Source: Hymenobacter sp. YIM 151500-1
GTDB taxonomy: Bacteria > Bacteroidota > Bacteroidia > Cytophagales > Hymenobacteraceae
Length of the DNA: 64,000 nt
NCBI RefSeq assembly: GCF_025979885.1
Contig: NZ_CP110139.1
Span: 496,001-560,000 of the forward strand
Direction: 5' to 3'
The position numbers and the translations under genes were made by a program. The notes below the pieces were generated by a model. The model did no database searches and was not told the DNA's origin. It saw nothing but the letters and a program-made list of their open reading frames with translations. Positions within the stretch are counted from its first letter, which is position 1. Every line of letters begins with the position of its first letter. Positions 1-64,000 of the stretch are shown here, one piece after another.

Positions 1-3000
1 CTGCCGCTGGCCTCCGCCGTCCGGGCCCAAACGCCCATCTCGTTTACCCTCGATAAGGCTTACACCACCAGCGCGGGCGTGTACCGGCCCGATGGCACGC
101 TGGTGCGCACGCTCTGGCGCAAGGTGCCCTACACGGCCGGCGCCCACCAGGCCAGCTGGGACGGCCGCGACGACACCGGCACCGCCGTGGCCGCGGGCAC
201 TTACCAGGTAAAGGTGCTCACCCACAACCTGCGCTATGTGCCGGAGGGCCACATCGGCACCACGTCTGACCAGCAGAACAAGGCGGCCATGCACAACGCC
301 TGGTTTCCGCCCTTCAGCCTGGCCCTCGACGGCAACACCGCCTATTATGTAAACGGCTACACCGAGGGCGGCAACAACCTGCACCGCTTTGACGTGCGCA
401 GCCCCCACACCCAAACCGACGTGGGGCGCGTAGACCAGTTTACGGCCTTCGGGGCGGTGGCTACCGACGGCACCTGGCTGTACCTGGCCGACTACGACGG
501 CGGCTACGGCGACGGCGCCAACCACACCTTCGTTATGGCGCTGAAAGCCAGCGACTATACCGAAGCCACCTTCGCCAACGGCCAGGAGCTGCGCCTGAAC
601 GGCAACCAGCCCAGCCAGCACTACCGCAGCGTCATCGACCTGGACCAGACCACAGGTGCCACCACGCACCCTACCGGCCTGGCCGTGCAGCGCACCGGCA
701 ACGTGCTGGCCGTGGCTCGCGGCGCCCTCAACGTGGTGCGCCTGTTCGATAAGCGGGGCGGCAACCTGCTCGGCACGATTACGGTGCCCAACCCCCGCGG
801 CCTGGCCACGGCGCCCAACGGCGACTTGTGGGTGGCCACGGGTACCTCGGTGGTGCGCTACACCAACCTGGCGGGCGGCTCGCCCACGGTGGCCGCCACC
901 ATCGGCGGGCTTACCAACCCGCTGGCCGTAGCCGTGCACCCCACCAACAACGACGTGGTGCTGGTGGCCGACGGCGGCAGCAGCCAGCAGGTAAAGGCCT
1001 TTACCAGCACGGGCACCCCGCTCTGGACCTACGGCCAGGCCGGCGGCTACCAGACCAACGGCCCCGAGGTGCGCACCGACAAGTTCTGGTTTGACGTGAG
1101 CTGGGGTGCCAAGCCGGGCGCGGCGCTGGCCGTGCAGGCCGATGGCTCGTTTTGGGTGGGCGACGGCGGCAACCGGCGCACCCTGCACTTTTCGGCCAAC
1201 CGTACCTACCTCGACCAGATTGCCTACGGCGGCGTAGACTACCGCGCCACGGTGGTGGACCTGAACAACCCCACGCGGGTGTTTCTGCGCCTGCTGGAGT
1301 ACCAGGTCGATTACAGCAAGCCCATCGGGCAGTCGTGGACGCTGGTTAGGAACTGGGGCGCGGGCAACCTGGCGGCCGAGTACTTCGGCGACTTGTTCGG
1401 GCCTGAGCTGCGGGCGGTGCGCACCCTGCGCAACGGCCGCACCTACGGCTTTCTGCGCAACAAGGTGGTGGAGTTTACCGGCAGCCAGCTCCGCTTTACC
1501 GGCCTGACGGTGGACGGCAACAACGACTGGTTCAGCCCCGAGGGCAACCTCCACACCGCCAGCGCCGACCGGGCCCGCTGGACCACGCGCCGGCTCACCG
1601 GCTTCGGCAACAACAACAACCCGCAGTGGGAGGCCGCCACGGCGCTGGCCTCGGCCTCGGAGGGCAGCCGCGACCCATACCCGCGCTGCTGCAGCCTGGT
1701 GGGCATTCAGTCGCCGGTTACCAGCTCGGGCGTGCTGGTTTCGTTTGATAACTCCCTGAACAACGGCTGGCACCTGGGCGGGGTGAAAACCGGCGGCACC
1801 GACTGGCTCTGGAAGGCCAGCCCCACCGTAACCAGCAGCGTGCCGCTCGACGGGCTGGGCTCCTACAACATCGGCGACGGCGTGGAAACCGGTGGCAATA
1901 AGGTGGTGGCCAGTGGGCGCAACATCGTGTTCGGCTACCACGGCGAGTTCTACAACGGGGGCATGGCCAACCAGTTCATGCACTTCTACGACGACGGCCT
2001 GTTCGTGGGCCAGTTTGGGGGTGCCGATGGGGTAGGGGGCCTGTTGCCGGAGCTGGTGCAGGTGAACGGCGAAACCTACCTCTGGGTAAACGACCAAACC
2101 GGCCGCGGGCCGTTCCGCTGGCACCTGCAAGGCGCCAACGACATCCGGGAGCTAACCGGCAGCGGCCCCCTGGGCAGCCCCATTACGGTGGGTGCCCCCA
2201 CGGCCTTGCGCACACCCGAAAACCCCACCGGCACCGCGGCCGGACTGGGCTACCAGTACTACCAGGGCCAGTGGACCGGCCTGCCCGACTTCTCCACCCT
2301 TACGCCGCTGGCCACCGGCACCACGAGCACCCCCGGCTTGTCGGTGCGCCAGCAGGACACAAACTACGCCCTGCGCTTTACGGGCTACGTGACCGTGCCC
2401 CAGGACGGCACCTACACCTTCTACACCGATTCCGACGACGGCTCGAAGCTCTACATCGGCTCGCAGCTGGTGGTGAGCAACGACGGCGCCCACGGCCCGC
2501 AGGAGCTGAGCGGCAGCATCGGCCTGCAAGCCGGCACCCACGCCCTGACGGTGACCTACTTCCAGGCCGGCGGCGGACAAACCCTGTCGGTAAGCTACCA
2601 GGGCCCCGGCGTGAGCAAGCAGACCATTCCGGCCAGCGCCTTGTCGTGGGGGCCCGGCAGCGGGGGCAGCACGACCGGCACGGGCTTACAGGCCACCTAC
2701 TACAACAGCCCGGACCTGAGCGGCAGCGCCGTGCTCAGCCGGGTGGACGCGCAGGTGAATACGGACTGGGGCAGCGGCTCGCCCGGCACGGGCGTAACCG
2801 CGGACCGCTTCTCCGTGCGCTGGACGGGCCAGGTGCTGGCCCCGGTCAGCGGCACGTACACCTTCTCGACGGTTTCGGATGACGGGGTGCGGCTGTGGGT
2901 GAATGGCCAGCAGGTTATCAACAACTGGACAACCCACCCGCCCACCACCGACAACGCCCCCGGCATCAGCCTGACGGCCGGGCAGAAGGCGGATATCAAG

Positions 3001-3405
3001 CTCGAGTACTTCGAGAATACCGAGGGCGCCGTGTGCCGCTTGCAATGGGCCTATCCGGGCCAGGGCACCCAGGCTATTCCGCAAAGCCAGCTGTTTCCGG
3101 CGGCGGCGGGCACCCCCTCCAGCCGGCTGGCCAGCCGGGATGCCGGGGCCGCGCCGGCCTCGCTCACGGCCTACCCCAACCCCAGCCCCGAAGGCGACGC
3201 CACGCTCGTGCTGACGGCGGCGAGGGCCCAAACAGCCACCGTGCAGGTGCGTAACGCCCACGGCCGGCTGGTGCGCGTGTTTACCGTGCCCGTTCAGGCG
3301 GGCCCGACCGAGTTCCGCCTACCCGGTGCCCTGCCCAGGGGCACCTACTTCGTGCAAACCCGCCTCGACGGCCAGACCCGGCGCTTGGTTCTCCGGGTCG
3401 AGTAG
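1..3405 (+). CDS. Secreted beta-propeller / double PA14 protein, T9SS cargo (5' end outside window)
   Basis: The frame is open from base 1 with no start, so the gene begins upstream. The first residues (LPLASAVRA then QT) look like the end of a signal peptide. Counting from base 1, a FlgD-type Ig-like segment (VYRPDGTLVRTLW, then WDGRDDTG) lies at about residues 25-75. A long beta-propeller/NHL-like region runs to about 700. Two PA14 modules, a fold often linked to carbohydrate binding, lie at about 749-880 and 894-1033. A T9SS type A sorting domain (AYPNPSPEGDATL to the terminal LRVE) fills the last 80 residues. The product is probably exported across the outer membrane and held at the surface. 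No catalytic site is apparent, so a glycan-binding or scaffolding role is inference. Its first PA14 closely resembles those of the large GH16 enzyme at 14221-17829. Confidence 0.85.
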   Translation: MPLASAVRAQTPISFTLDKAYTTSAGVYRPDGTLVRTLWRKVPYTAGAHQASWDGRDDTGTAVAAGTYQVKVLTHNLRYVPEGHIGTTSDQQNKAAMHNAWFPPFSLALDGNTAYYVNGYTEGGNNLHRFDVRSPHTQTDVGRVDQFTAFGAVATDGTWLYLADYDGGYGDGANHTFVMALKASDYTEATFANGQELRLNGNQPSQHYRSVIDLDQTTGATTHPTGLAVQRTGNVLAVARGALNVVRLFDKRGGNLLGTITVPNPRGLATAPNGDLWVATGTSVVRYTNLAGGSPTVAATIGGLTNPLAVAVHPTNNDVVLVADGGSSQQVKAFTSTGTPLWTYGQAGGYQTNGPEVRTDKFWFDVSWGAKPGAALAVQADGSFWVGDGGNRRTLHFSANRTYLDQIAYGGVDYRATVVDLNNPTRVFLRLLEYQVDYSKPIGQSWTLVRNWGAGNLAAEYFGDLFGPELRAVRTLRNGRTYGFLRNKVVEFTGSQLRFTGLTVDGNNDWFSPEGNLHTASADRARWTTRRLTGFGNNNNPQWEAATALASASEGSRDPYPRCCSLVGIQSPVTSSGVLVSFDNSLNNGWHLGGVKTGGTDWLWKASPTVTSSVPLDGLGSYNIGDGVETGGNKVVASGRNIVFGYHGEFYNGGMANQFMHFYDDGLFVGQFGGADGVGGLLPELVQVNGETYLWVNDQTGRGPFRWHLQGANDIRELTGSGPLGSPITVGAPTALRTPENPTGTAAGLGYQYYQGQWTGLPDFSTLTPLATGTTSTPGLSVRQQDTNYALRFTGYVTVPQDGTYTFYTDSDDGSKLYIGSQLVVSNDGAHGPQELSGSIGLQAGTHALTVTYFQAGGGQTLSVSYQGPGVSKQTIPASALSWGPGSGGSTTGTGLQATYYNSPDLSGSAVLSRVDAQVNTDWGSGSPGTGVTADRFSVRWTGQVLAPVSGTYTFSTVSDDGVRLWVNGQQVINNWTTHPPTTDNAPGISLTAGQKADIKLEYFENTEGAVCRLQWAYPGQGTQAIPQSQLFPAAAGTPSSRLASRDAGAAPASLTAYPNPSPEGDATLVLTAARAQTATVQVRNAHGRLVRVFTVPVQAGPTEFRLPGALPRGTYFVQTRLDGQTRRLVLRVE

Positions 3406-3508
3406 GCTGACGCAGAAGCCGGCTGCCGGATGCGCCCTCGTTTCTATGGTCTTGCCCTTATCAACAACCTACAACCTAACCACTTACCAACTAACCTACA
3501 ACCGCTCT

Positions 3509-5683
3509 ATGCTGACACCTGCCTTTTTTTCTCCCGCGCGGCTAGCACTTGCCGCGGCCCTGCTGCTGGGCCGCGGCGCGGCCCGCGCCCAAGATAGTAC
3601 GTTTCCGGCCGATGGCGGCGTTATCGACGTAACCAAGGCGCCCTACAATGCCAAGGGCGACGGCGTAACCGACGACACCCAGGCCATTCTGCGCGCCCTG
3701 GCCGACGAAAACATTGCCAACCAGCGCCGCATCGTGTACCTGCCCAAGGGCACCTACCTGGTGAGCGGGACGCTGCTGTGGCCCAAGGGCCTGAAAAGCG
3801 GCGACGACTACAAGCGCACCACCTTGCAGGGCGTCAACAAGGCCGGCACCATTATCCGGCTCAAAGACGGCGCCGCTGGCTTCGGCGACGCGGCCAGCCC
3901 CAAGCCCGTGGTTGATACCCAGCTCAACGCCGCCAACGGCTTTGAAAACACGATTTCGGACCTGACCGTGGACGTGGGCCGGCGCAACCCCGGCGCCACC
4001 GGCATCAAGTTCAACTCCAACAACGGCGGCGGGGTGTACAACGTGCGCATCAAGTCCTCGGACCCGGCCAAGGCCGGCGTAGCGGGCCTGAACCTGGGCT
4101 ACCCCCGCAACGGGCAGCACCTGATTAAGAACGTGGCCGTGGATGGCTTCGACACCGGCATTATCACCGGCTCGGACAAGATTAACAGCGTGGTGCTGGA
4201 AAGCATTGACGTGCGCAACCAGCGGGTGTGCGGGGTTTACAACTACTTTCAGGCCGTGACCATCCGCGGCCTGCGCAGCACCAACGCCGTGCCGGCCGTG
4301 CGCAGCGGCGGCAACGCCATGAGCCTGCACCTGCTGGATGCCGTCATTACGGGCTCGGGCAATGCCAGCACGCGCACGGCCATCGAAATCTTCAACACCG
4401 ACCCCGACCAGTACGGCGGCATCCGGGCCACCATGCAAACCTTTCTGCGCAACATTCAGGTGACGGGCTACCAGCACTCGGCCATCAGCTTCAACAAGGT
4501 GCGCTTTGGCGTGGATACCCTCGACGGCAACATCACGGAATACGTGTCGCACGGGGTGTACTCGCTGTTTCCCGGCAACGCCACCCGGTCGCTGGGCCTA
4601 GCCGTGCGCGAAACGCCCGCCGTGGCCTGGGGCACCCCCACCGATACCGCCGACTGGGTGCGGGTCCGGGGCTTTACCGGGGCCGCTATTCAGGCCGCCA
4701 TCGACCGGGCCGGGGCCCAGACCGTGTACCTGCCCAACGGCACCTATACCGTTACCCAGCCCATTATCATTCGCGGCTCGGTGCGGCGCATCATCGGCCT
4801 GCGCGCCCTGCTGCAAGGAGCGGCCAGCCCCACTTTCCGGTTCGAGAACGGCACGGCTCCTGCCGTGGTGGTGCAGCACCTGAACTTCCCCAGCCTCGAA
4901 CACGCCGCCAGCCGCACGCTGGTGGTCCGCAACAGCCAGATGGGCCTGTACAGCAACACCGGCCGCGGCGACATCTACGTGGAGGAGGTGATTGGCGGGC
5001 ACTGGCGCGTGAGCAACCAGCGCCTCTGGGCCCGCATGGTTAACCTCGAAGACCAGTTCAGCGCCCAAACCAAGCTGGTCAACGACGGCGGCACGGTGTG
5101 GATTCTGGGGCTGAAAACCGAGCACCCCGGCGTGGCCGTGGAAACCACGGGCGGCGGCCGCACCGAAGTGCTGGGCGGCATGATTTACAACAACGGAGGG
5201 GCCAAAGCCACGCCGGCCTTCATCAACCGGGAGTCGACGGTGTCGCTGGCCGTTTCGGCCTACGGCGCCGGCAACGCCGTGTACCAGGACCTGGTGGTGG
5301 AAACCCGCAACGGCGTCACGGACACGCTCCGGCGGGCCGACGTGCCCCTGCGCGACTTGGCCGGCACGCTGCCCCTGTACGTGGGCGGGCCGGTGGGCAC
5401 CACTACGGCCACGCAAAGCGCCGCCCCGGCCGCGGCTACCAGCCTGGCCGCTTACCCCAACCCCAGCGCCGGCCACCCCACCGTGGTGCTGACGGCCCGC
5501 CGGGCCCAGACGGCCGTGGTGGAAGTGCACAACGAGCGGGGCAAGCTCCTGGGCCAGCACCGTGTGGGGTTGCGCGCCGGCCGTACGGAGTGCCGCTTGC
5601 CCGGCATTCTGCCCCAGGGCATCTACTACCTCAAGGCCCGCATTGATGGGGAAAACCGGAGCTTCACGCTGCAAGTGGAGTAA
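3509..5683 (+). CDS. Pectate-lyase-3-like parallel beta-helix protein, T9SS cargo
   Basis: A 724-residue secreted protein. The ATG at 3509 is preferred over upstream in-frame starts because it is followed at once by a signal peptide (MLTPAFF, hydrophobic core, cut near ARAQ-DS) and avoids overlap with the previous gene. GVIDVTKAPYNAKGDGVTDD is the typical opening of the Pectate_lyase_3 / GH28-related family, at about residue 36. A second shorter copy of that fold entry (FTGAAIQAAI, VYLPNGTYTV) begins near residue 383, so there are probably two beta-helix units. The T9SS sorting domain starts near residue 645 (AYPNPSAGHPTVVL). This fold covers pectate lyases, polygalacturonases and other polysaccharide-active enzymes, and I cannot assign the substrate. 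It lies 103 bp after the preceding cargo gene, possibly in the same transcript. Confidence 0.85.
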   Translation: MLTPAFFSPARLALAAALLLGRGAARAQDSTFPADGGVIDVTKAPYNAKGDGVTDDTQAILRALADENIANQRRIVYLPKGTYLVSGTLLWPKGLKSGDDYKRTTLQGVNKAGTIIRLKDGAAGFGDAASPKPVVDTQLNAANGFENTISDLTVDVGRRNPGATGIKFNSNNGGGVYNVRIKSSDPAKAGVAGLNLGYPRNGQHLIKNVAVDGFDTGIITGSDKINSVVLESIDVRNQRVCGVYNYFQAVTIRGLRSTNAVPAVRSGGNAMSLHLLDAVITGSGNASTRTAIEIFNTDPDQYGGIRATMQTFLRNIQVTGYQHSAISFNKVRFGVDTLDGNITEYVSHGVYSLFPGNATRSLGLAVRETPAVAWGTPTDTADWVRVRGFTGAAIQAAIDRAGAQTVYLPNGTYTVTQPIIIRGSVRRIIGLRALLQGAASPTFRFENGTAPAVVVQHLNFPSLEHAASRTLVVRNSQMGLYSNTGRGDIYVEEVIGGHWRVSNQRLWARMVNLEDQFSAQTKLVNDGGTVWILGLKTEHPGVAVETTGGGRTEVLGGMIYNNGGAKATPAFINRESTVSLAVSAYGAGNAVYQDLVVETRNGVTDTLRRADVPLRDLAGTLPLYVGGPVGTTTATQSAAPAAATSLAAYPNPSAGHPTVVLTARRAQTAVVEVHNERGKLLGQHRVGLRAGRTECRLPGILPQGIYYLKARIDGENRSFTLQVE

Positions 5684-5712
5684 CTCGGCCAACTAGGGCA
5701 TACGGACAATTG

Positions 5713-6146
5713 CTAGCACCAGCAGAGGGCGGCAAAGAAGTGGAGGAAGCCCAAGAAGCTGCAGGCGGTCTTGTCGTAGCGCGTGGCTAGGCGGCGAAAA
5801 TCCTTGAGGCGGTTAAAAAACCGTTCGATCCGGTTGCGTTGGCGGTAGCGGGCCCGGTCAATAAGCCGGCAATACGTGCGGTTTTTCTTGCTGGGAATGA
5901 CTACTTCGGCCCCCCGCTGCACTACCGCTTCGACAATGACATTGGTATCGTAGCCCTTGTCAGCTAGCACGAAGTGCACCGGCCCGACGGCGTCGAGCAG
6001 CTCCAAAGCCCGGCAGCAGTCGGCTTGCTGGCCGGGCCCGAGCAGCAGCGCGTGCGGCCGGCCCCGCTCGTCGACGGCCGCATGCACCTTGGTCGTCAGT
6101 CCGCCGCGGCTGCGCCCGAGGGCCTCGTCACCGGCGCGTTTTTTTT
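5713..6146 (-). CDS. IS5-family transposase, C-terminal part (orfB), reached by -1 frameshift
   Basis: This frame has no good start of its own near the A8 run. After a -1 slip it reads KKKRAGDEALGRSRGGLTTK and then HAAVDERGRPHALLL, the standard continuation of IS5 transposases. It carries the second aspartate (LADKGYD) and the glutamate region (RIERFFNRLKDFRRLATRYDK spans it; E lies in the second and third residues), completing the DDE catalytic set. The first internal ATG is at 6087, but starting there would lose the conserved GRSRGG segment. I infer that the active product is the orfA-orfB fusion. Confidence 0.85.
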
Positions 6147-6473
6147 CACCTGCCCGCTGGCGCGCTGATGCGCCCGCAGGATGGTCGAGTCAAGTAGCAC
6201 CGACTCGAGTTCCGGCACGCGCACGGCCGTGAACAAGCGCTGCCAGGTGCCTTTTTGCGCCCAGCGCAACGCCCGCTTGCGGATCGTGTCGTGCTTGCCA
6301 AAGTGCTCAGGCAGCACGCGCCACGTGCCGCCGTGGCGCATCACCCATAGCACCGCATTCAAAAACAAGCGGTTATCGGCCGCCGTGCGACCTACGTCGC
6401 CAGCCTTACCGGCCAGATGCGGCGCCAGCTTCGCCCACGCCGCTTCACTCAATTCATCTCCGGTCAGGCCCAT
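6096..6473 (-). CDS. IS5-family transposase, N-terminal part (orfA)
   Basis: A 125-residue frame starting MGLTGDELSEAAWAKLAPHL, the DUF4096-type N-terminal domain of IS5/IS427 transposases. It holds the first catalytic aspartate of the DDE triad (VLLDSTILRAHQ). Alone it is truncated: it reads past an A8 run (plus-strand T8 at 6139-6146) and stops at 6096. A -1 slip on that run joins it to the downstream frame, giving about 253 residues, a normal length for this group. Confidence 0.9.
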   Translation of the reverse strand: MGLTGDELSEAAWAKLAPHLAGKAGDVGRTAADNRLFLNAVLWVMRHGGTWRVLPEHFGKHDTIRKRALRWAQKGTWQRLFTAVRVPELESVLLDSTILRAHQRASGQVKKNAPVTRPSGAAAAD

Positions 6474-6503
6474 GCACGCAAAGATAATTGTCCGTATGCC
6501 CTA

Positions 6504-7010
6504 GGGGCCGGGGCCGACCCGTGAATTCTGCCCCGGCTCGGGTGCGCCGCTTCGGCTGCTTCCGTAGGGCTTTACCTCGCGCCAGCCGCTCAGTCGCCGT
6601 ATCGGTGCGCCGGGCGGCTGGCGTAATTATAGCCAGTAAGCAAGCTCCTGACGCGCTACAGTAGTGGCAGCGCACTATTATACAATCCGGTGGCGGCTGG
6701 CCTCCAATTAGTTGGAGGCAGGCTGTGCATAACTACGAAATAAAGTAAGTCAGGGCTCCTGGCGGCTGATTTCGTGGTAGGACCCTGCAACCAAAAAACT
6801 TGATTTTTCCTAGTGTTTACACGGCTACGTTGCGCTTTACCAGCAGCATCCGCTACAGCCTGCCCGGTGCGGGCTAGGCCCCGGCCCCCGGCTGCCCGTT
6901 CGGCTGGGGCAGCCCAGGGGCGCGTCGCTACTGGGGCCTGACGCGGCAGCAACGAACGCCAACTACTTCCAAGACAACACACTCCCTTTTCCACTACCAA
7001 TCTTCCTCCC
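6504..7010. other. Intergenic region upstream of the 7011 cargo gene
   Basis: No convincing gene was seen in these 507 bases. The one clear structure is the palindrome at 6700-6719 listed separately. Small minus-strand reading frames here lack recognisable domains or signal sequences and were not accepted. Confidence 0.6.
6700..6719. promoter_or_regulatory. Palindrome with core CTCCAA-N4-TTGGAG, candidate operator
   Basis: Arms GCCTCCAA (6700-6707) and TTGGAGGC (6712-6719) flank TTAG. There is no T-run, so it is not a simple terminator. The same CTCCAA-N4-TTGGAG core occurs at 12022-12037 upstream of the GH16 lipoprotein gene, at nearly the same distance from the start codon (about 294 versus 285 bp). 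A regulatory role is inference. Confidence 0.4.
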
Positions 7011-8912
7011 ATGAGAAAAGCACTTTTACTTCTTGCTCTTACTGGTTTGGCGGCTTTACCCGCTCAGGCCCAGCGCGACCCGCTGCTATGGCCCTTCGAC
7101 AAAACCTCTATCTGGAACATGCCCCTGCACAACAATGCGGTGTATGTGCCGGCGGGCTTGAAAGCCCCTACCAGTTGGGTGGTGACGGCCGAGGAAGACA
7201 TTATCATTATGACCCCCAACGCCCCGGCCACGCCGGTTTACCAGAACTGGGCCGGCTGGGACCGAAGCAAGTCGCCCTGCGCCAGGGAAGGCAGCGTGCT
7301 GGCCACGGTTCCGATTCCGGCAAATTTCTTCGTCGACCGGGCAGAATGCTGCACGCCCAACAACTGCGCGGCCATTCTGACGAGCGACGGCAGCACCATC
7401 TGGCAGGGGCTGCCCTTTTACCGGTGCAGCGGCTCCAGCTACGCCACGGTCAACTACGCCAGTGGCACCTACAACTGGGACGGCGTGCGCAACACTCTGA
7501 CCGGCGACGGCCGCAATGGCTCCCACGGGGCGTCGGCTATGTCGGCGCTGGGCGGCGTCATCCGGGTGGGGGAGCTGCGGCCCGGCCGCCGGATTCCGCA
7601 CGCCCTGAAGCTGGTCATCGGGGCCATGTACCTGTACTACAACGCCCAGGACGCTACCAAAGGCTACCGCTGGCCCGCCTACGCCGCCGACTCATACGCG
7701 GCTTCAAACTACAAAGGCACCGTGCCGGCTCTGGAGATGGGGGCATTGCTGGCCCTGCCGCCGTCGGTGTCCATTGCCTCACTGAACCTGGAGTCGGAGC
7801 CCGGCCGCATCGTGGCCCAGGCCCTGCAAGAGTACGGGGCCTACGTGGTGGATGAGACCGGCGGCAGCGACGTGTTCCATATTGCTTTCGAAAGCGGGCC
7901 CGCCGGCAGTGCGGGCGAGGAGTTCCGGGCCAACTTCGGCTACTACCCCTGGCAGCAGGGCACGGGCACGCCCTGGGCCCGCGACATCATCAAGATTTTC
8001 ACCAAGCTGAGCGTGGTGAGCAACAACGACGCCGGCACCATCGGCGGCGGCCCCACCACCGACTTCGCCAACCGCCGCGCCCCGATGGCCTGCGACTGTG
8101 GCACCCCCGGCACCGGCCTGGCCTGCCCGGCCAGCCTGGTTCTGAACGGCAGCTTCGAGCAGAACTCGCCTACCGCCACCCCGCCGGGCTGGACCAGCTA
8201 CGGCGCCACGCCGGCCGCGGCCTACACCGAGAGCCACGGGGGCAGCGCCGCCGGCACCTACCACCTGACGCACTACAACGGGCAGTCCGGCACCTGGAGC
8301 GTGTTTACCTCGCAGGTAATCCGCAACCTGCCCAACGGCACCTACACCGTGCGGGCCAAGGCGCGCAAGTCGGGCAGCGGGTTTGCCTCGGCCTGGCTGG
8401 AGGCCAAGAACTATAGTACGAGCGGCAGCCGGGCCAGCGTGAACATCCCGACGGCAGCGGGCTACCAGACCCTGGAGCTGCCGGGCCTGCTCGTAACGAA
8501 TGGCCAGCTGGAAGTTGGTTTGTGGACCGACGTGCGCAATGGCAGCAACTGGCCCTTCGTATACCTGGATGCCGTGGAGCTGGTAAGCACTGGCCCTGCC
8601 GCTCCCATCGCCGCCCGCTCAGGCGCAGCTACCACCAGCACACCAGGGGCTGGTGAGGCCGCGGCCGCCCTCAACGTCTTCCCCAATCCCAGCCTCGATG
8701 GGCGGGCCACCTTGCACCTGACGGCGCAGCAGGCCCAGCGGGCCACGGTGCAGGTGTATAACCAGCAGGGCCAGTTCGTCAGCCTGCTCACGGTGCCCCT
8801 GCGGGAAGGCCAGACCGAGTTTCGCCTGCCGGCCATGCTACCGCCGGGTACCTATTATCTGAAGGCCCGCCTCGACGGCCAGCCCCAGCAGTTTACGCTG
8901 AGGGTGGAATAA
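7011..8912 (+). CDS. Secreted protein of unrecognised family with jelly-roll-like module, T9SS cargo
   Basis: 633 residues. ATG at 7011 is followed by a clear signal peptide (MRKALLLLALTGLAALPAQA, cut near AQ-RD). Residues about 22-360 form a domain I do not recognise (PFDKTSIWNMPLHNNAVYVP; many Cys and Trp; ends with MACDCGTPGTGLACP). Residues about 378-525 (LNGSFEQN ... WTSYGATP ... VYLDAVELV) look like a CBM4/9- or galactose-binding-like jelly roll. A T9SS sorting domain runs from about 554 (LNVFPNPSLDGRATLHLTA). The sorting domain is almost identical to that of the next gene. The start lies about 294 bp after a palindrome shared with the GH16 lipoprotein gene. Export to the cell surface is likely, but its activity is unknown. 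Confidence 0.8.
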   Translation: MRKALLLLALTGLAALPAQAQRDPLLWPFDKTSIWNMPLHNNAVYVPAGLKAPTSWVVTAEEDIIIMTPNAPATPVYQNWAGWDRSKSPCAREGSVLATVPIPANFFVDRAECCTPNNCAAILTSDGSTIWQGLPFYRCSGSSYATVNYASGTYNWDGVRNTLTGDGRNGSHGASAMSALGGVIRVGELRPGRRIPHALKLVIGAMYLYYNAQDATKGYRWPAYAADSYAASNYKGTVPALEMGALLALPPSVSIASLNLESEPGRIVAQALQEYGAYVVDETGGSDVFHIAFESGPAGSAGEEFRANFGYYPWQQGTGTPWARDIIKIFTKLSVVSNNDAGTIGGGPTTDFANRRAPMACDCGTPGTGLACPASLVLNGSFEQNSPTATPPGWTSYGATPAAAYTESHGGSAAGTYHLTHYNGQSGTWSVFTSQVIRNLPNGTYTVRAKARKSGSGFASAWLEAKNYSTSGSRASVNIPTAAGYQTLELPGLLVTNGQLEVGLWTDVRNGSNWPFVYLDAVELVSTGPAAPIAARSGAATTSTPGAGEAAAALNVFPNPSLDGRATLHLTAQQAQRATVQVYNQQGQFVSLLTVPLREGQTEFRLPAMLPPGTYYLKARLDGQPQQFTLRVE

Positions 8913-9017
8913 GGCCTCCGAAGGAGGTAGTCACTGGCTTATGTACCTGAGCTTCAGAGGCTGCGTGGTGCGGCGGTCTGTTTTCTTTTTTTTTTTTAAC
9001 CTTCCAGCAGTTTTCAT

Positions 9018-11567
9018 ATGACGCGGTATTTCTGCTTACTCTGCCTGCTTCTGCTATGGCCCCTTGCTTGGGCGGCTCAGGCCCAGCCCGCCCCGCGCGA
9101 CTTGCAGGGCAACATCCTGACCCTCAAAGACACCAACTACCCCGTGCCTGGCAGCGGAGCTTACTTCGTTTCGCCCCAGGGTTCCGACCAGAACCCCGGC
9201 ACGCTGGCCCAGCCCTGGCGCAGCTTCACGCACGCTCTTACGGCGGCGCCCAGCGGGGCCACCATCGTGTTTCGGGCCGGCACCTACCGCCCCAGCCCCA
9301 CACAAACCGACCGCAGCCGCATGGGGGCCGTCAATAAGCGCCTGACCTTGCAGCCCTACCCCCACGAGCAGGTGTGGGTGAAGGGCAGCGAGGAAGTAAC
9401 GGGCTGGGTGGCCGATGGCACGGCCTGGCGCCACAACAACTGGCCCTACAGCTTCGGCAAAAACGCCGGCGACGAAAACCTGGAGCCCGGCTACCCCCAG
9501 GCCTTTCTGCGCGACATGGTGTTTGTGGATGGGCGGGCCCTCGCGCAGGTAACGCGGCGGCAGGACGTAACAGCCGGCACGTTTTACGTGGACCCGGCGG
9601 GCCGCGCTATCTACCTGGGCGACAACCCAGCGGGCAAAACCGTGGAGTCGGCCGCCATGGAGCGGGCCCTGTGGATGGGCTGGGGCTACACCGAGGCGGC
9701 CGGCACCGTGGTGCGGGGCCTGGGCTTCGCCCACTTCACCGAGCTGGCCATGGAGTTTGCCGCACCCAACATCGTGCTCGAAAACAACACCTTCGTGTGG
9801 AATGCCAGCATCGGGGCGCAGCTGCTGGGCAGCGCCCCCGGCAGCAACTCGCGGGCCGGCACCGCCCTCAACTGCATCGTCCGCGGCAATACGTTCAGCT
9901 ACAACGGCCGCAAAGGGTTTGATGCCTCCATGGCCCACGGCCTGCTGCTGGAAGACAACACCTTCACGTACAACAATATTGAGCGCTTCAATGGGGGCTG
10001 GGATGCGGCCGGCCTGAAAATAACCGGCCTCGACGACATGGTGTTCCGGCGCAACCGGGTGGAAAACAACTACTCCATGGGGCTGTGGATGGATATTGGG
10101 GTGCGCCGGGCCCAGATTCTGCACAACACGGTACTGCGCAACGGCATCATTGGCATTTTCTTCGAGATTTCCGACGGAGCACTCATTGCCGGCAACCTGT
10201 GCGTAGGCAATGGCGAATCGGGCATTCAGATTTCCAACTCGGCCAACGCCCGCATCTACCACAACACCCTCGTCGACAACGGCCGCGCCCTGGTGATAAA
10301 CGAAACCGAGCGGCCCGGCGCGGGCAAAACGGAGGAATACAGCGGCCAGGGCATTTTGCTGCCCAACTGGGTAACCCAGGGCAACGTGGCCAAAAACAAC
10401 ATTCTGGCCAACGGCGGCACCGTCCGCAACCTCCCTTCCTGGCAGGTACAGGACGTGCTCGACGTATTCAACTGGCCCCTGAACCCGGCCGACCCGCCCA
10501 TGGTCACGGCCCTCGACTACAACCTCTACTACCGCACCAGCGCCACCCAGCCCACCGCCCTGGCCCGCTGGACCGAGGCCCGCACCGGCGACAATCGGGA
10601 GCTGCCTGGGCTGGCCGCGCTACGCCAGCGTGTGGGCGTGGAAGCCAACGGCCGCAGCCTGGACAACCAGCCCCTCACGGCCCTGTTTCTCGACCCGGCT
10701 GCTGGCAACTACCAGCTCAGCCCCAGCTCACCGGCGCGGGGCGCCGGCCAGGCCCTGCCGCAGGAGGTAGCCCAGGCCCTGGGCGTGCCGACTGGCGTGG
10801 CGGTAGATATAGGGGCCTACCCGCAGGCGGCCGCTCCCGTAGCCGATGGCGTGTACACGCTCACGGCCCGGCACTCGGGCAAGCGCCTGGACGTGTACGG
10901 CGCGGGGCGGGGCGACACGGTGCGCGTTATTCAGTGGGAAGCCACGGGCGGGCAAAATCAGCAGTGGCGCGTGCAGCACATGGGCCAGGGCTACTACCAG
11001 CTGACGGCGGTGCATTCGGGCAGGGCTCTGGACGTGGCGGGCTCTAACCCCAACGACGGCGCCAAGGTGCAGCAATATACCGCCAACAACACTGACGCCC
11101 AGCGCTGGAAGCTGGAAACCACCGCCGACGGCTTCTACCGCCTAATCAACAAGGCCAGCGGCAAGTGCCTGGACGTGGCGGGGGGCGCAAACGCAACGGC
11201 CAACGGCGTGCGGGTGCAGCAGTGGACCTACTACGGCAACCTCAACCAGCAGTGGCAGCTTCAGGCGGTGGCGGGCAGCCCCGTAACCAGCGCCGCATCG
11301 GCGGCCACTGCTCCGGCAGCTACGCTCAGCGTCTTCCCCAACCCCTCACCTGATGGGCAGGCCACCTTGCGCCTGACGGCCCAGCAGGCGCAGCGGGCCA
11401 CGGTGCAAGTGTATAACCAACAGGGGCAGTTTGTGAGCCTGCTCACCGTGCCCCTGCGTGAGGGCCAGACCGAGTTCCGCCTGCCGGCCATGCTGCCGCC
11501 GGGCACCTACTACCTCAAAACCCGCCTCGACGGCCAAGCCCGGCAGTTTACGCTTAAAGTCGAGTAG
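9018..11567 (+). CDS. Right-handed beta-helix protein with ricin-type lectin domain, T9SS cargo
   Basis: 849 residues with an N-terminal signal peptide (MTRYFCLLCLLLLWPLAWA, cut near AQA-QP). YFVSPQGSDQNPGTLAQPW and later VFRAGTYRP are typical of secreted parallel beta-helix proteins (DUF1565 / PL9-like). Repeated N-rich turns (LENNTFVWN, VRGNTFSYN, FRRNRVENN) confirm the coil pattern up to about residue 600. Residues about 609-750 hold a ricin-B-like lectin with three similar repeats (SGKRLDVYGAG, SGRALDVAGSN, SGKCLDVAGGA, each followed by a QxW-type motif). A T9SS sorting domain ends the protein. The combination suggests a polysaccharide lyase or hydrolase targeted by its lectin, but I cannot name the substrate. 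It lies 105 bp after the previous cargo gene and is probably co-transcribed with it. Confidence 0.85.
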   Translation: MTRYFCLLCLLLLWPLAWAAQAQPAPRDLQGNILTLKDTNYPVPGSGAYFVSPQGSDQNPGTLAQPWRSFTHALTAAPSGATIVFRAGTYRPSPTQTDRSRMGAVNKRLTLQPYPHEQVWVKGSEEVTGWVADGTAWRHNNWPYSFGKNAGDENLEPGYPQAFLRDMVFVDGRALAQVTRRQDVTAGTFYVDPAGRAIYLGDNPAGKTVESAAMERALWMGWGYTEAAGTVVRGLGFAHFTELAMEFAAPNIVLENNTFVWNASIGAQLLGSAPGSNSRAGTALNCIVRGNTFSYNGRKGFDASMAHGLLLEDNTFTYNNIERFNGGWDAAGLKITGLDDMVFRRNRVENNYSMGLWMDIGVRRAQILHNTVLRNGIIGIFFEISDGALIAGNLCVGNGESGIQISNSANARIYHNTLVDNGRALVINETERPGAGKTEEYSGQGILLPNWVTQGNVAKNNILANGGTVRNLPSWQVQDVLDVFNWPLNPADPPMVTALDYNLYYRTSATQPTALARWTEARTGDNRELPGLAALRQRVGVEANGRSLDNQPLTALFLDPAAGNYQLSPSSPARGAGQALPQEVAQALGVPTGVAVDIGAYPQAAAPVADGVYTLTARHSGKRLDVYGAGRGDTVRVIQWEATGGQNQQWRVQHMGQGYYQLTAVHSGRALDVAGSNPNDGAKVQQYTANNTDAQRWKLETTADGFYRLINKASGKCLDVAGGANATANGVRVQQWTYYGNLNQQWQLQAVAGSPVTSAASAATAPAATLSVFPNPSPDGQATLRLTAQQAQRATVQVYNQQGQFVSLLTVPLREGQTEFRLPAMLPPGTYYLKTRLDGQARQFTLKVE

Positions 11568-11860
11568 CGCGTGCTGCGGGGCAGGAGCCGGTGAGCTTTT
11601 CCGACCCTGTTACTGGCGGGGTATAAGTGCGCTTTGCACCATTTCCGCTGGCTGCGCTGGCCTCAGGTGGGCGCCGGGCGTTGGGCAACCGGTGAGGCGC
11701 GTGGGTGCAGGTACCAGTCATCCCCTTATCGGTAAGCTGCCTCTCGACCGCAGCCGGCTGCCCGCCGGAGCCTGCCTTCTGCACCAACGTACGCCCCTAC
11801 CGGCATTAGGCAAGAGCTATGCTTGCAGCATGGGTAGGACGCATCTGGAGTTGGTACACC

Positions 11861-11902
11861 AAAAAGCATCTTCTATGGCTCAGCCGTAGGGGATGCTTTT
11901 TT
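11861..11902 (+). terminator. Rho-independent terminator downstream of the beta-helix/ricin gene
   Basis: AAAAAGCATC (11861-11870) pairs with GATGCTTTTT (11892-11901). An inner stem CTATGGC/GCCGTAG and a T-run complete it. It is 293 bp after the stop and separates this unit from the GH16 lipoprotein gene. Confidence 0.8.
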
Positions 11903-12321
11903 AATAACCTATGATGACTGAATCATTTTAGGTGATAGTATAATTTCAGGTAAAAATTAAATTTATGCCATGTATGTGTTATGTGCAAAAAACGATATGT
12001 AGTAGGTACTGTTTGCCACTGCTCCAATATATTGGAGCAAGCTTTGAAATAGTAGATAAAAGCTGACTTTCCGCAAAGGCACCTTGCCAGATGATAAATG
12101 GGTAGGAATAGGTATAGAGCAATAAATAACCATCTGCTGATCAGTTGACTAGAACAGGTGGCAGCCTGATAAGTAGGTGGGTAGGTTGGCCCGGCACAGT
12201 GGTTGTATTCCAGCTTATCAGAATCAGGCTCGTCGTTGTAAAATTCAAAAATGAGCTTCGTCCGCCTGATTCGTTAAGTCCCCTTTTCCACAACCTTCTT
12301 TTCCAACCTAACCCTTACCAC
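11903..12321. other. AT-rich intergenic region upstream of the GH16 lipoprotein gene
   Basis: No gene was recognised. The stretch from 11903 to about 12130 is AT-rich compared with its surroundings and holds the palindrome at 12021-12038. It probably contains the promoter of the gene starting at 12322, but no exact TTG-N19-TAnnTTTG match was found. Confidence 0.5.
12021..12038. promoter_or_regulatory. Perfect palindrome GCTCCAATATATTGGAGC, candidate operator
   Basis: This is an 18-bp perfect palindrome in an AT-rich region, with the CTCCAA-N4-TTGGAG core also found at 6702-6717. It ends 285 bp before the GH16 lipoprotein start. A looser relative (ACCAA-ATATA-TTGGT) overlaps the predicted susC promoter at 25306-25320. 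Function as a regulator site is inference. Confidence 0.4.
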
Positions 12322-13749
12322 GTGAAAGATTTTCTGCAACGGACTCTCCCGTCCCGAGGCCGCTGGCTGCGCACCTCGTACGCTACTGCGGTAGCCGCTC
12401 TGCTGTTTACCAGCTGCTCGAAACCAGAAGCGGAGCCGGCTGCTGTGCCGGACAACAGCACGGGTAGCAGCACGGCCATAGCCGGCGGCTTAGTTACCGA
12501 TGGTGTGTATACGCTCACCACCAAGCTGGTGCCCAGCAACGGCGGGGCCAGCCAGCGCCTGGACGTGGCCGGCGGCACCGACCAGAACGGCCAGCAGGTG
12601 GGCGTGTGGGACCAGAACAACCTGGCCCCGCAGAGCTGGCGCTTTGTGCACCAGGGCGGCAACATCTACACCATCACCAGTCAGGTCGGGCAGAAAAACA
12701 AGGTGCTGGACGCCAATAACAGCGACGGCGGCATCAAGCAAGCCTCCCGCGTGTCAATTTACGCCTCCAGCCAGCGCTGGCTGCTGGAGGATGCCGGCAG
12801 CGGCTACTTCTTTCTCACGCCCGAAGCCGTGCGCAACCAGAGCCCCAAGCTGCGCCTGGACGTAGCGGGCGGCAAGTCTACGCGCGGTACCTACACCAAC
12901 GTGCACATCTGGGCCGACAACGGCTGGGACGGGCAGAAGTGGAAGCTGGAAGCCGTAGCCGGCGGTGGCGGCACCACGCCCGGCACGGGTACGCCACCGC
13001 CCAGCACCGGCGCCGTGAGCGGCCCCCCGGCCGGCTCGGGCTCCTGGACCAAGACCTTCGAAGATAACTTCGACTTCTTTGACTCTAACAAGTGGACCAA
13101 GGCATGGCCCAGTGGCAACGGCAATGCGGCTTCGGCTACGTTCACCGGTAAGCGAATCGATACCTACTACCAGGCCGACGGTGCTCATATCTCAGTAGCC
13201 AACGGCAAGCTCTACATCAAGACGGAGCGCAAGGCGCAAGGAGGCCTGCAATTTACCTCCGGCGTAGTTACCACAGCCGGTACTCCCAATCCTTTCCTAC
13301 AGAAGTTCGGCTACTTCGAAGTGCGCATGAAACCTGCTTCTTCGCCCGGCAATGACCCATGCTTCTGGGCTTTCCCGTTGAGTAAGCCTGCCGACAACAC
13401 ATACAAAGAGCTGGATTTTGCCGAATTTGGTGGCAAACGTGGGGCAGTGGCACTGACGTCGCACATGCCGTTTGTGAAGCCTGCCCCCACATTTTCAAAG
13501 CTAGGTACCTACACCGACACCTTCCGCACCTACGGCGTACTGTGGGAATCCGGCAAGGCTACACTGTACATCGACGGCGTACTCCAGGGTAGCATCTCCG
13601 GCAACATCGTAGACGAACAAGGGGTACTTATCCTTTCTGACGAGGTACGCAACGTGGGCGACCAAGACGGTTGGTTCGGCAACAGCAATAACTTCCAAGG
13701 CCCCATATTCACCGAGGTGGAGTGGGTGCGCGTGTGGCGCCGCAGCTAA
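12322..13749 (+). CDS. GH16 family endo-glycosidase lipoprotein with ricin-type lectin domain
   Basis: The only sensible start is GTG at 12322. It gives a 475-residue protein with a basic N-terminus, a hydrophobic stretch and a lipobox-like end (LLFTSC, Cys32), so it is probably a lipoprotein. Residues about 55-215 are ricin-like lectin repeats (RLDVAGGTDQNGQQVGVWDQN, a 21-residue span whose key motif is LDVAGG). A Gly/Pro/Thr linker follows, then GH16 at about 240-475. The catalytic motif is ELDFAE, with Glu363 as nucleophile, Asp365 and Glu368 as acid/base. GH16 enzymes cleave beta-1,3 or beta-1,4 bonds in laminarin, lichenan, agar and related glycans; the exact substrate is not readable here. 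Unlike neighbouring cargo it lacks a T9SS sorting domain. Confidence 0.85.
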   Translation: MKDFLQRTLPSRGRWLRTSYATAVAALLFTSCSKPEAEPAAVPDNSTGSSTAIAGGLVTDGVYTLTTKLVPSNGGASQRLDVAGGTDQNGQQVGVWDQNNLAPQSWRFVHQGGNIYTITSQVGQKNKVLDANNSDGGIKQASRVSIYASSQRWLLEDAGSGYFFLTPEAVRNQSPKLRLDVAGGKSTRGTYTNVHIWADNGWDGQKWKLEAVAGGGGTTPGTGTPPPSTGAVSGPPAGSGSWTKTFEDNFDFFDSNKWTKAWPSGNGNAASATFTGKRIDTYYQADGAHISVANGKLYIKTERKAQGGLQFTSGVVTTAGTPNPFLQKFGYFEVRMKPASSPGNDPCFWAFPLSKPADNTYKELDFAEFGGKRGAVALTSHMPFVKPAPTFSKLGTYTDTFRTYGVLWESGKATLYIDGVLQGSISGNIVDEQGVLILSDEVRNVGDQDGWFGNSNNFQGPIFTEVEWVRVWRRS

Positions 13750-13890
13750 ACCAGATATCCGGGCCCGGTGTGCCACTCCGGCGGCGCACCGGGCCCTGGC
13801 TTGGAGCCAGGCTTGCTCGTTTCTGCCGCACGAGTCACTACGCAAAAATGGGCTTCCTGTAAAAGAGAAACCGGTCTACAAGCAAAAAAG

Positions 13891-13934
13891 AAGAAGCCGC
13901 CTTTCCTGCTTGGAGAGGCGGCTTTTTCTTTTTT
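13891..13934 (+). terminator. Rho-independent terminator after the GH16 lipoprotein gene
   Basis: A stem AGAAGCCGCCTTTCC / GGAGAGGCGGCTTTTT with loop TGCT is followed by a T-rich tail ending near 13934, about 140 bp after the stop codon. Confidence 0.8.
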
Positions 13935-14220
13935 CGGAGGCAGCTGATTGGGCGGCGGTATAAAGCGTGGCGGCACAAACCAGCCGAAGCGTAGTCAGAA
14001 TTTTTTTCCTTACACTATGACAAGAAATAATTTACCAAATAAGATAAAATAAAAAATTATTTATATGTTTGTACATATTTATCCAAGCGCTGTCAATCTA
14101 CGGGCGACGGGCCCCAGCTATTCGAGGACAGTGCTCTTCTCAGGACGGCGTTTTGCCTGCCTCTGCTGCCGCAAATCGGGGTTTTCCCATTCTATACGTT
14201 TCATTTTTAACCCGCTTTTC
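13935..14220. other. AT-rich leader/promoter region of the large GH16 gene
   Basis: The stretch at about 13995-14080 is strongly AT-rich. TATGTTTG at 14064-14071 fits the Bacteroidota -7 box TAnnTTTG, but no TTG is found at the expected -33 distance. No gene was accepted here: the frame of the downstream enzyme continues upstream, but without a signal peptide. Confidence 0.4.
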
Positions 14221-17200
14221 ATGAAAGCACACGTCTACTTGCTTCAAGTTGGCTTCACCCTGTTAGTGCTATTAAGCCCGGCGATGCTGTGGGCCCAGCC
14301 CCCGGCCGGTAAGCAATGGCAGCTCACGTTCCGCGACGAGTTCGACGCCAGCACCATTGACGCGGCAAAGTGGAACACCTACTGGGGCCCGAAGGGAGCC
14401 GGCTGGCGCGAAACCTGGTCGTTGGAAACCAACGACGACGACAACGTGATTCTGGAGAATGGCATCTGCAAGCTGCGGGGCGGCAAGGAAAACGGCCAGT
14501 GGAAGTCGGGCATGCTGTCGTCGTACAACGGCTTCCAGCAGATGTACGGCTACTACGAAGCCCGCGTCAAGACGGCGCCCCGCACCGCGTATTCCAGCAG
14601 CTTCTGGATGTCGCCGCAGAGCTTCTGGCCCCCGGAGCTGGACATTATGGAGGCCTTCGCCAGTACCACGTTCATCACTAACCAGCACTGGAACGATGAA
14701 GTGACGGGCGCGCACGTCAGCGACGCTAAAAATATTACGGGCACCAACATGACCTCGGCCTTCCACATCGTGGGCATGGAGTGGGAGCCGGACTCGGTGC
14801 GGTGGTTTCTGGACGGGGTGAAAATCCGGACCATGAAAAACCACTCCTTCTACCCGATGTACCTGATTTTCAACATCCACATCGGTAACCGCAACGGGGG
14901 CTTCCCCGGCGTGCCCACCAACAGCGACTTCGCCGATTTCGAGATTGACTGGGTGCGCTGCTACAGCGGGCCGGTAACGGTGAGCGTGGCGAACCTGCGC
15001 GAGGGCAGCCACTACATCACCGGCGACTCACTGCTGCTCAAGGCCGCGGCGGCAACCCTTAACGGCCGCATTACCAAGGTGGAGTTCCTGGACAACAAAA
15101 CCGTCCTGGGCGAGGCCACCGATACGGTAGCCGCCAGCCTGCTGTGGCGCAACCTGCCCACTGGCAAGCACGAAATCCGGGTGCGGGCCACCGACGACAC
15201 GGGGGCCAGCAACATTTCGGCGCCGGTTACCATCTACGTGTCGCCGCTGCGGGAGCCGGCCGCGCCGGCTGGTGCGCTCAGCGGGCTGAGCTACCGCTAC
15301 TACGAAGGCAGCTGGACCGCCCTGCCCAATTTCGCCTCCTTGCTGGCTGCCCAGCGGGGCCAGGTAGCCACTACCACGCTGGCCCCGCGCCAGCGCGACA
15401 ATCAGTTTGCCTTCAAATACGAAGGCTACGTGGAAGTGCCCCAGGATGGCATGTACACCTTCTACACCCGCTCCGACGACGGCAGCCGCCTGCACATCGG
15501 CTCGGAGCTGGTAGTCGATAACGACGGCCTGCACGGCGCCCGGGAGCGGAGCGGGCAGATTCCGCTGAAGGCCGGCAAGCACGCCCTCACGGTGAGCTAC
15601 TTCCAGGGCACCGGGGGGCGCGACCTGCTGGTGAGCTACGAAGGGCCTGGCATCAGCAAGCAGGCCCTGCCCGAGGCGGCCTTGTCGCACGTGCCGTTTG
15701 AAACCGAGCCGCCCACCGTGCCGGGCAGCTTGCAGGCCAGCCGGGTTACCAACCTGAGTTTGAGCATCGGGTGGCAGCCGGCCACCGACAATGTGGGCGT
15801 GGCCGGCTACGTGGTGTACCGCAACGACGTGCTGCACCAGTTTACCACGGGCACGTCCGTGGCGTTCAGCAAGCTGCCGGCCGCCACGGAGCAGCGCATC
15901 CGGGTGGTGGCCGTAGACGAAGCCGGCAACCTCTCGGAGCCGGCCCTGCTAACCGTGCCGACCCTACCCAACCCCGCGGTAAACTACCTGGCCGGGGCGC
16001 CAGCGCCCATGATTGACGGGGTGCCGGACACGGTATGGGCCAGCCAGCCTGCGCGGGAGCTGAACAACGTGACCCTGGGCAGGGTAAGCTCGGCGGCCGA
16101 CCTGTCGGGCTCCTACAAAGCCCTGTGGGACGAGGAAAACCTGTACGTACTGGTGCAGGTCACCGACGACCTCAGGGACGGCACCCTGGCCGATGCCGTG
16201 TGGAAGGACGACGGCGTGGAAGTGTACCTCGACATGCAGAACGACAAGGCCGAGAGCTACGGCCCGAACGACTACCAGTACCAGACCCGCTGGAACGACA
16301 CGACGCTGTACGAGGCCAAGCGCAACAACAAGCAGAATGTGAAATTTGCCCAGGCTGCCACGGCTGATGGCTACGCAGTGGAGTTTCGGTTTCCGTGGCG
16401 GACCCTGGGCCTGACCGAGCCGGCCCTGGCTGGGCTGCCGGGCGTGGTCCGGAATGGCACGCTTCTGGGCCTGGACGTGCACATCAGCGACGATGATGGC
16501 GCCACCCGCAAGGCCAAGAAAGCGTGGTTTGCCACCACCGATAACTCCTACCAGCGCCCCGATGCCTTCGGGACTGTGGAGCTGCACAACGGCCCGGCCA
16601 TTGCGTACCGGGAGCCGGAAAACCCCGCCGATGCCCTGCCAGGCCTTTACTACCGCTACTACGAAACGCCCTACCTCACGGCCCTGCCCCGGTTCGATAC
16701 GGTGGCGGTGGTCAAGGCCGGGGTTGTGGCCGGCTTCGACCTGTCGCCGAAGCGCCGCTCCGACCTGTTTGCCTTCCAGTACGACGGCTACGTGGACGTG
16801 CCGCAGGAGGGCATCTATACCTTCTACCTGGCCTCCGACGACGGCAGCAAGCTCTACATCGGCGATACGCAGGTAGTTGACAATGACAGCAGTCATAATG
16901 CCAGCCGGGAAAAGTCGGGCTCGATTGCTCTGAAAGCGGGCCGCCACCGCCTCACGGTGGCTTATTTCGACGGCAACTTCGACGAGACGCTGCATGTGCG
17001 CTGGGCCGGGCCCGGTATCACGAAGCAAGCTCTACCGGCCGCGGCCCTGTACCGCTCGCCCAAGCTGGTCAGCGGCCTGAACTACGCCTACTACGAAGGA
17101 GTCTGGCAGGTGCTGCCGCCTTTTGAAACGCTGCAACCCGTGAAAACCGGCGTGGCAGACAACCTTGACCTGAGCTTGCGCAACCGCCCCGACTACTTCG

Positions 17201-17829
17201 GCTTCACCTTTACGGGTTACGTGCGGGTGCCCACCGCCGGCCGGTACCGCTTCTACCTGAACTCCGACGACGGCTCCAAGCTCTTTATCCAGAACCGGGA
17301 AGTGGTCAGCTTCGATGGCCTGCACGGCCGCACCTGGGGCCCCGAACCCAGCGACACGATTACGCTGGCCGCCGGCTGGCATCCTCTCACAGTAACGTAT
17401 TTCGAGCGAACCGGCTTGCAAGACCTGCTCCTGTACTTTGAAGGGCCCGGCCTGCCCAAGCAGCGGATTCCAAATGCCAGCTTGGCCCGCTACCCCCTGA
17501 CCGAGCCCCTGACTCCGGCTCTGCTGCGGCCGGCGCCGGGCACGCCGGCTCCGCCGCAGCCCCAGCCTGAAGCAACTAGCCTCGTGCTATACCCCAACCC
17601 GCTACACCACAGCGAGGTAGTAGTACGCCTCACGACACCAGCCGAAGGACCAGCCGAAGTGCGCATCCTGGATGGCACGGGCCGCCTGGTGCTGAAGGAA
17701 ACCTTTGCCACCCAAACCGGGCCGAATGACCTGCGCGTGAAAGCTGCCTCGCTGAGCAACGGCTTCTATCACGTGCTGGTGACCAGCGGCGGCAAATCGT
17801 TCCGCCAGCAGCTGTCGGTGGAGAAATGA
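14221..17829 (+). CDS. Multimodular GH16 enzyme with Ig, three PA14, FN3 and CBM9-like modules, T9SS cargo
   Basis: ATG at 14221 gives 1202 residues and is followed by a signal peptide (MKAHVYLLQVGFTLLVLLSP, cut near WAQ). GH16 catalytic domain at about 25-255 has motif ELDIME with Glu139, Asp141 and Glu144. Then come a bacterial Ig-like domain (about 258-340), PA14 (353-480), fibronectin III (494-581), a CBM9-like module (590-793; IDGVPDTVWASQPA, YKALWDEENLYVLVQVTDD), PA14 (807-940), PA14 (947-1086) and a T9SS sorting domain (1119-1202). The start could be earlier, but only this ATG places the signal peptide at the N-terminus. GH16 plus CBM9 and PA14 indicates an extracellular endo-acting enzyme with several glycan-binding modules. 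The C-terminal part differs from its neighbours' sorting domains (LYPNPLHHSEVVVRL). Confidence 0.88.
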   Translation: MKAHVYLLQVGFTLLVLLSPAMLWAQPPAGKQWQLTFRDEFDASTIDAAKWNTYWGPKGAGWRETWSLETNDDDNVILENGICKLRGGKENGQWKSGMLSSYNGFQQMYGYYEARVKTAPRTAYSSSFWMSPQSFWPPELDIMEAFASTTFITNQHWNDEVTGAHVSDAKNITGTNMTSAFHIVGMEWEPDSVRWFLDGVKIRTMKNHSFYPMYLIFNIHIGNRNGGFPGVPTNSDFADFEIDWVRCYSGPVTVSVANLREGSHYITGDSLLLKAAAATLNGRITKVEFLDNKTVLGEATDTVAASLLWRNLPTGKHEIRVRATDDTGASNISAPVTIYVSPLREPAAPAGALSGLSYRYYEGSWTALPNFASLLAAQRGQVATTTLAPRQRDNQFAFKYEGYVEVPQDGMYTFYTRSDDGSRLHIGSELVVDNDGLHGARERSGQIPLKAGKHALTVSYFQGTGGRDLLVSYEGPGISKQALPEAALSHVPFETEPPTVPGSLQASRVTNLSLSIGWQPATDNVGVAGYVVYRNDVLHQFTTGTSVAFSKLPAATEQRIRVVAVDEAGNLSEPALLTVPTLPNPAVNYLAGAPAPMIDGVPDTVWASQPARELNNVTLGRVSSAADLSGSYKALWDEENLYVLVQVTDDLRDGTLADAVWKDDGVEVYLDMQNDKAESYGPNDYQYQTRWNDTTLYEAKRNNKQNVKFAQAATADGYAVEFRFPWRTLGLTEPALAGLPGVVRNGTLLGLDVHISDDDGATRKAKKAWFATTDNSYQRPDAFGTVELHNGPAIAYREPENPADALPGLYYRYYETPYLTALPRFDTVAVVKAGVVAGFDLSPKRRSDLFAFQYDGYVDVPQEGIYTFYLASDDGSKLYIGDTQVVDNDSSHNASREKSGSIALKAGRHRLTVAYFDGNFDETLHVRWAGPGITKQALPAAALYRSPKLVSGLNYAYYEGVWQVLPPFETLQPVKTGVADNLDLSLRNRPDYFGFTFTGYVRVPTAGRYRFYLNSDDGSKLFIQNREVVSFDGLHGRTWGPEPSDTITLAAGWHPLTVTYFERTGLQDLLLYFEGPGLPKQRIPNASLARYPLTEPLTPALLRPAPGTPAPPQPQPEATSLVLYPNPLHHSEVVVRLTTPAEGPAEVRILDGTGRLVLKETFATQTGPNDLRVKAASLSNGFYHVLVTSGGKSFRQQLSVEK

Positions 17830-17874
17830 GGTGAAGGGCTGGGGTGACCCAGCCACCCGAAAAGCTACTTCTAT

Positions 17875-17910
17875 AACCCAAAGCCCCGGCACATGCCGGG
17901 GCTTTGGGTT
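17875..17910. terminator. Bidirectional hairpin terminator between convergent genes
   Basis: A perfect 17-bp inverted repeat (AACCCAAAGCCCCGGCA, spacer CA, then its complement) lies between the plus-strand GH16 gene and the minus-strand GH20 gene. It is well placed to stop both, although the T-runs are short. Confidence 0.7.
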
Positions 17911-18068
17911 GGAGGGGGGCAGCAGAGCCGCCGGTTCCATTGACGACACGAACGAAGGACGGCGCTGGCCTCCGGGAGCCGTTGGTTTAATTGCGCGCCC
18001 GCCGGATAAACCGAAAGGGCGGGCCGTGGACTGCACCAGCTGCCCGCTAAGCGCGGCAAGCGGCTTGG

Positions 18069-19946
18069 CTACTGCAGCAGCAGCTCGGCTGGCGGGCTTT
18101 TCCGGCCGTTGGGGGCTACGGTTACCGCGCGCACGAGGATGCGCCGGTTCAGGGGCACGGCAAAGGGCTTGGTGTACAGCTTGGTAGTTTCGTCGGGCAG
18201 TTGGCCATCCAGCGTGTACCGCAGCTGGGCGCCCGGCACCACGGAGCGCAGCGTAACCATTGCCGTACCGCCCTGCCTGACCACGCTGGCGCTGTCCAGG
18301 CCCAGGGGCTCCGGTACGCGGTAGTTGATGCGCTGCCGGTCGAGCCGGGGGAAGTGCTGGCTCATGCGCGGCACAAACCCCGCGTAGCTCTTGCGGGCCG
18401 CCGGCGTCCAGGCCACCTCCGAAACGGCCAGCAGGCGCGGAAACAGCATGTATTCCACCTTCTCGGGCGTCGTGATGTACTCGGTCCACAGGTTGGCCTG
18501 GGTACCCAAAATGTGCCGTTGCTGCTCGGGCGTCAGGTCTGGGGGCAGCGGGTTGTAGTTGTAGATTTTGTCGAGCGGCAGGTAGCAGCAGATCATCAGC
18601 GGCTCGTAGGGGCTGTGGGGCTGCGGGTTGTGGCCGAAATTGATGTAGAGGTGGGAGCTGGGCGACATCACCACGTCGTGGCCGCGGCGGGCGGCTTCGA
18701 TGCCCTGCTTCTCGCCGCGCCAGCTCATCACGGCGGCACTCGGGGCAATGCCGCCGTCCATAATTTCGTCCCAGCCAATCAGCTTTTTGCCTTTGCTCTG
18801 CAAAAATTTCTCTATCCGGCGGTTAAACCAGCCCTGCACTTTTTCCACGTCGTCGAAGCCTTCGCGCCTCATAATCTCCTGCACGGCGGCGCTTTCCTTC
18901 CAGCGGGTTTTGGGGGCTTCGTCGCCGCCGATGTGGATGTACGTCCCCGGAAACAGCTGGCTGACTTCGGTCAGGACATCCTCGAAAAAGCGGAACGTGG
19001 GCTCCGTGGGGCACACAATGTCCTCGTTGACGCCCCACATGGTCCAGGTTTCGTAGGTGCCCGGCCGGCACGCCAGCTCCGGGTAGGCGGCCAGCACCGC
19101 CACCGAGTGTCCCGGCATCTCAATTTCCGGCACGATGGTCACGTACCGTTTCCGGGCATACGCCACCACGTCCCGGATTTGCTCCTGGGTGTAAAACCCG
19201 CCGTGGGGCGTGCCGTCGTACCGGAACTCGGCCGGACTTTTCAGGAGCTGCTGGGCGCCCAGCAGGGTTTCCTTGCGAAACGCACTTACCTGCGTCAGCC
19301 GCGGGTACTTCTTGATTTCAATGCGCCAGCCCTGGTCGTCGGTGAGGTGCCAGTGGAAGGTGTTGAGCTTATAAGCGGCCAGAAAGTCGATGTACTTCTT
19401 GACGAACTCCACCGGGAAGAAGTGGCGGCTGACGTCGAGCATGGCGCCCCGCCACTGAAACGCCGGCCGGTCGTTGATGCGCACCTGCGGCACGGCGGTG
19501 CTGCCGGCCGCGGCCCGCGGCGGCAGCAGCTGCACCAAGGTCTGGGAGCCGTAGAACAACCCCGCCCCGCCCGCCGCCGCAATGCGGATGCCGGTCTGGT
19601 CGACCACCAGCTGGTAACCCTCGGGCGGGAGCGTGCCCGCCTGGGTTTCCAGCCGGATGTGCGCGGCGGTCCGGTCCGTGGTCAGGCGGGCGGTTTTGCC
19701 CAGCCCCGCCAGCAGGCTTTGCAGCAAACCTGCTACGTTGCGCTCATCCTGGCTTCTAGCGTAGATGCTGACGGTGGCGGGCAGGGCGTAGGTTGCCGCG
19801 TAGGCCTTCACTTCCAGGGGCAGCGGCACCAGCCCCAGCGTGCTGGCCGGTATTTCCTTGGTTTGAGCCAAGCTCGGCTGGCTGCCCAGCAGCGCCACTA
19901 CGAGCAGAGTGAACAAATTAAAAGCACGGTTGCGGGTGCCGGGCAT
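18069..19946 (-). CDS. GH20 beta-N-acetylhexosaminidase
   Basis: 625 residues with a signal peptide (MPGTRNRAFNLFTLLVVALL, cut near LAQ-TK). A Glyco_hydro_20b N-terminal domain (LVPLPLEVKAYAATYALPA) precedes the GH20 barrel, with FHWHLTDDQGWRIEIKKYP and the catalytic pair Asp342-Glu343 in HIGGDEAP. A C-terminal chitobiase-type segment (LRYTLDGQLPDETTKLYTKP) follows. GH20 enzymes release terminal GlcNAc or GalNAc by substrate-assisted catalysis, in which the Asp orients the acetamido group. No T9SS domain is present, so it is probably periplasmic or outer-membrane associated. It lies 252 bp downstream of susD on the same strand and may belong to the same unit. It fits a system handling glycans that contain N-acetylhexosamine. 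Confidence 0.93.
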   Translation of the reverse strand: MPGTRNRAFNLFTLLVVALLGSQPSLAQTKEIPASTLGLVPLPLEVKAYAATYALPATVSIYARSQDERNVAGLLQSLLAGLGKTARLTTDRTAAHIRLETQAGTLPPEGYQLVVDQTGIRIAAAGGAGLFYGSQTLVQLLPPRAAAGSTAVPQVRINDRPAFQWRGAMLDVSRHFFPVEFVKKYIDFLAAYKLNTFHWHLTDDQGWRIEIKKYPRLTQVSAFRKETLLGAQQLLKSPAEFRYDGTPHGGFYTQEQIRDVVAYARKRYVTIVPEIEMPGHSVAVLAAYPELACRPGTYETWTMWGVNEDIVCPTEPTFRFFEDVLTEVSQLFPGTYIHIGGDEAPKTRWKESAAVQEIMRREGFDDVEKVQGWFNRRIEKFLQSKGKKLIGWDEIMDGGIAPSAAVMSWRGEKQGIEAARRGHDVVMSPSSHLYINFGHNPQPHSPYEPLMICCYLPLDKIYNYNPLPPDLTPEQQRHILGTQANLWTEYITTPEKVEYMLFPRLLAVSEVAWTPAARKSYAGFVPRMSQHFPRLDRQRINYRVPEPLGLDSASVVRQGGTAMVTLRSVVPGAQLRYTLDGQLPDETTKLYTKPFAVPLNRRILVRAVTVAPNGRKSPPAELLLQ

Positions 19947-20127
19947 AGGCGCAAGAATTACGAGAAGAAGTTAAACACACGCCCGCCACCGGACTAGCAA
20001 GTAAGTTGGGAACGAGGGCTAGAAACCAGTTCCTTTCCTTGTCAACTGTCGCGCATCAAGCGAGTGTGGGCTGGAGGTGGTTGACAATCAATAGAACCTC
20101 AGCTAGAGCTATAAGCTAGAACTAGAG

Positions 20128-20153
20128 CCCCCTCTCCCTTTTCGGAGAGGGGG
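20128..20153. repeat. CCCCCTCTCC hairpin between susD and the GH20 gene
   Basis: CCCCCTCTCC (20128-20137) and GGAGAGGGGG (20144-20153) flank CTTTTC. There is no T-tail on the minus strand, so termination is uncertain. The sequence resembles short dispersed hairpins of Bacteroidota genomes. It could stabilise the susCD message end or attenuate read-through into the GH20 gene. Confidence 0.5.
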
Positions 20154-20198
20154 TGGGGGGTGAGGCAACTAAGGCTAAGAAACCTACACGTCCACGGG

Positions 20199-21791
20199 CT
20201 ACTTGTCCCACCATACCCGGCCGGTGAGGTTGTCGCCGCCGGGCACGGCGGCGCTGGCAGCCCGGAAGTTGTCGGGGTTGGTGGTGGTTTCGGAAGTGGG
20301 GTAGGGGAAGCGGCGCGGAATCTGGCCGTTGGTGGCATTGTTGGGGTACACCACGGGTGTGAGCTGCGGAAATCCGGTGCGGCGCCAGTTAGACCACGAC
20401 TCGTAAAAGTCGAGCATGGTATTGGTCAGCACCCAGTACTGCGAGTTGATTTGCCGCAGGCCGTCGGCTGGGCGGTAGGGGTTGGCTGCCAGGTAGGCCG
20501 CCGCCGCCGATTCGCTGATGGCCAGCGTGGGGTCGTACTGGCTCAGGTAGGTCATGGCGGCCGTTACGCCGGCGGTGTAGTGCTGGGCCGCGCTGCCGCC
20601 CACGCCCCAGCGCTGGGCCGCATCGGCCAGCAGCAGCTCCGACTCGGCGTAGGTGAGCACGAAGGTGGGGCCGTCGCGCTTAATCAGGCCGGGGCTGGGC
20701 GACGAATACGCCGGAAACATGGTGAAGCTGGGGTCGTTGCTGATGTCGGTGGCGGGGCGGCCGCTCAGGTCCTTGCCGTTGGGCATGCCCTTCTGCGCGG
20801 CCGGGTCCGACACGGCCGCGCCGTTTTGGGTTTTGCTGCTGGGCGTCAGGTAAAGCTGGGTCACGGCCACTTTGCCCAGGCGCGGGTCGTTGGTGGACTT
20901 GAGGTAGTCGATAAAGGTTTTCGACCACTTCACGTAGTAGTTTTCCTGGCCCCCGTCGCCGAGCAGGATTTGGCTGTTGCGGTTCTGGGTGGCGCGGGCC
21001 CCGGCTACGTCGTGCAGCAAAAACGCGTTGTCGGCATTGCTCTGCATGGTTTTGCCCTGCACCTTGGCTACGTACGTCTTGGCGCGGTCGGGGTCCACTT
21101 TGGTCAGGCGCATGGCCAGGCGCAGCAGCAAGGTATTGCCCAGGCGGCGCCACTTCTCCACGTCGCCGCGGTAGAAGGCGTCGCCGGAGGGCTTGTCGGC
21201 GGCGGGGTCCAGGGCGTTGGTGGCCTCTTCCACTTCCTTCAGCAAGTCGGCGTAAATGGCTTCCTGCTTGTCGTATTTCGGGGTGATGACGCCCGTGTAG
21301 TACCCCCGGCCGGCCTCGGAGTAGGGCACGTCGCCGTACAAGTCGGTGAGGCGCTGCATAATCAGGGCCCGCGTGAGGCGGCCCATCTGGTGCAGGTTTT
21401 TGTACTGGTCTTTGCCGCGGGTCAGCTCCACCATGTCCGTAATGGGCTTCACCTGCTCGGCGTAGGCTCCGGCCGTGGTAGTGCCCCAGTAGGCGGCCGT
21501 GTAGGCTTCGTTCAGCAGGTATTTGTCGCCGGCCCAGTAGCTTACCACCGTGGCAAAGCCCTGGGTGAGGGTGGAGGAGTAAATCAGGTTGGCCCGCCAG
21601 GTATCGTAGGCAAAGTCGGTGCTGCCGGTGTAGGCCAGCTGGGCGGTGGTCAGCAGGTAGTTGGGGTTGAAGTTGCCCTGGCCGTAGGTAGACGGATTGG
21701 TGTTGATTTCCTCGAAGTCGTCGGTGCAGCTGCCCGCCAGCAGCAGTGCCAGCAAGCCCAGGGCACGGGTGGAACGGGGTATGTTTTTCAT
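20199..21791 (-). CDS. SusD/RagB-family glycan-binding outer-membrane lipoprotein
   Basis: 530 residues. The lipoprotein signal MKNIPRSTRALGLLALLLAG ends at SC (Cys22). DDFEEINTNP follows, the usual start of SusD-like_2 proteins (also often annotated RagB/SusD). The protein is rich in helical, TPR-like segments (ALIMQRLTDLYGDVPYSEAG; GDVEKWRRLGNTLLLRLAMR; LTYAESELLLADAAQRWGV). SusD proteins sit on the extracellular face as a lid on the SusC transporter and bind the incoming ligand. It starts 35 bp after the susC stop codon, so the two are certainly an operon-like pair. Confidence 0.93.
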   Translation of the reverse strand: MKNIPRSTRALGLLALLLAGSCTDDFEEINTNPSTYGQGNFNPNYLLTTAQLAYTGSTDFAYDTWRANLIYSSTLTQGFATVVSYWAGDKYLLNEAYTAAYWGTTTAGAYAEQVKPITDMVELTRGKDQYKNLHQMGRLTRALIMQRLTDLYGDVPYSEAGRGYYTGVITPKYDKQEAIYADLLKEVEEATNALDPAADKPSGDAFYRGDVEKWRRLGNTLLLRLAMRLTKVDPDRAKTYVAKVQGKTMQSNADNAFLLHDVAGARATQNRNSQILLGDGGQENYYVKWSKTFIDYLKSTNDPRLGKVAVTQLYLTPSSKTQNGAAVSDPAAQKGMPNGKDLSGRPATDISNDPSFTMFPAYSSPSPGLIKRDGPTFVLTYAESELLLADAAQRWGVGGSAAQHYTAGVTAAMTYLSQYDPTLAISESAAAAYLAANPYRPADGLRQINSQYWVLTNTMLDFYESWSNWRRTGFPQLTPVVYPNNATNGQIPRRFPYPTSETTTNPDNFRAASAAVPGGDNLTGRVWWDK

Positions 21792-21826
21792 GGAGAGTGC
21801 GGGATAAGTACGGGTCAGGAAAACAG

Positions 21827-24800
21827 CTAGAATTTGGCGTTCAGGTTCACCCCGAAGGTTCTCACCGGCGGCACGCCACCCAGTTCCAGGCCCTGCGCAA
21901 AGGCGTTGTAGCTGCCTTCCGGGTCGATGTTGTCGGTCTTCCGATGCAGGAAAAACAGGTTCCGGGACACCAGGCTGATGGTCACCTGCTTGATTTTGTC
22001 GTTGAGCAGAGCGGCCGGGAAGGCGTAGCCCAGGGTCAGCTGCCGGAGCTTGATGAAGCTGGCGTCCTGCACAAAGTCCCGGGACACGTTGTTGGCCAGG
22101 GTGCTGTAGTAGGTGGCCGCATCCAGGTTATCGGCCCCGAACGTGCCTTCCCGGTTCACCAGCGTGTTTTTATGCAGGCCGAAGATAGTGCCGTAGTAGT
22201 CGGTGGCCGAGAAAATCTTGCCCCCAAACTTGCCGTCAATCAGCACGCCCAGGTTAAAGCCTTTGTAGGTGAAGTCGTTGCTCCAGCCGCCAATCCAGGG
22301 GTGAAACGCCGTGCCGAAAGTCGTCAGCTCGCCTCGGGCCGGCACGCCGTTGGGCGTCAGGGCCACGGTGCCGTCGGGGTTGTACTTGTAGTCGTAGGCC
22401 ATAATCTGCCCGAACGGCTTGCCCACCACCTGTCCCACGAAGCCCACGCCCGAGCGGGAAGTAGCGTACACCGACTGGGTTTGGCCCGCCGCCAACGACA
22501 GCACCGTGTTCTGGTTGTAGGTGGCGTTAAAGGAAGAAGTCCAGGTGAAGGCGGTGGTTTTCACCGGCAAAAACGTCAGCAGCGTCTCCACGCCCTTGTT
22601 TTCCATGGCTCCCGAGTTCAGCACCGCGCCCTGGTAGCCCGAGCTGATGGAAGCCGGAGCGAAGACAATTTCCCGCACCGACTTCTTGCGGTAGTAGGTC
22701 AGGTCCAGCCGGATGCGGTTCTGCGCAAAGCCCAGCTCGGTGCCCACCTCCAGCTCCCGGGCCTCCGAGGGCACAAGGGCCGTGTTCGGGATATTGACGT
22801 TGTCGGGGCTGATGAGGCCCAGCGGCTGCCCCAGCAGCGTGAAGGGCTGGAGCGTGTAGTTGAGCTGGGTCTGGAACGGGTTGGTGGCCTGGCCCACCTC
22901 GGAGTAGCCCGCCCGGATTTTGCCGAAGGTCAGCACCTCCGGCTTCCACAGTTCCGAAAACACAAACGAGCCGCTCACCGAAGGGTAGAACTTGCCCAGC
23001 TCGTTGTCTTTGCCGGGTGTAGCCAGCGTCGAAAACCAGTCGCGCCGCCCCGTAACGGTCAGAAACAGAAACTCTTTGTACGAGAAATCAATGGAGCCGT
23101 AGGCCGATTGGGTTTCCTGGTCGCTGAAGAAAAACTGCGTGGACTTGTTGCGGGCGTTGGTGATGTTGTTAACGCCAAACACGGCGAAATCGGAGCCCAC
23201 GTTCTGAAAGGTTTCCGACGTGGTGCGGCGGTAGCTCACCCCCAGGTTCGGCGACACGGTGAAGGCCGTGCCCACCTGAAACATGTGGCCCGCCAGCCCG
23301 TCCGCGTTAATGTCGCTGTAGCGGGTGGTTAGCTCGGTTATCCGGCCGTTGGCCAGGTAGGCCGTGCCCGACGGCGTGACGCTGGTGTACCGGTCGGTGT
23401 AGGAGTCGCGCCCGGCCCTGGCTTGCAGGAAAAGCCCGTTATCGAGCGTGTAGCGGGCCGTGGCCGAGGACAGTAGCCGCTCCCGGTCGGTGTCGTTGAC
23501 GAAGCGGGTAGCGGCGAAATACGGGTTGGTGTTGTACGGATTGCCGGTGTTATATTGCAGCTCCGAGCCGTCGGCATTCACCGCTGGCTTCAGCGTGCGC
23601 ACATCCAGGCTGGTCGGCAAAAACATGACGTTGAAGTTGGCGTTGCCGGCGCCATCGGCCAGAATTGCCCGGTTCTTGGCCTGCTCCAGAATGTAGTTAG
23701 CGCGGGCGTCAATGGTCAGCCGCTTGATAGCCGTGAAGGCCCCGGCCAGGTTAAACGTCTGCCGGTTCAGCTTGGAGTTCGGCACCACCGAGTGGTTGCT
23801 CAGGTTGCTGGCCGACAAGCGCACCGAGCCGGCGTCAAAGCCTTTGTTGAAGGCCAGGGTGTTGGTCCAGCTGTTACCGGTGCGGTAGAAGTTTTCCAGG
23901 TTGTCGCGCTGGGCCACGTAGGGCCGCGCCACGCCGTCGAACTGCACGACGTTGGAGCCGTCGAGCCGGCCGCCCCAGCTGGAGTTGCCCACCTGCGCCG
24001 CGCCCTCGGCCGTGGTGGGCTTGGCGTTGTTGGCCCCCTGCCCGTACTGGTCCTGCCAGTCGGTGAGGTCAATGATTCGTTCGGCTACGTAGTTGGAATT
24101 GAACTCGATGCCGCTGGCGCCTTTAGCGCTTTTAGTGGTAATAAGAATCACCCCGGCCTTAGCCCGGTAGCCATACAGGGCCGAAGCCGCCGCGCCCTTC
24201 AGCACCGAAATGGTTTCGATGTCGTCGGGGTTGATGTTGGAAATGGCGTCGCCCCGGTCGGGGGAGTTGTCGTACTGCCCGCCGGTGTTGGCGTTGCTGG
24301 GCTGGCTTTCCACCGGAATGCCGTTGATGACGTACAGGGGCTGGTTGGACTGGTTGAGGCTGGACACGCCCCGAATCAGCACGTTGGCCGAGGAGCCCGG
24401 CCCGCCCGATGTCGAGCTTACGTTGAGCCCGGCCACCTTGCCCACTAGCGAGTTGGCCACGTTGTTTTCGCGGGCCTGGGTCAGCGTCTCGCCCCGCACT
24501 TCGGCCACGGAGTAGCCCAGGGCTTTCCGCTCCCGCTCCACGCCCAGGGCCGTTACCACCACGTCGCCCAGGGTCTGCGAGGTTTCGCTCAGCGACACAT
24601 CAACCACGGATTGCGTGCCCAGCTCGACGGTTTTGGGGGCGAAGCCAATCGACGAGAAGACCAGGAAAACGGCCTCGGGCGTTGTAATGGGAAGGGAGTA
24701 CCGGCCATCGGCGCCGGTACTGGTGCCCTGGGTGCTGCCTTTCACCAGCACCGTCACGCCGGGCAGCGGCGTGTTGTTGGAGTCGGTTACCCGGCCGGTT

Positions 24801-24880
24801 ACGGTGCGGGTTTGGGCCTGGGTCAGGCCCTGGGTACCCAGCAAAAGCGCCAGGGTAGCATACGTACAGGTTGTTTTCAT
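21827..24880 (-). CDS. SusC/RagA-family TonB-dependent outer-membrane transporter
   Basis: The start chosen is ATG at 24880 (MKTTCTYATLALLLGTQGL, then AQTRTVTGRV), not the ATG 27 bases upstream, because the signal peptide then begins cleanly. It has 1017 residues. A carboxypeptidase-regulatory-like domain (VTGRVTDSNNTPLPGVTV) at about 25-112 is followed by the plug (YSVAEVRGETLTQA ... VLIRGVSSLNQSNQPLYVING) and a 22-strand-type barrel ending FGVNLNAKF. SusC proteins import oligosaccharides or peptides using TonB energy, working with the SusD lid. No ECF sigma/anti-sigma pair or hybrid two-component regulator lies next to it. Its promoter seems to lie about 430 bp upstream. Confidence 0.95.
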   Translation of the reverse strand: MKTTCTYATLALLLGTQGLTQAQTRTVTGRVTDSNNTPLPGVTVLVKGSTQGTSTGADGRYSLPITTPEAVFLVFSSIGFAPKTVELGTQSVVDVSLSETSQTLGDVVVTALGVERERKALGYSVAEVRGETLTQARENNVANSLVGKVAGLNVSSTSGGPGSSANVLIRGVSSLNQSNQPLYVINGIPVESQPSNANTGGQYDNSPDRGDAISNINPDDIETISVLKGAAASALYGYRAKAGVILITTKSAKGASGIEFNSNYVAERIIDLTDWQDQYGQGANNAKPTTAEGAAQVGNSSWGGRLDGSNVVQFDGVARPYVAQRDNLENFYRTGNSWTNTLAFNKGFDAGSVRLSASNLSNHSVVPNSKLNRQTFNLAGAFTAIKRLTIDARANYILEQAKNRAILADGAGNANFNVMFLPTSLDVRTLKPAVNADGSELQYNTGNPYNTNPYFAATRFVNDTDRERLLSSATARYTLDNGLFLQARAGRDSYTDRYTSVTPSGTAYLANGRITELTTRYSDINADGLAGHMFQVGTAFTVSPNLGVSYRRTTSETFQNVGSDFAVFGVNNITNARNKSTQFFFSDQETQSAYGSIDFSYKEFLFLTVTGRRDWFSTLATPGKDNELGKFYPSVSGSFVFSELWKPEVLTFGKIRAGYSEVGQATNPFQTQLNYTLQPFTLLGQPLGLISPDNVNIPNTALVPSEARELEVGTELGFAQNRIRLDLTYYRKKSVREIVFAPASISSGYQGAVLNSGAMENKGVETLLTFLPVKTTAFTWTSSFNATYNQNTVLSLAAGQTQSVYATSRSGVGFVGQVVGKPFGQIMAYDYKYNPDGTVALTPNGVPARGELTTFGTAFHPWIGGWSNDFTYKGFNLGVLIDGKFGGKIFSATDYYGTIFGLHKNTLVNREGTFGADNLDAATYYSTLANNVSRDFVQDASFIKLRQLTLGYAFPAALLNDKIKQVTISLVSRNLFFLHRKTDNIDPEGSYNAFAQGLELGGVPPVRTFGVNLNAKF

Positions 24881-25307
24881 ACGCGTTGTGGGTGTAGAGC
24901 GTAGCATAGCCGAGGCTGAGCTGCCGGCACCGGCAGGTCCCTGTTCCTGGCTGAAGTTGTGGGCAACGGAACTCGTCGGGCCACCCGCCCGGAATGCGCC
25001 GGGCGTAAGCCGGGGCCGGCTTCAGCAGCCAGCCAAAATGGGTTGGTAGCACCAGAGGGCGAAACAAGCCGCCAGGTCAGGGACCCGCAAGCGGATATGC
25101 CGGGTTCATGGAAGGAAAATTGGGGTGGGAAAGCAGGCAAAGCCAGCTGCCGGAAAAGCAACGGCAAAAGCAAGGAGCGGAAAAACGACTGCCATTCCGG
25201 AAGCCGCGCGCAGCACACTATACAACCAGCAATTCGCTAACCCGGAAACAGCAACAGCCTGGTAAAAACCAGGGTTTTCCAAGAAAGCAGCAGGGGTGGG
25301 AGGCAAC
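24881..25307 (-). other. Long leader region of the susC gene
   Basis: About 430 bases separate the predicted promoter from the susC start. No domain-bearing gene and no riboswitch class that I recognise is present. The GC content is high near the gene and lower toward the promoter. The length leaves room for post-transcriptional control, but nothing specific was seen. Confidence 0.45.
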
Positions 25308-25339
25308 CAAATATATTGGTCCGGTGCGCTAACATACAA
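25308..25339 (-). promoter_or_regulatory. Bacteroidota-type promoter for susCD
   Basis: On the minus strand TTG (25339-25337) is followed after 21 bases by TATATTTG (25315-25308), matching the -33/-7 consensus TTG...TAnnTTTG. The -7 box overlaps an imperfect palindrome ACCAA-ATATA-TTGGT, like the operators proposed at 6700 and 12021. Confidence 0.55.
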
Positions 25340-26146
25340 GCTTAGCGGCTGACTTACAGCTCTCAGAAGCGACACTGCCACCTTGCTTATCTTCGGTGCT
25401 ATACGCTTACCGCACACCAATCCATTGCCTTTTGGCGGGCAGGCGCATCAACAGCCAGCTTAGCTTTAGTAAGGGAATCGGATAACAGACAATCGAAAAA
25501 ATGATACTGCGCTAAAAATTATTTTCCAGCCGTGCCATGAATTTCAACTGGCAGGATTGCGCCCGGTTTATAGCGTAGTTTCGCCGGAGGGTAACGGCCA
25601 TCGGGTTTGTGTTTACAGCTAGTATATGACTAGTGTGGAAACGCACTAGTTGGAGCTTTCCCGTTGCACAACGTCGCCTAAACAACCGTACCCAGCAGCG
25701 CAGCCGACGAAGCCACAGCTCGTGCAGCTCTGCGCCCGTCTTAAGCCGCTATCTGAACCAAACTACATAAGGGCGTTGCTTCGTCGGCCATATTTCGGAC
25801 TCGGCAACCCGTAGCCGCCCATGGTGCCACTTCTACAGGAAACGGTTGGCGGTAGCTAACCAGTTGGTAGCACACTGTAGCGACAAGACTCTTGGCTGCG
25901 CCTTCCTGCGGAGCATGTTTTTACAATGGCCAGACCAGACACTGCAACAGCCACTGCTAACCGCTTCTGAGGCTATGCGTTACTGCCGCCTGACCAGCGG
26001 CAAGGGCAACCAACGTAGCTTAATCGTATAACTCAGGCAGTTCTATAGGATAATAACGGAGCTACGGCTCAGCTACAGGCTGTAAATCAGTATTTAATAG
26101 GAAGTTTCTACGTATATCTCCTGGCTGAGGGTGGCGTAGAAGAACC
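25340..26146. other. Gene-poor region between susC and the BLUF gene
   Basis: No convincing coding region was seen. One hairpin, ACTAGTG (25629-25635) and CACTAGT (25644-25650) around TGGAAACG, stands out without a T-run. The region holds the divergent promoter(s), but no exact promoter match for the BLUF gene was found. Confidence 0.5.
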
Positions 26147-26731
26147 ATGCAACAACCCACCTTCACCACGCCTGAGCAGCGCCGCCGCGCCGTAGCGTGG
26201 GCCGTAGCCCTGACTACCGGTACCCCATTGGCCCCTCAGCGCTACGAGCGTCACTTGCTGGCGCTTTATCAGGAAGGCACCCTCACGATTGAAGAAGTAG
26301 TAGATTTACTAAACCTGAGTGTCTTCCAGGTGCTCTACCATAGCCGCGCCGTCGGCCCGGCTAGCATAGCCCAGCTGGAGGCACTACTCGAATGGTCGCG
26401 GGGCTTCAACGCAGAGCATCAGATTACCGGGCTGCTACTCTACAGCGAAGGCCGCTACGTACAGGCGCTGGAAGGGGCAGAGGTCGATGTGCGGGCCCTG
26501 TTCGGCCGCATCCAGCGCGACACCCGCCACGAGCAAGTGGTTACAATCTACGAAGGGCCGGGGCCGCAGCGGCGCTTTGCCGACTGGCGTATGGGCTTCG
26601 GGCAGGTGGCGGCCCCAGCCGTAGACCAGGTGCTTGGTGCACTTCAGGCATCGGAGCCAGGGCCGGTGCTGGCCGTAGAGGACCCTCACTTGCAGTCCCT
26701 GGTCGAGGCCTTTGGCTACCCGCTCTCATAA
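26147..26731 (+). CDS. BLUF-domain blue-light photoreceptor with N-terminal helical extension
   Basis: 194 residues. The BLUF domain (FAD-binding blue-light sensor) covers about 59-155. Key residues are all present: Tyr64 (VLYHSR), Asn88 (FNAEHQITG), Gln106 (RYVQALEG), Trp147 and Met149 (DWRMGF), and the RIQRDTRH motif. A 58-residue N-terminal extension (RRRAVAWAVALTTGTPLAP ... EEVVDLLNLS) is not part of BLUF and looks helical, perhaps a small DNA- or partner-binding module. There is no output domain such as EAL or a cyclase, so it must act by protein contact. It converges with the histidine kinase gene, with only 33 bp between their stop codons. Confidence 0.88.
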   Translation: MQQPTFTTPEQRRRAVAWAVALTTGTPLAPQRYERHLLALYQEGTLTIEEVVDLLNLSVFQVLYHSRAVGPASIAQLEALLEWSRGFNAEHQITGLLLYSEGRYVQALEGAEVDVRALFGRIQRDTRHEQVVTIYEGPGPQRRFADWRMGFGQVAAPAVDQVLGALQASEPGPVLAVEDPHLQSLVEAFGYPLS

Positions 26732-26764
26732 AGGAGGCTTTCCACCCTGCGGTGCCCGGATTTG

Positions 26765-27859
26765 CTAGGCGCTGGCCCGCGGCAGCTCAATCATAAAGGT
26801 AGTGCCCTGGCCTTCGGTGCTAAACACCGTAATCGTGCCCTGGTGCCAGTCCACAATTGTTTTGCACAGCACCAGGCCTAAGCCGGTGGCTTCTTCGCCC
26901 CACAGGCCAACCCGCCGGGCCTTGGTGAAGCGCTCAAACAAGTACGGTTGCAGCTCGGCCGGAATGCCGATGCCCTTATCCATTACCCGGATGCGCACAA
27001 AGTCAGGGCCAGGCTCAACCTGCACCGTAATGCGGCCACCGTCGGGCGTGAACTTAATGGCATTGCCCACCAGGTTATTTAGTACCTGCGTAAACTTGTT
27101 CACGTCCAGGTAGGCGTACACCGGCTCGGCGGGCAGCTCATACTCAAACCGGTGGCCTAGCAGATCCTGCCGCCGTTGCAGCTCCTCCAGGGCCGGGTCC
27201 AGGGCGGCGCCTACCTCCACCCGCTCCCGCTTCAGGTCGATGTTGGCCGACTCCAGAAATTCGATGTTGACCAGCTCCCGGATCATGTGCAGGCTTTGTT
27301 GGCTGGTGGTTTCCAGTGCCTGCAACAAGTCGGCGGCGTGGCCCTCCACGGGCACTTCTTCCCGCAGGAAAGAGCTGATTTGCTGCACCATCACGAAGGT
27401 GCTGCTCAAGTCGTGGGAAAGGATTTCCAGCGTGGCGTTCTTGCGCGTGTTGAAGGCATCGGCGTGTTGCTGGTAGCGCTTGTCCACGCTGATGTCGCGC
27501 AGGGTGCCCGCCAGCAGGGCCGTGCCGGCGCCGGTTTGCTCCCAGTGGGGCGTCAGGCAAAGCCACTGGTCCGGTTGTTTGGGGCGTTGCAGGCGCAGCT
27601 CTACCTCGTCGGGCATCTGCCCGCGCCGCCACAGCTTCAGGTAGTGGGCCAAGTACGCTTTATCGTCGGGATGCAGGCGGGCCAGCAGGTCCGGCAGCTC
27701 CTCGTTGACGTGCTCCCGGCTGCCGTACAGCACCTGCTCGTAGGCCGGGTTAACGTAGATGACACGGCCGCTGGCCTCGTCGTAAATAAACTGTATGTGG
27801 GCGCTGGCTTCTGCCTGATTCGTGAATACGGCGCCGAATTCAGCCATTTGTGAGGTCAT
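26765..27859 (-). CDS. PAS-domain sensor histidine kinase
   Basis: 364 residues with no membrane segments, so probably cytoplasmic. A PAS fold with PAC-like end covers about 20-128 ([34 protein letters not shown]). The dimerisation/phosphoacceptor helix has His149 in [11 protein letters not shown]. The usual proline two residues after the S/T/N position is absent, so the H-box is atypical. The ATPase domain shows the N box ([15 protein letters not shown]), G1 (DKGIGIPAE), F (LFERFTKA) and G2 ([13 protein letters not shown]). No response-regulator gene is adjacent. A link to the convergent BLUF gene is possible but unproven. Confidence 0.9.
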
Positions 27860-28043
27860 AAGTCGATCTACAGGTCCATCCTGCTGCTTGTCTCACCCGA
27901 TACGGGCCGGGCTTTTCTGTATTTCGGCGCTTGCCAGTCCCCCTGGCTTTCGTACTCCAGAGCTGGTTTCAAACGGACTGCCTGGGTGCTTCATCAGCCA
28001 GATGCGCGCCCACTCCCGGCAAACCAGCGGGGCGCTGTAAAAA

Positions 28044-28073
28044 AAAGAAGCATACTGGCTGGTATGCTTCTTT
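28044..28073 (-). terminator. Rho-independent terminator of the cold-shock gene
   Basis: AAAGAAGCATAC (28044-28055) pairs with GTATGCTTCTTT (28062-28073). Read on the minus strand it ends in a run of T, 24 bp after the stop of the cold-shock gene. Confidence 0.85.
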
Positions 28074-28096
28074 GAGCGTTTGGGTAGCTAGAGAGG

Positions 28097-28288
28097 TTAA
28101 GCTCGGCGCACGTTAACGGCATTCAAGCCTTTGCGGCCCTGCTCCACGTCAAACTGCACCGCGTCGTTGTCGCGGATTTCGTCGATGAGGCCAGTTACGT
28201 GAACGAAAACGTCCTGGCCGGTGGTGGTGTCGTTGATGAAGCCAAAGCCTTTGGTTTCATTGAAAAATTTTACGGTTCCTGTTGACAT
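28097..28288 (-). CDS. Cold-shock domain RNA-binding protein (CspA family)
   Basis: 63 residues. The ATG at 28288 (MSTGTVKFFNETKGFGFIND) is chosen because it gives the exact length and start of the CspA family; upstream in-frame residues look like leader. It has RNP1 (KGFGFI) and RNP2 (DVFVHVT). CspA-type proteins are single OB-fold nucleic-acid chaperones that melt RNA structure, in the cold or constitutively. The final residues GRKGLNAVNVRRA are typical of Bacteroidota members. It is transcribed alone, with its own terminator. Confidence 0.95.
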   Translation of the reverse strand: MSTGTVKFFNETKGFGFINDTTTGQDVFVHVTGLIDEIRDNDAVQFDVEQGRKGLNAVNVRRA

Positions 28289-28947
28289 GATGCTGTCGGA
28301 AAAAGGTGAAAATGAAGCAACTAGCAACGGAACGCTACGTTGATTCGGCAAGCGAGCAAAGAGTAGGTAACACGAGGCAATGTGCCCGAAATACGTAACC
28401 CAACCATCCTGACTGGCAGCCCCGGTTGCGGGAGCATGTACAGTAGCTGGCGGCAAGGTACGAGTGGCTAACGGGTCGTGTCTGCCTTAAGTTCAACTTT
28501 AGCTTATTTAAAGTAAATAAATGCGGAAATAGGCTGCTGGAAGCGAGAATCAGCTTGGTGGCAACCCAGCAGTGGTTTCATGAAAATGAGTGGCTACGTG
28601 TCCGGCACTACACGTGTCTGAATGGCCTGCTGGTGCCTGTGGCCGTTTGCGCGAGGGTGAGGCAGTAGAAATGCTCCTGCATGTCACCAGAGAGGACTGT
28701 TCACTGCAAGGAGCGCCGGAGCGTGGGCTTTTTCAAGGCCACACACGCAAGCCAACGACGCCCGCAACCTGCCGCGCGGCTCCAAATGCTGCAAACCAGC
28801 TACCAGGCACGGTGGTGTTACGTAACAGGCCGCGCAACCTGTTTTAGAAAAGGTTTACTTGCCGCCGGAATGTAGCGAGCCGTCCTGCTGTTCTAGCGTA
28901 AATGCCGTTTGTCTGACTTTTTTCGCACCTGTTATTCTCTTCCCGCC
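28289..28947. other. Intergenic region upstream of the cold-shock and lipoprotein genes
   Basis: These 659 bases separate divergent genes and must hold both promoters and the cold-shock leader. Small reading frames here have no recognisable content. On the minus strand a TACTCTTTG sequence near 28360 is close to, but one base longer than, the -7 consensus. Confidence 0.4.
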
Positions 28948-29646
28948 ATGAACAAACCCTATTATTCGCTGGGCGACTGGCGCCGCAACGTGCTGCTGGT
29001 GGCCGCCGCGGCCAGCCTGGGCCTGGGCCTGCCGGCCTGCTCCGGCGGCTCCGACACCACCACCGCCGACGCGCCCGCCCAAGGCGACTGGAGCAACGCC
29101 GCCGACTCCTACTCCGAAGGCGTTATCACGGAAATGACCGAGGTACAGCCCGGCCAGTGGAAAATCACGGCCGAGCGCCCGGCCGGCAAAGAGCAGATTG
29201 CCGCCGTGCTCCACCACTTCGATGGCAAAGTAGACACGCTGCAAGGCCAGGCCCTGCAACAGCAAATGCAGAACTACTCGCGCCAGTACACCGAAAACCG
29301 CGCGGGCGGCACTGGCCTGATGGATATTCTGATGTGGAGCGGCATCGGCTACATGGCCGGGCGCTTCCTGACGCCCAACGTGGGAGCCTACGCCAACCCC
29401 GGCATCGTCCAGCAGAACACCGGCTGGCGCGGCCGCGTGGCCCAGGAGCGCGGCCAGGGCCGCGGGTTCTTCGGGCGGGGCTTCACGGGCTCCCGCACGT
29501 CGCCGGGCTCCTCGGGCATCCGGCCCAGCTCCACGGTGGAGCGCAGCACCGGCTACGGCCGCAGCAGCATCCGCAGCACTGCTCCCAGCTCCAGCCGCAG
29601 CTCCGGCTTCCGCAGCCGCGGCTACGGCGGCGGCTTCGGAGGATAA
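28948..29646 (+). CDS. YgiB-like / UPF0323-type lipoprotein
   Basis: 232 residues. ATG at 28948 (MNKPYYSLGDWRRNVLLVAA) is chosen; a frame extending to a TTG 39 bases upstream adds nothing useful. A lipoprotein signal ends at PAC (LGLGLPACSGGSD). A short globular part (GVITEMTEVQPGQWKITAERP) and a GYMAGRF segment precede a long Arg/Ser/Gly-rich tail (STGYGRSSIRS to GYGGGFGG). The organisation resembles E. coli YgiB: lipoprotein, GYMMGR-like segment, low-complexity tail, followed by a glutathionylspermidine-synthase-like ligase gene. That neighbour relation is the main reason for the call. The function of the family is not established. Confidence 0.6.
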   Translation: MNKPYYSLGDWRRNVLLVAAAASLGLGLPACSGGSDTTTADAPAQGDWSNAADSYSEGVITEMTEVQPGQWKITAERPAGKEQIAAVLHHFDGKVDTLQGQALQQQMQNYSRQYTENRAGGTGLMDILMWSGIGYMAGRFLTPNVGAYANPGIVQQNTGWRGRVAQERGQGRGFFGRGFTGSRTSPGSSGIRPSSTVERSTGYGRSSIRSTAPSSSRSSGFRSRGYGGGFGG

Positions 29647-29647
29647 A

Positions 29648-30131
29648 GAGTAACTGAGTGAACGAGTGCCATTGCGAGGAGGCACGACGAAGCAATCCGT
29701 CCTTTTCAGGGCTAGAAGCGCCCCGCCTCCGAAAGCCCTTGACACCCGCACAGCACTCCAATGGCGTGGGGCTGTGCCCCGCGCTGCCTGTTAGCGGGTC
29801 TCTGGCCCGCACGTCAGGTTGTAGAGACGCAAGATGTTGCGTCTCATCGTTGAACGACCCTGCCGACAACCGGGCAGATGGCGCAGACGACGAGATGCAA
29901 GATGGTACGTTGCTACAGGCAGGCGTCTCGTCCTGGTGGGTGAGGCGGGTGCCTCTCACCTAGCCGCCACGGAGCACAGCCCCGCGCCATCGGAGCCATT
30001 ACATCCAGCCCCTGACGCTTAGTGTAGGCGTCAAGAGCTTTCAAGAGTTCGGCCGTTTGACGCTGTGAGAAGGACGGCTTGCTTCGCTTTGCTCGCAAGG
30101 ACACTCAGTCATTCACCACCTCACTACTCAC
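29648..30131. repeat. Composite intergenic inverted-repeat element
   Basis: It begins with a GAGTAACTGAGTGAACGAGTG-type tract (29648-29668) and ends with the inverted type, ACTCAGTCATTCACC...ACTCAC (30103-30131). Inside, a CATTGCGAG...AGCAATCCGTCC arm (29670-29704) faces a diverged inverse copy, AAGGACGG...GCTCGCAAGG (30070-30100). Between them lie further hairpins, including a GTAGAGACGCAAGATGTTGC stretch near 29821. No coding frame is convincing. Confidence 0.6.
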
Positions 30132-30142
30132 CCTATAGATAC

Positions 30143-31327
30143 ATGATACAAATACAACCGCTAACCGGGGATGTGGCGCCGGCTGTGCGTGGGCTGGGCT
30201 GGGACTGGGCCCTGGAAGATGCCTGCCAAAACTACGTAGCCCGCGAAGCCGTGCGCCTGCCTGAAGCCACTGCCGACGAGCTGCTCCAGGCCGCCGACAC
30301 CCTCTACGACCTGCTGGTGCAGAGCATTCCCGACCCCATTCCCGACGACTTGCTGCGCCTGCTGGCCGTGCCCGAGCTGCTGTGGCCGGCCGTGCGCCAC
30401 TCCTGGAACGATGACCGCCACTGGCACGTCTACGGCCGCTTCGACCTGGTAACCACGCCTGCCGGCCCCAAGCTGATAGAGTTCAACGCCGACACTGCCA
30501 CCGGCCTGCCCGAAACGGCGGTGGTGCAGTGGGCCAGTCTGGTAGCTGCCGGCCAGGCTCAGGAGGACCGCCAGGCCAACGGGCTGTTTGAAGGCCTGCA
30601 AGACCAGCTGAGCCGCTGGCTGGAGCTGAACGACGACCTGGAGCCCACCCTGCTCCTCGTACACCTGCCCGACAGCGCCGAAGATGCCGCCAACTGCGCC
30701 GTGGTGGCCGAAGCCGCCCTGGAGGCCGGCTTCGCGCAGGTCCACGTGTGCCCCGTCGATGCCATGCAGGTAGCGGTGGCGGTGGGGGAGGAGCGCGGGG
30801 CCTGGGCCGAGGTGGAGCCGGGACGCTGGCAGCGGTTTGGCTTCGTGTTTAAGCTAGTGCCCTGGGAAATTCTGGCCGAAGAAGAGCCCGCCCTAACCCA
30901 GGACCTCACCGAGCTGCTCCGCAGCCGCGACCTGGTTATTGCCAATCCGGCCTACACGCTGCTGTTCCAGAGCAAAGCCATCCTGGCCTGGCTGTGGCAG
31001 TGTTTTCCGGGCCATCCGCTTCTGCTCGAAGCCAGCTTGCAGGAGTTGTCCGGCGGCCAGCAGGTTCGTAAGCCGGTGCTGGGCCGCGAGGGGCAGGACG
31101 TGGCCGAAATCCGGGCTGGCGTAACCCTGCCCGCTCCCACGCCCGGCGACTACGCCCGGCAGCCGGCCGTGTACCAGCGTTTCGCCGAGCTGCCCCGCGA
31201 CGCCCAGGGCCGCCAGTACCAGGCCGGGGTGTTCTGGGCCGGCGCCGCCTGCGCCATCGGCTTCCGCCGCGACCAGGGCTTTATCACCAACCTATCGGAG
31301 TTTGTACCGCACGTGCTGGAACAGTAG
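30143..31327 (+). CDS. Glutathionylspermidine synthase-like ATP-grasp ligase (YgiC/YjfC type)
   Basis: 394 residues from ATG at 30143 (MIQIQPLTGDVAPAVRGLGW). The length and content match the GSP_synth family in its E. coli YgiC/YjfC form, which lacks the amidase half of the bifunctional E. coli GspSA. The ATP-grasp core is visible (HVYGRFDLVTTPAGPKLIEF, then NADTATGLPETAVVQW), as is a C-terminal KPVLGREGQDV segment. The expected chemistry is ATP-dependent amide formation between a carboxylate and an amine. For YgiC-type proteins the substrates are unknown; they do not make glutathionylspermidine in E. coli. It follows the YgiB-like gene, separated by a 484-bp repeat element. Confidence 0.85.
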   Translation: MIQIQPLTGDVAPAVRGLGWDWALEDACQNYVAREAVRLPEATADELLQAADTLYDLLVQSIPDPIPDDLLRLLAVPELLWPAVRHSWNDDRHWHVYGRFDLVTTPAGPKLIEFNADTATGLPETAVVQWASLVAAGQAQEDRQANGLFEGLQDQLSRWLELNDDLEPTLLLVHLPDSAEDAANCAVVAEAALEAGFAQVHVCPVDAMQVAVAVGEERGAWAEVEPGRWQRFGFVFKLVPWEILAEEEPALTQDLTELLRSRDLVIANPAYTLLFQSKAILAWLWQCFPGHPLLLEASLQELSGGQQVRKPVLGREGQDVAEIRAGVTLPAPTPGDYARQPAVYQRFAELPRDAQGRQYQAGVFWAGAACAIGFRRDQGFITNLSEFVPHVLEQ

Positions 31328-31349
31328 CCAGCCGCATACTTTCCCAAGT

Positions 31350-31392
31350 AACTGCCCCCACCTGTGTAACGCAGGCAGGGGCAGTTGTTTTT
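31350..31392 (+). terminator. Rho-independent terminator of the YgiC-like gene
   Basis: AACTGCCCC (31350-31358) pairs with GGGGCAGTT (31378-31386). An inner CCTG/CAGG pair and a GTTTTT tail complete it. It is 22 bp after the stop codon. Confidence 0.85.
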
Positions 31393-31752
31393 GTGGGGTA
31401 TGGAGCTTTTATAGCCGTAGTCCGCAAGGTGAGTTTGCAAATTCCAAGCGTGCAGGCGAAGTGGGAAAGATGCTTGGCTTCCTTCGGTTCGGCTGCGCGG
31501 ACGCCAAACGGAGCAGGATAGGTACTACTCATGCGGCAGCACGTCAGATGCTTCGCTAGGCTCAGCATAACGGTCTTTCGGCTTTCTAGACCTTATAGCG
31601 TGCGGACATGGAGAATGTGGCGTTTACTTGTATTATTTTTTTAAATAATTATATTCATGCCGCCCAACTGATGAAGTGTACATGACACGCGCAAACCACT
31701 ATTCCTCTAGCACTCAGTAAGCTCGGCAGCTGCCGCTTACTTATCTATCTGT
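31393..31752. other. Upstream region of the csgE-like gene, with AT-rich motif
   Basis: No gene was accepted. TTTACTTGTATTAT at 31623-31636 lies at the start of an AT-rich patch and matches 13 of 14 bases upstream of the main curlin gene (34647-34660). A shared regulatory role is inference. Confidence 0.4.
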
Positions 31753-32376
31753 ATGGCTACGTCAAACAAACCTGTTCCGGCGCCTCCATCACCAGCCCTG
31801 GTGCTCTGGTGGCGGCCTTGGATGATGGGGCTCAGCTGCTGGCTCCTGCTCCTACTATTGCATGCCGAGCCAGCCTGGGCGCAGGCGGAACGCAAGCGGC
31901 CCGCGCGTTCCGACGAGCAACCCACCACGGCGGCGCCCACGCGCGAATCGGAGGGCGGGGCCGAGTCGGCGCGCAAGCTGGAGGAAAACCTGCGCCTGCT
32001 GCTACGGGTCGATTCGTTGCAGTCGGCGCGGCGAAAAGCGGCAAGCCTGGAAATCAGCGGACTGGTAGTCGACCAGACCATCACCAAGCTGGGGCGCGAC
32101 TTCTACGAACTGTTCTACACGCAGTGGGAAGCGCCGGCCGGCATTGAGGAGTTCACCATCGTTATTTCGGAGCGGCCCGGCCGCACCAATACCACACTGG
32201 TGGCAGTGCGCGTCAATGACGAAGACTTGCTCGAAATGCCCTTGCAGCCCAGCTACGACCTCACCCAGGAGGCAGTGCTGGGGGCTTTGGGTTCCGTGCA
32301 GGAGTTTTTGCAGCAGCAGCGCAACCTCAGCCGCCAACTGGAGAAAGAAGACCGGGGCGGAGTTGGGCTTTATTAA
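31753..32376 (+). CDS. csgE: CsgE-like curli assembly/transport protein
   Basis: 207 residues, longer than E. coli CsgE (about 129). The N-terminus (MATSNKPVPAPPSPALVLWW) leads to a hydrophobic span that ends at AWAQ, acting as a signal peptide. A charged linker follows. The CsgE domain is at about 96-195: SGLVVDQTITKLGRDFYELF, then FTIVISERPGRTNT, and LQPSYDLTQEAVLGAL. CsgE caps the periplasmic side of the CsgG pore and helps specify and deliver curlin subunits. The gene starts a csgE-F-G-curlin array on the same strand. A large inverted repeat separates it from csgF. Confidence 0.9.
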   Translation: MATSNKPVPAPPSPALVLWWRPWMMGLSCWLLLLLLHAEPAWAQAERKRPARSDEQPTTAAPTRESEGGAESARKLEENLRLLLRVDSLQSARRKAASLEISGLVVDQTITKLGRDFYELFYTQWEAPAGIEEFTIVISERPGRTNTTLVAVRVNDEDLLEMPLQPSYDLTQEAVLGALGSVQEFLQQQRNLSRQLEKEDRGGVGLY

Positions 32377-32435
32377 AACAGGTGCGCAGAAATCCGTTCT
32401 GCGACAAACGAAGCGAGTAACTGAGTGGTGGCTAC

Positions 32436-32616
32436 TGGCGCGAGGTTAGCGCAGCGTACCTCGTGCCGGCCATGCCGGGAGGCTGCGCCTCCCCTCGCCA
32501 GAACGACCGACGCCTGCTCCTGGTGGCCCGGCCCCGGCTTGCCGCTGGCGCGGCAGTGGAGGCGCAGCCTCCACCTCATGCGCCGGCACGAGGTACGCTG
32601 CGCTAACCTCGCGCCA
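32436..32616. repeat. 35-bp perfect inverted repeat forming a large hairpin between csgE and csgF
   Basis: Arms 32436-32470 and 32582-32616 are perfect complements (each begins or ends TGGCGCGAGG...). Inside them two further palindromes, GGAGGCTGCGCCTCC and GGAGGCGCAGCCTCC, are complements of each other, so the pairing extends inward. The outside has GAGTAACTGAGTG at about 32414-32426. The total size is about 181 bp, and no gene is inside. Confidence 0.85.
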
Positions 32617-32658
32617 GGGCCACACCATTATTCTCAGTATTTCTAATTCTACTTCTGT

Positions 32659-33093
32659 ATGAAACATTTCTTCTTTCTGATTTCTCTGGTAGCGGGCCTG
32701 CTGCTGCACACCGTGGCAGCGTCGGGTCAGGATTTGGTGTACGAGCCTAAAAACCCGGCTTTTGGGGGCGGCAATACCTTTAACTACTCGTGGCTGCTGA
32801 GTTCGGCCCAGGCCCAGAACACCATCGAGGACCCCAACGCCCGGCCGGGGGGCCTAGGCTCCCGCGACCCGCTACAGGACTTTCAGGACAACCTCAACCG
32901 GCAGATTCTTAACCAGCTCACCCAGCGCTTCGTGACGTCGCAGTTTGGGGGCAGCGGGCCGGTGCAGGAGGGCACCTACGTGGTGGGCGTGTACCAGATT
33001 CAGGTGACGCCTTCCGGCTCCGGCGTCACCATTGTCATCACCGACACCTCCACCGGCGGGCAAACCACCGTGACCATTCCCAATACGCCCTGA
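32659..33093 (+). CDS. csgF: CsgF-like curli assembly protein
   Basis: 144 residues with a signal peptide (MKHFFFLISLVAGLLLHTVA, cut near ASG-QD). The mature N-terminus QDLVYEPKNPAFGGGNTFN is the hallmark of CsgF, the part that inserts into the CsgG pore in E. coli; YSWLLSSAQAQN follows. The rest (VTSQFGGSGPVQEGTYVVGV, VTPSGSGVTIVITDTSTGG) matches the family. CsgF sits at the extracellular mouth of CsgG and couples secretion to nucleation of the fibre. It lies 55 bp before csgG. Confidence 0.95.
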   Translation: MKHFFFLISLVAGLLLHTVAASGQDLVYEPKNPAFGGGNTFNYSWLLSSAQAQNTIEDPNARPGGLGSRDPLQDFQDNLNRQILNQLTQRFVTSQFGGSGPVQEGTYVVGVYQIQVTPSGSGVTIVITDTSTGGQTTVTIPNTP

Positions 33094-33148
33094 GCCGGCT
33101 AGCTAGGCTTTGCTGGCTGTATCTTCTTTCGCTATTCTATTCCCGCGT

Positions 33149-34582
33149 ATGTGGTTTCGTCAACTAGTGCCCTGGCTTAGTGTGCTGCTGCTGAGCGGGT
33201 GCGCCCCGTACTTTCACCAGCCCATGCGCCCGGAGGCGGCCCGCCTGGGCGCCGAGGTGCCGCGCCCCACCGAGCTACAAGCCCTGCCCGCGCCCAAAGA
33301 GCCCGTCGTGGCCGCCGTGTACAAGTTCCGGGACCAGACTGGGCAGTACAAGCCCACGCTCAACGGCTCCAGCTTCTCCACGGCCATTTCCCAGGGCACC
33401 ACCACCATTCTGATGCGGGCCCTGGAGGAGTCGCGCTGGTTTAAGCCCATTGAGCGCGAAAACCTGGGCAACCTGCTCAATGAGCGAAAAATCATCCGCT
33501 CCACCCGCGCCGAGTTTACGGAGCAGACCGGCCAGAAACAGCCGCCGCTGCCGCCGCTGCTGTTTGCGGGCATCATCCTCGAAGGCGGCATCATCTCCTA
33601 CGATGCCAACATGCTCACGGGCGGGGCCGGGGTGCGCTACTTCGGCCTGGGTGCCTCCGGGCAGTACCGCCAGGACCGCGTGACGGTGTATCTGCGGGCC
33701 ATCAGCACCAGCTCGGGGCAGGTGCTCAAAACGGTGTACACCTCCAAAACCATCCTCTCCCAGCAAGTCGATGCCAGCTTGTTCCGGTTTGTGCGCTTCA
33801 AGCGCCTGCTGGAGGCCGAAACCGGCTTCACCTACAATGAGCCCTCGGAAATGGCTGTGAAGGACGCCATTGAAAAAGCCGTGCAGGTGCTGGTGCTGGA
33901 AGGCATTCAGCTGGGCCTCTGGGAAACCCGCACCCCCGCCGACCGGGAAGGGCCGGCCATGCGCGCCTACTGGCAAGAGAAAGAGGAAAACCAGGACGTC
34001 GACGTAATTGGCCGCACGCTGCGGGAGCGGCGGTCCTCGCTGGGCCTCAGCCTGCTGGCCGGCTCCGAGCGGTACGCCGGCGACTACCGCCGCGCCCTGT
34101 GGCGCCCCGGCGCCGACGTGCGCCTGAGCTACGAAAGCGGCCCCGGCAGCCGCTGGGGAGCTTTTGCGGGGGCTGGCACCGCCGAGCTGGCCGCCGAGCG
34201 TATTCTGCAGCAGCGCCTGTACTACGCGGAGGCCGGCGGGCAGTGGCGCCTGTTTCCGAAGGAGCGCCTGACGCCCGTGCTCCTGGGCGGGGGCGGCCTC
34301 ACGGCCCGGGGCCGCACCTTCGACGGCGGCACGCTGTTTCCGCACGTCGTGGGCGGGGCGGGCTTCGAGCTATTGCTAACTGACCGGCTTGGGCTGACTG
34401 GCCTCGTGCAGCAGCGCTGGTTTTTCTCGGACCGCCTGGATGGGCTGACGCAAGGCAAGTATAACGACTACTACTGGAGCGGCCGCCTGGGGCTGACCTG
34501 GTACCTGGGCAAACGCCCGGCCCGCCTGGTGAACACCGGCGCGGGGGAGCCAACACCCGCTAAGTCCAATTCAGGGCGCTAA
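33149..34582 (+). CDS. csgG: CsgG-like curli secretion pore with C-terminal extension
   Basis: 477 residues, compared with about 277 in E. coli. ATG at 33149 starts a lipoprotein signal (MWFRQLVPWLSVLLLSGC, Cys18, then APYFHQP). The CsgG core covers about 20-275: VVAAVYKFRDQTGQYKPTLN, then SRWFKPIERENLGNLLNERK, FAGIILEGGIISYDAN, TVYLRAISTSSGQVLKTVYT and AVKDAIEKAVQVLVLEGIQ. CsgG forms the nonameric outer-membrane channel for curlin. The extra 190 residues (LRERRSSLGLSLLAGSERYA onward, many alternating aromatic strands, ending GRLGLTWYLGKRPAR) look like an outer-membrane beta-barrel or strand-rich module. The first part is clearly CsgG; the extension's role is unknown. Confidence 0.92.
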   Translation: MWFRQLVPWLSVLLLSGCAPYFHQPMRPEAARLGAEVPRPTELQALPAPKEPVVAAVYKFRDQTGQYKPTLNGSSFSTAISQGTTTILMRALEESRWFKPIERENLGNLLNERKIIRSTRAEFTEQTGQKQPPLPPLLFAGIILEGGIISYDANMLTGGAGVRYFGLGASGQYRQDRVTVYLRAISTSSGQVLKTVYTSKTILSQQVDASLFRFVRFKRLLEAETGFTYNEPSEMAVKDAIEKAVQVLVLEGIQLGLWETRTPADREGPAMRAYWQEKEENQDVDVIGRTLRERRSSLGLSLLAGSERYAGDYRRALWRPGADVRLSYESGPGSRWGAFAGAGTAELAAERILQQRLYYAEAGGQWRLFPKERLTPVLLGGGGLTARGRTFDGGTLFPHVVGGAGFELLLTDRLGLTGLVQQRWFFSDRLDGLTQGKYNDYYWSGRLGLTWYLGKRPARLVNTGAGEPTPAKSNSGR

Positions 34583-34646
34583 AGACTCACTTCAGGGCAG
34601 CCGCAAGCCGGCAAAGCAGCTAGCTTCTAAAAGCCGGAAATTATAC

Positions 34647-34660
34647 TTTATTTGTATTAT
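34647..34660. promoter_or_regulatory. AT-rich motif TTTATTTGTATTAT upstream of the curlin gene
   Basis: This matches TTTACTTGTATTAT upstream of csgE (31623-31636) in 13 of 14 bases, and both are followed by an AT-rich patch. A related TTGTATTTTTTTA (36553-36565) lies upstream of the lipoprotein gene at 36680. It may be a binding site for a curli regulator or a nucleoid protein; this is inference. Confidence 0.35.
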
Positions 34661-34697
34661 ATGAATAAAATTTTATAAAATATTTATTTAAAAAAGC

Positions 34698-34727
34698 TTG
34701 ACCTGTAGGTATAGGAACATATATTTG
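34698..34727 (+). promoter_or_regulatory. Strong Bacteroidota-type promoter of the main curlin gene
   Basis: TTG at 34698-34700, 19 bases, then TATATTTG at 34720-34727: an exact match to the TTG-N19-TAnnTTTG pattern. Transcription would start near 34734, giving a leader of about 70 bases before ATG at 34805. A separate promoter would let the fibre subunit be made in excess over csgEFG. Confidence 0.65.
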
Positions 34728-34804
34728 GACTGTTCCTCCGGAGGGAATTCGTCGCCAGTGCTATTCACCCCAATCCCCCTTCACTAACCCAACCTTGTTT
34801 CATC

Positions 34805-35761
34805 ATGAAGAAGCTCACTTTTCTAGTAGGTGCCCTGCTCATGGCCGGAGTAGCCAGCGCCCAGATTACGGACCGCGCCGAGGCAGATAATGCTTCGTCG
34901 GTTACGCAAACAGGTAACCGCAACAACGCCTCCATTGAGCAGCTCGGCCAAGCCAACGATGCCGACATTGCGCAGAGCGGCGACGACAACCGCGCCACGC
35001 AGACCCAGCGCCAGACTACACCTGCTTTCGTGGCCGCCTCCAACCTGTCGTATATCGAGCAGGTTGGCAGCCGCAACACGGCTACCCAGTCCCAGGACGG
35101 CGACGCCAACTTTGCCGAGGCCATTCAGACGGGTAACGACAACGTAGCAACCCAGACCCAGAAGAATACCACCCTGCCCCCAGCCTTTTTCAACGAGGCC
35201 TACGTGCAGCAGGCCGGCAACCGCAACACCGCCGTGCAGGACCAGGACGGCGACGGCAACGTGGCTTCTACCCTGCAGGAAGGCAACGACAACCGGGCCA
35301 CGCAAACCCAGCGCTCAGTGGCTTTCTTCGGTAGCACCGCCTTCATCGAGCAGTTCGGCAACCGCAACCAAGCCACGCAGACCCAGGAAGGCAACGTGTC
35401 CAACCTGGCCGGCACCTTTCAAACCGGCGACGATAACCGGGCTACCGTTTCTCAGAATGGCTTTGCCAACCTGGGTGTGCAGGAACAGATCGGCAACCGC
35501 AACCGAGCAACAATTGACCAGCGCGGCAGCCTGAACACGGCCGGGCAGTTCCAGACCGGCAACGACAACTCCGCCAGTATCAGTCAGAATACCGACGAGA
35601 ACTACGCCGTTCAGACGCAGCAAGGCAACGGCAACGTGGCCGAAACCATTCAGGGACAAACCAACGCCGTTGGGGTAGGGGCAACTACCGGTCTGCAATG
35701 GAATGAAATAACCCAGACGGGCAATAACAACGCCGCCCACGTGCGGCAAGACCGTCCGTAA
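34805..35761 (+). CDS. Curlin-repeat amyloid subunit (CsgA-like)
   Basis: 318 residues with a signal peptide (MKKLTFLVGALLMAGVASA, cut near QI-TD). The mature protein is a string of about 14-15 curlin repeats of the type Q-x-G-N-x-N-x-A-x-x-x-Q (TQTGNRNNASIEQLGQAND, GDDNRATQTQ, QTGNDNVATQ and so on). Gln and Asn recur at the stacking positions of curli beta-helices. E. coli CsgA is about 151 residues with five repeats, so this subunit is roughly three times as repetitive. Some units are separated by short Phe/Ala-rich inserts (TTPAFVAASNLSY, TTLPPAFFNEAY). It should be secreted through CsgG and polymerise into amyloid fibres. Confidence 0.92.
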   Translation: MKKLTFLVGALLMAGVASAQITDRAEADNASSVTQTGNRNNASIEQLGQANDADIAQSGDDNRATQTQRQTTPAFVAASNLSYIEQVGSRNTATQSQDGDANFAEAIQTGNDNVATQTQKNTTLPPAFFNEAYVQQAGNRNTAVQDQDGDGNVASTLQEGNDNRATQTQRSVAFFGSTAFIEQFGNRNQATQTQEGNVSNLAGTFQTGDDNRATVSQNGFANLGVQEQIGNRNRATIDQRGSLNTAGQFQTGNDNSASISQNTDENYAVQTQQGNGNVAETIQGQTNAVGVGATTGLQWNEITQTGNNNAAHVRQDRP

Positions 35762-35768
35762 GCCTGGG

Positions 35769-35804
35769 GCCCTGCCGCCCGGCAGCCTAGCCGCGGGGCA
35801 GGGC
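35769..35804 (+). terminator. Hairpin between the two curlin genes (possible attenuator)
   Basis: GCCCTGCC (35769-35776) pairs with GGCAGGGC (35797-35804). There is no T-run. It could reduce read-through or protect the upstream message end, giving more of the first curlin than the second. This is a prediction from position only. Confidence 0.35.
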
Positions 35805-35832
35805 GTGTAGCGTACCAGTAGTTTTTCTTTCT

Positions 35833-36456
35833 GTGAAAAGGCCGCTTCTTATGAATTCGTTGTTTCGTTTGTTGCTGCTGCTCATGGTAGTGGTGGGCGC
35901 CGGCCCCCAGCACCTACTGGCGCAGCAGGCCGACCAAGACGAGGCCACCGAGCCAGCGGATGCTCCCGGCCTGGTGCAGCGCCTCAGCAGCCAAGCCGAC
36001 ACGCGGGAACTGCTGCTGCCCACCGGCTCCGGGCTGCGTAACCAGGCCGTGCTGCTTCAGCAAGGCGCCAACAACCGCGCCGAGGCCAGCCAGATTGCCA
36101 CTGCCGGCAACTTGCAGAACCTGGTGCAGCTGCAGCAGGTGGGGGTGGCCAATGTGCTGGAGTTGGAGCAGCGTGGCAACGGCCTAGTGCAGACCGTGGA
36201 GCAGCGCGGCAACCAGAACCAGGTGAGCAGCCGCATGCAAGGCACTGCGGTTGAGTCTGCCATTCGGCAGCACGGCGACCTGAACTCGGTTAGCCAGGAC
36301 CTGAACGTGGACCAGCGCCAGTATGTAATTGAGCAGCTGGGCAACCGCAATGAGCTGGTCCAGCGCGAAAACGGCGCCGACACGCCCGTTGGCTACGAAG
36401 TACGCATGACCGGCAACATGCGGGTGGTTATCGAACATGGTCCGGCCCGGCCCTAG
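35833..36456 (+). CDS. Second curlin-repeat protein (CsgB-like candidate nucleator)
   Basis: 207 residues if GTG at 35833 is used (MKRPLLMNSLFRLLLLLM); an in-frame ATG at 35851 would give 201. The GTG form has the basic residues expected of a signal peptide. A charged segment (QADQDEATEPADAPGLVQRL) is followed by curlin-like repeats at about 66-185: LLQQGANNRAEASQ, GNLQNLVQLQQVGVAN, LEQRGNGLVQTVEQRGNQNQ and VIEQLGNRNELVQREN. They are fewer and less regular than in the first curlin. Order and divergence fit a minor subunit or nucleator like E. coli CsgB, but that role is inferred. Confidence 0.8.
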   Translation: MKRPLLMNSLFRLLLLLMVVVGAGPQHLLAQQADQDEATEPADAPGLVQRLSSQADTRELLLPTGSGLRNQAVLLQQGANNRAEASQIATAGNLQNLVQLQQVGVANVLELEQRGNGLVQTVEQRGNQNQVSSRMQGTAVESAIRQHGDLNSVSQDLNVDQRQYVIEQLGNRNELVQRENGADTPVGYEVRMTGNMRVVIEHGPARP

Positions 36457-36487
36457 GTAGCCTGGGCTCCGAACTGCACCCTGAAGT

Positions 36488-36520
36488 AGGGCAGCTACCG
36501 ACACGGTGGCTGCCCTATTT
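36488..36520 (+). terminator. Terminator after the second curlin gene
   Basis: AGGGCAGCTACC (36488-36499) pairs with GGTGGCTGCCCT (36505-36516, one G-T pair), followed by ATTT. It lies 31 bp after the stop. Confidence 0.65.
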
Positions 36521-36679
36521 CGGTAAGGAGGCCAGCTACTACACGTGGCATGTTGTATTTTTTTAGTTTATTCCTGTAGTTTTTAATGCAAAGTTGAGCG
36601 GCGTATCTTCGCCTCTCCATGTTATTTCCTGGCCCGCAGAAGGCTTGCTCTCCAATCTTGCTTCTTCATTTCTCTCCTT

Positions 36680-38209
36680 ATGTCCTGTTATGTTACCCGG
36701 CTGCGGGTCGCCTGGGTTTTGTGGCTGCTGTGCGCAGGTTTCTGCTCCTCGTGTGAGGAAGACACCGTTGACCCCGTGCGCTTTGGGCGGGTAGAAGGGC
36801 AAGTGCTGGATGCCCGCACCAATCAACCCCTCGCCAACACGGCCATTACCACTAACCCGGCCACCAGCTCTTTTGTCACCGACGCTCAGGGCAAGTTCAG
36901 CATTGCGCAAGCCCCCGAAGGCCGCGTTGCCATTACGGCCAAGCGCGCCGACTACCGGCAGGAAACGGCTAACGTCACCATCACGGAAGGCCAAACCGCC
37001 ATGGTTACGGTATTGCTGGAACGCTCTAACGCGGCAACCACGCCTCCCACGCCCATCCGCCCAAACCCGGCCGACAAAGCCACCAACCAGCCTACCGACC
37101 TGCGCCTGACCTGGAGTCGGGGCCCCTTACCCAGCCGCACCGACACCGTGCGCTACGACGTGGTGCTCTACGAGAGCAACTCCACCGACCGCCGCCAGCT
37201 GCTAACCAATGCCAAAGACACTACCGTGCAGGTGTCGGGCCTGAAGTTCAACACCACGTACTACTGGCAGGTAACGGCCCGGACCGCCTCGGGCGGCACC
37301 GCCCGCGCCGACATCTGGAGCTTCCAGACTCGTCCCATGCCCGACAACCGCTTCCTGCTGGTGCGCGAAGAAAACGGCAACACCGACATCTATTCCTCCG
37401 ACGAAGCCGGCACCAATCTGCGGCGCCTCACCACCTCGCCATTCATCGAAACTGCCCCGCAGCTCAACCCCAACCGCGACCGGATAGCCTACACCTCCAA
37501 CGCCACCGGCCTGTTCCAGCTATACACCATGAACCGCGACGGCACCGACGCCCGCCAGATTTCGGTGCTGCCCGTGGATGGCTACTTCAACCAGGGCATC
37601 GGCTTCCGTTGGTCGCCGGATGGGGCCCACCTGATTTACAGCAGCTACAACAAGCTCTACCGCATCAACCGCGACGGTACCGGCCTCATTACCCTGGCCA
37701 CCGCCCCCGCCGACCGCCACTTCCGCGAGTGCGACTGGACGGCCCAGGGCAACCGCATCGTGGTGCAGACCATCGGCATCAACCCCTACGATGCCGAGCT
37801 GTACCTGCTGAATGCCGATGGCTCCGGAATGACGCAGCTGGTCGGTAACCTGCCCGGCCGGCTGGATTCGCCCTCCTTCAGCATCGACGGCCGCCGGGTG
37901 GTGTACACCCGCGACGTGGATGGCTTCAACGACGTCGGCGGGCGCCAGCTGAACGCCCATATCTTCACGCAGAACCTTGACGGCACCGGCCTGGTGGATG
38001 TTTCAGCGGGCCCAAGCACCACGGGGGTAGGAGGGAAGCCGCTGGGCTTCAATGACGTGGCGCCCCGCTACTCTCCCGATGGAGCCAAAATCATCTTCGT
38101 GCAAGTAAACAACGTGCCCGGCTCCACCCCCGACATCTACACGGCGGAGCTGAACGGCAGTGCCCGCACCCGCTTGTTTCAAAACGGAACTCGGCCGGAC
38201 TGGCGCTGA
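36680..38209 (+). CDS. Lipoprotein with carboxypeptidase-regulatory, FN3-like and PD40 beta-propeller domains
   Basis: 509 residues. A hydrophobic N-terminus leads to a cysteine-rich lipoprotein end (LLCAGFCSSCEEDT; Cys25 is the likely lipid site). A carboxypeptidase-regulatory-like fold covers about 36-112 (GRVEGQVLDARTNQPLANT). An FN3-like domain at about 120-215 follows (LRLTWSRGPLPSR ... TTYYWQVTARTASGG). A TolB-like PD40 propeller fills 220-509 (NTDIYSSDEAGTNLRRLT, LYTMNRDGTDARQI, LYRINRDGTGLITL, LYLLNADGSGMTQL). It is the next gene after the curlins on the same strand, with its own upstream AT-rich motif. A role as surface or outer-membrane partner of the fibres is inference from position. 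Confidence 0.8.
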   Translation: MSCYVTRLRVAWVLWLLCAGFCSSCEEDTVDPVRFGRVEGQVLDARTNQPLANTAITTNPATSSFVTDAQGKFSIAQAPEGRVAITAKRADYRQETANVTITEGQTAMVTVLLERSNAATTPPTPIRPNPADKATNQPTDLRLTWSRGPLPSRTDTVRYDVVLYESNSTDRRQLLTNAKDTTVQVSGLKFNTTYYWQVTARTASGGTARADIWSFQTRPMPDNRFLLVREENGNTDIYSSDEAGTNLRRLTTSPFIETAPQLNPNRDRIAYTSNATGLFQLYTMNRDGTDARQISVLPVDGYFNQGIGFRWSPDGAHLIYSSYNKLYRINRDGTGLITLATAPADRHFRECDWTAQGNRIVVQTIGINPYDAELYLLNADGSGMTQLVGNLPGRLDSPSFSIDGRRVVYTRDVDGFNDVGGRQLNAHIFTQNLDGTGLVDVSAGPSTTGVGGKPLGFNDVAPRYSPDGAKIIFVQVNNVPGSTPDIYTAELNGSARTRLFQNGTRPDWR

Positions 38210-38763
38210 TACTAACGGCCTCGCTCACAACGTACGCCCTTATCCCCGCAAGGCTTGCGGGTGAGGGCGCACAGCCTTGTAAAGCAGCCGCACAAGCATC
38301 GTTTGGTGAACGGCTTGGCACCATAAAGGCAATTAAGCGGCGCGTCGCTACACTGGTCTGGCACCCCGACAAACAACGCAAATAGCCTCTAAGCGGGATT
38401 GGAATAGTGGTTATGCAAGGACGGCGCCGTAATATTGCGGCGCCGTAGAGCAGCTATGCGCAACAGCTCAAGGCAGTCAGATCGTTGTTTGGGGAATACT
38501 TTTTTGTTTTCATAAAACACTATATAATAAGTTGTTAATAACGGGCTTTGGCATGATATGTGACACTATACTGACCCTTTTGACTCCCTACACATGAGTC
38601 TTGTATAAGTATATCAGCATGTAGAAAAAATTATAATCCATTTGTGCTTGTTTTCCGTACCTGTCCCTGGTACACTACGGGTGCAATACCTTGAATAAGA
38701 AGCGTAAGTGAAGCCAAGCAGCCTTTCCAGTCATCTTTCTGTAAACCCATTTTTTCCATACTC
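38210..38763. other. Intergenic region upstream of the T9SS surface-protein gene
   Basis: There is no gene in 554 bases. A hairpin GCCCT...CCCCGCAAG / CTTGCGGG...AGGGC is at 38236-38268. A second, ACGGCGCCG (38421-38429) with CGGCGCCGT (38438-38446), surrounds TAATATTG. The part after about 38490 is AT-rich and should hold the promoter, but no exact -33/-7 match was found. Confidence 0.5.
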
Positions 38764-41700
38764 ATGAAAAACTCATACTTGCCGGCCACCAGTCAAGGTT
38801 TCCGACCTTGGCTGTTAGCGGTTTTCTTATGGACCTTATTGGGACCTGTAGTTAGCTTCGGCCAAACCTTCAGCGAAGGCATGGGCAATACTGCGCTGTC
38901 GCGGGAATCCATCGGCTCCTATTATGGGCGCGGTGGCTTCGACAATGATACGGAGCGGGGCTTTGTATACTCGGGCACAGCTGTGCTGGCGAGCAGCACC
39001 ACGGCCGTTTCTACCGGCCTTTATCCTGGGGCTTCGGGTGGTAACACTATCTTCTTCGGTCCTGCTTTCCAGAGCGGCAACAGCGGCCCGACGCTGCCGG
39101 ATAACCCGCCCTACACCTTCCAGATTGCCAACATCAACACGGCAGCGCTGACTTCGCCCGAGCTGACGTTTGGCTTGTATGCTCCGGCTGGCTCTGCCAT
39201 TGCCACGCTCAACGCCCAGTTTACGGTGGAGTTCAGCGCCGATGGCACCAACTACTCGCCGGCCAGCTACGTGGCAGTAACGTCGAACACGACGCCGGTG
39301 CCCAACCCCAACACGGGCAACTTCACGTTCAATCAGTATCGGATTACCTCTACCATTCCGCTGGTAAACAACCTGCGGGTGCGGTTTACGCGTACGGCCG
39401 GTAACACCATCCAGTACCGCCTCGACGACGTGGCCCTGACGGCAGCGGCCGCTCCTACTATCAATGTGTCGCCCACGACGCTGATTTTCAACAATACCGG
39501 CACGGGTACCCAGAGCGCCCCGCAAACTGTTACGGTAAGCGGCCAGAACCTGACCAGCAGCGTTGTGGTAACAGCGCCGAGCGGCTACCTGATTCGTACG
39601 GGCAGCAATGCCTACGGCTCTTCGCTCACCTTGCCCGCTAGCGGCGGCTCTGTGGCCTCTACCGTTATCGAAGTGGTGTTTGCCCCGACGGCCGCTCAGA
39701 CCTTCAACGGTGCCATTACCTTCACCAGCAATAGTGCCCAAACCCGCACCGTGGCCGTTTCCGGCACGGGCGTGGCCCCGGCTCCCGTACTGACAGTGTC
39801 GCCGACGGTGCTACCCGACTTTGGTACCGTACAGGTAAGCCAAAGCTCGGCTCCCCAGTCCTTCACGGTATCGGGCAGCAACCTCTCCAACCCCGTTGTG
39901 GTAACTCCGCCCACGGGCTTCCAGATTCGGCAGGGCACCAACAACTTCAGCACGGCTCCTATTACGCTAACGCCCACGAACGGCACGCTGGGCGCTACTT
40001 CTATCGACGTGCGCTTCGTGCCCACCCAGCCCGGTACGTATCAGGACCAGGTGCTGGTAACGTCAGGTGGCGCTCAGACGGCTGGTGTGGATGTGAGTGG
40101 CACGGCCACGCCTCCGCCCTCGGGTCCGTTCATTGTGGCCTCGCCCACAACGCTGGACTTCGGCACCATTTCGGGTAGTGGCTCTGGCGCTCCTCAAACG
40201 CTGTCTTTCCAAATCAATGCTGGTAACCTCACGGCGCCGCTGGTCCTGACCGGTTCGAGCAACAACATCAGGTTCCGGGATGCCACCAGTGGCGGCAGCT
40301 TCACGAATGGTCCGCTGGTCATCAACCCCACTGGCGGTACGGTTTCGCAGCGCGTGATTGAGGTGCAGCTGGTTGGGCCGGTGCCGGCCGGTGCCTTCGC
40401 GGGTAATATCACGGCTACCAGCTCGGGCGGTACTCAGCAAACCACGGCTAATCCGGTGGTAATCAATATCACGGCCAACAACTCCATCGGCGGCAACTCG
40501 GTAATCAACACCACGGGTACGTTGCAGCAGTTCTCCACTGTGCCTGGTGTGCCTTCGGCTGCGCAGTCCTATCAGCTGGGGGCTTCCAATCTGGTGCAAG
40601 ACGTAACGGTTACGGCGCCGCAGTACTTCCAGGTGTCGCTGGACCCGAACTTTACGGGTCTTACCACTACGGGTAACAGCATTATCGTAGCCCGCAATGC
40701 CGGTAACGACATCAACCCGAGCGTGACGGTGTACATCCGCTTTGTGCCGCCGTCGGCCCTGACGTCTTCCTCGCTGATTATCAACTCGAGCAGCCCGGCC
40801 GTATCCCAGGGTATTTCGGTGTCGGGTACCAGTGAGCCGCAGATTCAGATTCTGAACGCCTTCCAGCCGACGGAGCTGACGGTTATTAATACGCTGTCGG
40901 CTACGCAGACGCTGAACATCAATGCTGAGCGGGTGCGGGTGCCCATTACCATCTCGTATGCTCAGGCCAATAACCCGCTCAACCCCTCGCAAACACCACA
41001 GTTCGAGCTGTCGACCGATAACGTCAACTTCTCGACCTCGGTGACGCTGACGCCAAACCAGGGCACGTACTCGATTAACCAGCCAGTCTACGTGCGGTAC
41101 CGGCCAACCTATCTGGGCAATGCTCAGGCAACCCTGCAATTCCAGAGCAACGACTTCTCTAACCAAGGCATACAAGCCTTCAGCAACAACAACCTGCTGT
41201 CGGGCCGATCTTTGGACGTAGAACCCACGCAGCGCAGCACCGCTACGGTTTCGCGCAGTGGCAACACGGCGACGGTACAATTCAGCCTGCCGCCTAACTA
41301 CGCCGCTGCCGGGTTTGGTGAAGGCCGGGTGATTGTAGTAAGTACTTCTGCTCAGCTGCCTGCCAGCAGCCAGCCTGCCGACGGCCGGACCTACAACACC
41401 GGCAACCAGACCTTCGGCCAGGGTGACCAGATTGCGCCGGGTTATTACGTGGTGTACTCGGGCGCTAACATTCAGATTACCATTGATGGCCTGAATCCGG
41501 CGACGACGTACTACTTCTACACGTTCGAGTTCAACAACATTGATAACAGCTTCAACATCAGCGTGCCGGATGCTACCAACTATCTGCAGCCACCGGTACC
41601 AAACCTGATTCCCGGCATCGAAGCTCCGGGTAATCCTCCGCTGCCGGTGTCGCTGGTGGCTTTCTCGGCCAAGCTGCGCAACAAGCGGGTGGAGCTGAAC

Positions 41701-42168
41701 TGGGAAACTGCTTCGGAGCTGAACAATAAAGGCTTTGAGGTGCAGCGCAGCCGCGACGGCCGCACCTTTGAAACCATTCTGACCCGTGAGGGCAAGGGCA
41801 CTACCTCGGTGCGCACGTCGTACGAGGCAGTAGACAATGCACCGCTGGCTGGTACTTCTTACTACCGCCTGAAGCAGGTTGACGTGAATGGCAAGTCGGA
41901 GTTTTCGGCTCCGGTAAGTATCGCCAACCTGACGGCTGGTGAGCTGAAGCTGTATCCCAACCCGGTGCATGAGCAGCTCACCATTGAAGTTCCGGGCTCG
42001 GCTGCCGGTGTGCAGGTGCAGATTACCGACATGACCGGCCGCGTTATCCGCAAGCAAGTGCTGGATGCCACCGGCCGGGTAAGCATGAGTGAGCTGCAAG
42101 CCGGCTCCTACCTGATTACGGTAGGTGAGGGAGCCAGCCAAGTAACCCGCCGCGTCATCAAGGACTAA
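38764..42168 (+). CDS. Large repetitive surface protein with choice-of-anchor-D/ASPM-like domains, T9SS cargo
   Basis: 1134 residues with a signal peptide (MKNSYLPATSQGFRPWLLAV, cut near FGQ-TF). The N-terminal 230 residues are a jelly-roll-like domain (FFGPAFQSGNSGPTLPDN; VEFSADGTNYSPASY; RVRFTRTAGNTIQYRLDDVA). Four to five Ig-like repeats follow (INVSPTTLIFNNTGTGTQ, then LTVSPTVLPDFGTVQVS, then IVASPTTLDFGTISG), of the SPD-2/HYDIN-like or choice-of-anchor-D type. A GVEAPGNPPLPVSLVAF-like segment near 955 opens the usual extended C-terminus (VALVAFSA-type), ending in a T9SS sorting domain (LKLYPNPVHEQLTIEV to RRVIKD). Its base composition is a little less GC-rich than the surrounding genes. 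It is probably an adhesin or scaffold, and no enzyme motif is seen. Confidence 0.82.
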   Translation: MKNSYLPATSQGFRPWLLAVFLWTLLGPVVSFGQTFSEGMGNTALSRESIGSYYGRGGFDNDTERGFVYSGTAVLASSTTAVSTGLYPGASGGNTIFFGPAFQSGNSGPTLPDNPPYTFQIANINTAALTSPELTFGLYAPAGSAIATLNAQFTVEFSADGTNYSPASYVAVTSNTTPVPNPNTGNFTFNQYRITSTIPLVNNLRVRFTRTAGNTIQYRLDDVALTAAAAPTINVSPTTLIFNNTGTGTQSAPQTVTVSGQNLTSSVVVTAPSGYLIRTGSNAYGSSLTLPASGGSVASTVIEVVFAPTAAQTFNGAITFTSNSAQTRTVAVSGTGVAPAPVLTVSPTVLPDFGTVQVSQSSAPQSFTVSGSNLSNPVVVTPPTGFQIRQGTNNFSTAPITLTPTNGTLGATSIDVRFVPTQPGTYQDQVLVTSGGAQTAGVDVSGTATPPPSGPFIVASPTTLDFGTISGSGSGAPQTLSFQINAGNLTAPLVLTGSSNNIRFRDATSGGSFTNGPLVINPTGGTVSQRVIEVQLVGPVPAGAFAGNITATSSGGTQQTTANPVVINITANNSIGGNSVINTTGTLQQFSTVPGVPSAAQSYQLGASNLVQDVTVTAPQYFQVSLDPNFTGLTTTGNSIIVARNAGNDINPSVTVYIRFVPPSALTSSSLIINSSSPAVSQGISVSGTSEPQIQILNAFQPTELTVINTLSATQTLNINAERVRVPITISYAQANNPLNPSQTPQFELSTDNVNFSTSVTLTPNQGTYSINQPVYVRYRPTYLGNAQATLQFQSNDFSNQGIQAFSNNNLLSGRSLDVEPTQRSTATVSRSGNTATVQFSLPPNYAAAGFGEGRVIVVSTSAQLPASSQPADGRTYNTGNQTFGQGDQIAPGYYVVYSGANIQITIDGLNPATTYYFYTFEFNNIDNSFNISVPDATNYLQPPVPNLIPGIEAPGNPPLPVSLVAFSAKLRNKRVELNWETASELNNKGFEVQRSRDGRTFETILTREGKGTTSVRTSYEAVDNAPLAGTSYYRLKQVDVNGKSEFSAPVSIANLTAGELKLYPNPVHEQLTIEVPGSAAGVQVQITDMTGRVIRKQVLDATGRVSMSELQAGSYLITVGEGASQVTRRVIKD

Positions 42169-42190
42169 TCGGAATTTGGTTCTGTCGTTA

Positions 42191-42224
42191 AAAGAGCTGC
42201 CTCACCTGAGGCAGCTCTTTTTTT
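42191..42224 (+). terminator. Terminator of the large surface-protein gene
   Basis: AAAGAGCTGCCTCA (42191-42204) pairs with TGAGGCAGCTCTTT (42207-42220), followed by a T-run. It is 22 bp after the stop codon. Confidence 0.9.
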
Positions 42225-42567
42225 GTGCTTTGGTGCTGAGCACCTATGAAAACAGGAATGACGAAGCCACCTGCATAATTGCACAGGGGCTGGCACATAG
42301 ATCAGATAGTATGGCCCCTGCTTTGTGGCAGTTTTAGAACAATGTAGCGACGCAAACCGCAGGTCAACGTAGCTAAGGGTTACAGCTCTATATCGTCCCC
42401 GAGGCCTTATAACACCACATTACTACTGCTCACTCTTTACTTAACATTGATGCCAAAGAGCGTCTTATCTTGATTACCAAGCCTACTATAACCTTCTTGG
42501 GACTTAATTTGATTGGTTGACTCTACTATTGACAAATTGGTCACAGGGAGCAGAAGCGCACTGCAAA
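42225..42567. other. Gene-free stretch between convergent units
   Basis: These 343 bases lie between two terminators. Nothing recognisable was seen in them. Confidence 0.6.
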
Positions 42568-42600
42568 CAAAAAAGGTCTTCCATTCGGAAGACCTTTTTT
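42568..42600 (-). terminator. Terminator of the isc unit
   Basis: AAAAGGTCTTCC (42571-42582) pairs with GGAAGACCTTTT (42587-42598), with A- and T-runs on both sides. It is positioned to end the minus-strand iscS-U-A transcript, 31 bp after the iscA stop. Confidence 0.9.
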
Positions 42601-42630
42601 GGTGAGATGTAATAGCGCCGGTGCTGGTAG

Positions 42631-42957
42631 CTACACCGAGAAACTCTCGCCGCAGCCGCAGGTACGGGAGGCATTCGGATTGTCGAAATAGAAGCCTTTG
42701 CCATTGAGACCATCGGAGAAATCGAGCTGGGTGCCAGCCAGGTAGAGGAAACTCTTCATATCGACTACCACCCGTACACCTTTATCCTCGAATTCTTGGT
42801 CCATGGGCTTTACCTCGTTGTCGAAGTCCAGCTTATAGCTCAGGCCCGAGCAGCCGCCGCCGGCCACCGAGGCCCGCAACCGGTAGGTAGGATCCAGCTC
42901 GGCGTCCTGCATGAGCTTTTCAATCTTCTCCTTGGCTTTATCCGAAACGGTAATCAT
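42631..42957 (-). CDS. IscA/SufA/ErpA-type iron-sulfur carrier protein
   Basis: 108 residues. ATG at 42957 (MITVSDKAKEKIEKLMQDAE) is chosen because it matches the family start; longer in-frame residues carry no conserved sequence. The three conserved cysteines are Cys36 (AGGGCSGLSY), Cys100 and Cys102 (SRTCGCGESF). A-type carriers bind Fe-S clusters or iron and pass them to target proteins. It is the last gene of a minus-strand unit iscS-iscU-(136-residue unknown)-this gene. Which of the names IscA, SufA or ErpA is best cannot be decided from sequence alone. Confidence 0.93.
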   Translation of the reverse strand: MITVSDKAKEKIEKLMQDAELDPTYRLRASVAGGGCSGLSYKLDFDNEVKPMDQEFEDKGVRVVVDMKSFLYLAGTQLDFSDGLNGKGFYFDNPNASRTCGCGESFSV

Positions 42958-43051
42958 ACGCGTAAGAACGGCGTACAGCCGCCCGTTAGTTGGTTCATAA
43001 GTGAGAGGACGCAAGCTGAGCTACTACCCGCAAGCAGCACGATGAGCCGCT

Positions 43052-43462
43052 TTAGGAACTTGGATTCAGTACGACGCTGAAAACCGTGATGGTGTTCAGG
43101 TCGCGGCCGTAGTACAGCTTGTCGAGAGCTTCGTACACGTTGTGGGCCCGGAAGTAAGAGGTTTGCAACTCCTTTTCGCCGCGGGCTCGCCACTGAATGG
43201 TATACGAGCTTTCCTGGTCACGGTACTGCTGCACGTAGGCCAGCATCTTGCGCAGGGCATCCAGCCGGTCGTAACCCAGCTCGTAGCGAAACAGAAAGCT
43301 CTGGTGGTGACGCGGATTGACGGTAATCAGATCCAGCCGCACCTGGTTATCGAGCTGCCGGAACTCAAACAGCAGATTGCCCGGACCCATGCCCAGATGA
43401 TCTTCAATCTGCCGCTGAATCCGGGCACTCTCCACGTGTACGTCGGAGGAGGTGACGTCCAT
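43052..43462 (-). CDS. Conserved-looking protein of unknown function in the isc unit
   Basis: 136 residues from ATG at 43462 (MDVTSSDVHVESARIQRQIE). It has no signal peptide, no membrane segment and no cysteine motif, so it is probably not a cluster scaffold itself. It is rich in charged and aromatic residues (NLLFEFRQLDNQVRLDLITV; SSYTIQWRARGEKELQTSYF; NVYEALDKLYYGRDLNTITV). It lies between iscU and the A-type carrier on the same strand, with 85 and 94 bp gaps. I do not recognise the family. Its place suggests a role linked to Fe-S assembly or its regulation. The longer in-frame start at 43534 would run through an inverted repeat and is less likely. Confidence 0.75.
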   Translation of the reverse strand: MDVTSSDVHVESARIQRQIEDHLGMGPGNLLFEFRQLDNQVRLDLITVNPRHHQSFLFRYELGYDRLDALRKMLAYVQQYRDQESSYTIQWRARGEKELQTSYFRAHNVYEALDKLYYGRDLNTITVFSVVLNPSS

Positions 43463-43469
43463 GCTAGAG

Positions 43470-43543
43470 AAGTGAGATATGAGACATGAGAAGTTAGAAG
43501 CCAGACCCAGATAGTCTCGCCTCTCACTTCTCATATCTCACTT
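43470..43543. repeat. 15-bp inverted repeat between iscU and the 136-residue gene
   Basis: AAGTGAGATATGAGA (43470-43484) and its exact complement (43529-43543) flank 44 bases. A related AGGTGAGAAGTTAGAAG-type stretch with a partial inverse lies between iscS and iscU (43974-44046). They resemble dispersed intergenic hairpins and could tune relative expression within the unit. Confidence 0.7.
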
Positions 43544-43547
43544 CCAA

Positions 43548-43964
43548 TTAATGGTGCGACTTCGCTTCTTCCAGAGCGGGCAGGCCGTTCTTTACGCGGT
43601 AGTCGTTGATAGCCGACTTAATGGCGTCTTCCGCCAGCACCGAGCAGTGGATTTTCACGGGCGGCAGGGCCAGCTCCTCCACAATCTCCATGTTGTCGAT
43701 GGCCAGCGCCTCATCCACGGTCTTGCCCTTCAGCCATTCCGTAGCCAGCGACGACGAAGCAATGGCCGAGCCGCAGCCAAAGGTCTTGAACTTGGCGTCG
43801 GTGATGGTGTTGGTGGCTTCGTCCACCTCGATTTGCAGGCGCATTACGTCGCCGCACTCCGGGGCACCTACCAGGCCGGTGCCCACGTTCTTTTTGCTTT
43901 TGTCCAGCGTGCCCACGTTGCGGGGGTTGCTGTAATGGTCGATTACTTTATCGGAGTAAGCCAT
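43548..43964 (-). CDS. iscU: IscU Fe-S cluster assembly scaffold
   Basis: 138 residues. It has all ligand residues: Cys37 and Asp39 (APECGDVM), Cys64 (TFGCGSAIAS), and His106-Cys107 (KIHCSVLAED). The LPPVK motif recognised by the HscA chaperone in E. coli is present at about 100-104, although no hscA or hscB is in the window. IscU receives sulfur from IscS and assembles 2Fe-2S clusters. It lies 98 bp after the iscS stop, in the same direction. Confidence 0.96.
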   Translation of the reverse strand: MAYSDKVIDHYSNPRNVGTLDKSKKNVGTGLVGAPECGDVMRLQIEVDEATNTITDAKFKTFGCGSAIASSSLATEWLKGKTVDEALAIDNMEIVEELALPPVKIHCSVLAEDAIKSAINDYRVKNGLPALEEAKSHH

Positions 43965-44062
43965 GATGGTAGAGGTGAGAAGTTAGAAGGGAGAGGTGAG
44001 ACTAAAAACGAATTTGGACAACAAGAGTCTCACTTCTCATGTCTCAGTACTTAGGTCTGAAA

Positions 44063-45277
44063 TCAGTGTTCCGCCCACTCAATGGAGTTGAGGTCGATGC
44101 CTTCTTTGAACATCTCCCATAGCGGCGACATCTCGCGGAGCTTGGTTACAGCTTCTTTTACGTGGTTGATGGCGTAGTCGATCTGCTCATCGGTGGTGAA
44201 GCGGCTCAGGCCGAAGCGCAGGGAGCTGTGGGCGAGGTCGTCGCTCAGGCCCAGGGCCTTCAGCACGTAGGAGGGCTCCAGCGAAGCCGAGGTGCAGGCC
44301 GAACCTGATGATACGGCCAGGTCCTTCACGCCCATCATCAGGCCTTCACCTTCCACGTATTTAAAGGAGATATTGGTAACGTGGGGCAGGCGGTGCTCCC
44401 GGGAGCCGTTCACGTAGCTTTCTTCCAGCGTCAGTAGCTCGCGCTCCAGCCGGTCGCGCATGGCCGAGAGGCGCTGCGTATCGGCTTCCATTTCCTGCTT
44501 GCACAGCTCACAGGCTTTGCCTAGGCCCACAATGCCGGGCACGTTGAGTGTGCCGGAACGCATACCCCGTTCGTGGCCGCCGCCGTCCATCTGGGCCGTC
44601 ACTTTCACGCGCGGGTTTTTGCGGCGTACGTACAGGGCACCTACCCCCTTGGGGCCATACATTTTGTGGGCCGTGAAGGCCATCAGGTCGATGCCATCGG
44701 CTTGCACATCCACCGGAATCTTGCCCACGGCCTGGGTGCCGTCGGTCATGAACAGGGCACCGTGCTGGTGGGCAATTTTGGCGATTTCGCGGATGGGCTG
44801 AATGGTGCCAGTTTCGTTGTTGCCGTACATGATGGTCACCAGAATGGTCTGGGGCGTCATGGCGGCTTCCAGTTCTTCCAGGCTAATCAGGCCTTCGGAG
44901 TCGACGGGCAGGTAGGTTACGCGGCCACCTAGCTTTTCAATGTGCTTGCAGGTGTCAAGCACGGCTTTGTGCTCGGTGGTAGCCGTAATAATGTGGTTGC
45001 CCTTCTGCGAGTACATCTCAAACACGCCCTTGATGCCCAGGTTGTCGGACTCAGTGGCGCCGGAGGTGAAGATAATTTCCTTGGGGTCGCAATTAATCAG
45101 GCTGGCAATCTGCTCCCGGGCGTAGTCTACGGCTTCCTCCGCGGCCCAGCCAAACGGGTGGTTGCGGGAAGCGGCGTTGCCGAATACCTCGGTCAGGTAC
45201 GGCATCATGGCCTCCAGCACGCGCGGGTCCAGCGGAGTAGTGGCGTTGTTGTCGAGGTAAATAGGTAGCTTGAGCAT
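44063..45277 (-). CDS. iscS: IscS cysteine desulfurase
   Basis: 404 residues. ATG at 45277 ([20 protein letters not shown]) gives the standard length and start. The PLP lysine is Lys205 ([12 protein letters not shown]), with His103 in [11 protein letters not shown]. The sulfur-accepting Cys328 lies in [14 protein letters not shown], the group I (IscS/NifS-like) loop. It is a fold-type I aminotransferase-like enzyme that converts cysteine to alanine plus a persulfide for Fe-S clusters and tRNA thiolation. It is the first gene of the isc unit, with a predicted promoter about 80 bp upstream. It diverges from methylmalonyl-CoA epimerase. Confidence 0.96.
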
Positions 45278-45356
45278 GGCTCGGAGTCTGAGTTTCAGCG
45301 GAGAATTATTCGCAGGTAGAACAGAAAAACCAGCGAACAGGTTTAACATTGCTCCG

Positions 45357-45364
45357 CAAAAGTA
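45357..45364 (-). promoter_or_regulatory. Predicted -7 box for the isc unit
   Basis: On the minus strand TACTTTTG (45364-45357) matches TAnnTTTG and lies 80 bp upstream of the iscS start. No TTG occurs at the ideal -33 spacing, so it is supported only by the -7 box. No IscR gene or obvious IscR site was found nearby. Confidence 0.4.
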
Positions 45365-45417
45365 GAACAAATCCAAAGAAGCCGCGCTATGCGGTAGCCC
45401 CGCTTTTTTCGTCATTT

Positions 45418-45834
45418 ATGCTAACCAACCTCGAACACCTGGGCCTGGCCGTGCGCAACCTGGAAGCCGCCACGGCGCTGTATACTACGCTGCTGGGGCA
45501 GGAGCCGTACAAGCAGGAGCACGTTGCCTCCGAAGCCGTGGATACTGTATTTTTTCGGGTGGGAGGCTCAAAGATTGAGCTGCTGGCCGGCACCTCGCCC
45601 GACAGCGCCATAACCCGCTACCTGGACAAGAAGCCCGAAGGCATTCATCACGTGGCGTTTGAGGTGAATGATATCCGGGCGGAGATGAGCCGGCTGCGGT
45701 CGGCGGGCTTCACCTTGCTCAACGACGAGCCCAAGCGCGGCGCCGACAACAAGCTGGTGTGCTTCGTGCACCCCAAAAGTGCCAATGGCGTGCTGGTGGA
45801 GCTGTGCCAGGATGCCGGCCCTGCGGCCACCTAA
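45418..45834 (+). CDS. mce: Methylmalonyl-CoA epimerase
   Basis: 138 residues from ATG at 45418 (MLTNLEHLGLAVRNLEAATA). It is a VOC-fold protein of standard length for this enzyme. The expected metal ligands are present: His7, His77 or His78 (GIHHVAFEV) and Glu128 (VLVELCQ), with SKIELL for the catalytic region. It interconverts the R and S forms of methylmalonyl-CoA in the propionate and odd-chain pathway. It is transcribed alone, with a terminator before the next gene. No mutase genes are in the window. Confidence 0.9.
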   Translation: MLTNLEHLGLAVRNLEAATALYTTLLGQEPYKQEHVASEAVDTVFFRVGGSKIELLAGTSPDSAITRYLDKKPEGIHHVAFEVNDIRAEMSRLRSAGFTLLNDEPKRGADNKLVCFVHPKSANGVLVELCQDAGPAAT

Positions 45835-45884
45835 TTTGCGGCGGCTCTATTCGTGCCTTAGCATCATTCATGTATAGCATCCTA

Positions 45885-45927
45885 GCCCTGGGCCACCGTG
45901 CGTGGCCCGGCGGCCCAGGGCTTTTTT
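45885..45927 (+). terminator. Terminator of the epimerase gene
   Basis: GCCCTGGGCC (45885-45894) pairs with GGCCCAGGGC (45912-45921), followed by T6. It helps decide the next gene's start: an in-frame GTG at 45898 would lie inside this hairpin, so the ATG at 45937 is preferred. Confidence 0.9.
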
Positions 45928-45936
45928 CAACTACCG

Positions 45937-46515
45937 ATGAGCACCAAGTTTTTCCGGGAAGAAGTGGACGCGGCTGTGGATGCGTTGCTGATGCAGCAGG
46001 TGCTGCTGTACCCCACCGATACGGTGTGGGGCCTGGGCTGCGACGCCGAGCTGCCCAAGGCCGTGGAGCAGGTGTACACGCTCAAAAACCGGCCTGCTGA
46101 GAAAGCGTGCATTGTGCTGGTAGCCGACGAGCAGATGTTTGCCCGCTACGCCGCCGTGGTGCCGCCCAACTTACCCGTGCTGCTGGCCGCCCAGGAGCGC
46201 CCCACCACCTACGTGGTGCCCGGCAGCCGCTGGCTGGCGCCCAACCTGCTGGCCCCCGATGGCACGGTGGGCCTGCGCGTGGTGCAAGATGCCTTCTGCC
46301 ACCAGGTAGTGCGGCGCCTGGGCCATGGACTAGTGTCAACGTCGGCGAACCGCAGCGGGCAGCCCACGCCGGCCCTCTACTCCGAAATAGACCCGGCCAT
46401 CGTGCGCGGGGCCGATTACGTGGTGAGCTGGCGCCAGGACGACACTACTCGCGCCGCACCCTCGCGGGTGGTGCGCGTGCTGCCCGACGGTGGCCTGGAG
46501 GTGCTCCGCGACTAG
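45937..46515 (+). CDS. TsaC/YrdC/Sua5-family threonylcarbamoyl-AMP synthase
   Basis: 192 residues, matching single-domain YrdC. The start is MSTKFFREEVDAAVDALL. Family motifs are VLLYPTDTVWGLGCDA, then VYTLKNRPAEKACIVLV, LAPDGTVGLRVVQDAF and LVSTSANRSGQPT. The enzyme makes threonylcarbamoyl-AMP from Thr, bicarbonate and ATP for t6A37 in tRNAs decoding ANN codons. I leave the symbol empty because tsaC and sua5 types cannot be separated here. It converges with the membrane-protein gene, only 9 bp from its end. Confidence 0.92.
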   Translation: MSTKFFREEVDAAVDALLMQQVLLYPTDTVWGLGCDAELPKAVEQVYTLKNRPAEKACIVLVADEQMFARYAAVVPPNLPVLLAAQERPTTYVVPGSRWLAPNLLAPDGTVGLRVVQDAFCHQVVRRLGHGLVSTSANRSGQPTPALYSEIDPAIVRGADYVVSWRQDDTTRAAPSRVVRVLPDGGLEVLRD

Positions 46516-46524
46516 CGTCGAGGC

Positions 46525-47238
46525 CTAGCTTACGGGCAGCTGGGCCCGCCGCTGCCGCACGGTGCGCGCTATCAGGTAGCTGCCGATGAAAGTGGGCAGC
46601 AACCAGCCCGCCAGCCCCAGCCAGGCGGGAGAATCTGCTGGCAGCCAGCGGCCTAGATTTACAACAATGAAGGCTGTGGTGGCTGAAATATAGGAGCCGC
46701 CGAGCCGGGTAAAGTGCCGAAGCATCCAGGGGTGGGGCGGGGCCGCGAACCGGAAGCTGACTGCCTGCCAGGTATCCAGGCCCGCAAACAGGCACAGTAT
46801 ACCTCCGAAGAAGGCAGACAGGATGGCCGGCAGACGCAGGCCCGCGCTTATCATTACCACCCCCACCACCAGCGCGCCGGCAGCCAGGGCTTTGTCCAGG
46901 GTGGTTGGTGCGGCACTATGGCGCCGGGCCGCCCGCCACCCTGTGAAGCCTAAGTAAAAACTAAGCACGGCCACCCCCGCCAGGAAAAGGCGCCCCTGGG
47001 TAAGTGGCTGCACCGCGCTCAGCGCCACGGCCGTGGCCGCTACCACGCCCATGCACGCCGTGTAGAGGCGGCCCGCTCTCACGTGCCAGCGGCCACCTTT
47101 GCGGCCTAGTATGGGCACTAGCCCCGCCAGCAAGGCAATGCTGCCGGCGGCAATGTGTACTCCCAGCAGCAGGCGCACCAGCAGGGCCGAAGCCGGTAAA
47201 GCAAAAAAGATGGCAGCAAGCCACATGGCGCGACACAT
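46525..47238 (-). CDS. Multi-pass membrane protein, DUF2306-like
   Basis: 237 residues with about 6-7 hydrophobic segments (AAIFFALPASALLVRLLLGV; GSIALLAGLVPIL; ACMGVVAATAVALS; LFLAGVAVLSFYLGF; and more toward the C-terminus). An HVRAGRLYTACMGVVAA segment and the HIAAGSIALLAGLVP opening resemble the DUF2306 family of predicted membrane proteins. No catalytic motif or transport signature is recognised. The ATG at 47238 or one 12 bp downstream could be the start. Confidence 0.65.
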   Translation of the reverse strand: MCRAMWLAAIFFALPASALLVRLLLGVHIAAGSIALLAGLVPILGRKGGRWHVRAGRLYTACMGVVAATAVALSAVQPLTQGRLFLAGVAVLSFYLGFTGWRAARRHSAAPTTLDKALAAGALVVGVVMISAGLRLPAILSAFFGGILCLFAGLDTWQAVSFRFAAPPHPWMLRHFTRLGGSYISATTAFIVVNLGRWLPADSPAWLGLAGWLLPTFIGSYLIARTVRQRRAQLPVS

Positions 47239-47544
47239 AAGAGGAAGAACACGGAAAGGTAAATGTCGAGGTTAACTGCCGTTGCGCCAACACGTAGCCG
47301 CCGAAGACCTGGAAAAAATCGTTGACTTTGGGTAGCCGCTGCTCGAAGCGTAGCCAGTGACACCAGTTGTAGGCGCGGAGCCACGCACACTGGGCATTGA
47401 TCTGGCCAGGCGTTGCCGGTTACGTTGCTGATGCCAGCGTAGGAAGCGTAGGAAGCGGAAGCGTAGGAAGCAGTTTGAGGGGAGCAAGCATGGGCTGCCG
47501 CTCGTGGCTACCTTTGCGCGCGTTACTTGCTTGTTCCGCTACTC
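47239..47544. other. Intergenic region upstream of the nucleotidyltransferase gene
   Basis: It holds a short tandem repeat of GCGTAGGAA units (about 47437-47471), and TACCTTTG at 47509-47516, which fits a -7 box 29 bp before the ATG at 47545. No gene was seen. Confidence 0.5.
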
Positions 47545-48969
47545 ATGAAAGTGCCTCAACTGCCCGACTTGCCCTTATTCCACACCATTGCCGAAGCCGC
47601 TGGCGAGCTTGGCTACCCTGCCTACGTCATTGGGGGCTATGTGCGCGACCTGGCCCTGAACCGGCCCAGCAAGGACGTGGACGTAGTGTGCGTGGGCGAC
47701 GGTATCCGGTTGGCGCAGGAGGTGGGCCGCCGCCTGCCCGGCCGGCCCCGCGTCACGGTGTTCAAGAACTTCGGCACGGCCATGCTGCCCACGCCCGACA
47801 TCGAGCTGGAATTTGTGGGGGCGCGCAAGGAAAGCTACCGGGCCGAAAGCCGCAAGCCCGAGGTGGAAGCCGGCACCCTGGAAGAAGACCTGGCCCGTCG
47901 CGACTTTACCATTAACGCCCTGGGCCTGAGCCTGAACCCTGAGAACTTCGGCGCCCTGGTGGACCGCTACGACGGCCTGGGCGACTTGCAGCGCCGCACC
48001 ATCCGCACCCCGCTGGACCCCGACGTTACGTTTTCCGACGACCCGCTGCGCATGATGCGGGCTATCCGCTTTGCCGCCCAGCTAGACTTCGACATCGAGC
48101 CCGACACCTTCGACGCCATCGGCCGCAACAAGGAGCGGATCAAGATTGTGTCGCAGGAGCGGATTACCGTTGAGCTGAACAAGATTATTATGGCGCCCCA
48201 GCCCAGCTATGGATTCAAACTGCTGTTTCATAGCGGGCTGCTGCACCTCATCTTTCCCAAGATGGCCCAGCTGCAAGGCGTGGAAAAAGTGGGCCAGCAC
48301 GCGCACAAAGACAATTTCTACCACACCCTGCAAGTGCTCGACAACGTGGTGGCGGCCGGCGGCGACCTGTGGCTGCGCTGGGCCGCCATTCTGCACGACA
48401 TCGCCAAGCCCGCCACCAAGCGCTACGACAAGCGCGTGGGCTGGACCTTCCACGGCCACGAGGACAAGGGCGCGCGCTGGGTGCCGGGCATTTTTCAGGA
48501 GCTGAAGCTGCCGCTGGGCGAGGAAATGCGCCAAGTACAGAAGCTGGTGCGCCTGCACCTGCGACCCATTGCCCTGGTCAAGGAAATTGTAACCGACTCG
48601 GCCGTGCGGCGCCTGCTGTTCGAGGCCGGCGACGACATCGACCGGCTCATGCTGCTCTGCCGGGCCGACATCACCAGCAAGGACCACGACCGGAAAGCCC
48701 GCTACCTGCGCAACTTCGAGCGGGTAGAGGAGAAGCTGCGCGAAGTAGAAGAGAAAGACCACCTGCGCAACTTCAAGCCCGTCATCACCGGCGAGGTCAT
48801 CATGCAGACCTTCGGCCTGAAACCTTCGCGGGAAGTGGGCCAACTCAAAGACGCCGTGCTCGAAGCCATCCTCGACGGCAAGGTCCGCAACGAGTACGAA
48901 GACGCCTTCCCGCTGCTGCTGGAGCTAGGCAAGCAAAAAGGCCTGGCGCCGGTGGAAATGAGCGAGTGA
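47545..48969 (+). CDS. CCA-adding-type tRNA nucleotidyltransferase with HD domain
   Basis: 474 residues from ATG at 47545 (MKVPQLPDLPLFHTIAEAAG). A TTG 18 bases upstream is possible but less likely. The class II nucleotidyltransferase head has GGYVRDLALN, then SKDVDVV (Asp44 and Asp46, metal ligands), ARRDFTINALGLSLN, and SDDPLRMMRAIRFAAQLDF. The C-terminal part has an HD-type phosphohydrolase region (HKDNFYHTLQVLDNV; RWAAILHDIAKPATK). It should add or repair the 3'-CCA of tRNAs, and the HD domain may have phosphatase activity. The stop lies at the edge of a GAGTGA-rich repeat element. Confidence 0.9.
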   Translation: MKVPQLPDLPLFHTIAEAAGELGYPAYVIGGYVRDLALNRPSKDVDVVCVGDGIRLAQEVGRRLPGRPRVTVFKNFGTAMLPTPDIELEFVGARKESYRAESRKPEVEAGTLEEDLARRDFTINALGLSLNPENFGALVDRYDGLGDLQRRTIRTPLDPDVTFSDDPLRMMRAIRFAAQLDFDIEPDTFDAIGRNKERIKIVSQERITVELNKIIMAPQPSYGFKLLFHSGLLHLIFPKMAQLQGVEKVGQHAHKDNFYHTLQVLDNVVAAGGDLWLRWAAILHDIAKPATKRYDKRVGWTFHGHEDKGARWVPGIFQELKLPLGEEMRQVQKLVRLHLRPIALVKEIVTDSAVRRLLFEAGDDIDRLMLLCRADITSKDHDRKARYLRNFERVEEKLREVEEKDHLRNFKPVITGEVIMQTFGLKPSREVGQLKDAVLEAILDGKVRNEYEDAFPLLLELGKQKGLAPVEMSE

Positions 48970-49219
48970 GTGAATGAGTGAATGAGTAGATGCGTGAATG
49001 AGCAAGTGAGTAGATGAGTGAATGGGCAGCCCCAGCGGGGCGGCATATCGGTAGATATCAGCAGGTACTATATGGTCAAAGCCCCAGTGGGGCGACACCT
49101 GACGTCATCAGACGGTTGTGTCACCCCGCTGGGGCTTGCTTGTTCTCACTCGGCTTTACTACCAACATGCCGCCCCGCTGGGGTTGCCCATTCGCTCATC
49201 TACTCACTTGCTCATTCAC
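48970..49219. repeat. Nested inverted-repeat element with GAGTGA-type flanking tracts
   Basis: Outer arms 48994-49046 and 49167-49219 are 53 bp each with 2 mismatches. An inner pair (about 49079-49098 and 49118-49137; GCCCCAGTGGGGCGACAC and its near complement) forms a second stem. The outer arms carry GAGTGA/GAGTAGA heptad-like repeats and a GCCCCAGCGGGGCGGC core. A tandem GAGTGAATGAGTGAATGAG tract joins the upstream gene end to the element. The element is about 226 bp with no coding content. Confidence 0.85.
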
Positions 49220-49228
49220 TCATTCACA

Positions 49229-49289
49229 AAAAAAGAAGGAAGCTCCGGCCTTCCTGTTGCAGCAGGGGGGTAGGCCGGTAGCTTCCTTC
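49229..49289 (-). terminator. Terminator of the PspC/DUF2807 gene
   Basis: GAAGGAAGC plus CCGGCC (49236-49250) pairs with GGCCGG plus GCTTCCTTC (49273-49289), with a small bulge. Read on the minus strand it ends in seven T. It lies about 260 bp after the stop, so the message has a long 3' end. Confidence 0.7.
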
Positions 49290-49547
49290 GGGTCTCACCT
49301 TTTCACTCACTAGTTAGACCCATATTGGTATCAGGTGCCGAAGCCTCTGATGCGAAACAAGCAGTAAGGGTTGCCTGCTAACAGAACACTTGTCTATATA
49401 TTGCTTTGTGCATGCTAAAAACCCAGGCCAACTCAAATGGTTGCAGCTGAACGGTAGAGGGGCCGGAGCACAACCGGGTTGTCGCACAGCAATCAGCGTA
49501 CCACTATGCTGCTATGTTGCCATAAGTTGGTAGCAGCGCCGTGGCGG
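49290..49547. other. Gene-free 3' region of the PspC/DUF2807 gene
   Basis: These 258 bases lie between the gene stop and its likely terminator. Nothing recognisable was seen. Confidence 0.5.
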
Positions 49548-52166
49548 CTACTCAACGGATCGGACGGCAGCAGCTCCCACGGCCTCGCGGCGGACGGTAC
49601 GGGGGCGGCCACTGTACTCCACCACGCTTGCGCCTACGGCATCAGCTTCCAGCTCCTCGGTCACGTGCACGCGCACTTTGCTGGCTCCCACCACGTCCAC
49701 GTCGGCGCGGCGGGCGGTGAAGTCGGCACCGGCAACGGCGCAGCCCCCGGCACCCTCGATGCGCAGGTTGTCGGCGCGGCCTTGCAGGGCGGCCCGGCAG
49801 CCCCCGGCCAGCTCCAGGCGCAACTCACTCAGCTCGCCCTGAAGCCGAAGCTGGCTGCCGCCGGCCTGTTGAACGCGCAGGTCGCCGGAGTTGAAGCCGC
49901 TCACCTGGGCGCGGGACCCGCCAATCAGCTCCAGGTCGTTGAGCTCGGGTGTTTCGATGGTGACGAGCACTGGCTCATCGGAGTCCCGCCGCGAATCGAA
50001 CAGGTCCCGGTTGCGGGGCCGGATGGTCAGCTCCCGGCCGTCGCGCTCTACCCGAAGGTCGCGCAGGGCCCGGCCGCGGCCGGCGGCCTTCACGCTGTAG
50101 CTGCTGCCTTGGCGCACCACCACCCGGTACGGACCCACGACGCTAACCTGGTCGAAATCCGTCTCGTCGAAGCGCTGGCGCTCGGAGCCGTAGGTGCTTT
50201 CGTCGGTGCTGAAGGACTCCATGTCGCCGAAGTTCAGGCTAACGTCTGAGTCAGCGCGCCCCTCGTCGTAGTCGTCACGGTCCTCGTTGCTTGCATCATC
50301 AGGGCCGCCGCGCAGGTCGGCTTCGGTGCAGTTTACGCATTCTACCTTGTTGCCCTTCATCCGGAACAGTTGGTTTTCGGGGTGGTAGGGGCCCCGACCG
50401 TTCACGTAGTCTTCGCCGTTGAGCCAATCGGCAAACTGTTCGGTCATGCGGAAGGTCCGGTCGCGGGGCATGAGCAGGCGCAGCTGCATTTCCTGGTCGC
50501 GGAACCGGGCGCTGGGCTGGTAAGTAAAGTGGTCGTCCACGCTCAGGGTAGAGTCGTTGAGCACGCGCAGCGTGTGCAGGGTAGAAGTAGCGGCCGTGCG
50601 CCGGGCCAGCGAATCGGTAGAGCCTTTGGCCGAGATGGTGCGCTCCAGCCGCGGCGCCTGGGCACTGTCAATGCCCACAATGTCCAGGTCAACCCACCTG
50701 TCATTATCGAGCTGGCGGCGTTCCAGAATAAGCGTGGGCCGGGTGAGGCCACCGAGGGTAGTGGTTTGGGTTACTTCGGCCTCGCGCTGAAACTCGCGAC
50801 CAATGCGGGTGCCCGCCACCGAGGAACCTACTACACCCAGCAGCCAGAGGCCCAGCAGCGTCAGCGAGGCCGTCCGGTTCAGAATGGTGCGGCGCAGTAG
50901 CAGCCCCAGGCCAGAGAGCAACAGGGCCAGGGCCGGAATGGCCGTGAGCAAATAAAAGCTCAGCACTGCCCAGGGCGAAATGTCATTGAAGAGAATAAAG
51001 GGTTGCAGCGGACCAAAGTCGAGGTTATCGGAGGCGGAAATCATGCCCACGCCCACGCCCAGCATAATGGTAATGGCTAGCAGCAGCGAAAAACCCGTTA
51101 GCACCAGCACGCCCCCGGCTACGACCCGGATGGCCGAGCCCAGAAAGTTGATAAGCGGCCGGATGTTGGTGAAGAAATTCTCCAGAAACGTGCCCACGGG
51201 CCGGTTGTTCACCGCCCCATCCTCGGGGCCGCCAGCACTGTTGCGCAGGTTGGAGTCCAGGGCCGACAGCGTAACGGCGTCGCCGCGCATGCGGAGCCGG
51301 TCGGAGGCCGTTTTGGCCTCCGGCACCACTATCCACAGCAAGATGTAGAGCAGAAACGCGAAGCCGCCCACAAACAGACCCACCACAAACAGAATCCGGA
51401 TGAGCACCACGTCCACGTTGAAGTAGGCCGCCAGCCCCGCCGATACCCCGCCCACCTTGCCGCTGTCGGTGTCGCGGTAGAGCTTTTTATAGGACGGGTC
51501 ATCGTCGGCCGGGGGCGTGTCATAGCGCTTGGGCAGGGCTATCCAGAGGATGATGTAGGTGAGTACGGCCAGGCCGCCCAGGTCTATCCCCTCAAACCGC
51601 ACCACGTTGTCGTCGAAGTCGATGATGCTGCGCACCAGGGGCTTGATGAACAGCAGCGCCAGAAACCCCAGCCGAATCCAGAGCGGATTGACGGCAAAGT
51701 AGCGGGCAATACCGGCAGCCACCCCGGCAATTTTGCGGTTGGTCATGTCGCGGAAGAGGCGCTTGGGCTCCTCGGCGGCACCCGTGGCCGTGGTGGTGGC
51801 GCTGGCGGCGAAGCCCGCGGCACCGGCCCCCGTGTAAGTGCCCTGGGCCGAGCCAGTGGCTACGGCGGCGGCCAGGGTTTCTTCGTCGTCCTCGGCTTCG
51901 TCGGCGGTCTGGAAGTCGCTCACGCGACCCATTTTGGCGGTCATAGCCTCCACGTCTTCCAGGGTAATCACCTGCTTGACGCTGGACAGGCGGGCGGCGA
52001 ACAGCTCGGCAATGCGGCTTTCGATGTCGGCCACAATTTCCTCGTGGCCGCGGTAGCCGCTGAAGTGGGCCTTTACTTCCGCCAGGTAGCGGCTGAGCAC
52101 GTCGTAGCCATCTTCCTCAATGTGAAAGATGATGCCCTGAAGGTTGATGCTGATGTTCTTTTTCAT
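49548..52166 (-). CDS. PspC-domain membrane protein with C-terminal DUF2807 (head GIN) domain
   Basis: 872 residues from ATG at 52166 (MKKNISINLQGIIFHIEEDG). An N-terminal cytoplasmic domain (about 1-95) precedes a linker and two PspC domains: KRLFRDMTNRKIAGVAAGIA (near 118) and KKLYRDTDSGKVGGVSAGLA (near 210), each with a following membrane segment. Further membrane segments cover about 325-450. The C-terminal 180 residues are DUF2807, a right-handed beta-solenoid seen in Bacteroidota (DQVSVVGPYRVVVRQGSSYS; ELNDLELIGGSRAQVSGFN; LRLQGELSELRLELAGGC). PspC is a membrane partner in envelope stress systems of proteobacteria; here the role is unknown. It is 48 bp after the PadR gene, probably one unit. 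Confidence 0.88.
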   Translation of the reverse strand: MKKNISINLQGIIFHIEEDGYDVLSRYLAEVKAHFSGYRGHEEIVADIESRIAELFAARLSSVKQVITLEDVEAMTAKMGRVSDFQTADEAEDDEETLAAAVATGSAQGTYTGAGAAGFAASATTTATGAAEEPKRLFRDMTNRKIAGVAAGIARYFAVNPLWIRLGFLALLFIKPLVRSIIDFDDNVVRFEGIDLGGLAVLTYIILWIALPKRYDTPPADDDPSYKKLYRDTDSGKVGGVSAGLAAYFNVDVVLIRILFVVGLFVGGFAFLLYILLWIVVPEAKTASDRLRMRGDAVTLSALDSNLRNSAGGPEDGAVNNRPVGTFLENFFTNIRPLINFLGSAIRVVAGGVLVLTGFSLLLAITIMLGVGVGMISASDNLDFGPLQPFILFNDISPWAVLSFYLLTAIPALALLLSGLGLLLRRTILNRTASLTLLGLWLLGVVGSSVAGTRIGREFQREAEVTQTTTLGGLTRPTLILERRQLDNDRWVDLDIVGIDSAQAPRLERTISAKGSTDSLARRTAATSTLHTLRVLNDSTLSVDDHFTYQPSARFRDQEMQLRLLMPRDRTFRMTEQFADWLNGEDYVNGRGPYHPENQLFRMKGNKVECVNCTEADLRGGPDDASNEDRDDYDEGRADSDVSLNFGDMESFSTDESTYGSERQRFDETDFDQVSVVGPYRVVVRQGSSYSVKAAGRGRALRDLRVERDGRELTIRPRNRDLFDSRRDSDEPVLVTIETPELNDLELIGGSRAQVSGFNSGDLRVQQAGGSQLRLQGELSELRLELAGGCRAALQGRADNLRIEGAGGCAVAGADFTARRADVDVVGASKVRVHVTEELEADAVGASVVEYSGRPRTVRREAVGAAAVRSVE

Positions 52167-52214
52167 CTCGGTGCTGCAACAATTCGGGAAAAACAAGAGG
52201 GAAGCGGCAGCAGG

Positions 52215-52580
52215 TCAGGGCTGCGGCGCGGTGAGGGCAGTGCCGTTGGCGTGGGGCTTCTGGCGGATGATGCGGATGGAGTCCTGGACTTCCTCCCAGG
52301 TCAGGCGCAGCTGGTGCAGAAACTCCTGGCCGGCCGCCGTGAGGGTGTAGTACTTGCGGGGCGGGCCGCTGGTAGATTCCTTCCAGGTGTAGTCCAGCAG
52401 GCCGGCGTTCTTGAGGCGCGTGAGCAGCGGGTAGAGCGTGCCCTCGACCACAATCATGCGGGCCTGGGTCAGCTCTTCGAGCATGTCCGACGCGTACACC
52501 TCCCCGCGGGCAATGATTTCCAGAATGCAGAACTCCAGGATGCCCTTCCGCATCTGCACTTGGGTGTTCTCGACTTTCAT
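52215..52580 (-). CDS. PadR-family transcriptional regulator
   Basis: 121 residues, typical of short PadR proteins. The winged helix is clear: MRKGILEFCILEIIARGEVY, SDMLEELTQARMIVVEGTLY, PLLTRLKNAGLLDYTWKES, and GPPRKYYTLTAAGQEFL. A C-terminal helix (LRLTWEEVQDSIRIIRQ) serves for dimerisation. These proteins usually repress their own operon until an inducer binds. It precedes the PspC/DUF2807 gene, so control of that membrane protein is likely, but the inducer is unknown. Confidence 0.95.
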   Translation of the reverse strand: MKVENTQVQMRKGILEFCILEIIARGEVYASDMLEELTQARMIVVEGTLYPLLTRLKNAGLLDYTWKESTSGPPRKYYTLTAAGQEFLHQLRLTWEEVQDSIRIIRQKPHANGTALTAPQP

Positions 52581-52859
52581 GGGCTGAGGCAGATATCGGT
52601 GAAGAATAAGTCAAAGGTAACTAAAGGTACTATGCAACGCAAGGTACTTGATGAAAATATTTTTTGGGTAGTGAGAAAGAAGGCTGGGATGCTGGGGTGA
52701 ATGGTAATCAGGTAACAGGTGACAAGCAGCCGATTATGCTGAGGATGTGGCACATCAAGCCAGAATGAAGTCGGAGAAGAAGCATCTGGTGCGCTGACGT
52801 TGTGGTGGCAACTGTCATCATATGTTTGTAGCGGTTCCGTTGCGGGCCATGCTGGGGAG

Positions 52860-53099
52860 TGTCATGCTGAGCGCAGCGGAGCGGAGTCGAAGCATCTCTA
52901 CCGCTTCGTTGTAGTGGTCCTGTCATGCTGAGCGCAGCCGAAGCATCTCTCCCACTTCGTCGCAGATGATTGCTTCGTCCGCACGATTGGAGTTAGCCAG
53001 CGGTAGAGATGCTTCGACTTCGCCTCCGGCTCCGCTCAGCATGACGTTCCACTACATCCACTCATCCACCCATTCACTCATTCACTCATTCACTCATTT
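52860..53099. repeat. Direct and inverted TCATGCTGAGCGCAGC repeats with GAGTGA-type tract
   Basis: Direct copies start at 52861 and 52922 (GTCATGCTGAGCGCAGC...GAAGCATCTCT). An inverted copy lies at 53000-53045 (GGTAGAGATGCTTCG...GCTCAGCATGAC), so the first and third copies can pair over about 44 bases. The right edge is a tract of repeated CATTCACT units (53054-53099). There is no gene in 52581-53236 apart from this element and a promoter. Confidence 0.8.
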
Positions 53100-53122
53100 C
53101 CGCACGGCTCCGATAATGGTTG

Positions 53123-53130
53123 TATTTTTG
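53123..53130 (+). promoter_or_regulatory. Predicted -7 box upstream of the PorV/Q-like gene
   Basis: TATTTTTG (53123-53130) matches TAnnTTTG, about 107 bases before the ATG. A T-rich TTTCC at 53096-53100 is a weak -33 candidate. The box lies just beyond the repeat element. Confidence 0.4.
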
Positions 53131-53236
53131 CGCGCTGCTGACGGCGTGTAGTTTGCTGTGCCAGCGTCGCACTATTACTAAGTATCTTGCGTTGGTGGTG
53201 CGGTCTTCAACTATCCCGACTATTTGCCTGACTTCT

Positions 53237-54334
53237 ATGCCTCATTTTCTTCGTTGCGCCGCCGTAGTGCTGGGCGCCGGTTTGAGCCTGGGCTTGCTAG
53301 CCCCGGCGCGGGCCCAAACCAAGACGCCTAAGTACAGCAATGAATTTCTGAACATCGGGGTGGGGGGCCGCGCCCTAGGCATGGGCAACGTGCAGGCCAG
53401 CCTGGCGCAGGATGCCACTGCCGGCTACTGGAACCCGGCCGGGCTGCTGGACCAGAAAACCAAGTACGATGCCGTGCTCATGCACTCGGAGCTGTTTTCC
53501 GGCATCGTCAAAAACGACTACGCGGCCTTTTCTATGCCCCTCGATGAGCAGAGCGCCATCGGGGCCAGCTTCATCCGCCTGGGCGTCGACGACATTGCCG
53601 ACACCCGCAACCTGGTGAACGAGTACGGCTACATCAACTACGACAACATCACCTACTTCTCGGTGGCGGACTATGCCCTGCTGCTGTCGTACGCCCGTAA
53701 GCTGGGCGCAATTGAAGGGCTGCAAGTTGGGGCCAACGCCAAGGTTATCTACCGCAACTACGGCGACTTCGCCAACGCCTGGGGCTTCGGCATCGACGCC
53801 GGGGTGCGGTACAACCGCAACAACTGGCGCCTGGGCCTGATGGCCCGCGACATTACCACCACCTTCAACGCCTGGAGCATCAACGCCGACAAGTTTAAAA
53901 GCACGGCCCTGCCCGGCGAGGAAATCCCGAAAAACAGCACCGAAATCACCCTGCCCCGCCTGGTGCTGGGGGTGGGCCGCCTGGTGCAGCTGCCGGGCCA
54001 GTTTACGGCCCTAGCCGCCCTGGACCTGGAAGCCACTACCGACGGGCAGCGCAACACGCTGCTGTCGAGCAAGGCCCTGAGCGTGGACCCGCGGGCCGGG
54101 CTGGAGGTCGGCTACAACAACCTGGTGTTTCTGCGCGGGGGAGTAAGCAATTTTCAGCAGATCAAGACCTTTACGGGCAAAGAAGAATGGAAGGCCCAGC
54201 CCAGCCTGGGCGTAGGCGTAGCCCTGAGCGGCCTGCGCCTCGACATGGCATTATCCAGGCTGGCGGTGGAGAAGCTCGGCCAACGCTCCCAGACCAACTC
54301 CATCATCGTCTCGCTGGGCTACGGTTTCAAATAG
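53237..54334 (+). CDS. PorV/PorQ-family outer-membrane beta-barrel protein
   Basis: 365 residues from ATG at 53237 (MPHFLRCAAVVLGAGLSLGL, cut near ARA-QT). A frame extends upstream with no further signal. SNEFLNIGVGGRALGMGNVQ and then TAGYWNPAGL are hallmarks of the PorV/PorQ (UPF0164-like, FadL-related) barrel family, ending in the C-terminal aromatic/charged strand IIVSLGYGFK. PorV is the shuttle that links T9SS cargo from the translocon to the PorU sortase. It is directly upstream of a PorU-like gene (72 bp gap). Whether this is PorV itself or a paralogue cannot be decided from one window. Confidence 0.85.
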   Translation: MPHFLRCAAVVLGAGLSLGLLAPARAQTKTPKYSNEFLNIGVGGRALGMGNVQASLAQDATAGYWNPAGLLDQKTKYDAVLMHSELFSGIVKNDYAAFSMPLDEQSAIGASFIRLGVDDIADTRNLVNEYGYINYDNITYFSVADYALLLSYARKLGAIEGLQVGANAKVIYRNYGDFANAWGFGIDAGVRYNRNNWRLGLMARDITTTFNAWSINADKFKSTALPGEEIPKNSTEITLPRLVLGVGRLVQLPGQFTALAALDLEATTDGQRNTLLSSKALSVDPRAGLEVGYNNLVFLRGGVSNFQQIKTFTGKEEWKAQPSLGVGVALSGLRLDMALSRLAVEKLGQRSQTNSIIVSLGYGFK

Positions 54335-54406
54335 CCCGCGGGCCGGCAAGTCCGGAGGTTGTTTTTAGTTCGTACATATTAAGTTGATTTCAAGCAGTTA
54401 CTCTCG

Positions 54407-57400
54407 ATGAAACACCACTACCGCATCTTACGCGGGCTGCTACTGGCTCTGCTACTGGGGATGGGCGCGCAGGCGCAGGCGCAGGCGCAATCGGGGCCGC
54501 ACGGCAACGAGTGGATTGTGCCTGGCCAGCAGTACTATAAGATTAAGGTAGCCCGCGACGGGCTCTACCGCCTCGACTACAACTACCTAACCCAGGCCGG
54601 CATCAGCGGCGTGAGCCCGCAGCAGCTGCAGCTGTGGCGGCGGGGCCGGCAGGTAGCCATCCACGTGGCCGGCAATCAAACCGCCCTCGATGCCAGCACG
54701 GTCATCGAGTTCTACGGCCAGCGCAACGATGGGGAGCTGGACCGGGACATGTTCCTGGTGCTCGGCGACCAGCCCCAGCCCTACTACAGCCTCTTCACCG
54801 ATACAGCCTCGTATTTTCTGACCTGGTCGGCGGCCACCCCGGCCCGGCGCATGGCCCAGAGCAACGCCGCCGCTACGGCCCCGCACCCGCACCGCCTGCG
54901 CCAGTACCTGCGCGTGTTCAGCGACCAGTACAACGTCATCAACGACGAGTACAACGTGTACCAGCCCTGGGCCGAACGAGGCGAAGGATTTTTGGGAGGC
55001 CGCTTTGGCCGCTACTTCGCGGGCAATACTCAGCAGAATGAAACCTACACGCTGACCTTCGACTCGGTGCGGGTAGCGCCGGGCAGCACCCGCCCGGTGC
55101 AGGTCGACGTGCAGGTGGTGGGCCGCACCACGGGCCAGCACCGCACCGAAATCTACGCCGTGGAGCCGGGCGGCACTCAGCGCCTGCTCACCACCCTTAC
55201 TTTCACGGACTTCGACTTTGTGCACCGCCGCCTGGAGCTGCCGCTCACGGACGTGGCCGCGGACGGCAAGGTGTCACTGGTATTTAAGCCGACTGGCACG
55301 GGGAGCTTCCGCGTCGACCTGGGCGACCGGGTGAGCCTGGCCTACGCCCGCATTTCGTTTGCCCAGGCCAGCCAGTGGCCGCAGGGGCGCAGCCAGCTCC
55401 AGTTTGCCACCGACTCCACGCTGAGCGGTCCGGCCGCCTACCTACTGAACGACATTTCGGCTACGGTGCGCGGCTACGACGTTACCGACCCCTACGACGT
55501 ACGGCGCGTAGAAGGCCAGCCCGGCCCCGCGGCCACGCAGCGCGGCTTCGCATTTGCCGATGCCGCCGGCCGCACCCGGCAGCTCCTGCTGGCCGACGTT
55601 GCCCGGGCGCTGGTGCCCACGCCCGCCCGCCGGGTGCAGTTCCGGCAGATTTCGCCGGCGGCCCATAATTTTCTGATTGTTACCAGCCGGGAGCTGATGA
55701 AGCCGGCCAGCGGCGTAGCCAACCCCGTGCGGGCGTACGCCGACTACCGGGCCTCGGTCGCTGGCGGCCGCTACGACACGCTCGTGGTAACCTCGGAACA
55801 GCTCTACGACCAGTTCCACTACGGCGAGTACTCGGCCGTTGCCATTCGGCAGTTTGCGGGCTGGATGCTGGCCAACAACTCCCGCGCCCAGTACCTGCTG
55901 CTGCTGGGCAAGGGCGTAGCACTACACGAGTCTCCCGTGCGCCGAGACCCAAATGGTTACCGGGACGGCAACGGGGAGGTAGTCCGCAACCTGGTGCCCG
56001 CCAGCACCCGTGGCGTTTCGGATATCTTCTTCACCGCCGACTGGAAAAACAACGGGTACGCGCCCCGTATGCCCACCGGCCGCATCTCGGCCAGGTCGCC
56101 GCAGCAGGTGCTCAACTACCTCAACAAGCTCCGGGAGCACGAAGCGCTGGGCATGGAGCCGTGGCGGCGCAATGTGCTGCACATGTCGGGGGGGCGAATA
56201 GACCCCAACGACCCTGATCAACGACAGACGTTTGCCGCTTACGTTGATCAATACGCTGAATTGGTGCGGAAGCCCCCGTTTGCCGGGAATGTTGTTAAAA
56301 CGTACCGCCGAGCCGATTATCCGGGAAGTATACCGGGAGATGCCGTGCTGAACCTGGCACCCGACCTGAATGCGGGTGTCTCATTTATTTCCTACTACGG
56401 GCACGGTAGCCCCGTGCAGCTGGACTGGAGTATTGCCAGCATCAACAACCCGGCGAATGGCTACGCCAACAAAGGCAAGTATCCGGTGATGTACGTCAGC
56501 GGCTGCTCGGCCGGCCACGCGTTCCGGGCTGCCACTTCCTTCGGTGGTGAGGAGTTTCTGCTGGCTCCCGACAAAGGGTTTGTTGGCTTCCTGGCTAGCT
56601 CCGAGCTGGCATTTCAGCGGCAGCTCCACGACCTGCACCTGAAAATGATGGAGCTGTTGTTTGCCGACCCGCAGTGGTATGGCAAGCCCTTGGCCGAGGT
56701 GCAGCAGGAGGCCAGCCGCCGCCTGCAAGGCAGCATTACCCAGCCCAGCGTGGCCTCGGGTATGCTGATGATTACCGTGTGGCACGGCGACCCGGCCCTG
56801 AAGCTGTTTGCCCCGGCCAAGCCCGACTTCCAGACGGCCAATGGCCGCCTGCAACTCTCGCCCTCGGTGGTGCCGGCTACGGCCCGCAGCTTCGAGCTGC
56901 GGGTGGGCGTGAGCAACCCCGGCCGCATCACCACGGGCCCCCTGGAAATCCGGGTGACGCGCATGTACGGCTCCGGCCGCCCGGCTGAGGTGCTGCCGCT
57001 GTTCATTGCCCCCCAGGCCCGCCGCGACACGGTGTACACGATTACGATTCCTAACACCGGAAATGTACTGGGGCAGAACACGTTTACCGTGGAGCTGGAC
57101 CCGCGCAACCAGCTGGATGAGCTGGACGAAACCAACAACCGCGCAACCCTCGACTATACCTTCCTCAACGGCGGGGTGCTGGCGCTGAGCCCGCCGGAGT
57201 TCGGTATCGTGCCAAATAATACGGTGCGCCTGGTGGGGCAGGCAACAACCCTGGCCGCTCCCAGCCGCGAGTATGAAATGGAGCTGGACACGGTGCAGAC
57301 CTTCAACAGCCCCTTGCTGCGCCGCACCACGCTCACCGCCACGCTGACGCCCGAGTGGGCGCCTACGCTTCCTGCGGTGGCTGGGCGCGACAGCGTGGTG

Positions 57401-58981
57401 TGGTACTGGCGTTTGCGCTTCCGCACGCCCCAGCCCGACGAAAATGCCAACTGGGCTACCAGCTCTTTCCGGGTGCTTGCGGGCCGCCGTGGTGGCTGGT
57501 CGCAGAGCCACGTGGGGCAGCTGCGCCGCACCGAGCGGAGCAACGTGGAAGTGGCCGTGCCCGGTGGGCAGTGGTCGTTTGCGAATGGGGCCCAGGAAGG
57601 CACCATCACCTCGCCGCGCATTGGGCCGGCCCGGCGGTGGGAAACCCTCTACCATACCATCCGGCCTGGTAGCGGCGGCACCTATACGTTGCGCCTGCTG
57701 GGCATTGACACGCTCGGCAACGTAACGGTGCTGAACTCCAACGTAACCAGCCGCGCCTTTAGCCTGAGTAGCGTGTCGGCGCGGGAGTACCCGTATGTGC
57801 AGCTGCAAGCCGTGGTGAGCAGCACCGGGGCCGTGCCCCCGCAGCTGAAGCAGTGGCTGATTACCTACCAGGGCGTGCCCGAAGGCATAGTGCGCCGCGA
57901 GGCCGTAACGGCCACTAACCCCACCGCGTACGACGCCGCCACGCTGGCCAAGCAGGTTGCCGACCGGGGCCAGCTGACGCTGCCAGTCAGCTTCCAAAAC
58001 GCGGCCGACTTTGACTTCACCGACCCGCTGGTGGCCTACGTGCTGGTGCGCAACGAAGCCGGCCAGCTGCGGGAGCAGTACGTGAAGCTGAGCGGCGGGG
58101 CCCTGGCGGCCAATTCTCAGCGCACCTACGAAGTGAAGCTGGACGTGCGCGGCCTGTTCGGCACGCTCACGGGCCACGTGATGCTGAACCCGCGCCGCCA
58201 ACCCGAGCTGCACTACTTCAACAACGAGCTGGTGCTGCCGCCCTTCCAGGTTATCAACCGCGACACCCCGCCGGTGCTCGACGTAGCCTTCGACGGCCGC
58301 CACCTGCTCAACGGCGATATCGTGTCGGCCCAGCCGCTGATTAGTATGCAGCTGCGCGACGCCGACCGGCTGCGGCCCATGAAAGACAAAACTGCCTTCA
58401 ACGTGTTCCTGACCCAGCCCGGCCAGACCACTCCCGTGGCCGTGGACCTGAATGCGGCCGGCATCCGCTTCGTGGCCGACTCGGCCCAGGGGCTGGCGCG
58501 CCTGGAGTTTCAGCCGGGCCACGCCGGGCCCCTGCCCAACGGCGTGTACACGCTGGAAGTGCAGGGCCGCGACGGGTCAGGCAATCTGGCCGGCTCGGAG
58601 CCTTACCGTATTACGTTCGAGGTAATTAATGAGTCGAGCATCACCAACGTGCTGCCTTACCCGAACCCGATTACCAGCAAGTCGAAATTCGTCTTTACCC
58701 TGACCGGCAACGAGCCGCCCCAGAACCTGAAGATTCAGATTGTAACCCTGACCGGCCGGGTAGTCAAGGAAATACTGCTCGATAGAGCGGCCCTGCGCAT
58801 CGGCAGCAACATCACAGAGTACGCCTGGGATGGTACCGATGAGTACGGCGACCGGCTGGCCAATGGCACCTACCTCTACCGCGTTGTTCTGGATGACCCC
58901 GCCGGCAAGTTCGAGCACCGCGCCACCGCCGCCGACAAAGCCTTCAAAAAGAACTGGGGCAAGCTGGTGCTGCTTCGGTAG
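54407..58981 (+). CDS. PorU-like type IX secretion sortase (C25 cysteine peptidase; PorU2 type)
   Basis: 1524 residues with a signal peptide containing an AQAQAQAQ repeat (MKHHYRILRGLLLALLLGMG). The N-terminal GNEWIVPGQQYYKIKVARDG and QLWRRGRQVAIHV, then EFYGQRNDGELDRDM are typical of Bacteroidota PorU2-type proteins. The C25 (gingipain-like) peptidase has catalytic His666 (SYYGHGSPVQLDWS) and Cys700 (VSGCSAGHAF). A CARDB-like adhesion domain at about 820-935 follows, then Ig-like parts and a FlgD-type C-terminal strand module (PYPNPITSKSKFVFTLTGNE to NGTYLYRVVL). It should cut sorting domains from secreted cargo and may attach them to a glycolipid. PorU proper is usually shorter. I am surer of the C25 sortase call than of the PorU2 subtype. 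Confidence 0.82.
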   Translation: MKHHYRILRGLLLALLLGMGAQAQAQAQSGPHGNEWIVPGQQYYKIKVARDGLYRLDYNYLTQAGISGVSPQQLQLWRRGRQVAIHVAGNQTALDASTVIEFYGQRNDGELDRDMFLVLGDQPQPYYSLFTDTASYFLTWSAATPARRMAQSNAAATAPHPHRLRQYLRVFSDQYNVINDEYNVYQPWAERGEGFLGGRFGRYFAGNTQQNETYTLTFDSVRVAPGSTRPVQVDVQVVGRTTGQHRTEIYAVEPGGTQRLLTTLTFTDFDFVHRRLELPLTDVAADGKVSLVFKPTGTGSFRVDLGDRVSLAYARISFAQASQWPQGRSQLQFATDSTLSGPAAYLLNDISATVRGYDVTDPYDVRRVEGQPGPAATQRGFAFADAAGRTRQLLLADVARALVPTPARRVQFRQISPAAHNFLIVTSRELMKPASGVANPVRAYADYRASVAGGRYDTLVVTSEQLYDQFHYGEYSAVAIRQFAGWMLANNSRAQYLLLLGKGVALHESPVRRDPNGYRDGNGEVVRNLVPASTRGVSDIFFTADWKNNGYAPRMPTGRISARSPQQVLNYLNKLREHEALGMEPWRRNVLHMSGGRIDPNDPDQRQTFAAYVDQYAELVRKPPFAGNVVKTYRRADYPGSIPGDAVLNLAPDLNAGVSFISYYGHGSPVQLDWSIASINNPANGYANKGKYPVMYVSGCSAGHAFRAATSFGGEEFLLAPDKGFVGFLASSELAFQRQLHDLHLKMMELLFADPQWYGKPLAEVQQEASRRLQGSITQPSVASGMLMITVWHGDPALKLFAPAKPDFQTANGRLQLSPSVVPATARSFELRVGVSNPGRITTGPLEIRVTRMYGSGRPAEVLPLFIAPQARRDTVYTITIPNTGNVLGQNTFTVELDPRNQLDELDETNNRATLDYTFLNGGVLALSPPEFGIVPNNTVRLVGQATTLAAPSREYEMELDTVQTFNSPLLRRTTLTATLTPEWAPTLPAVAGRDSVVWYWRLRFRTPQPDENANWATSSFRVLAGRRGGWSQSHVGQLRRTERSNVEVAVPGGQWSFANGAQEGTITSPRIGPARRWETLYHTIRPGSGGTYTLRLLGIDTLGNVTVLNSNVTSRAFSLSSVSAREYPYVQLQAVVSSTGAVPPQLKQWLITYQGVPEGIVRREAVTATNPTAYDAATLAKQVADRGQLTLPVSFQNAADFDFTDPLVAYVLVRNEAGQLREQYVKLSGGALAANSQRTYEVKLDVRGLFGTLTGHVMLNPRRQPELHYFNNELVLPPFQVINRDTPPVLDVAFDGRHLLNGDIVSAQPLISMQLRDADRLRPMKDKTAFNVFLTQPGQTTPVAVDLNAAGIRFVADSAQGLARLEFQPGHAGPLPNGVYTLEVQGRDGSGNLAGSEPYRITFEVINESSITNVLPYPNPITSKSKFVFTLTGNEPPQNLKIQIVTLTGRVVKEILLDRAALRIGSNITEYAWDGTDEYGDRLANGTYLYRVVLDDPAGKFEHRATAADKAFKKNWGKLVLLR

Positions 58982-58988
58982 CTACTTT

Positions 58989-59228
58989 GTCATTGCGAGC
59001 CGGAGGCGAAGCAATCCGTCCTGGCCAAGGTGACAGGCTTGAACTCACTAAAAAGCCCCTGACGCTCGGTGCAAGCGTCAGGGGCTTTTCTTTGGCCTGG
59101 TGGATGGCCCACACCTAGAGAGTTCCGCGCACCGAGCGAAGCGGGACCGGGGATGCACGGGGCTTGCAGAGGTGGGATGCTTATCAACCTGAAAAGGACG
59201 GATTGCTTCGCCTCCGGCTCGCAATGAC
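58989..59228. repeat. 34-bp perfect inverted repeat enclosing a terminator
   Basis: The arm at 58989-59022 (GTCATTGCGAGCCGGAGGCG...) is exactly complementary to 59195-59228. Between them AAAAGCCCCTGACGCT (from about 59053) and AGCGTCAGGGGCTTTT (to about 59087) form a strong hairpin, a likely terminator for the sortase gene. A diverged relative of the outer arm occurs at 29670-29704 and 30070-30100. Confidence 0.9.
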
Positions 59229-59234
59229 AGCAGG

Positions 59235-59720
59235 TTACCGCCGCCGCAGCGTTACGAAGCTGAAAGCGTAGGCGTGCTTGCCGTCGGGCTCGTGGCGCTG
59301 GCGGGATTCCTCGCGCCACTCGCCGGGGCCAAGGTCCGGGAACGTAACGTCGCCCTCGAAGGCATGATGCACTTCGGTCAGGTAAACCACATCGGTGGCG
59401 GGCAGCGCCTGGCGGTAGATTTCGCCGCCCCCAATCACAAATACTTCCTCATCCAGCGCCCGCGCCATTTCCAGGGCCTGCGGCACCGAGTAGGCCACCT
59501 GGCAGCCTTCCGCCTGCCACCCCTGTTGCCGCGTCACCACGATGTTGGTGCGCCCCGGCAGCGGCCGGCCGATGCTCTCAAACGTGCGCCGGCCCATAAT
59601 AATTGGGTGGCCCAGGGTGAGCTGCTTGAAGTGCTTCAGGTCCTGGGGCAGGTGCCAGAGCAGGCGGTTGTCGCCTCCGATTACATTGTTATCGGCAGCG
59701 GCTACGACGATGGAAGTCAT
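59235..59720 (-). CDS. folA: Dihydrofolate reductase
   Basis: 161 residues. It starts MTSIVVAAADNNVIGGDNRL and shows the family motifs LLWHLPQDLKHFKQLTLG, HPIIMGRRTFESIGRPLPGR, IVVTRQQ and VFVIGGGEIYRQAL. The enzyme reduces dihydrofolate to tetrahydrofolate with NADPH. It lies 45 bp after the fmt stop on the same strand; formyl-tetrahydrofolate is the Fmt donor, so the pairing makes metabolic sense. The C-terminus (YAFSFVTLRRR) is normal. Confidence 0.97.
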   Translation of the reverse strand: MTSIVVAAADNNVIGGDNRLLWHLPQDLKHFKQLTLGHPIIMGRRTFESIGRPLPGRTNIVVTRQQGWQAEGCQVAYSVPQALEMARALDEEVFVIGGGEIYRQALPATDVVYLTEVHHAFEGDVTFPDLGPGEWREESRQRHEPDGKHAYAFSFVTLRRR

Positions 59721-59765
59721 AAACAGAGGCTTGGAAGTGAAAATACCGCGTAGCCGAGCTTCGCA

Positions 59766-60710
59766 TTACTGGTGTAGAGTCGCCGCGTTGAAGCCACGCA
59801 GAAACTCCGGTACGGGCATCCGCTTCTTGCCTTCCAGCTGCACGTCGAGCAGGTCGAGCAGGCCATGGGCGGTTTGGACGCGCAGGTAGGTACGGCCGTT
59901 GGTGTGCCAACTCCCCACGCCGCCGGGGCCGTTGGCCGTTTCCTCGTCAGCTGCGGGCCGGGCTTTGAATACTTTTAGGGTGCGGCCATCGGGCAGCTGG
60001 GTGAAGGCCGTGGGAATGGGGGAGAGGCCGCGCACCAGGTTGGCCAGGGCCAGGGCCGGCTGCGTGAAGTCGAGGCGGCCGGTTTCCTTGGTGAGCTTGG
60101 GGGCCGGCCGCAGCTCCGGCAGCTCCGGCTGCGGAATGCTGGGCGCCGTGCCGGCCGCAATGGCCTGCACCGTGCGCAGGGCCAGGGCCGCGCCAGCAAT
60201 TTTCAGCTTCTCGTACAGGCTCCCAAAATCATCTTCCGGCGCAATGTCCACGGCGTCCTGGTAAATCAGGTTGCCGGTATCAATTTCGTGGCGCAGGAAA
60301 AAGCTGGTGACGCCGGTTTGGGTGTCGCCGTAGATGAGGGCCCAGTTGATGGGGGCCGCCCCGCGATACTGGGGCAGCAACGAGGCGTGAATGTTGATGG
60401 AACCCCGTGGCGGCATGTTCCACACCGCTTCCGGCAGCATCCGAAACGCCACAATCACCTGCAAGTCGGCGGCGTAGCTGCGCAGCTCCTCCTGAAACGC
60501 GGGGTCCTTCAGGTTGGTGGGCTGGAGCACGGGCAGGCCGTGGACCTCGGCGGCGGTTTTCACAGCCGAGCCTTGCAGCTGCCGGCCCCGGCCGGCGGGC
60601 TTGTCGGGCGCCGTTACCACGGCCACCACCTGGCATCCATTCCAGCTCAGCAAAGCTTTCAGCGTGGACACCGCAAACTCGGGCGTGCCCATGAAGATGA
60701 TTTTTAGCAT
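59766..60710 (-). CDS. fmt: Methionyl-tRNA formyltransferase
   Basis: 314 residues from ATG at 60710 (MLKIIFMGTPEFAVSTLKAL). Motifs are INIHASLLPQYRGAAPINWA and GDTQTGVTSFFLRHEIDTGN in the catalytic domain, and the C-terminal OB-like domain near 210-300 (TKETGRLDFTQPALALANLV). It formylates the initiator Met-tRNA using 10-formyl-tetrahydrofolate. It follows the NamZ-type gene on the same strand, with an inverted repeat in the 111-bp gap, and precedes folA. Confidence 0.96.
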   Translation of the reverse strand: MLKIIFMGTPEFAVSTLKALLSWNGCQVVAVVTAPDKPAGRGRQLQGSAVKTAAEVHGLPVLQPTNLKDPAFQEELRSYAADLQVIVAFRMLPEAVWNMPPRGSINIHASLLPQYRGAAPINWALIYGDTQTGVTSFFLRHEIDTGNLIYQDAVDIAPEDDFGSLYEKLKIAGAALALRTVQAIAAGTAPSIPQPELPELRPAPKLTKETGRLDFTQPALALANLVRGLSPIPTAFTQLPDGRTLKVFKARPAADEETANGPGGVGSWHTNGRTYLRVQTAHGLLDLLDVQLEGKKRMPVPEFLRGFNAATLHQ

Positions 60711-60718
60711 ATGGGATG

Positions 60719-60819
60719 TCTCGCAGTGTTGCGCAGTGTAAAAACGCAGGGTTTCGCAGTGTTCAGGTGTCGTCAGCACACTGCGAAACCCTGCGCCACC
60801 ACTGCGTAACACTGCGAGA
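60719..60819. repeat. Nested inverted repeat of TCGCAGTGTT type between namZ-like gene and fmt
   Basis: The inner arms CGCAGGGTTTCGCAGTGT (60745-60762) and its perfect complement (60778-60795) are enclosed by outer arms TCTCGCAGTGTTGCGCAGTG (from 60719) and CACTGCGTAACACTGCGAGA (to 60819), with one mismatch. There is no T-run. It resembles an intergenic dispersed hairpin. Confidence 0.8.
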
Positions 60820-60821
60820 AA

Positions 60822-62063
60822 TTAACTTTCTGGGTACAGCAGGTACTTCTTCCGCAGCACTTTATATGCCTTTAGTCCTGGCTCCCACGAAGCCCGGATT
60901 TCGGCCTCCGACTTCCCGGCCATGACCTGCTCCCGCACCGAGCGGGTGCCGGTGAGCTGCTCGAAGTACTTGCCGAAGAACTTGTCCTTAGCAGTGCTTT
61001 GCTGGTAGAAGTCGATGAGATACTTCAGCGTGAAACCTACCTCATTGCCGGAACCCCGCAAATCCAGCCCGTAGCAAAGCTTGCCGTTTTGGGGCGGAGT
61101 GGGGGAGCCGGCGTTGGGGCGGGGCGTAAACGAGTAGGGCCGGGTGCTGGGCTGGGTGGGCGCCCCAATCACCTCGAAGGGCGAGTCGGTGCCGCGGCCG
61201 ACGCTCACGTCGGTGCCCTCAAACAGGCAGACGCTGGGGTACAGGGCCACCGAATGAGCGTTGGGCAGGTTGGGCGACGGGCGCACGGGCAGCTCGTAAC
61301 GGGTGGCGTGGGTGTAGCCCTGCACGGGTATCACCGTGAGGCGGCACTGCCGGCCTCCGGCCAGCCACTTCTCGCCGTTAATCATCTTGGCCAGCTCGCC
61401 CACCGTCAGGCCGTGCACCACCGGAATGGGGTGCATGCCCACGAACGACTTGTGTTGCGGCTCCAGCACGGGTCCATCCACGTACCAGCCGTTGGGGTTG
61501 GGCCGGTCCAGGATGATGACTTCTTTGTTATTCTCAGCTGCCGCCTCCATCACGTAGTGCATGGTGCTAATGAAGGTGTAGAAGCGCGTGCCCACGTCCT
61601 GAATGTCGAACACCAGCACGTCCACGTCCTTTATCATTTCCGGGGTAGGCTTTTTGGTGGCGCCGTACAGGCTCAGGGCCGGCAGGCCGCTGCGGGCGTC
61701 GCGGCCGTCTTTGATGGTGGCGCCGTCGGCGGCTTCGCCCCGGAAGCCGTGCTCCGGCCCGAAAATCACCTTCACGCCCACGCCCTGAGCCAGCAGCGTG
61801 TCCACCAGGAAGGCCCGGCCCACCCGCGCCGTCTGGTTGACGACCACGCCCACGCGCTTGCCTTTCAGCAAGGGCAGATAGGCGCCGAACTGCTCGGCGC
61901 CCACGCGCAGCGCGGCCGGGGCGGGCAGCACCACCTGGGGCGGCGAAGTGACGGTTTGGGGCTGCACAGTGGCCGCCGCCGGGCCCGACGACTGGGCGGG
62001 GCGCTGGCAGTCAGCAAATAAAAGAGCCAGGCCAAATAGGCCCAGGGAAGCAGGAAATGGCAT
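60822..62063 (-). CDS. DUF1343/NamZ-family exo-beta-N-acetylmuramidase, lipoprotein
   Basis: 413 residues. A lipoprotein signal ends LLFADC (Cys19). The DUF1343 core begins RVGAEQFGAYLPLLKGKRVG, with VVVNQTARVG, FGPEHGFRGEAADG, LVFDIQDVGTRFYTFISTMH, ILDRPNPNGWYVDGPVLEP and LFEGTDVSVGRGTDSPFEVI as family motifs. NamZ of Bacillus subtilis and Tannerella removes MurNAc from peptidoglycan fragments, and this family is GH171. It would recycle cell-wall material at the periplasmic or outer-membrane face. It starts 46 bp from the divergent LolC/E-like gene. Confidence 0.9.
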   Translation of the reverse strand: MPFPASLGLFGLALLFADCQRPAQSSGPAAATVQPQTVTSPPQVVLPAPAALRVGAEQFGAYLPLLKGKRVGVVVNQTARVGRAFLVDTLLAQGVGVKVIFGPEHGFRGEAADGATIKDGRDARSGLPALSLYGATKKPTPEMIKDVDVLVFDIQDVGTRFYTFISTMHYVMEAAAENNKEVIILDRPNPNGWYVDGPVLEPQHKSFVGMHPIPVVHGLTVGELAKMINGEKWLAGGRQCRLTVIPVQGYTHATRYELPVRPSPNLPNAHSVALYPSVCLFEGTDVSVGRGTDSPFEVIGAPTQPSTRPYSFTPRPNAGSPTPPQNGKLCYGLDLRGSGNEVGFTLKYLIDFYQQSTAKDKFFGKYFEQLTGTRSVREQVMAGKSEAEIRASWEPGLKAYKVLRKKYLLYPES

Positions 62064-62109
62064 CAGAAACGGGCTGGAAAACTGCGAGGGTTACCGTAGC
62101 TTTACGCCG

Positions 62110-63324
62110 GTGAACGTCTCGCGCTACATATCCAATAAGATTGACGGGGCCGACTCAGGTTCGTTTACCTCGTCGGTGACAAAGATAGCCATCATCAGCA
62201 TTGCCATGGGGCTGGCGGTGATGGTCGTGTCGTTTGCCATTCTGGAAGGATTTCGCAACGAGATTCAGAACAAGATTTTCTCGTTCGGCGCCCACCTGCA
62301 AATCAGCAAGTACGACACCAACAACTCCCTGGAAGCGGCCCCCATTGCCGGGCCGCGCCTGGTGCAGGAACTGCGCCAGAACCCCCAAGTGCACACCATT
62401 CAGCCGTTTGCCCGCAAAACGGCCATCATCAAAACCAAGGAGGAAGTGCTGGGCGTGGTGCTCAAGGGCATCACCGAAGAAGCCGGCCGCTCGCCCATGC
62501 GCCAGAACCTGGTGGCCGGGCAGTTTCTGACCTTTACCGACTCGGCGGCCAGCAACGACGTGCTGCTCTCGCGCAAGGTGGCCGACAAGCTCCGCCTCCG
62601 GCCCGGCGACAAGGCCCTGTTTTATTTCATTCAGAACCCGCCGCGAGTGCGCCAGTTCACGGTGCGCGGCATCTACCAAACCGGCCTCGACGAGTTCGAC
62701 GAGGCCTACGTCATCGGCGACCTGCGCCAGGTGCGGGAGCTGAACGCCTGGCCCGACTCCCTGGTGGGCGGCATGGAAGTAACCGTGCGCGACTTCAACC
62801 GCCTCGACCCCGTAGCCGACAACCTCTACGAAAGCCTGCGCTACGACCTCAAGCTAGACAAGATTACCGACCAGTACGCCCAGCTGTTCGACTGGCTGCA
62901 GCTGCTGAACCGCAACGTCATTATCTTTCTCATCCTCATCATCTTCGTGGCCACGTTCAACATGGTGGCCACCATTTTTATCATGATTCTGGAGCGCACC
63001 AACATGATTGGGGTGCTCAAGGCCGTGGGGGCCACGGATAACCAGATTCGGAGCATGTTCTTTTTCCGGGGCCTGAGCCTGACGGTGCGGGGCATGCTGT
63101 ACGGCAACCTTATTGGGCTGGGCTTCTGCGCGGTGCAGTACTTCTTTCACCCCATTCCGCTGGACCCGGAAAACTACTACATGGACCGCGTGCCGATTTA
63201 CTGGGACCCGTTCATTATCGTGGTGCTGAACGCGGCCACCTTTCTGACCTCCCTGCTGGCCGTGCTGATTCCGACCTACCTGATTGCCCGCATCAAGCCG
63301 GTGGTAGCCATCAAGTTCGACTAA
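62110..63324 (+). CDS. FtsX/LolC-E-type permease
   Basis: 404 residues, normal for LolC/E-type permeases. GTG at 62110 (VNVSRYISNKIDGADSGSF) is the best start: the frame upstream overlaps the divergent gene and has no fitting sequence. It has four membrane segments: one near the N-terminus (TKIAIISIAMGLAVMVVSFA), then a large extracytoplasmic domain (ISKYDTNNSLEAAPIAGPRL onward), then three near the C-terminus (VIIFLILIIFVATFNMVATI; GMLYGNLIGLGFCAVQYFF; FIIVVLNAATFLTSLLAVLI). Such permeases work with an ATPase to move lipoproteins or other substrates. No ATPase gene is present in the window, and the substrate is unknown. Confidence 0.85.
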   Translation: MNVSRYISNKIDGADSGSFTSSVTKIAIISIAMGLAVMVVSFAILEGFRNEIQNKIFSFGAHLQISKYDTNNSLEAAPIAGPRLVQELRQNPQVHTIQPFARKTAIIKTKEEVLGVVLKGITEEAGRSPMRQNLVAGQFLTFTDSAASNDVLLSRKVADKLRLRPGDKALFYFIQNPPRVRQFTVRGIYQTGLDEFDEAYVIGDLRQVRELNAWPDSLVGGMEVTVRDFNRLDPVADNLYESLRYDLKLDKITDQYAQLFDWLQLLNRNVIIFLILIIFVATFNMVATIFIMILERTNMIGVLKAVGATDNQIRSMFFFRGLSLTVRGMLYGNLIGLGFCAVQYFFHPIPLDPENYYMDRVPIYWDPFIIVVLNAATFLTSLLAVLIPTYLIARIKPVVAIKFD

Positions 63325-63359
63325 GGACGTGGAGCCAGCCCGGAAGGATACCCTGCCAC

Positions 63360-63402
63360 CGCAATGCCCACTGCAGCCTGAGCTGCGGTGGGCATTGCGT
63401 TT
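63360..63402 (+). terminator. Hairpin terminator after the permease gene
   Basis: CGCAATGCCCACTGCAGC (63360-63377) pairs with GCTGCGGTGGGCATTGCG (63382-63399, one mismatch), followed by TTTGG. The T-run is short, so strength is uncertain. Confidence 0.65.
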
Positions 63403-63450
63403 GGAACCCATTGGTAACACAACGGTAACCTACTGCCCGCCTTGCGGCGG

Positions 63451-63458
63451 TACTTTTG
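63451..63458 (+). promoter_or_regulatory. Predicted -7 box of the last gene
   Basis: TACTTTTG (63451-63458) fits TAnnTTTG, 49 bases before the ATG at 63507. A -33 TTG at proper distance was not found. Confidence 0.4.
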
Positions 63459-63506
63459 TATTTTCGAGTCTTAGAATCCCTCCACCTTTCACCTTTGCTT
63501 ACCTGA

Positions 63507-64000
63507 ATGAAAAACTCTACCCGTTTGTGGCCTACGCTGCCGGCTCTGCTGGCGGCGCTGGGCCTGAGCACCGGAGCTGCCGCGCAGGCCACCCTGCAAA
63601 ACAGCCCGTACGTCGAAACCTTTGACGCCATTGGGACGGCCCTGCCCACGGGCTTCACGGTGCGCACCGGCGCCTCGGCCACAGCCCTGGGCACGGAAGC
63701 TACACTAACCGCAACGGCTACGCCGTGGAGCAATACTGCGGGCCGCTTCAGCAACTATGCTTCGGCCGATGGCCTGACCGATGCTGCCGACGCCACGGCC
63801 CAGGCGGCCTCCACCGACCGGGCCTTAGGCGTGCGCCAAACGGGGTCCTTCGGCGACCCCGGCGCTGCTTTCGTGTTCCAGGCAGCCAACACCACCGGCA
63901 AAACAGACTTTAAGCTGGAGTTTAAGCTACAGTCCCTGGACAAGGCTTCGGTTCGCACGACGACTTGGCAGGTAGATTACGCCACCGGCGCTGCGCCCAC
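63507..64000 (+). CDS. Secreted protein, N-terminal part (3' end outside window)
   Basis: ATG at 63507 opens a frame that reaches the window end without a stop. It begins MKNSTRLWPTLPALLAALGL, with a hydrophobic core and a cut near AAA-QA. The mature start (TLQNSPYVETFDAIGTALP) and the next 130 residues, rich in Ala, Thr and Gly (VRTGASATALGTEATLTATA; FSNYASADGLTDAADATAQA; FQAANTTGKTDFKLEFKLQS), resemble N-terminal jelly-roll-like parts of T9SS surface proteins, e.g. the gene at 38764. About 164 residues are visible. No catalytic motif is seen so far, and a sorting domain would be off the window. Confidence 0.75.
   Translation, partial: MKNSTRLWPTLPALLAALGLSTGAAAQATLQNSPYVETFDAIGTALPTGFTVRTGASATALGTEATLTATATPWSNTAGRFSNYASADGLTDAADATAQAASTDRALGVRQTGSFGDPGAAFVFQAANTTGKTDFKLEFKLQSLDKASVRTTTWQVDYATGAAP

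Follow-up and report, generated by a model that had tools for sequence, protein, structure and literature searches.

A composite REP-type palindrome family in Hymenobacter, probably spread by TnpA_Y1 subclass 1.2 transposases

The window (the whole 64,000-nt stretch of the Hymenobacter sp. YIM 151500-1 genome analysed here) contains a long composite palindrome at the end of a nucleotidyltransferase gene, presumably encoding a CCA-adding enzyme. Its parts and its neighbours are:

47527-48969, plus strand: upstream gene, the nucleotidyltransferase ORF, with its last codons and stop inside the octad run
48960-49028, plus strand: left tail, a copy-specific period-8 repeat of the GAGTGAAT type, mirrored in the right tail
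48990-49054, plus strand: left arm of the outer inverted repeat, comprising tail and outer repeat; its 65 nt are 92% complementary to 49159-49223
49029-49054, plus strand: left outer repeat, consisting of the hairpin GCCCCAGCGGGGC, 9 nt, and GTAG
49055-49078, strand not given: left internal spacer, without complementarity to the right spacer in this copy
49079-49137, strand not given: inner palindrome, formed by a facing pair of inner repeats
49138-49158, strand not given: right internal spacer
49159-49184, minus strand: right outer repeat; the plus strand reads CTAC, 9 nt, hairpin
49159-49223, plus strand: right arm of the outer inverted repeat
49185-49227, minus strand: right tail, mirroring the left tail
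49548-52196, minus strand: downstream convergent gene, from the ORF list

Read inwards, the order is octad tail, outer repeat, spacer, inner palindrome, spacer, mirrored outer repeat, and mirrored tail. An exhaustive scan for 53-nt arms recovers exactly the nested inverted repeat described in an earlier sequence-only reading: the two arms, 48994-49046 and 49167-49219, have 2 mismatches and a total span of 226 nt; without gaps the arm reaches the 65 nt listed above. The inner stem described in the same reading lies within these arms, at 49079-49098 and 49118-49137, and the nucleotidyltransferase gene is indeed adjacent. The GAGTGA “heptads” it reported are spaced 8 nt apart, not 7. Folded as single-stranded DNA, positions 48960-49230 give −101.5 kcal/mol for the plus strand and −98.9 for the minus strand (z-scores about −17.5 and −17.9; 0 of 200 shuffles equally low). 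No known RNA family reaches its Rfam gathering score within the window, and two miRNA matches beside the element, far below their cut-offs, were taken as chance. A further octad run lies on the minus strand at 53058-53103, upstream of an ORF at 53120.

The sequence past the element, at approximately 49231-49380, is a conserved segment containing a hairpin with an invariant GTTGCAGC, followed by an invariant TTCACTCAC. A motif search located it in 19 of 30 sequences of the locus, with double changes in five of eight predicted pairs; judged by eye, nine of the 19 overlap the upstream gene's 3′ end, and the others lie past its stop. No Rfam family matches it at gathering score in the window or in four relatives, and it is a candidate for a new RNA.

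The palindrome is one of a family, here called REP-A. The exact core GCCCCAGYGGGGC occurs 99 times in the window's genome, G000 (48 forward and 51 reverse; 0 for a reversed-pattern control), and a search with the whole element gives 86 matches, many places matching on both strands. Among 51 places fetched, 46 carry outer repeats on both sides, and 40 of these span at least 140 bp; the structure is therefore not the single-copy, purely local one that had been left open as an alternative. The other five, which lack one or both outer repeats, were dropped: by eye, one (L066) is a half element, and the rest (L079, L091, L105, L114) resemble chance matches inside genes. The unit common to the copies is about 158 bp, two outer repeats around an inner palindrome, with the cores in the layout ++-- and like-oriented cores mostly 51-54 nt apart (with exceptions, e.g., 63 nt). 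A 17-nt REP-A pattern is patchily distributed, in 18 of the 59 genomes searched, all of one genus.

A short palindrome in many intergenic copies, with inverted units at regular spacing, is what defines REPs and BIMEs, as is an unpaired tetranucleotide tag, which REP-A also has: GTAG is found unpaired in 72 of 80 outer repeats. It stands 9 nt from the hairpin, on its 3′ side; the canonical 5′-GTAG directly at the hairpin foot is not found in REP-A. Canonical REPs are described, in the relevant part of Quentin et al. (2018; PMC6006769), as having GTAG at the foot or at most 2 nt away. Read on the opposite strand, the outer repeat becomes 5′-CTAC, 9 nt, hairpin.

None of the 46 two-sided elements lies inside a gene as predicted by our own gene caller. 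Twenty-two lie between convergent genes, 22 between tandem and two between divergent ones, compared with 7, 24, and 7 of the 38 neighbouring gene pairs in the window; this convergent excess (p = 0.006) and divergent deficit (p = 0.07), like the stop codon positions considered below, depend on that home-made gene caller. The median distance from the core is 56.5 nt to a gene 3′ end (66 flanks) and 108.5 nt to a 5′ end (26 flanks). Copy number, siting near gene 3′ ends, the GTAG tag, and a transposase gene flanked by the repeats in five relatives (see below) support the proposal of the sequence-only reading that the element is REP-type.

The 3′ part of the upstream gene is matched in 52 of the 59 genomes, its own included, and thus in 51 relatives. 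The loci of 29 of these were read, and none has REP-A there; the only core-like match (at most 1 mismatch) among them is one lone copy (L129, position 1332). By eye, the left octad tail is also absent at this locus from the relatives displayed, and several relatives hold other hairpins or terminator-like stems in its place. At another G000 element (L085), the palindromes likewise differ from relative to relative (by eye). In this genus, hairpins seem to come and go at the 3′ ends of genes, as if these were slots for them, which is consistent with a putative terminator or mRNA-end role. In the genome set, which comprises one genome per species, neither an insertion junction nor a duplicated target site was seen.

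The partner of REP-A is suggested by its position in other genomes. In five relatives (G031, G019, G025, G016, and G002), a Y1_Tnp gene has REP-A immediately to its left and right. The encoded proteins have DHLH or DHVH, YIERQQEHH or close variants of it, and also WQ; the G025 copy has DYVH, and its gene is broken by in-frame stops. The HuH and Y---Q--HH motifs, on which the assignment rests, are those described for TnpA_Y1 subclass 1.2, and four of the five form one clade (support 99/96) in a tree that omits G025. The G031 protein is an IS200/IS605 transposase by NCBIfam (68.8 bits, cut-off 55), scores 36.1 bits against REP_Tyr_transpos, below that model's cut-off of 80, and matches solved transposases weakly. 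The Y..NP signature of classical class 2 RAYTs is not present in it; its motif is Y---Q--HH. In the passages of Quentin et al. (2018; PMC6006769) that deal with it, subclass 1.2 is “generally without typical terminal IS200 secondary structure,” with “no” entered for associated structures in the table, and is absent from descriptions of earlier RAYT groups. These passages make no mention of a search for REPs around its genes.

The five gene-bearing genomes have 14, 86, 26, 8, and 66 matches to the 17-nt pattern. Among the other 32 genomes of the genus, the counts are 83 (G000 itself), 43, 13, and 8, with 0-3 in the rest and a median of 0 (p = 3e-4, uncorrected for relatedness). Y1 loci were read at one per genome plus eight regions, leaving out some hits in the genus (e.g., G012, 67 bits). 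The genome with 43 matches (G027) has one strong Y1 gene, of the other clade and with no REP-A beside it; the one with 13 (G011) has a weak Y1 hit only. The REP-associated transposase anticipated by the sequence-only reading is thus present beside REP-A in five relatives, while none of the subclass 1.2 type was found in G000 itself (best E 0.035), so that the copies there look orphaned. Three weak Y1_Tnp genes of G000 were rejected as partners: the surrounding 11-12 kb include just two lone one-mismatch cores (L115, L117).

The CTAC form may not be limited to REP-A. Thirteen gene loci of the transposase clade were scanned with six tags of our choosing, counting only tags that occurred at least twice. 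CTAC at 9 nt is the top tag at the five REP-A loci (L228, L230, L231, L237, L238) and at L225, and ties with 8 nt at L217, making it top or joint top at 7 of 13. Another locus (L214) has CTAC at 10 nt, L227 has another tag, and L215, L220, L222, and L224 gave nothing; L227 and L215 show a CTAC form by eye only. In the sister clade, CTAC at 9 nt is top at none of six loci. A single combined pattern for the sister families matches in 10 of 59 genomes, with 40 matches in G031 and 10 in G022 (reversed-pattern control: one match in all). In G001 and G009 it matches three and two times, all near the transposase gene itself, too few to show that those two families are multicopy. A second CTAC family, CTACAAACCTGTCGCCGC, occupies 40 places in G031, often as pairs about 118 nt apart, with one match in G000 and, in G031, no tie to a transposase gene. 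Two related Y1 transposases (L226 and L229, in G002 and G027) have a different flanking repeat, the hairpin CCCAGGGCTT(C/T)AGCCCTGGG, with CTAG or GTAG at its foot.

Beyond the outer repeats, the flanks differ from copy to copy, and left and right flanks are often complementary within one copy. Summed over the 46 elements, own-arm scores reach 1192.6, a total that none of 10,000 random re-pairings brings above 795.6. Arm scores of at least 20 are found in 26 elements, compared with 15% of cross pairs, and 20 elements score below 20. Because simple repeats cross-match, the own right arm is the best or joint best match for only 13 of 46 left arms; arms that are not simple repeats also exist (58 nt, perfect, at L085; 40 nt at L102). 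Elsewhere, arms scoring at least 20 surround REP-A in four of 21 copies read in G016 and one of 21 in G031 (sister species), from 20 regions (21 clusters) in each that are a subset of the copies, so that the core can evidently exist without arms.

Within one genome, some of the arm may nevertheless be part of the unit, as several copies have flank in common. Nine of 21 copies in G031 (L172, L174, L175, L177, L181, and others) have a segment like CGCAACTTGGGTT beyond the core, four of them on both sides and the rest on one; in G000, GCCGTTC flanks the core at a distance of at most 14 nt on both sides in nine of 46 elements (13 left, 13 right). Apart from these near-core segments, the data mostly speak against GAGTGA tails being a constant component of the element. 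Contrary to the sequence-only reading, the GAGTGA repeat is mostly copy-specific flank, rare around the core in G016 and G031, and octad and heptad tails in G000 also enclose other hairpin cores, or no core (by eye).

Several such structures were seen in G000. One other hairpin family, GTCATGCTGAGCGCAGCCGAAGCATCTC and variants, has octad tails on both sides (L190-L193, L202); another group of small hairpins has apparently intrinsic 7-mer arms, GTGAGAGGTGAGAAGTGAGAC (L195-L199); and a long GTGAGAG 7-mer array (L201, C1:2712119-2712270) is without a mirrored partner in the stretch displayed.

As placed by our own gene caller, 17 of 26 scored mirrored arms extend to a neighbour's stop codon. At L085, one side of the perfect 58-nt arm takes in the left gene's final codon and its stop, and the other side takes in the final eight codons of the right gene together with their stop; the right-gene proteins of relatives have other C-termini there (23 compared, some poorly aligned). 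Since arms cross stop codons, REP-A insertion could have a part in altering protein C-termini. In another relative (G026), the window's locus holds a different hairpin, whose right flank repeats the final codons of the upstream gene in inverted form (by eye).

Mirroring is also found inside the element. Left and right internal spacers are normally unrelated; among 73 parsed copies of 87, two, both in G016, have perfect mirrors (24 of 24 bases), and the next best score is 9. A third case (L109, in G000), one of the 14 unparsed copies, was recognized by eye. Resemblance between the spacers of different copies is also seen (scores of 14-22 in 19 of 5256 cross pairs), suggesting that copying between elements also occurs. 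Polymerase template switching produces mirrored tracts, according to the section of PMC8794818 that treats it, and all-or-none mirroring of private sequence would fit such a process. Arm copying is something we infer from sequence, and copy direction is proved at no locus: ortholog alignments between G016 and G000 leave it undecided, and the site of one G000 element (L068) holds a different palindrome in G016 (L160).

Taken together, these observations suggest, with a probability of roughly 0.6, that the window element is one REP/BIME-type composite palindrome, spread by a TnpA_Y1 of subclass 1.2, whose arms were later template-switched. REP-A would have been moved by the transposase in single-stranded form. 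Where it inserted between gene 3′ ends, the result would have been a strong hairpin, probably acting as a two-way terminator or as a shield for mRNA 3′ ends. Polymerase template switching at the hairpin may have copied flank across, lengthening or perfecting the palindrome, and the copied flank would have extended as far as the stop codons of neighbouring genes and in some cases beyond them.

For the tails there is a serious rival, though on balance we consider it unlikely: the tail palindromes could have come first, at gene ends, with REP-A, like other mobile hairpins, entering their loops. The mirrored tails around other cores, sometimes around none (L189-L199 and L202, by eye), would follow naturally, as would the 7-mer arms that hairpins of one family (family D, L195-L199) carry as if intrinsic, and insertion sequences that target REPs are known, at least from the part of PMC1525189 concerned with them. 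Such nesting nevertheless leaves the perfect mirrored spacers inside the element unexplained, is at odds with the lack of a flanking arm scoring at least 20 in 17 of 21 G016 and 20 of 21 G031 copies read, and still requires a process that makes host-specific palindromes of 40-60 nt.

If the element were instead a local, non-mobile bidirectional terminator under selection, its repeats spread by gene conversion, the siting at 3′ ends, the excess of convergent positions over those of the window's gene pairs, and the unrelated hairpins seen by eye in the same slot in relatives would all be expected, but not repeats flanking a transposase gene in five genomes, nor a pattern so patchy within a single genus; this seems improbable. 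Least probable of all is the MITE-like unit also mentioned in the sequence-only reading, a classical MITE with the GAGTGA arms as part of its terminal inverted repeats. Small size, a long inverted repeat, many copies, and some outer flank common to certain copies within a genome recall such elements. Yet most of the arm sequence is private to each copy and arms are rare around the core in G016 and G031: tails vary among copies, and what the copies have in common is the outer repeats and a short adjoining segment.

On the preferred reading, a REP/BIME-type palindrome with a subclass 1.2 partner, REP-A resembles several known systems without matching any. Like the REPs, BIMEs, and REPINs mobilised by RAYTs (TnpAREP) in Pseudomonas and E. 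coli, it is present as many intergenic palindromes, arranged in inverted pairs close to gene 3′ ends, with an unpaired tetranucleotide tag and a transposase gene flanked by the repeats; it differs in having GTAG on the opposite side of the hairpin at a distance of 9 nt, a transposase that is not of the Y..NP class 2, two nested pairs per unit, and arms that are largely host-specific. For REP dimers, complementary spacer ends have been noted before, with no mechanism given in the section concerned (PMC3733652); compared with that account, whole spacers and outer flanks are mirrored copy by copy in REP-A.

The transposases themselves share the DHLH/DHVH, WQ, and Y---Q--HH signature given for TnpA_Y1 subclass 1.2 in the corresponding part of PMC6006769, but flanking repeat families are seen in the present genomes, unlike in that description. 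With IS200/IS605 insertion sequences, the points in common are the name that NCBIfam gives the G031 protein and its weak match to solved transposases; in contrast to those elements, REP-A copies far outnumber the gene in gene-bearing genomes. As in template-switch or quasipalindrome mutation, to judge from portions of PMC8794818 and PMC7202029, reverse-complement stems appear to have been made or perfected in one event, but the REP-A tracts are about 20-60 nt, lie at mobile hairpins, reach stop codons, and are known here from sequence alone.

Searches of titles and the beginnings of abstracts, with subscription journals mostly outside their range, found no paper on REP elements of Hymenobacter. 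None was found on subclass 1.2 after 2018 in titles and abstract beginnings (the text seen of PMC10711439, from 2023, uses TnpAY1 once). Nor did any paper combining “repetitive extragenic palindromic” with “template switching” appear in a search that likewise left subscription journals mostly outside.

A broader proposal is more tentative, and we would put it somewhat below even odds: that subclass 1.2 enzymes mobilise an undescribed class of 5′-CTAC-9nt-hairpin REPs, comprising REP-A and other families, whose inserted hairpins capture host DNA, the end of the neighbouring gene being copied across in replication to give private, perfectly mirrored arms, with the stop and C-terminus of the facing gene open to rewriting. 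If true, this would supply a DNA partner for a transposase subclass described without one, and would bring an IS200-like enzyme, whose tag is arranged differently, into REP biology. It would also make available, as a natural collection, dozens of tracts whose long palindromes appear to be products of template switching.
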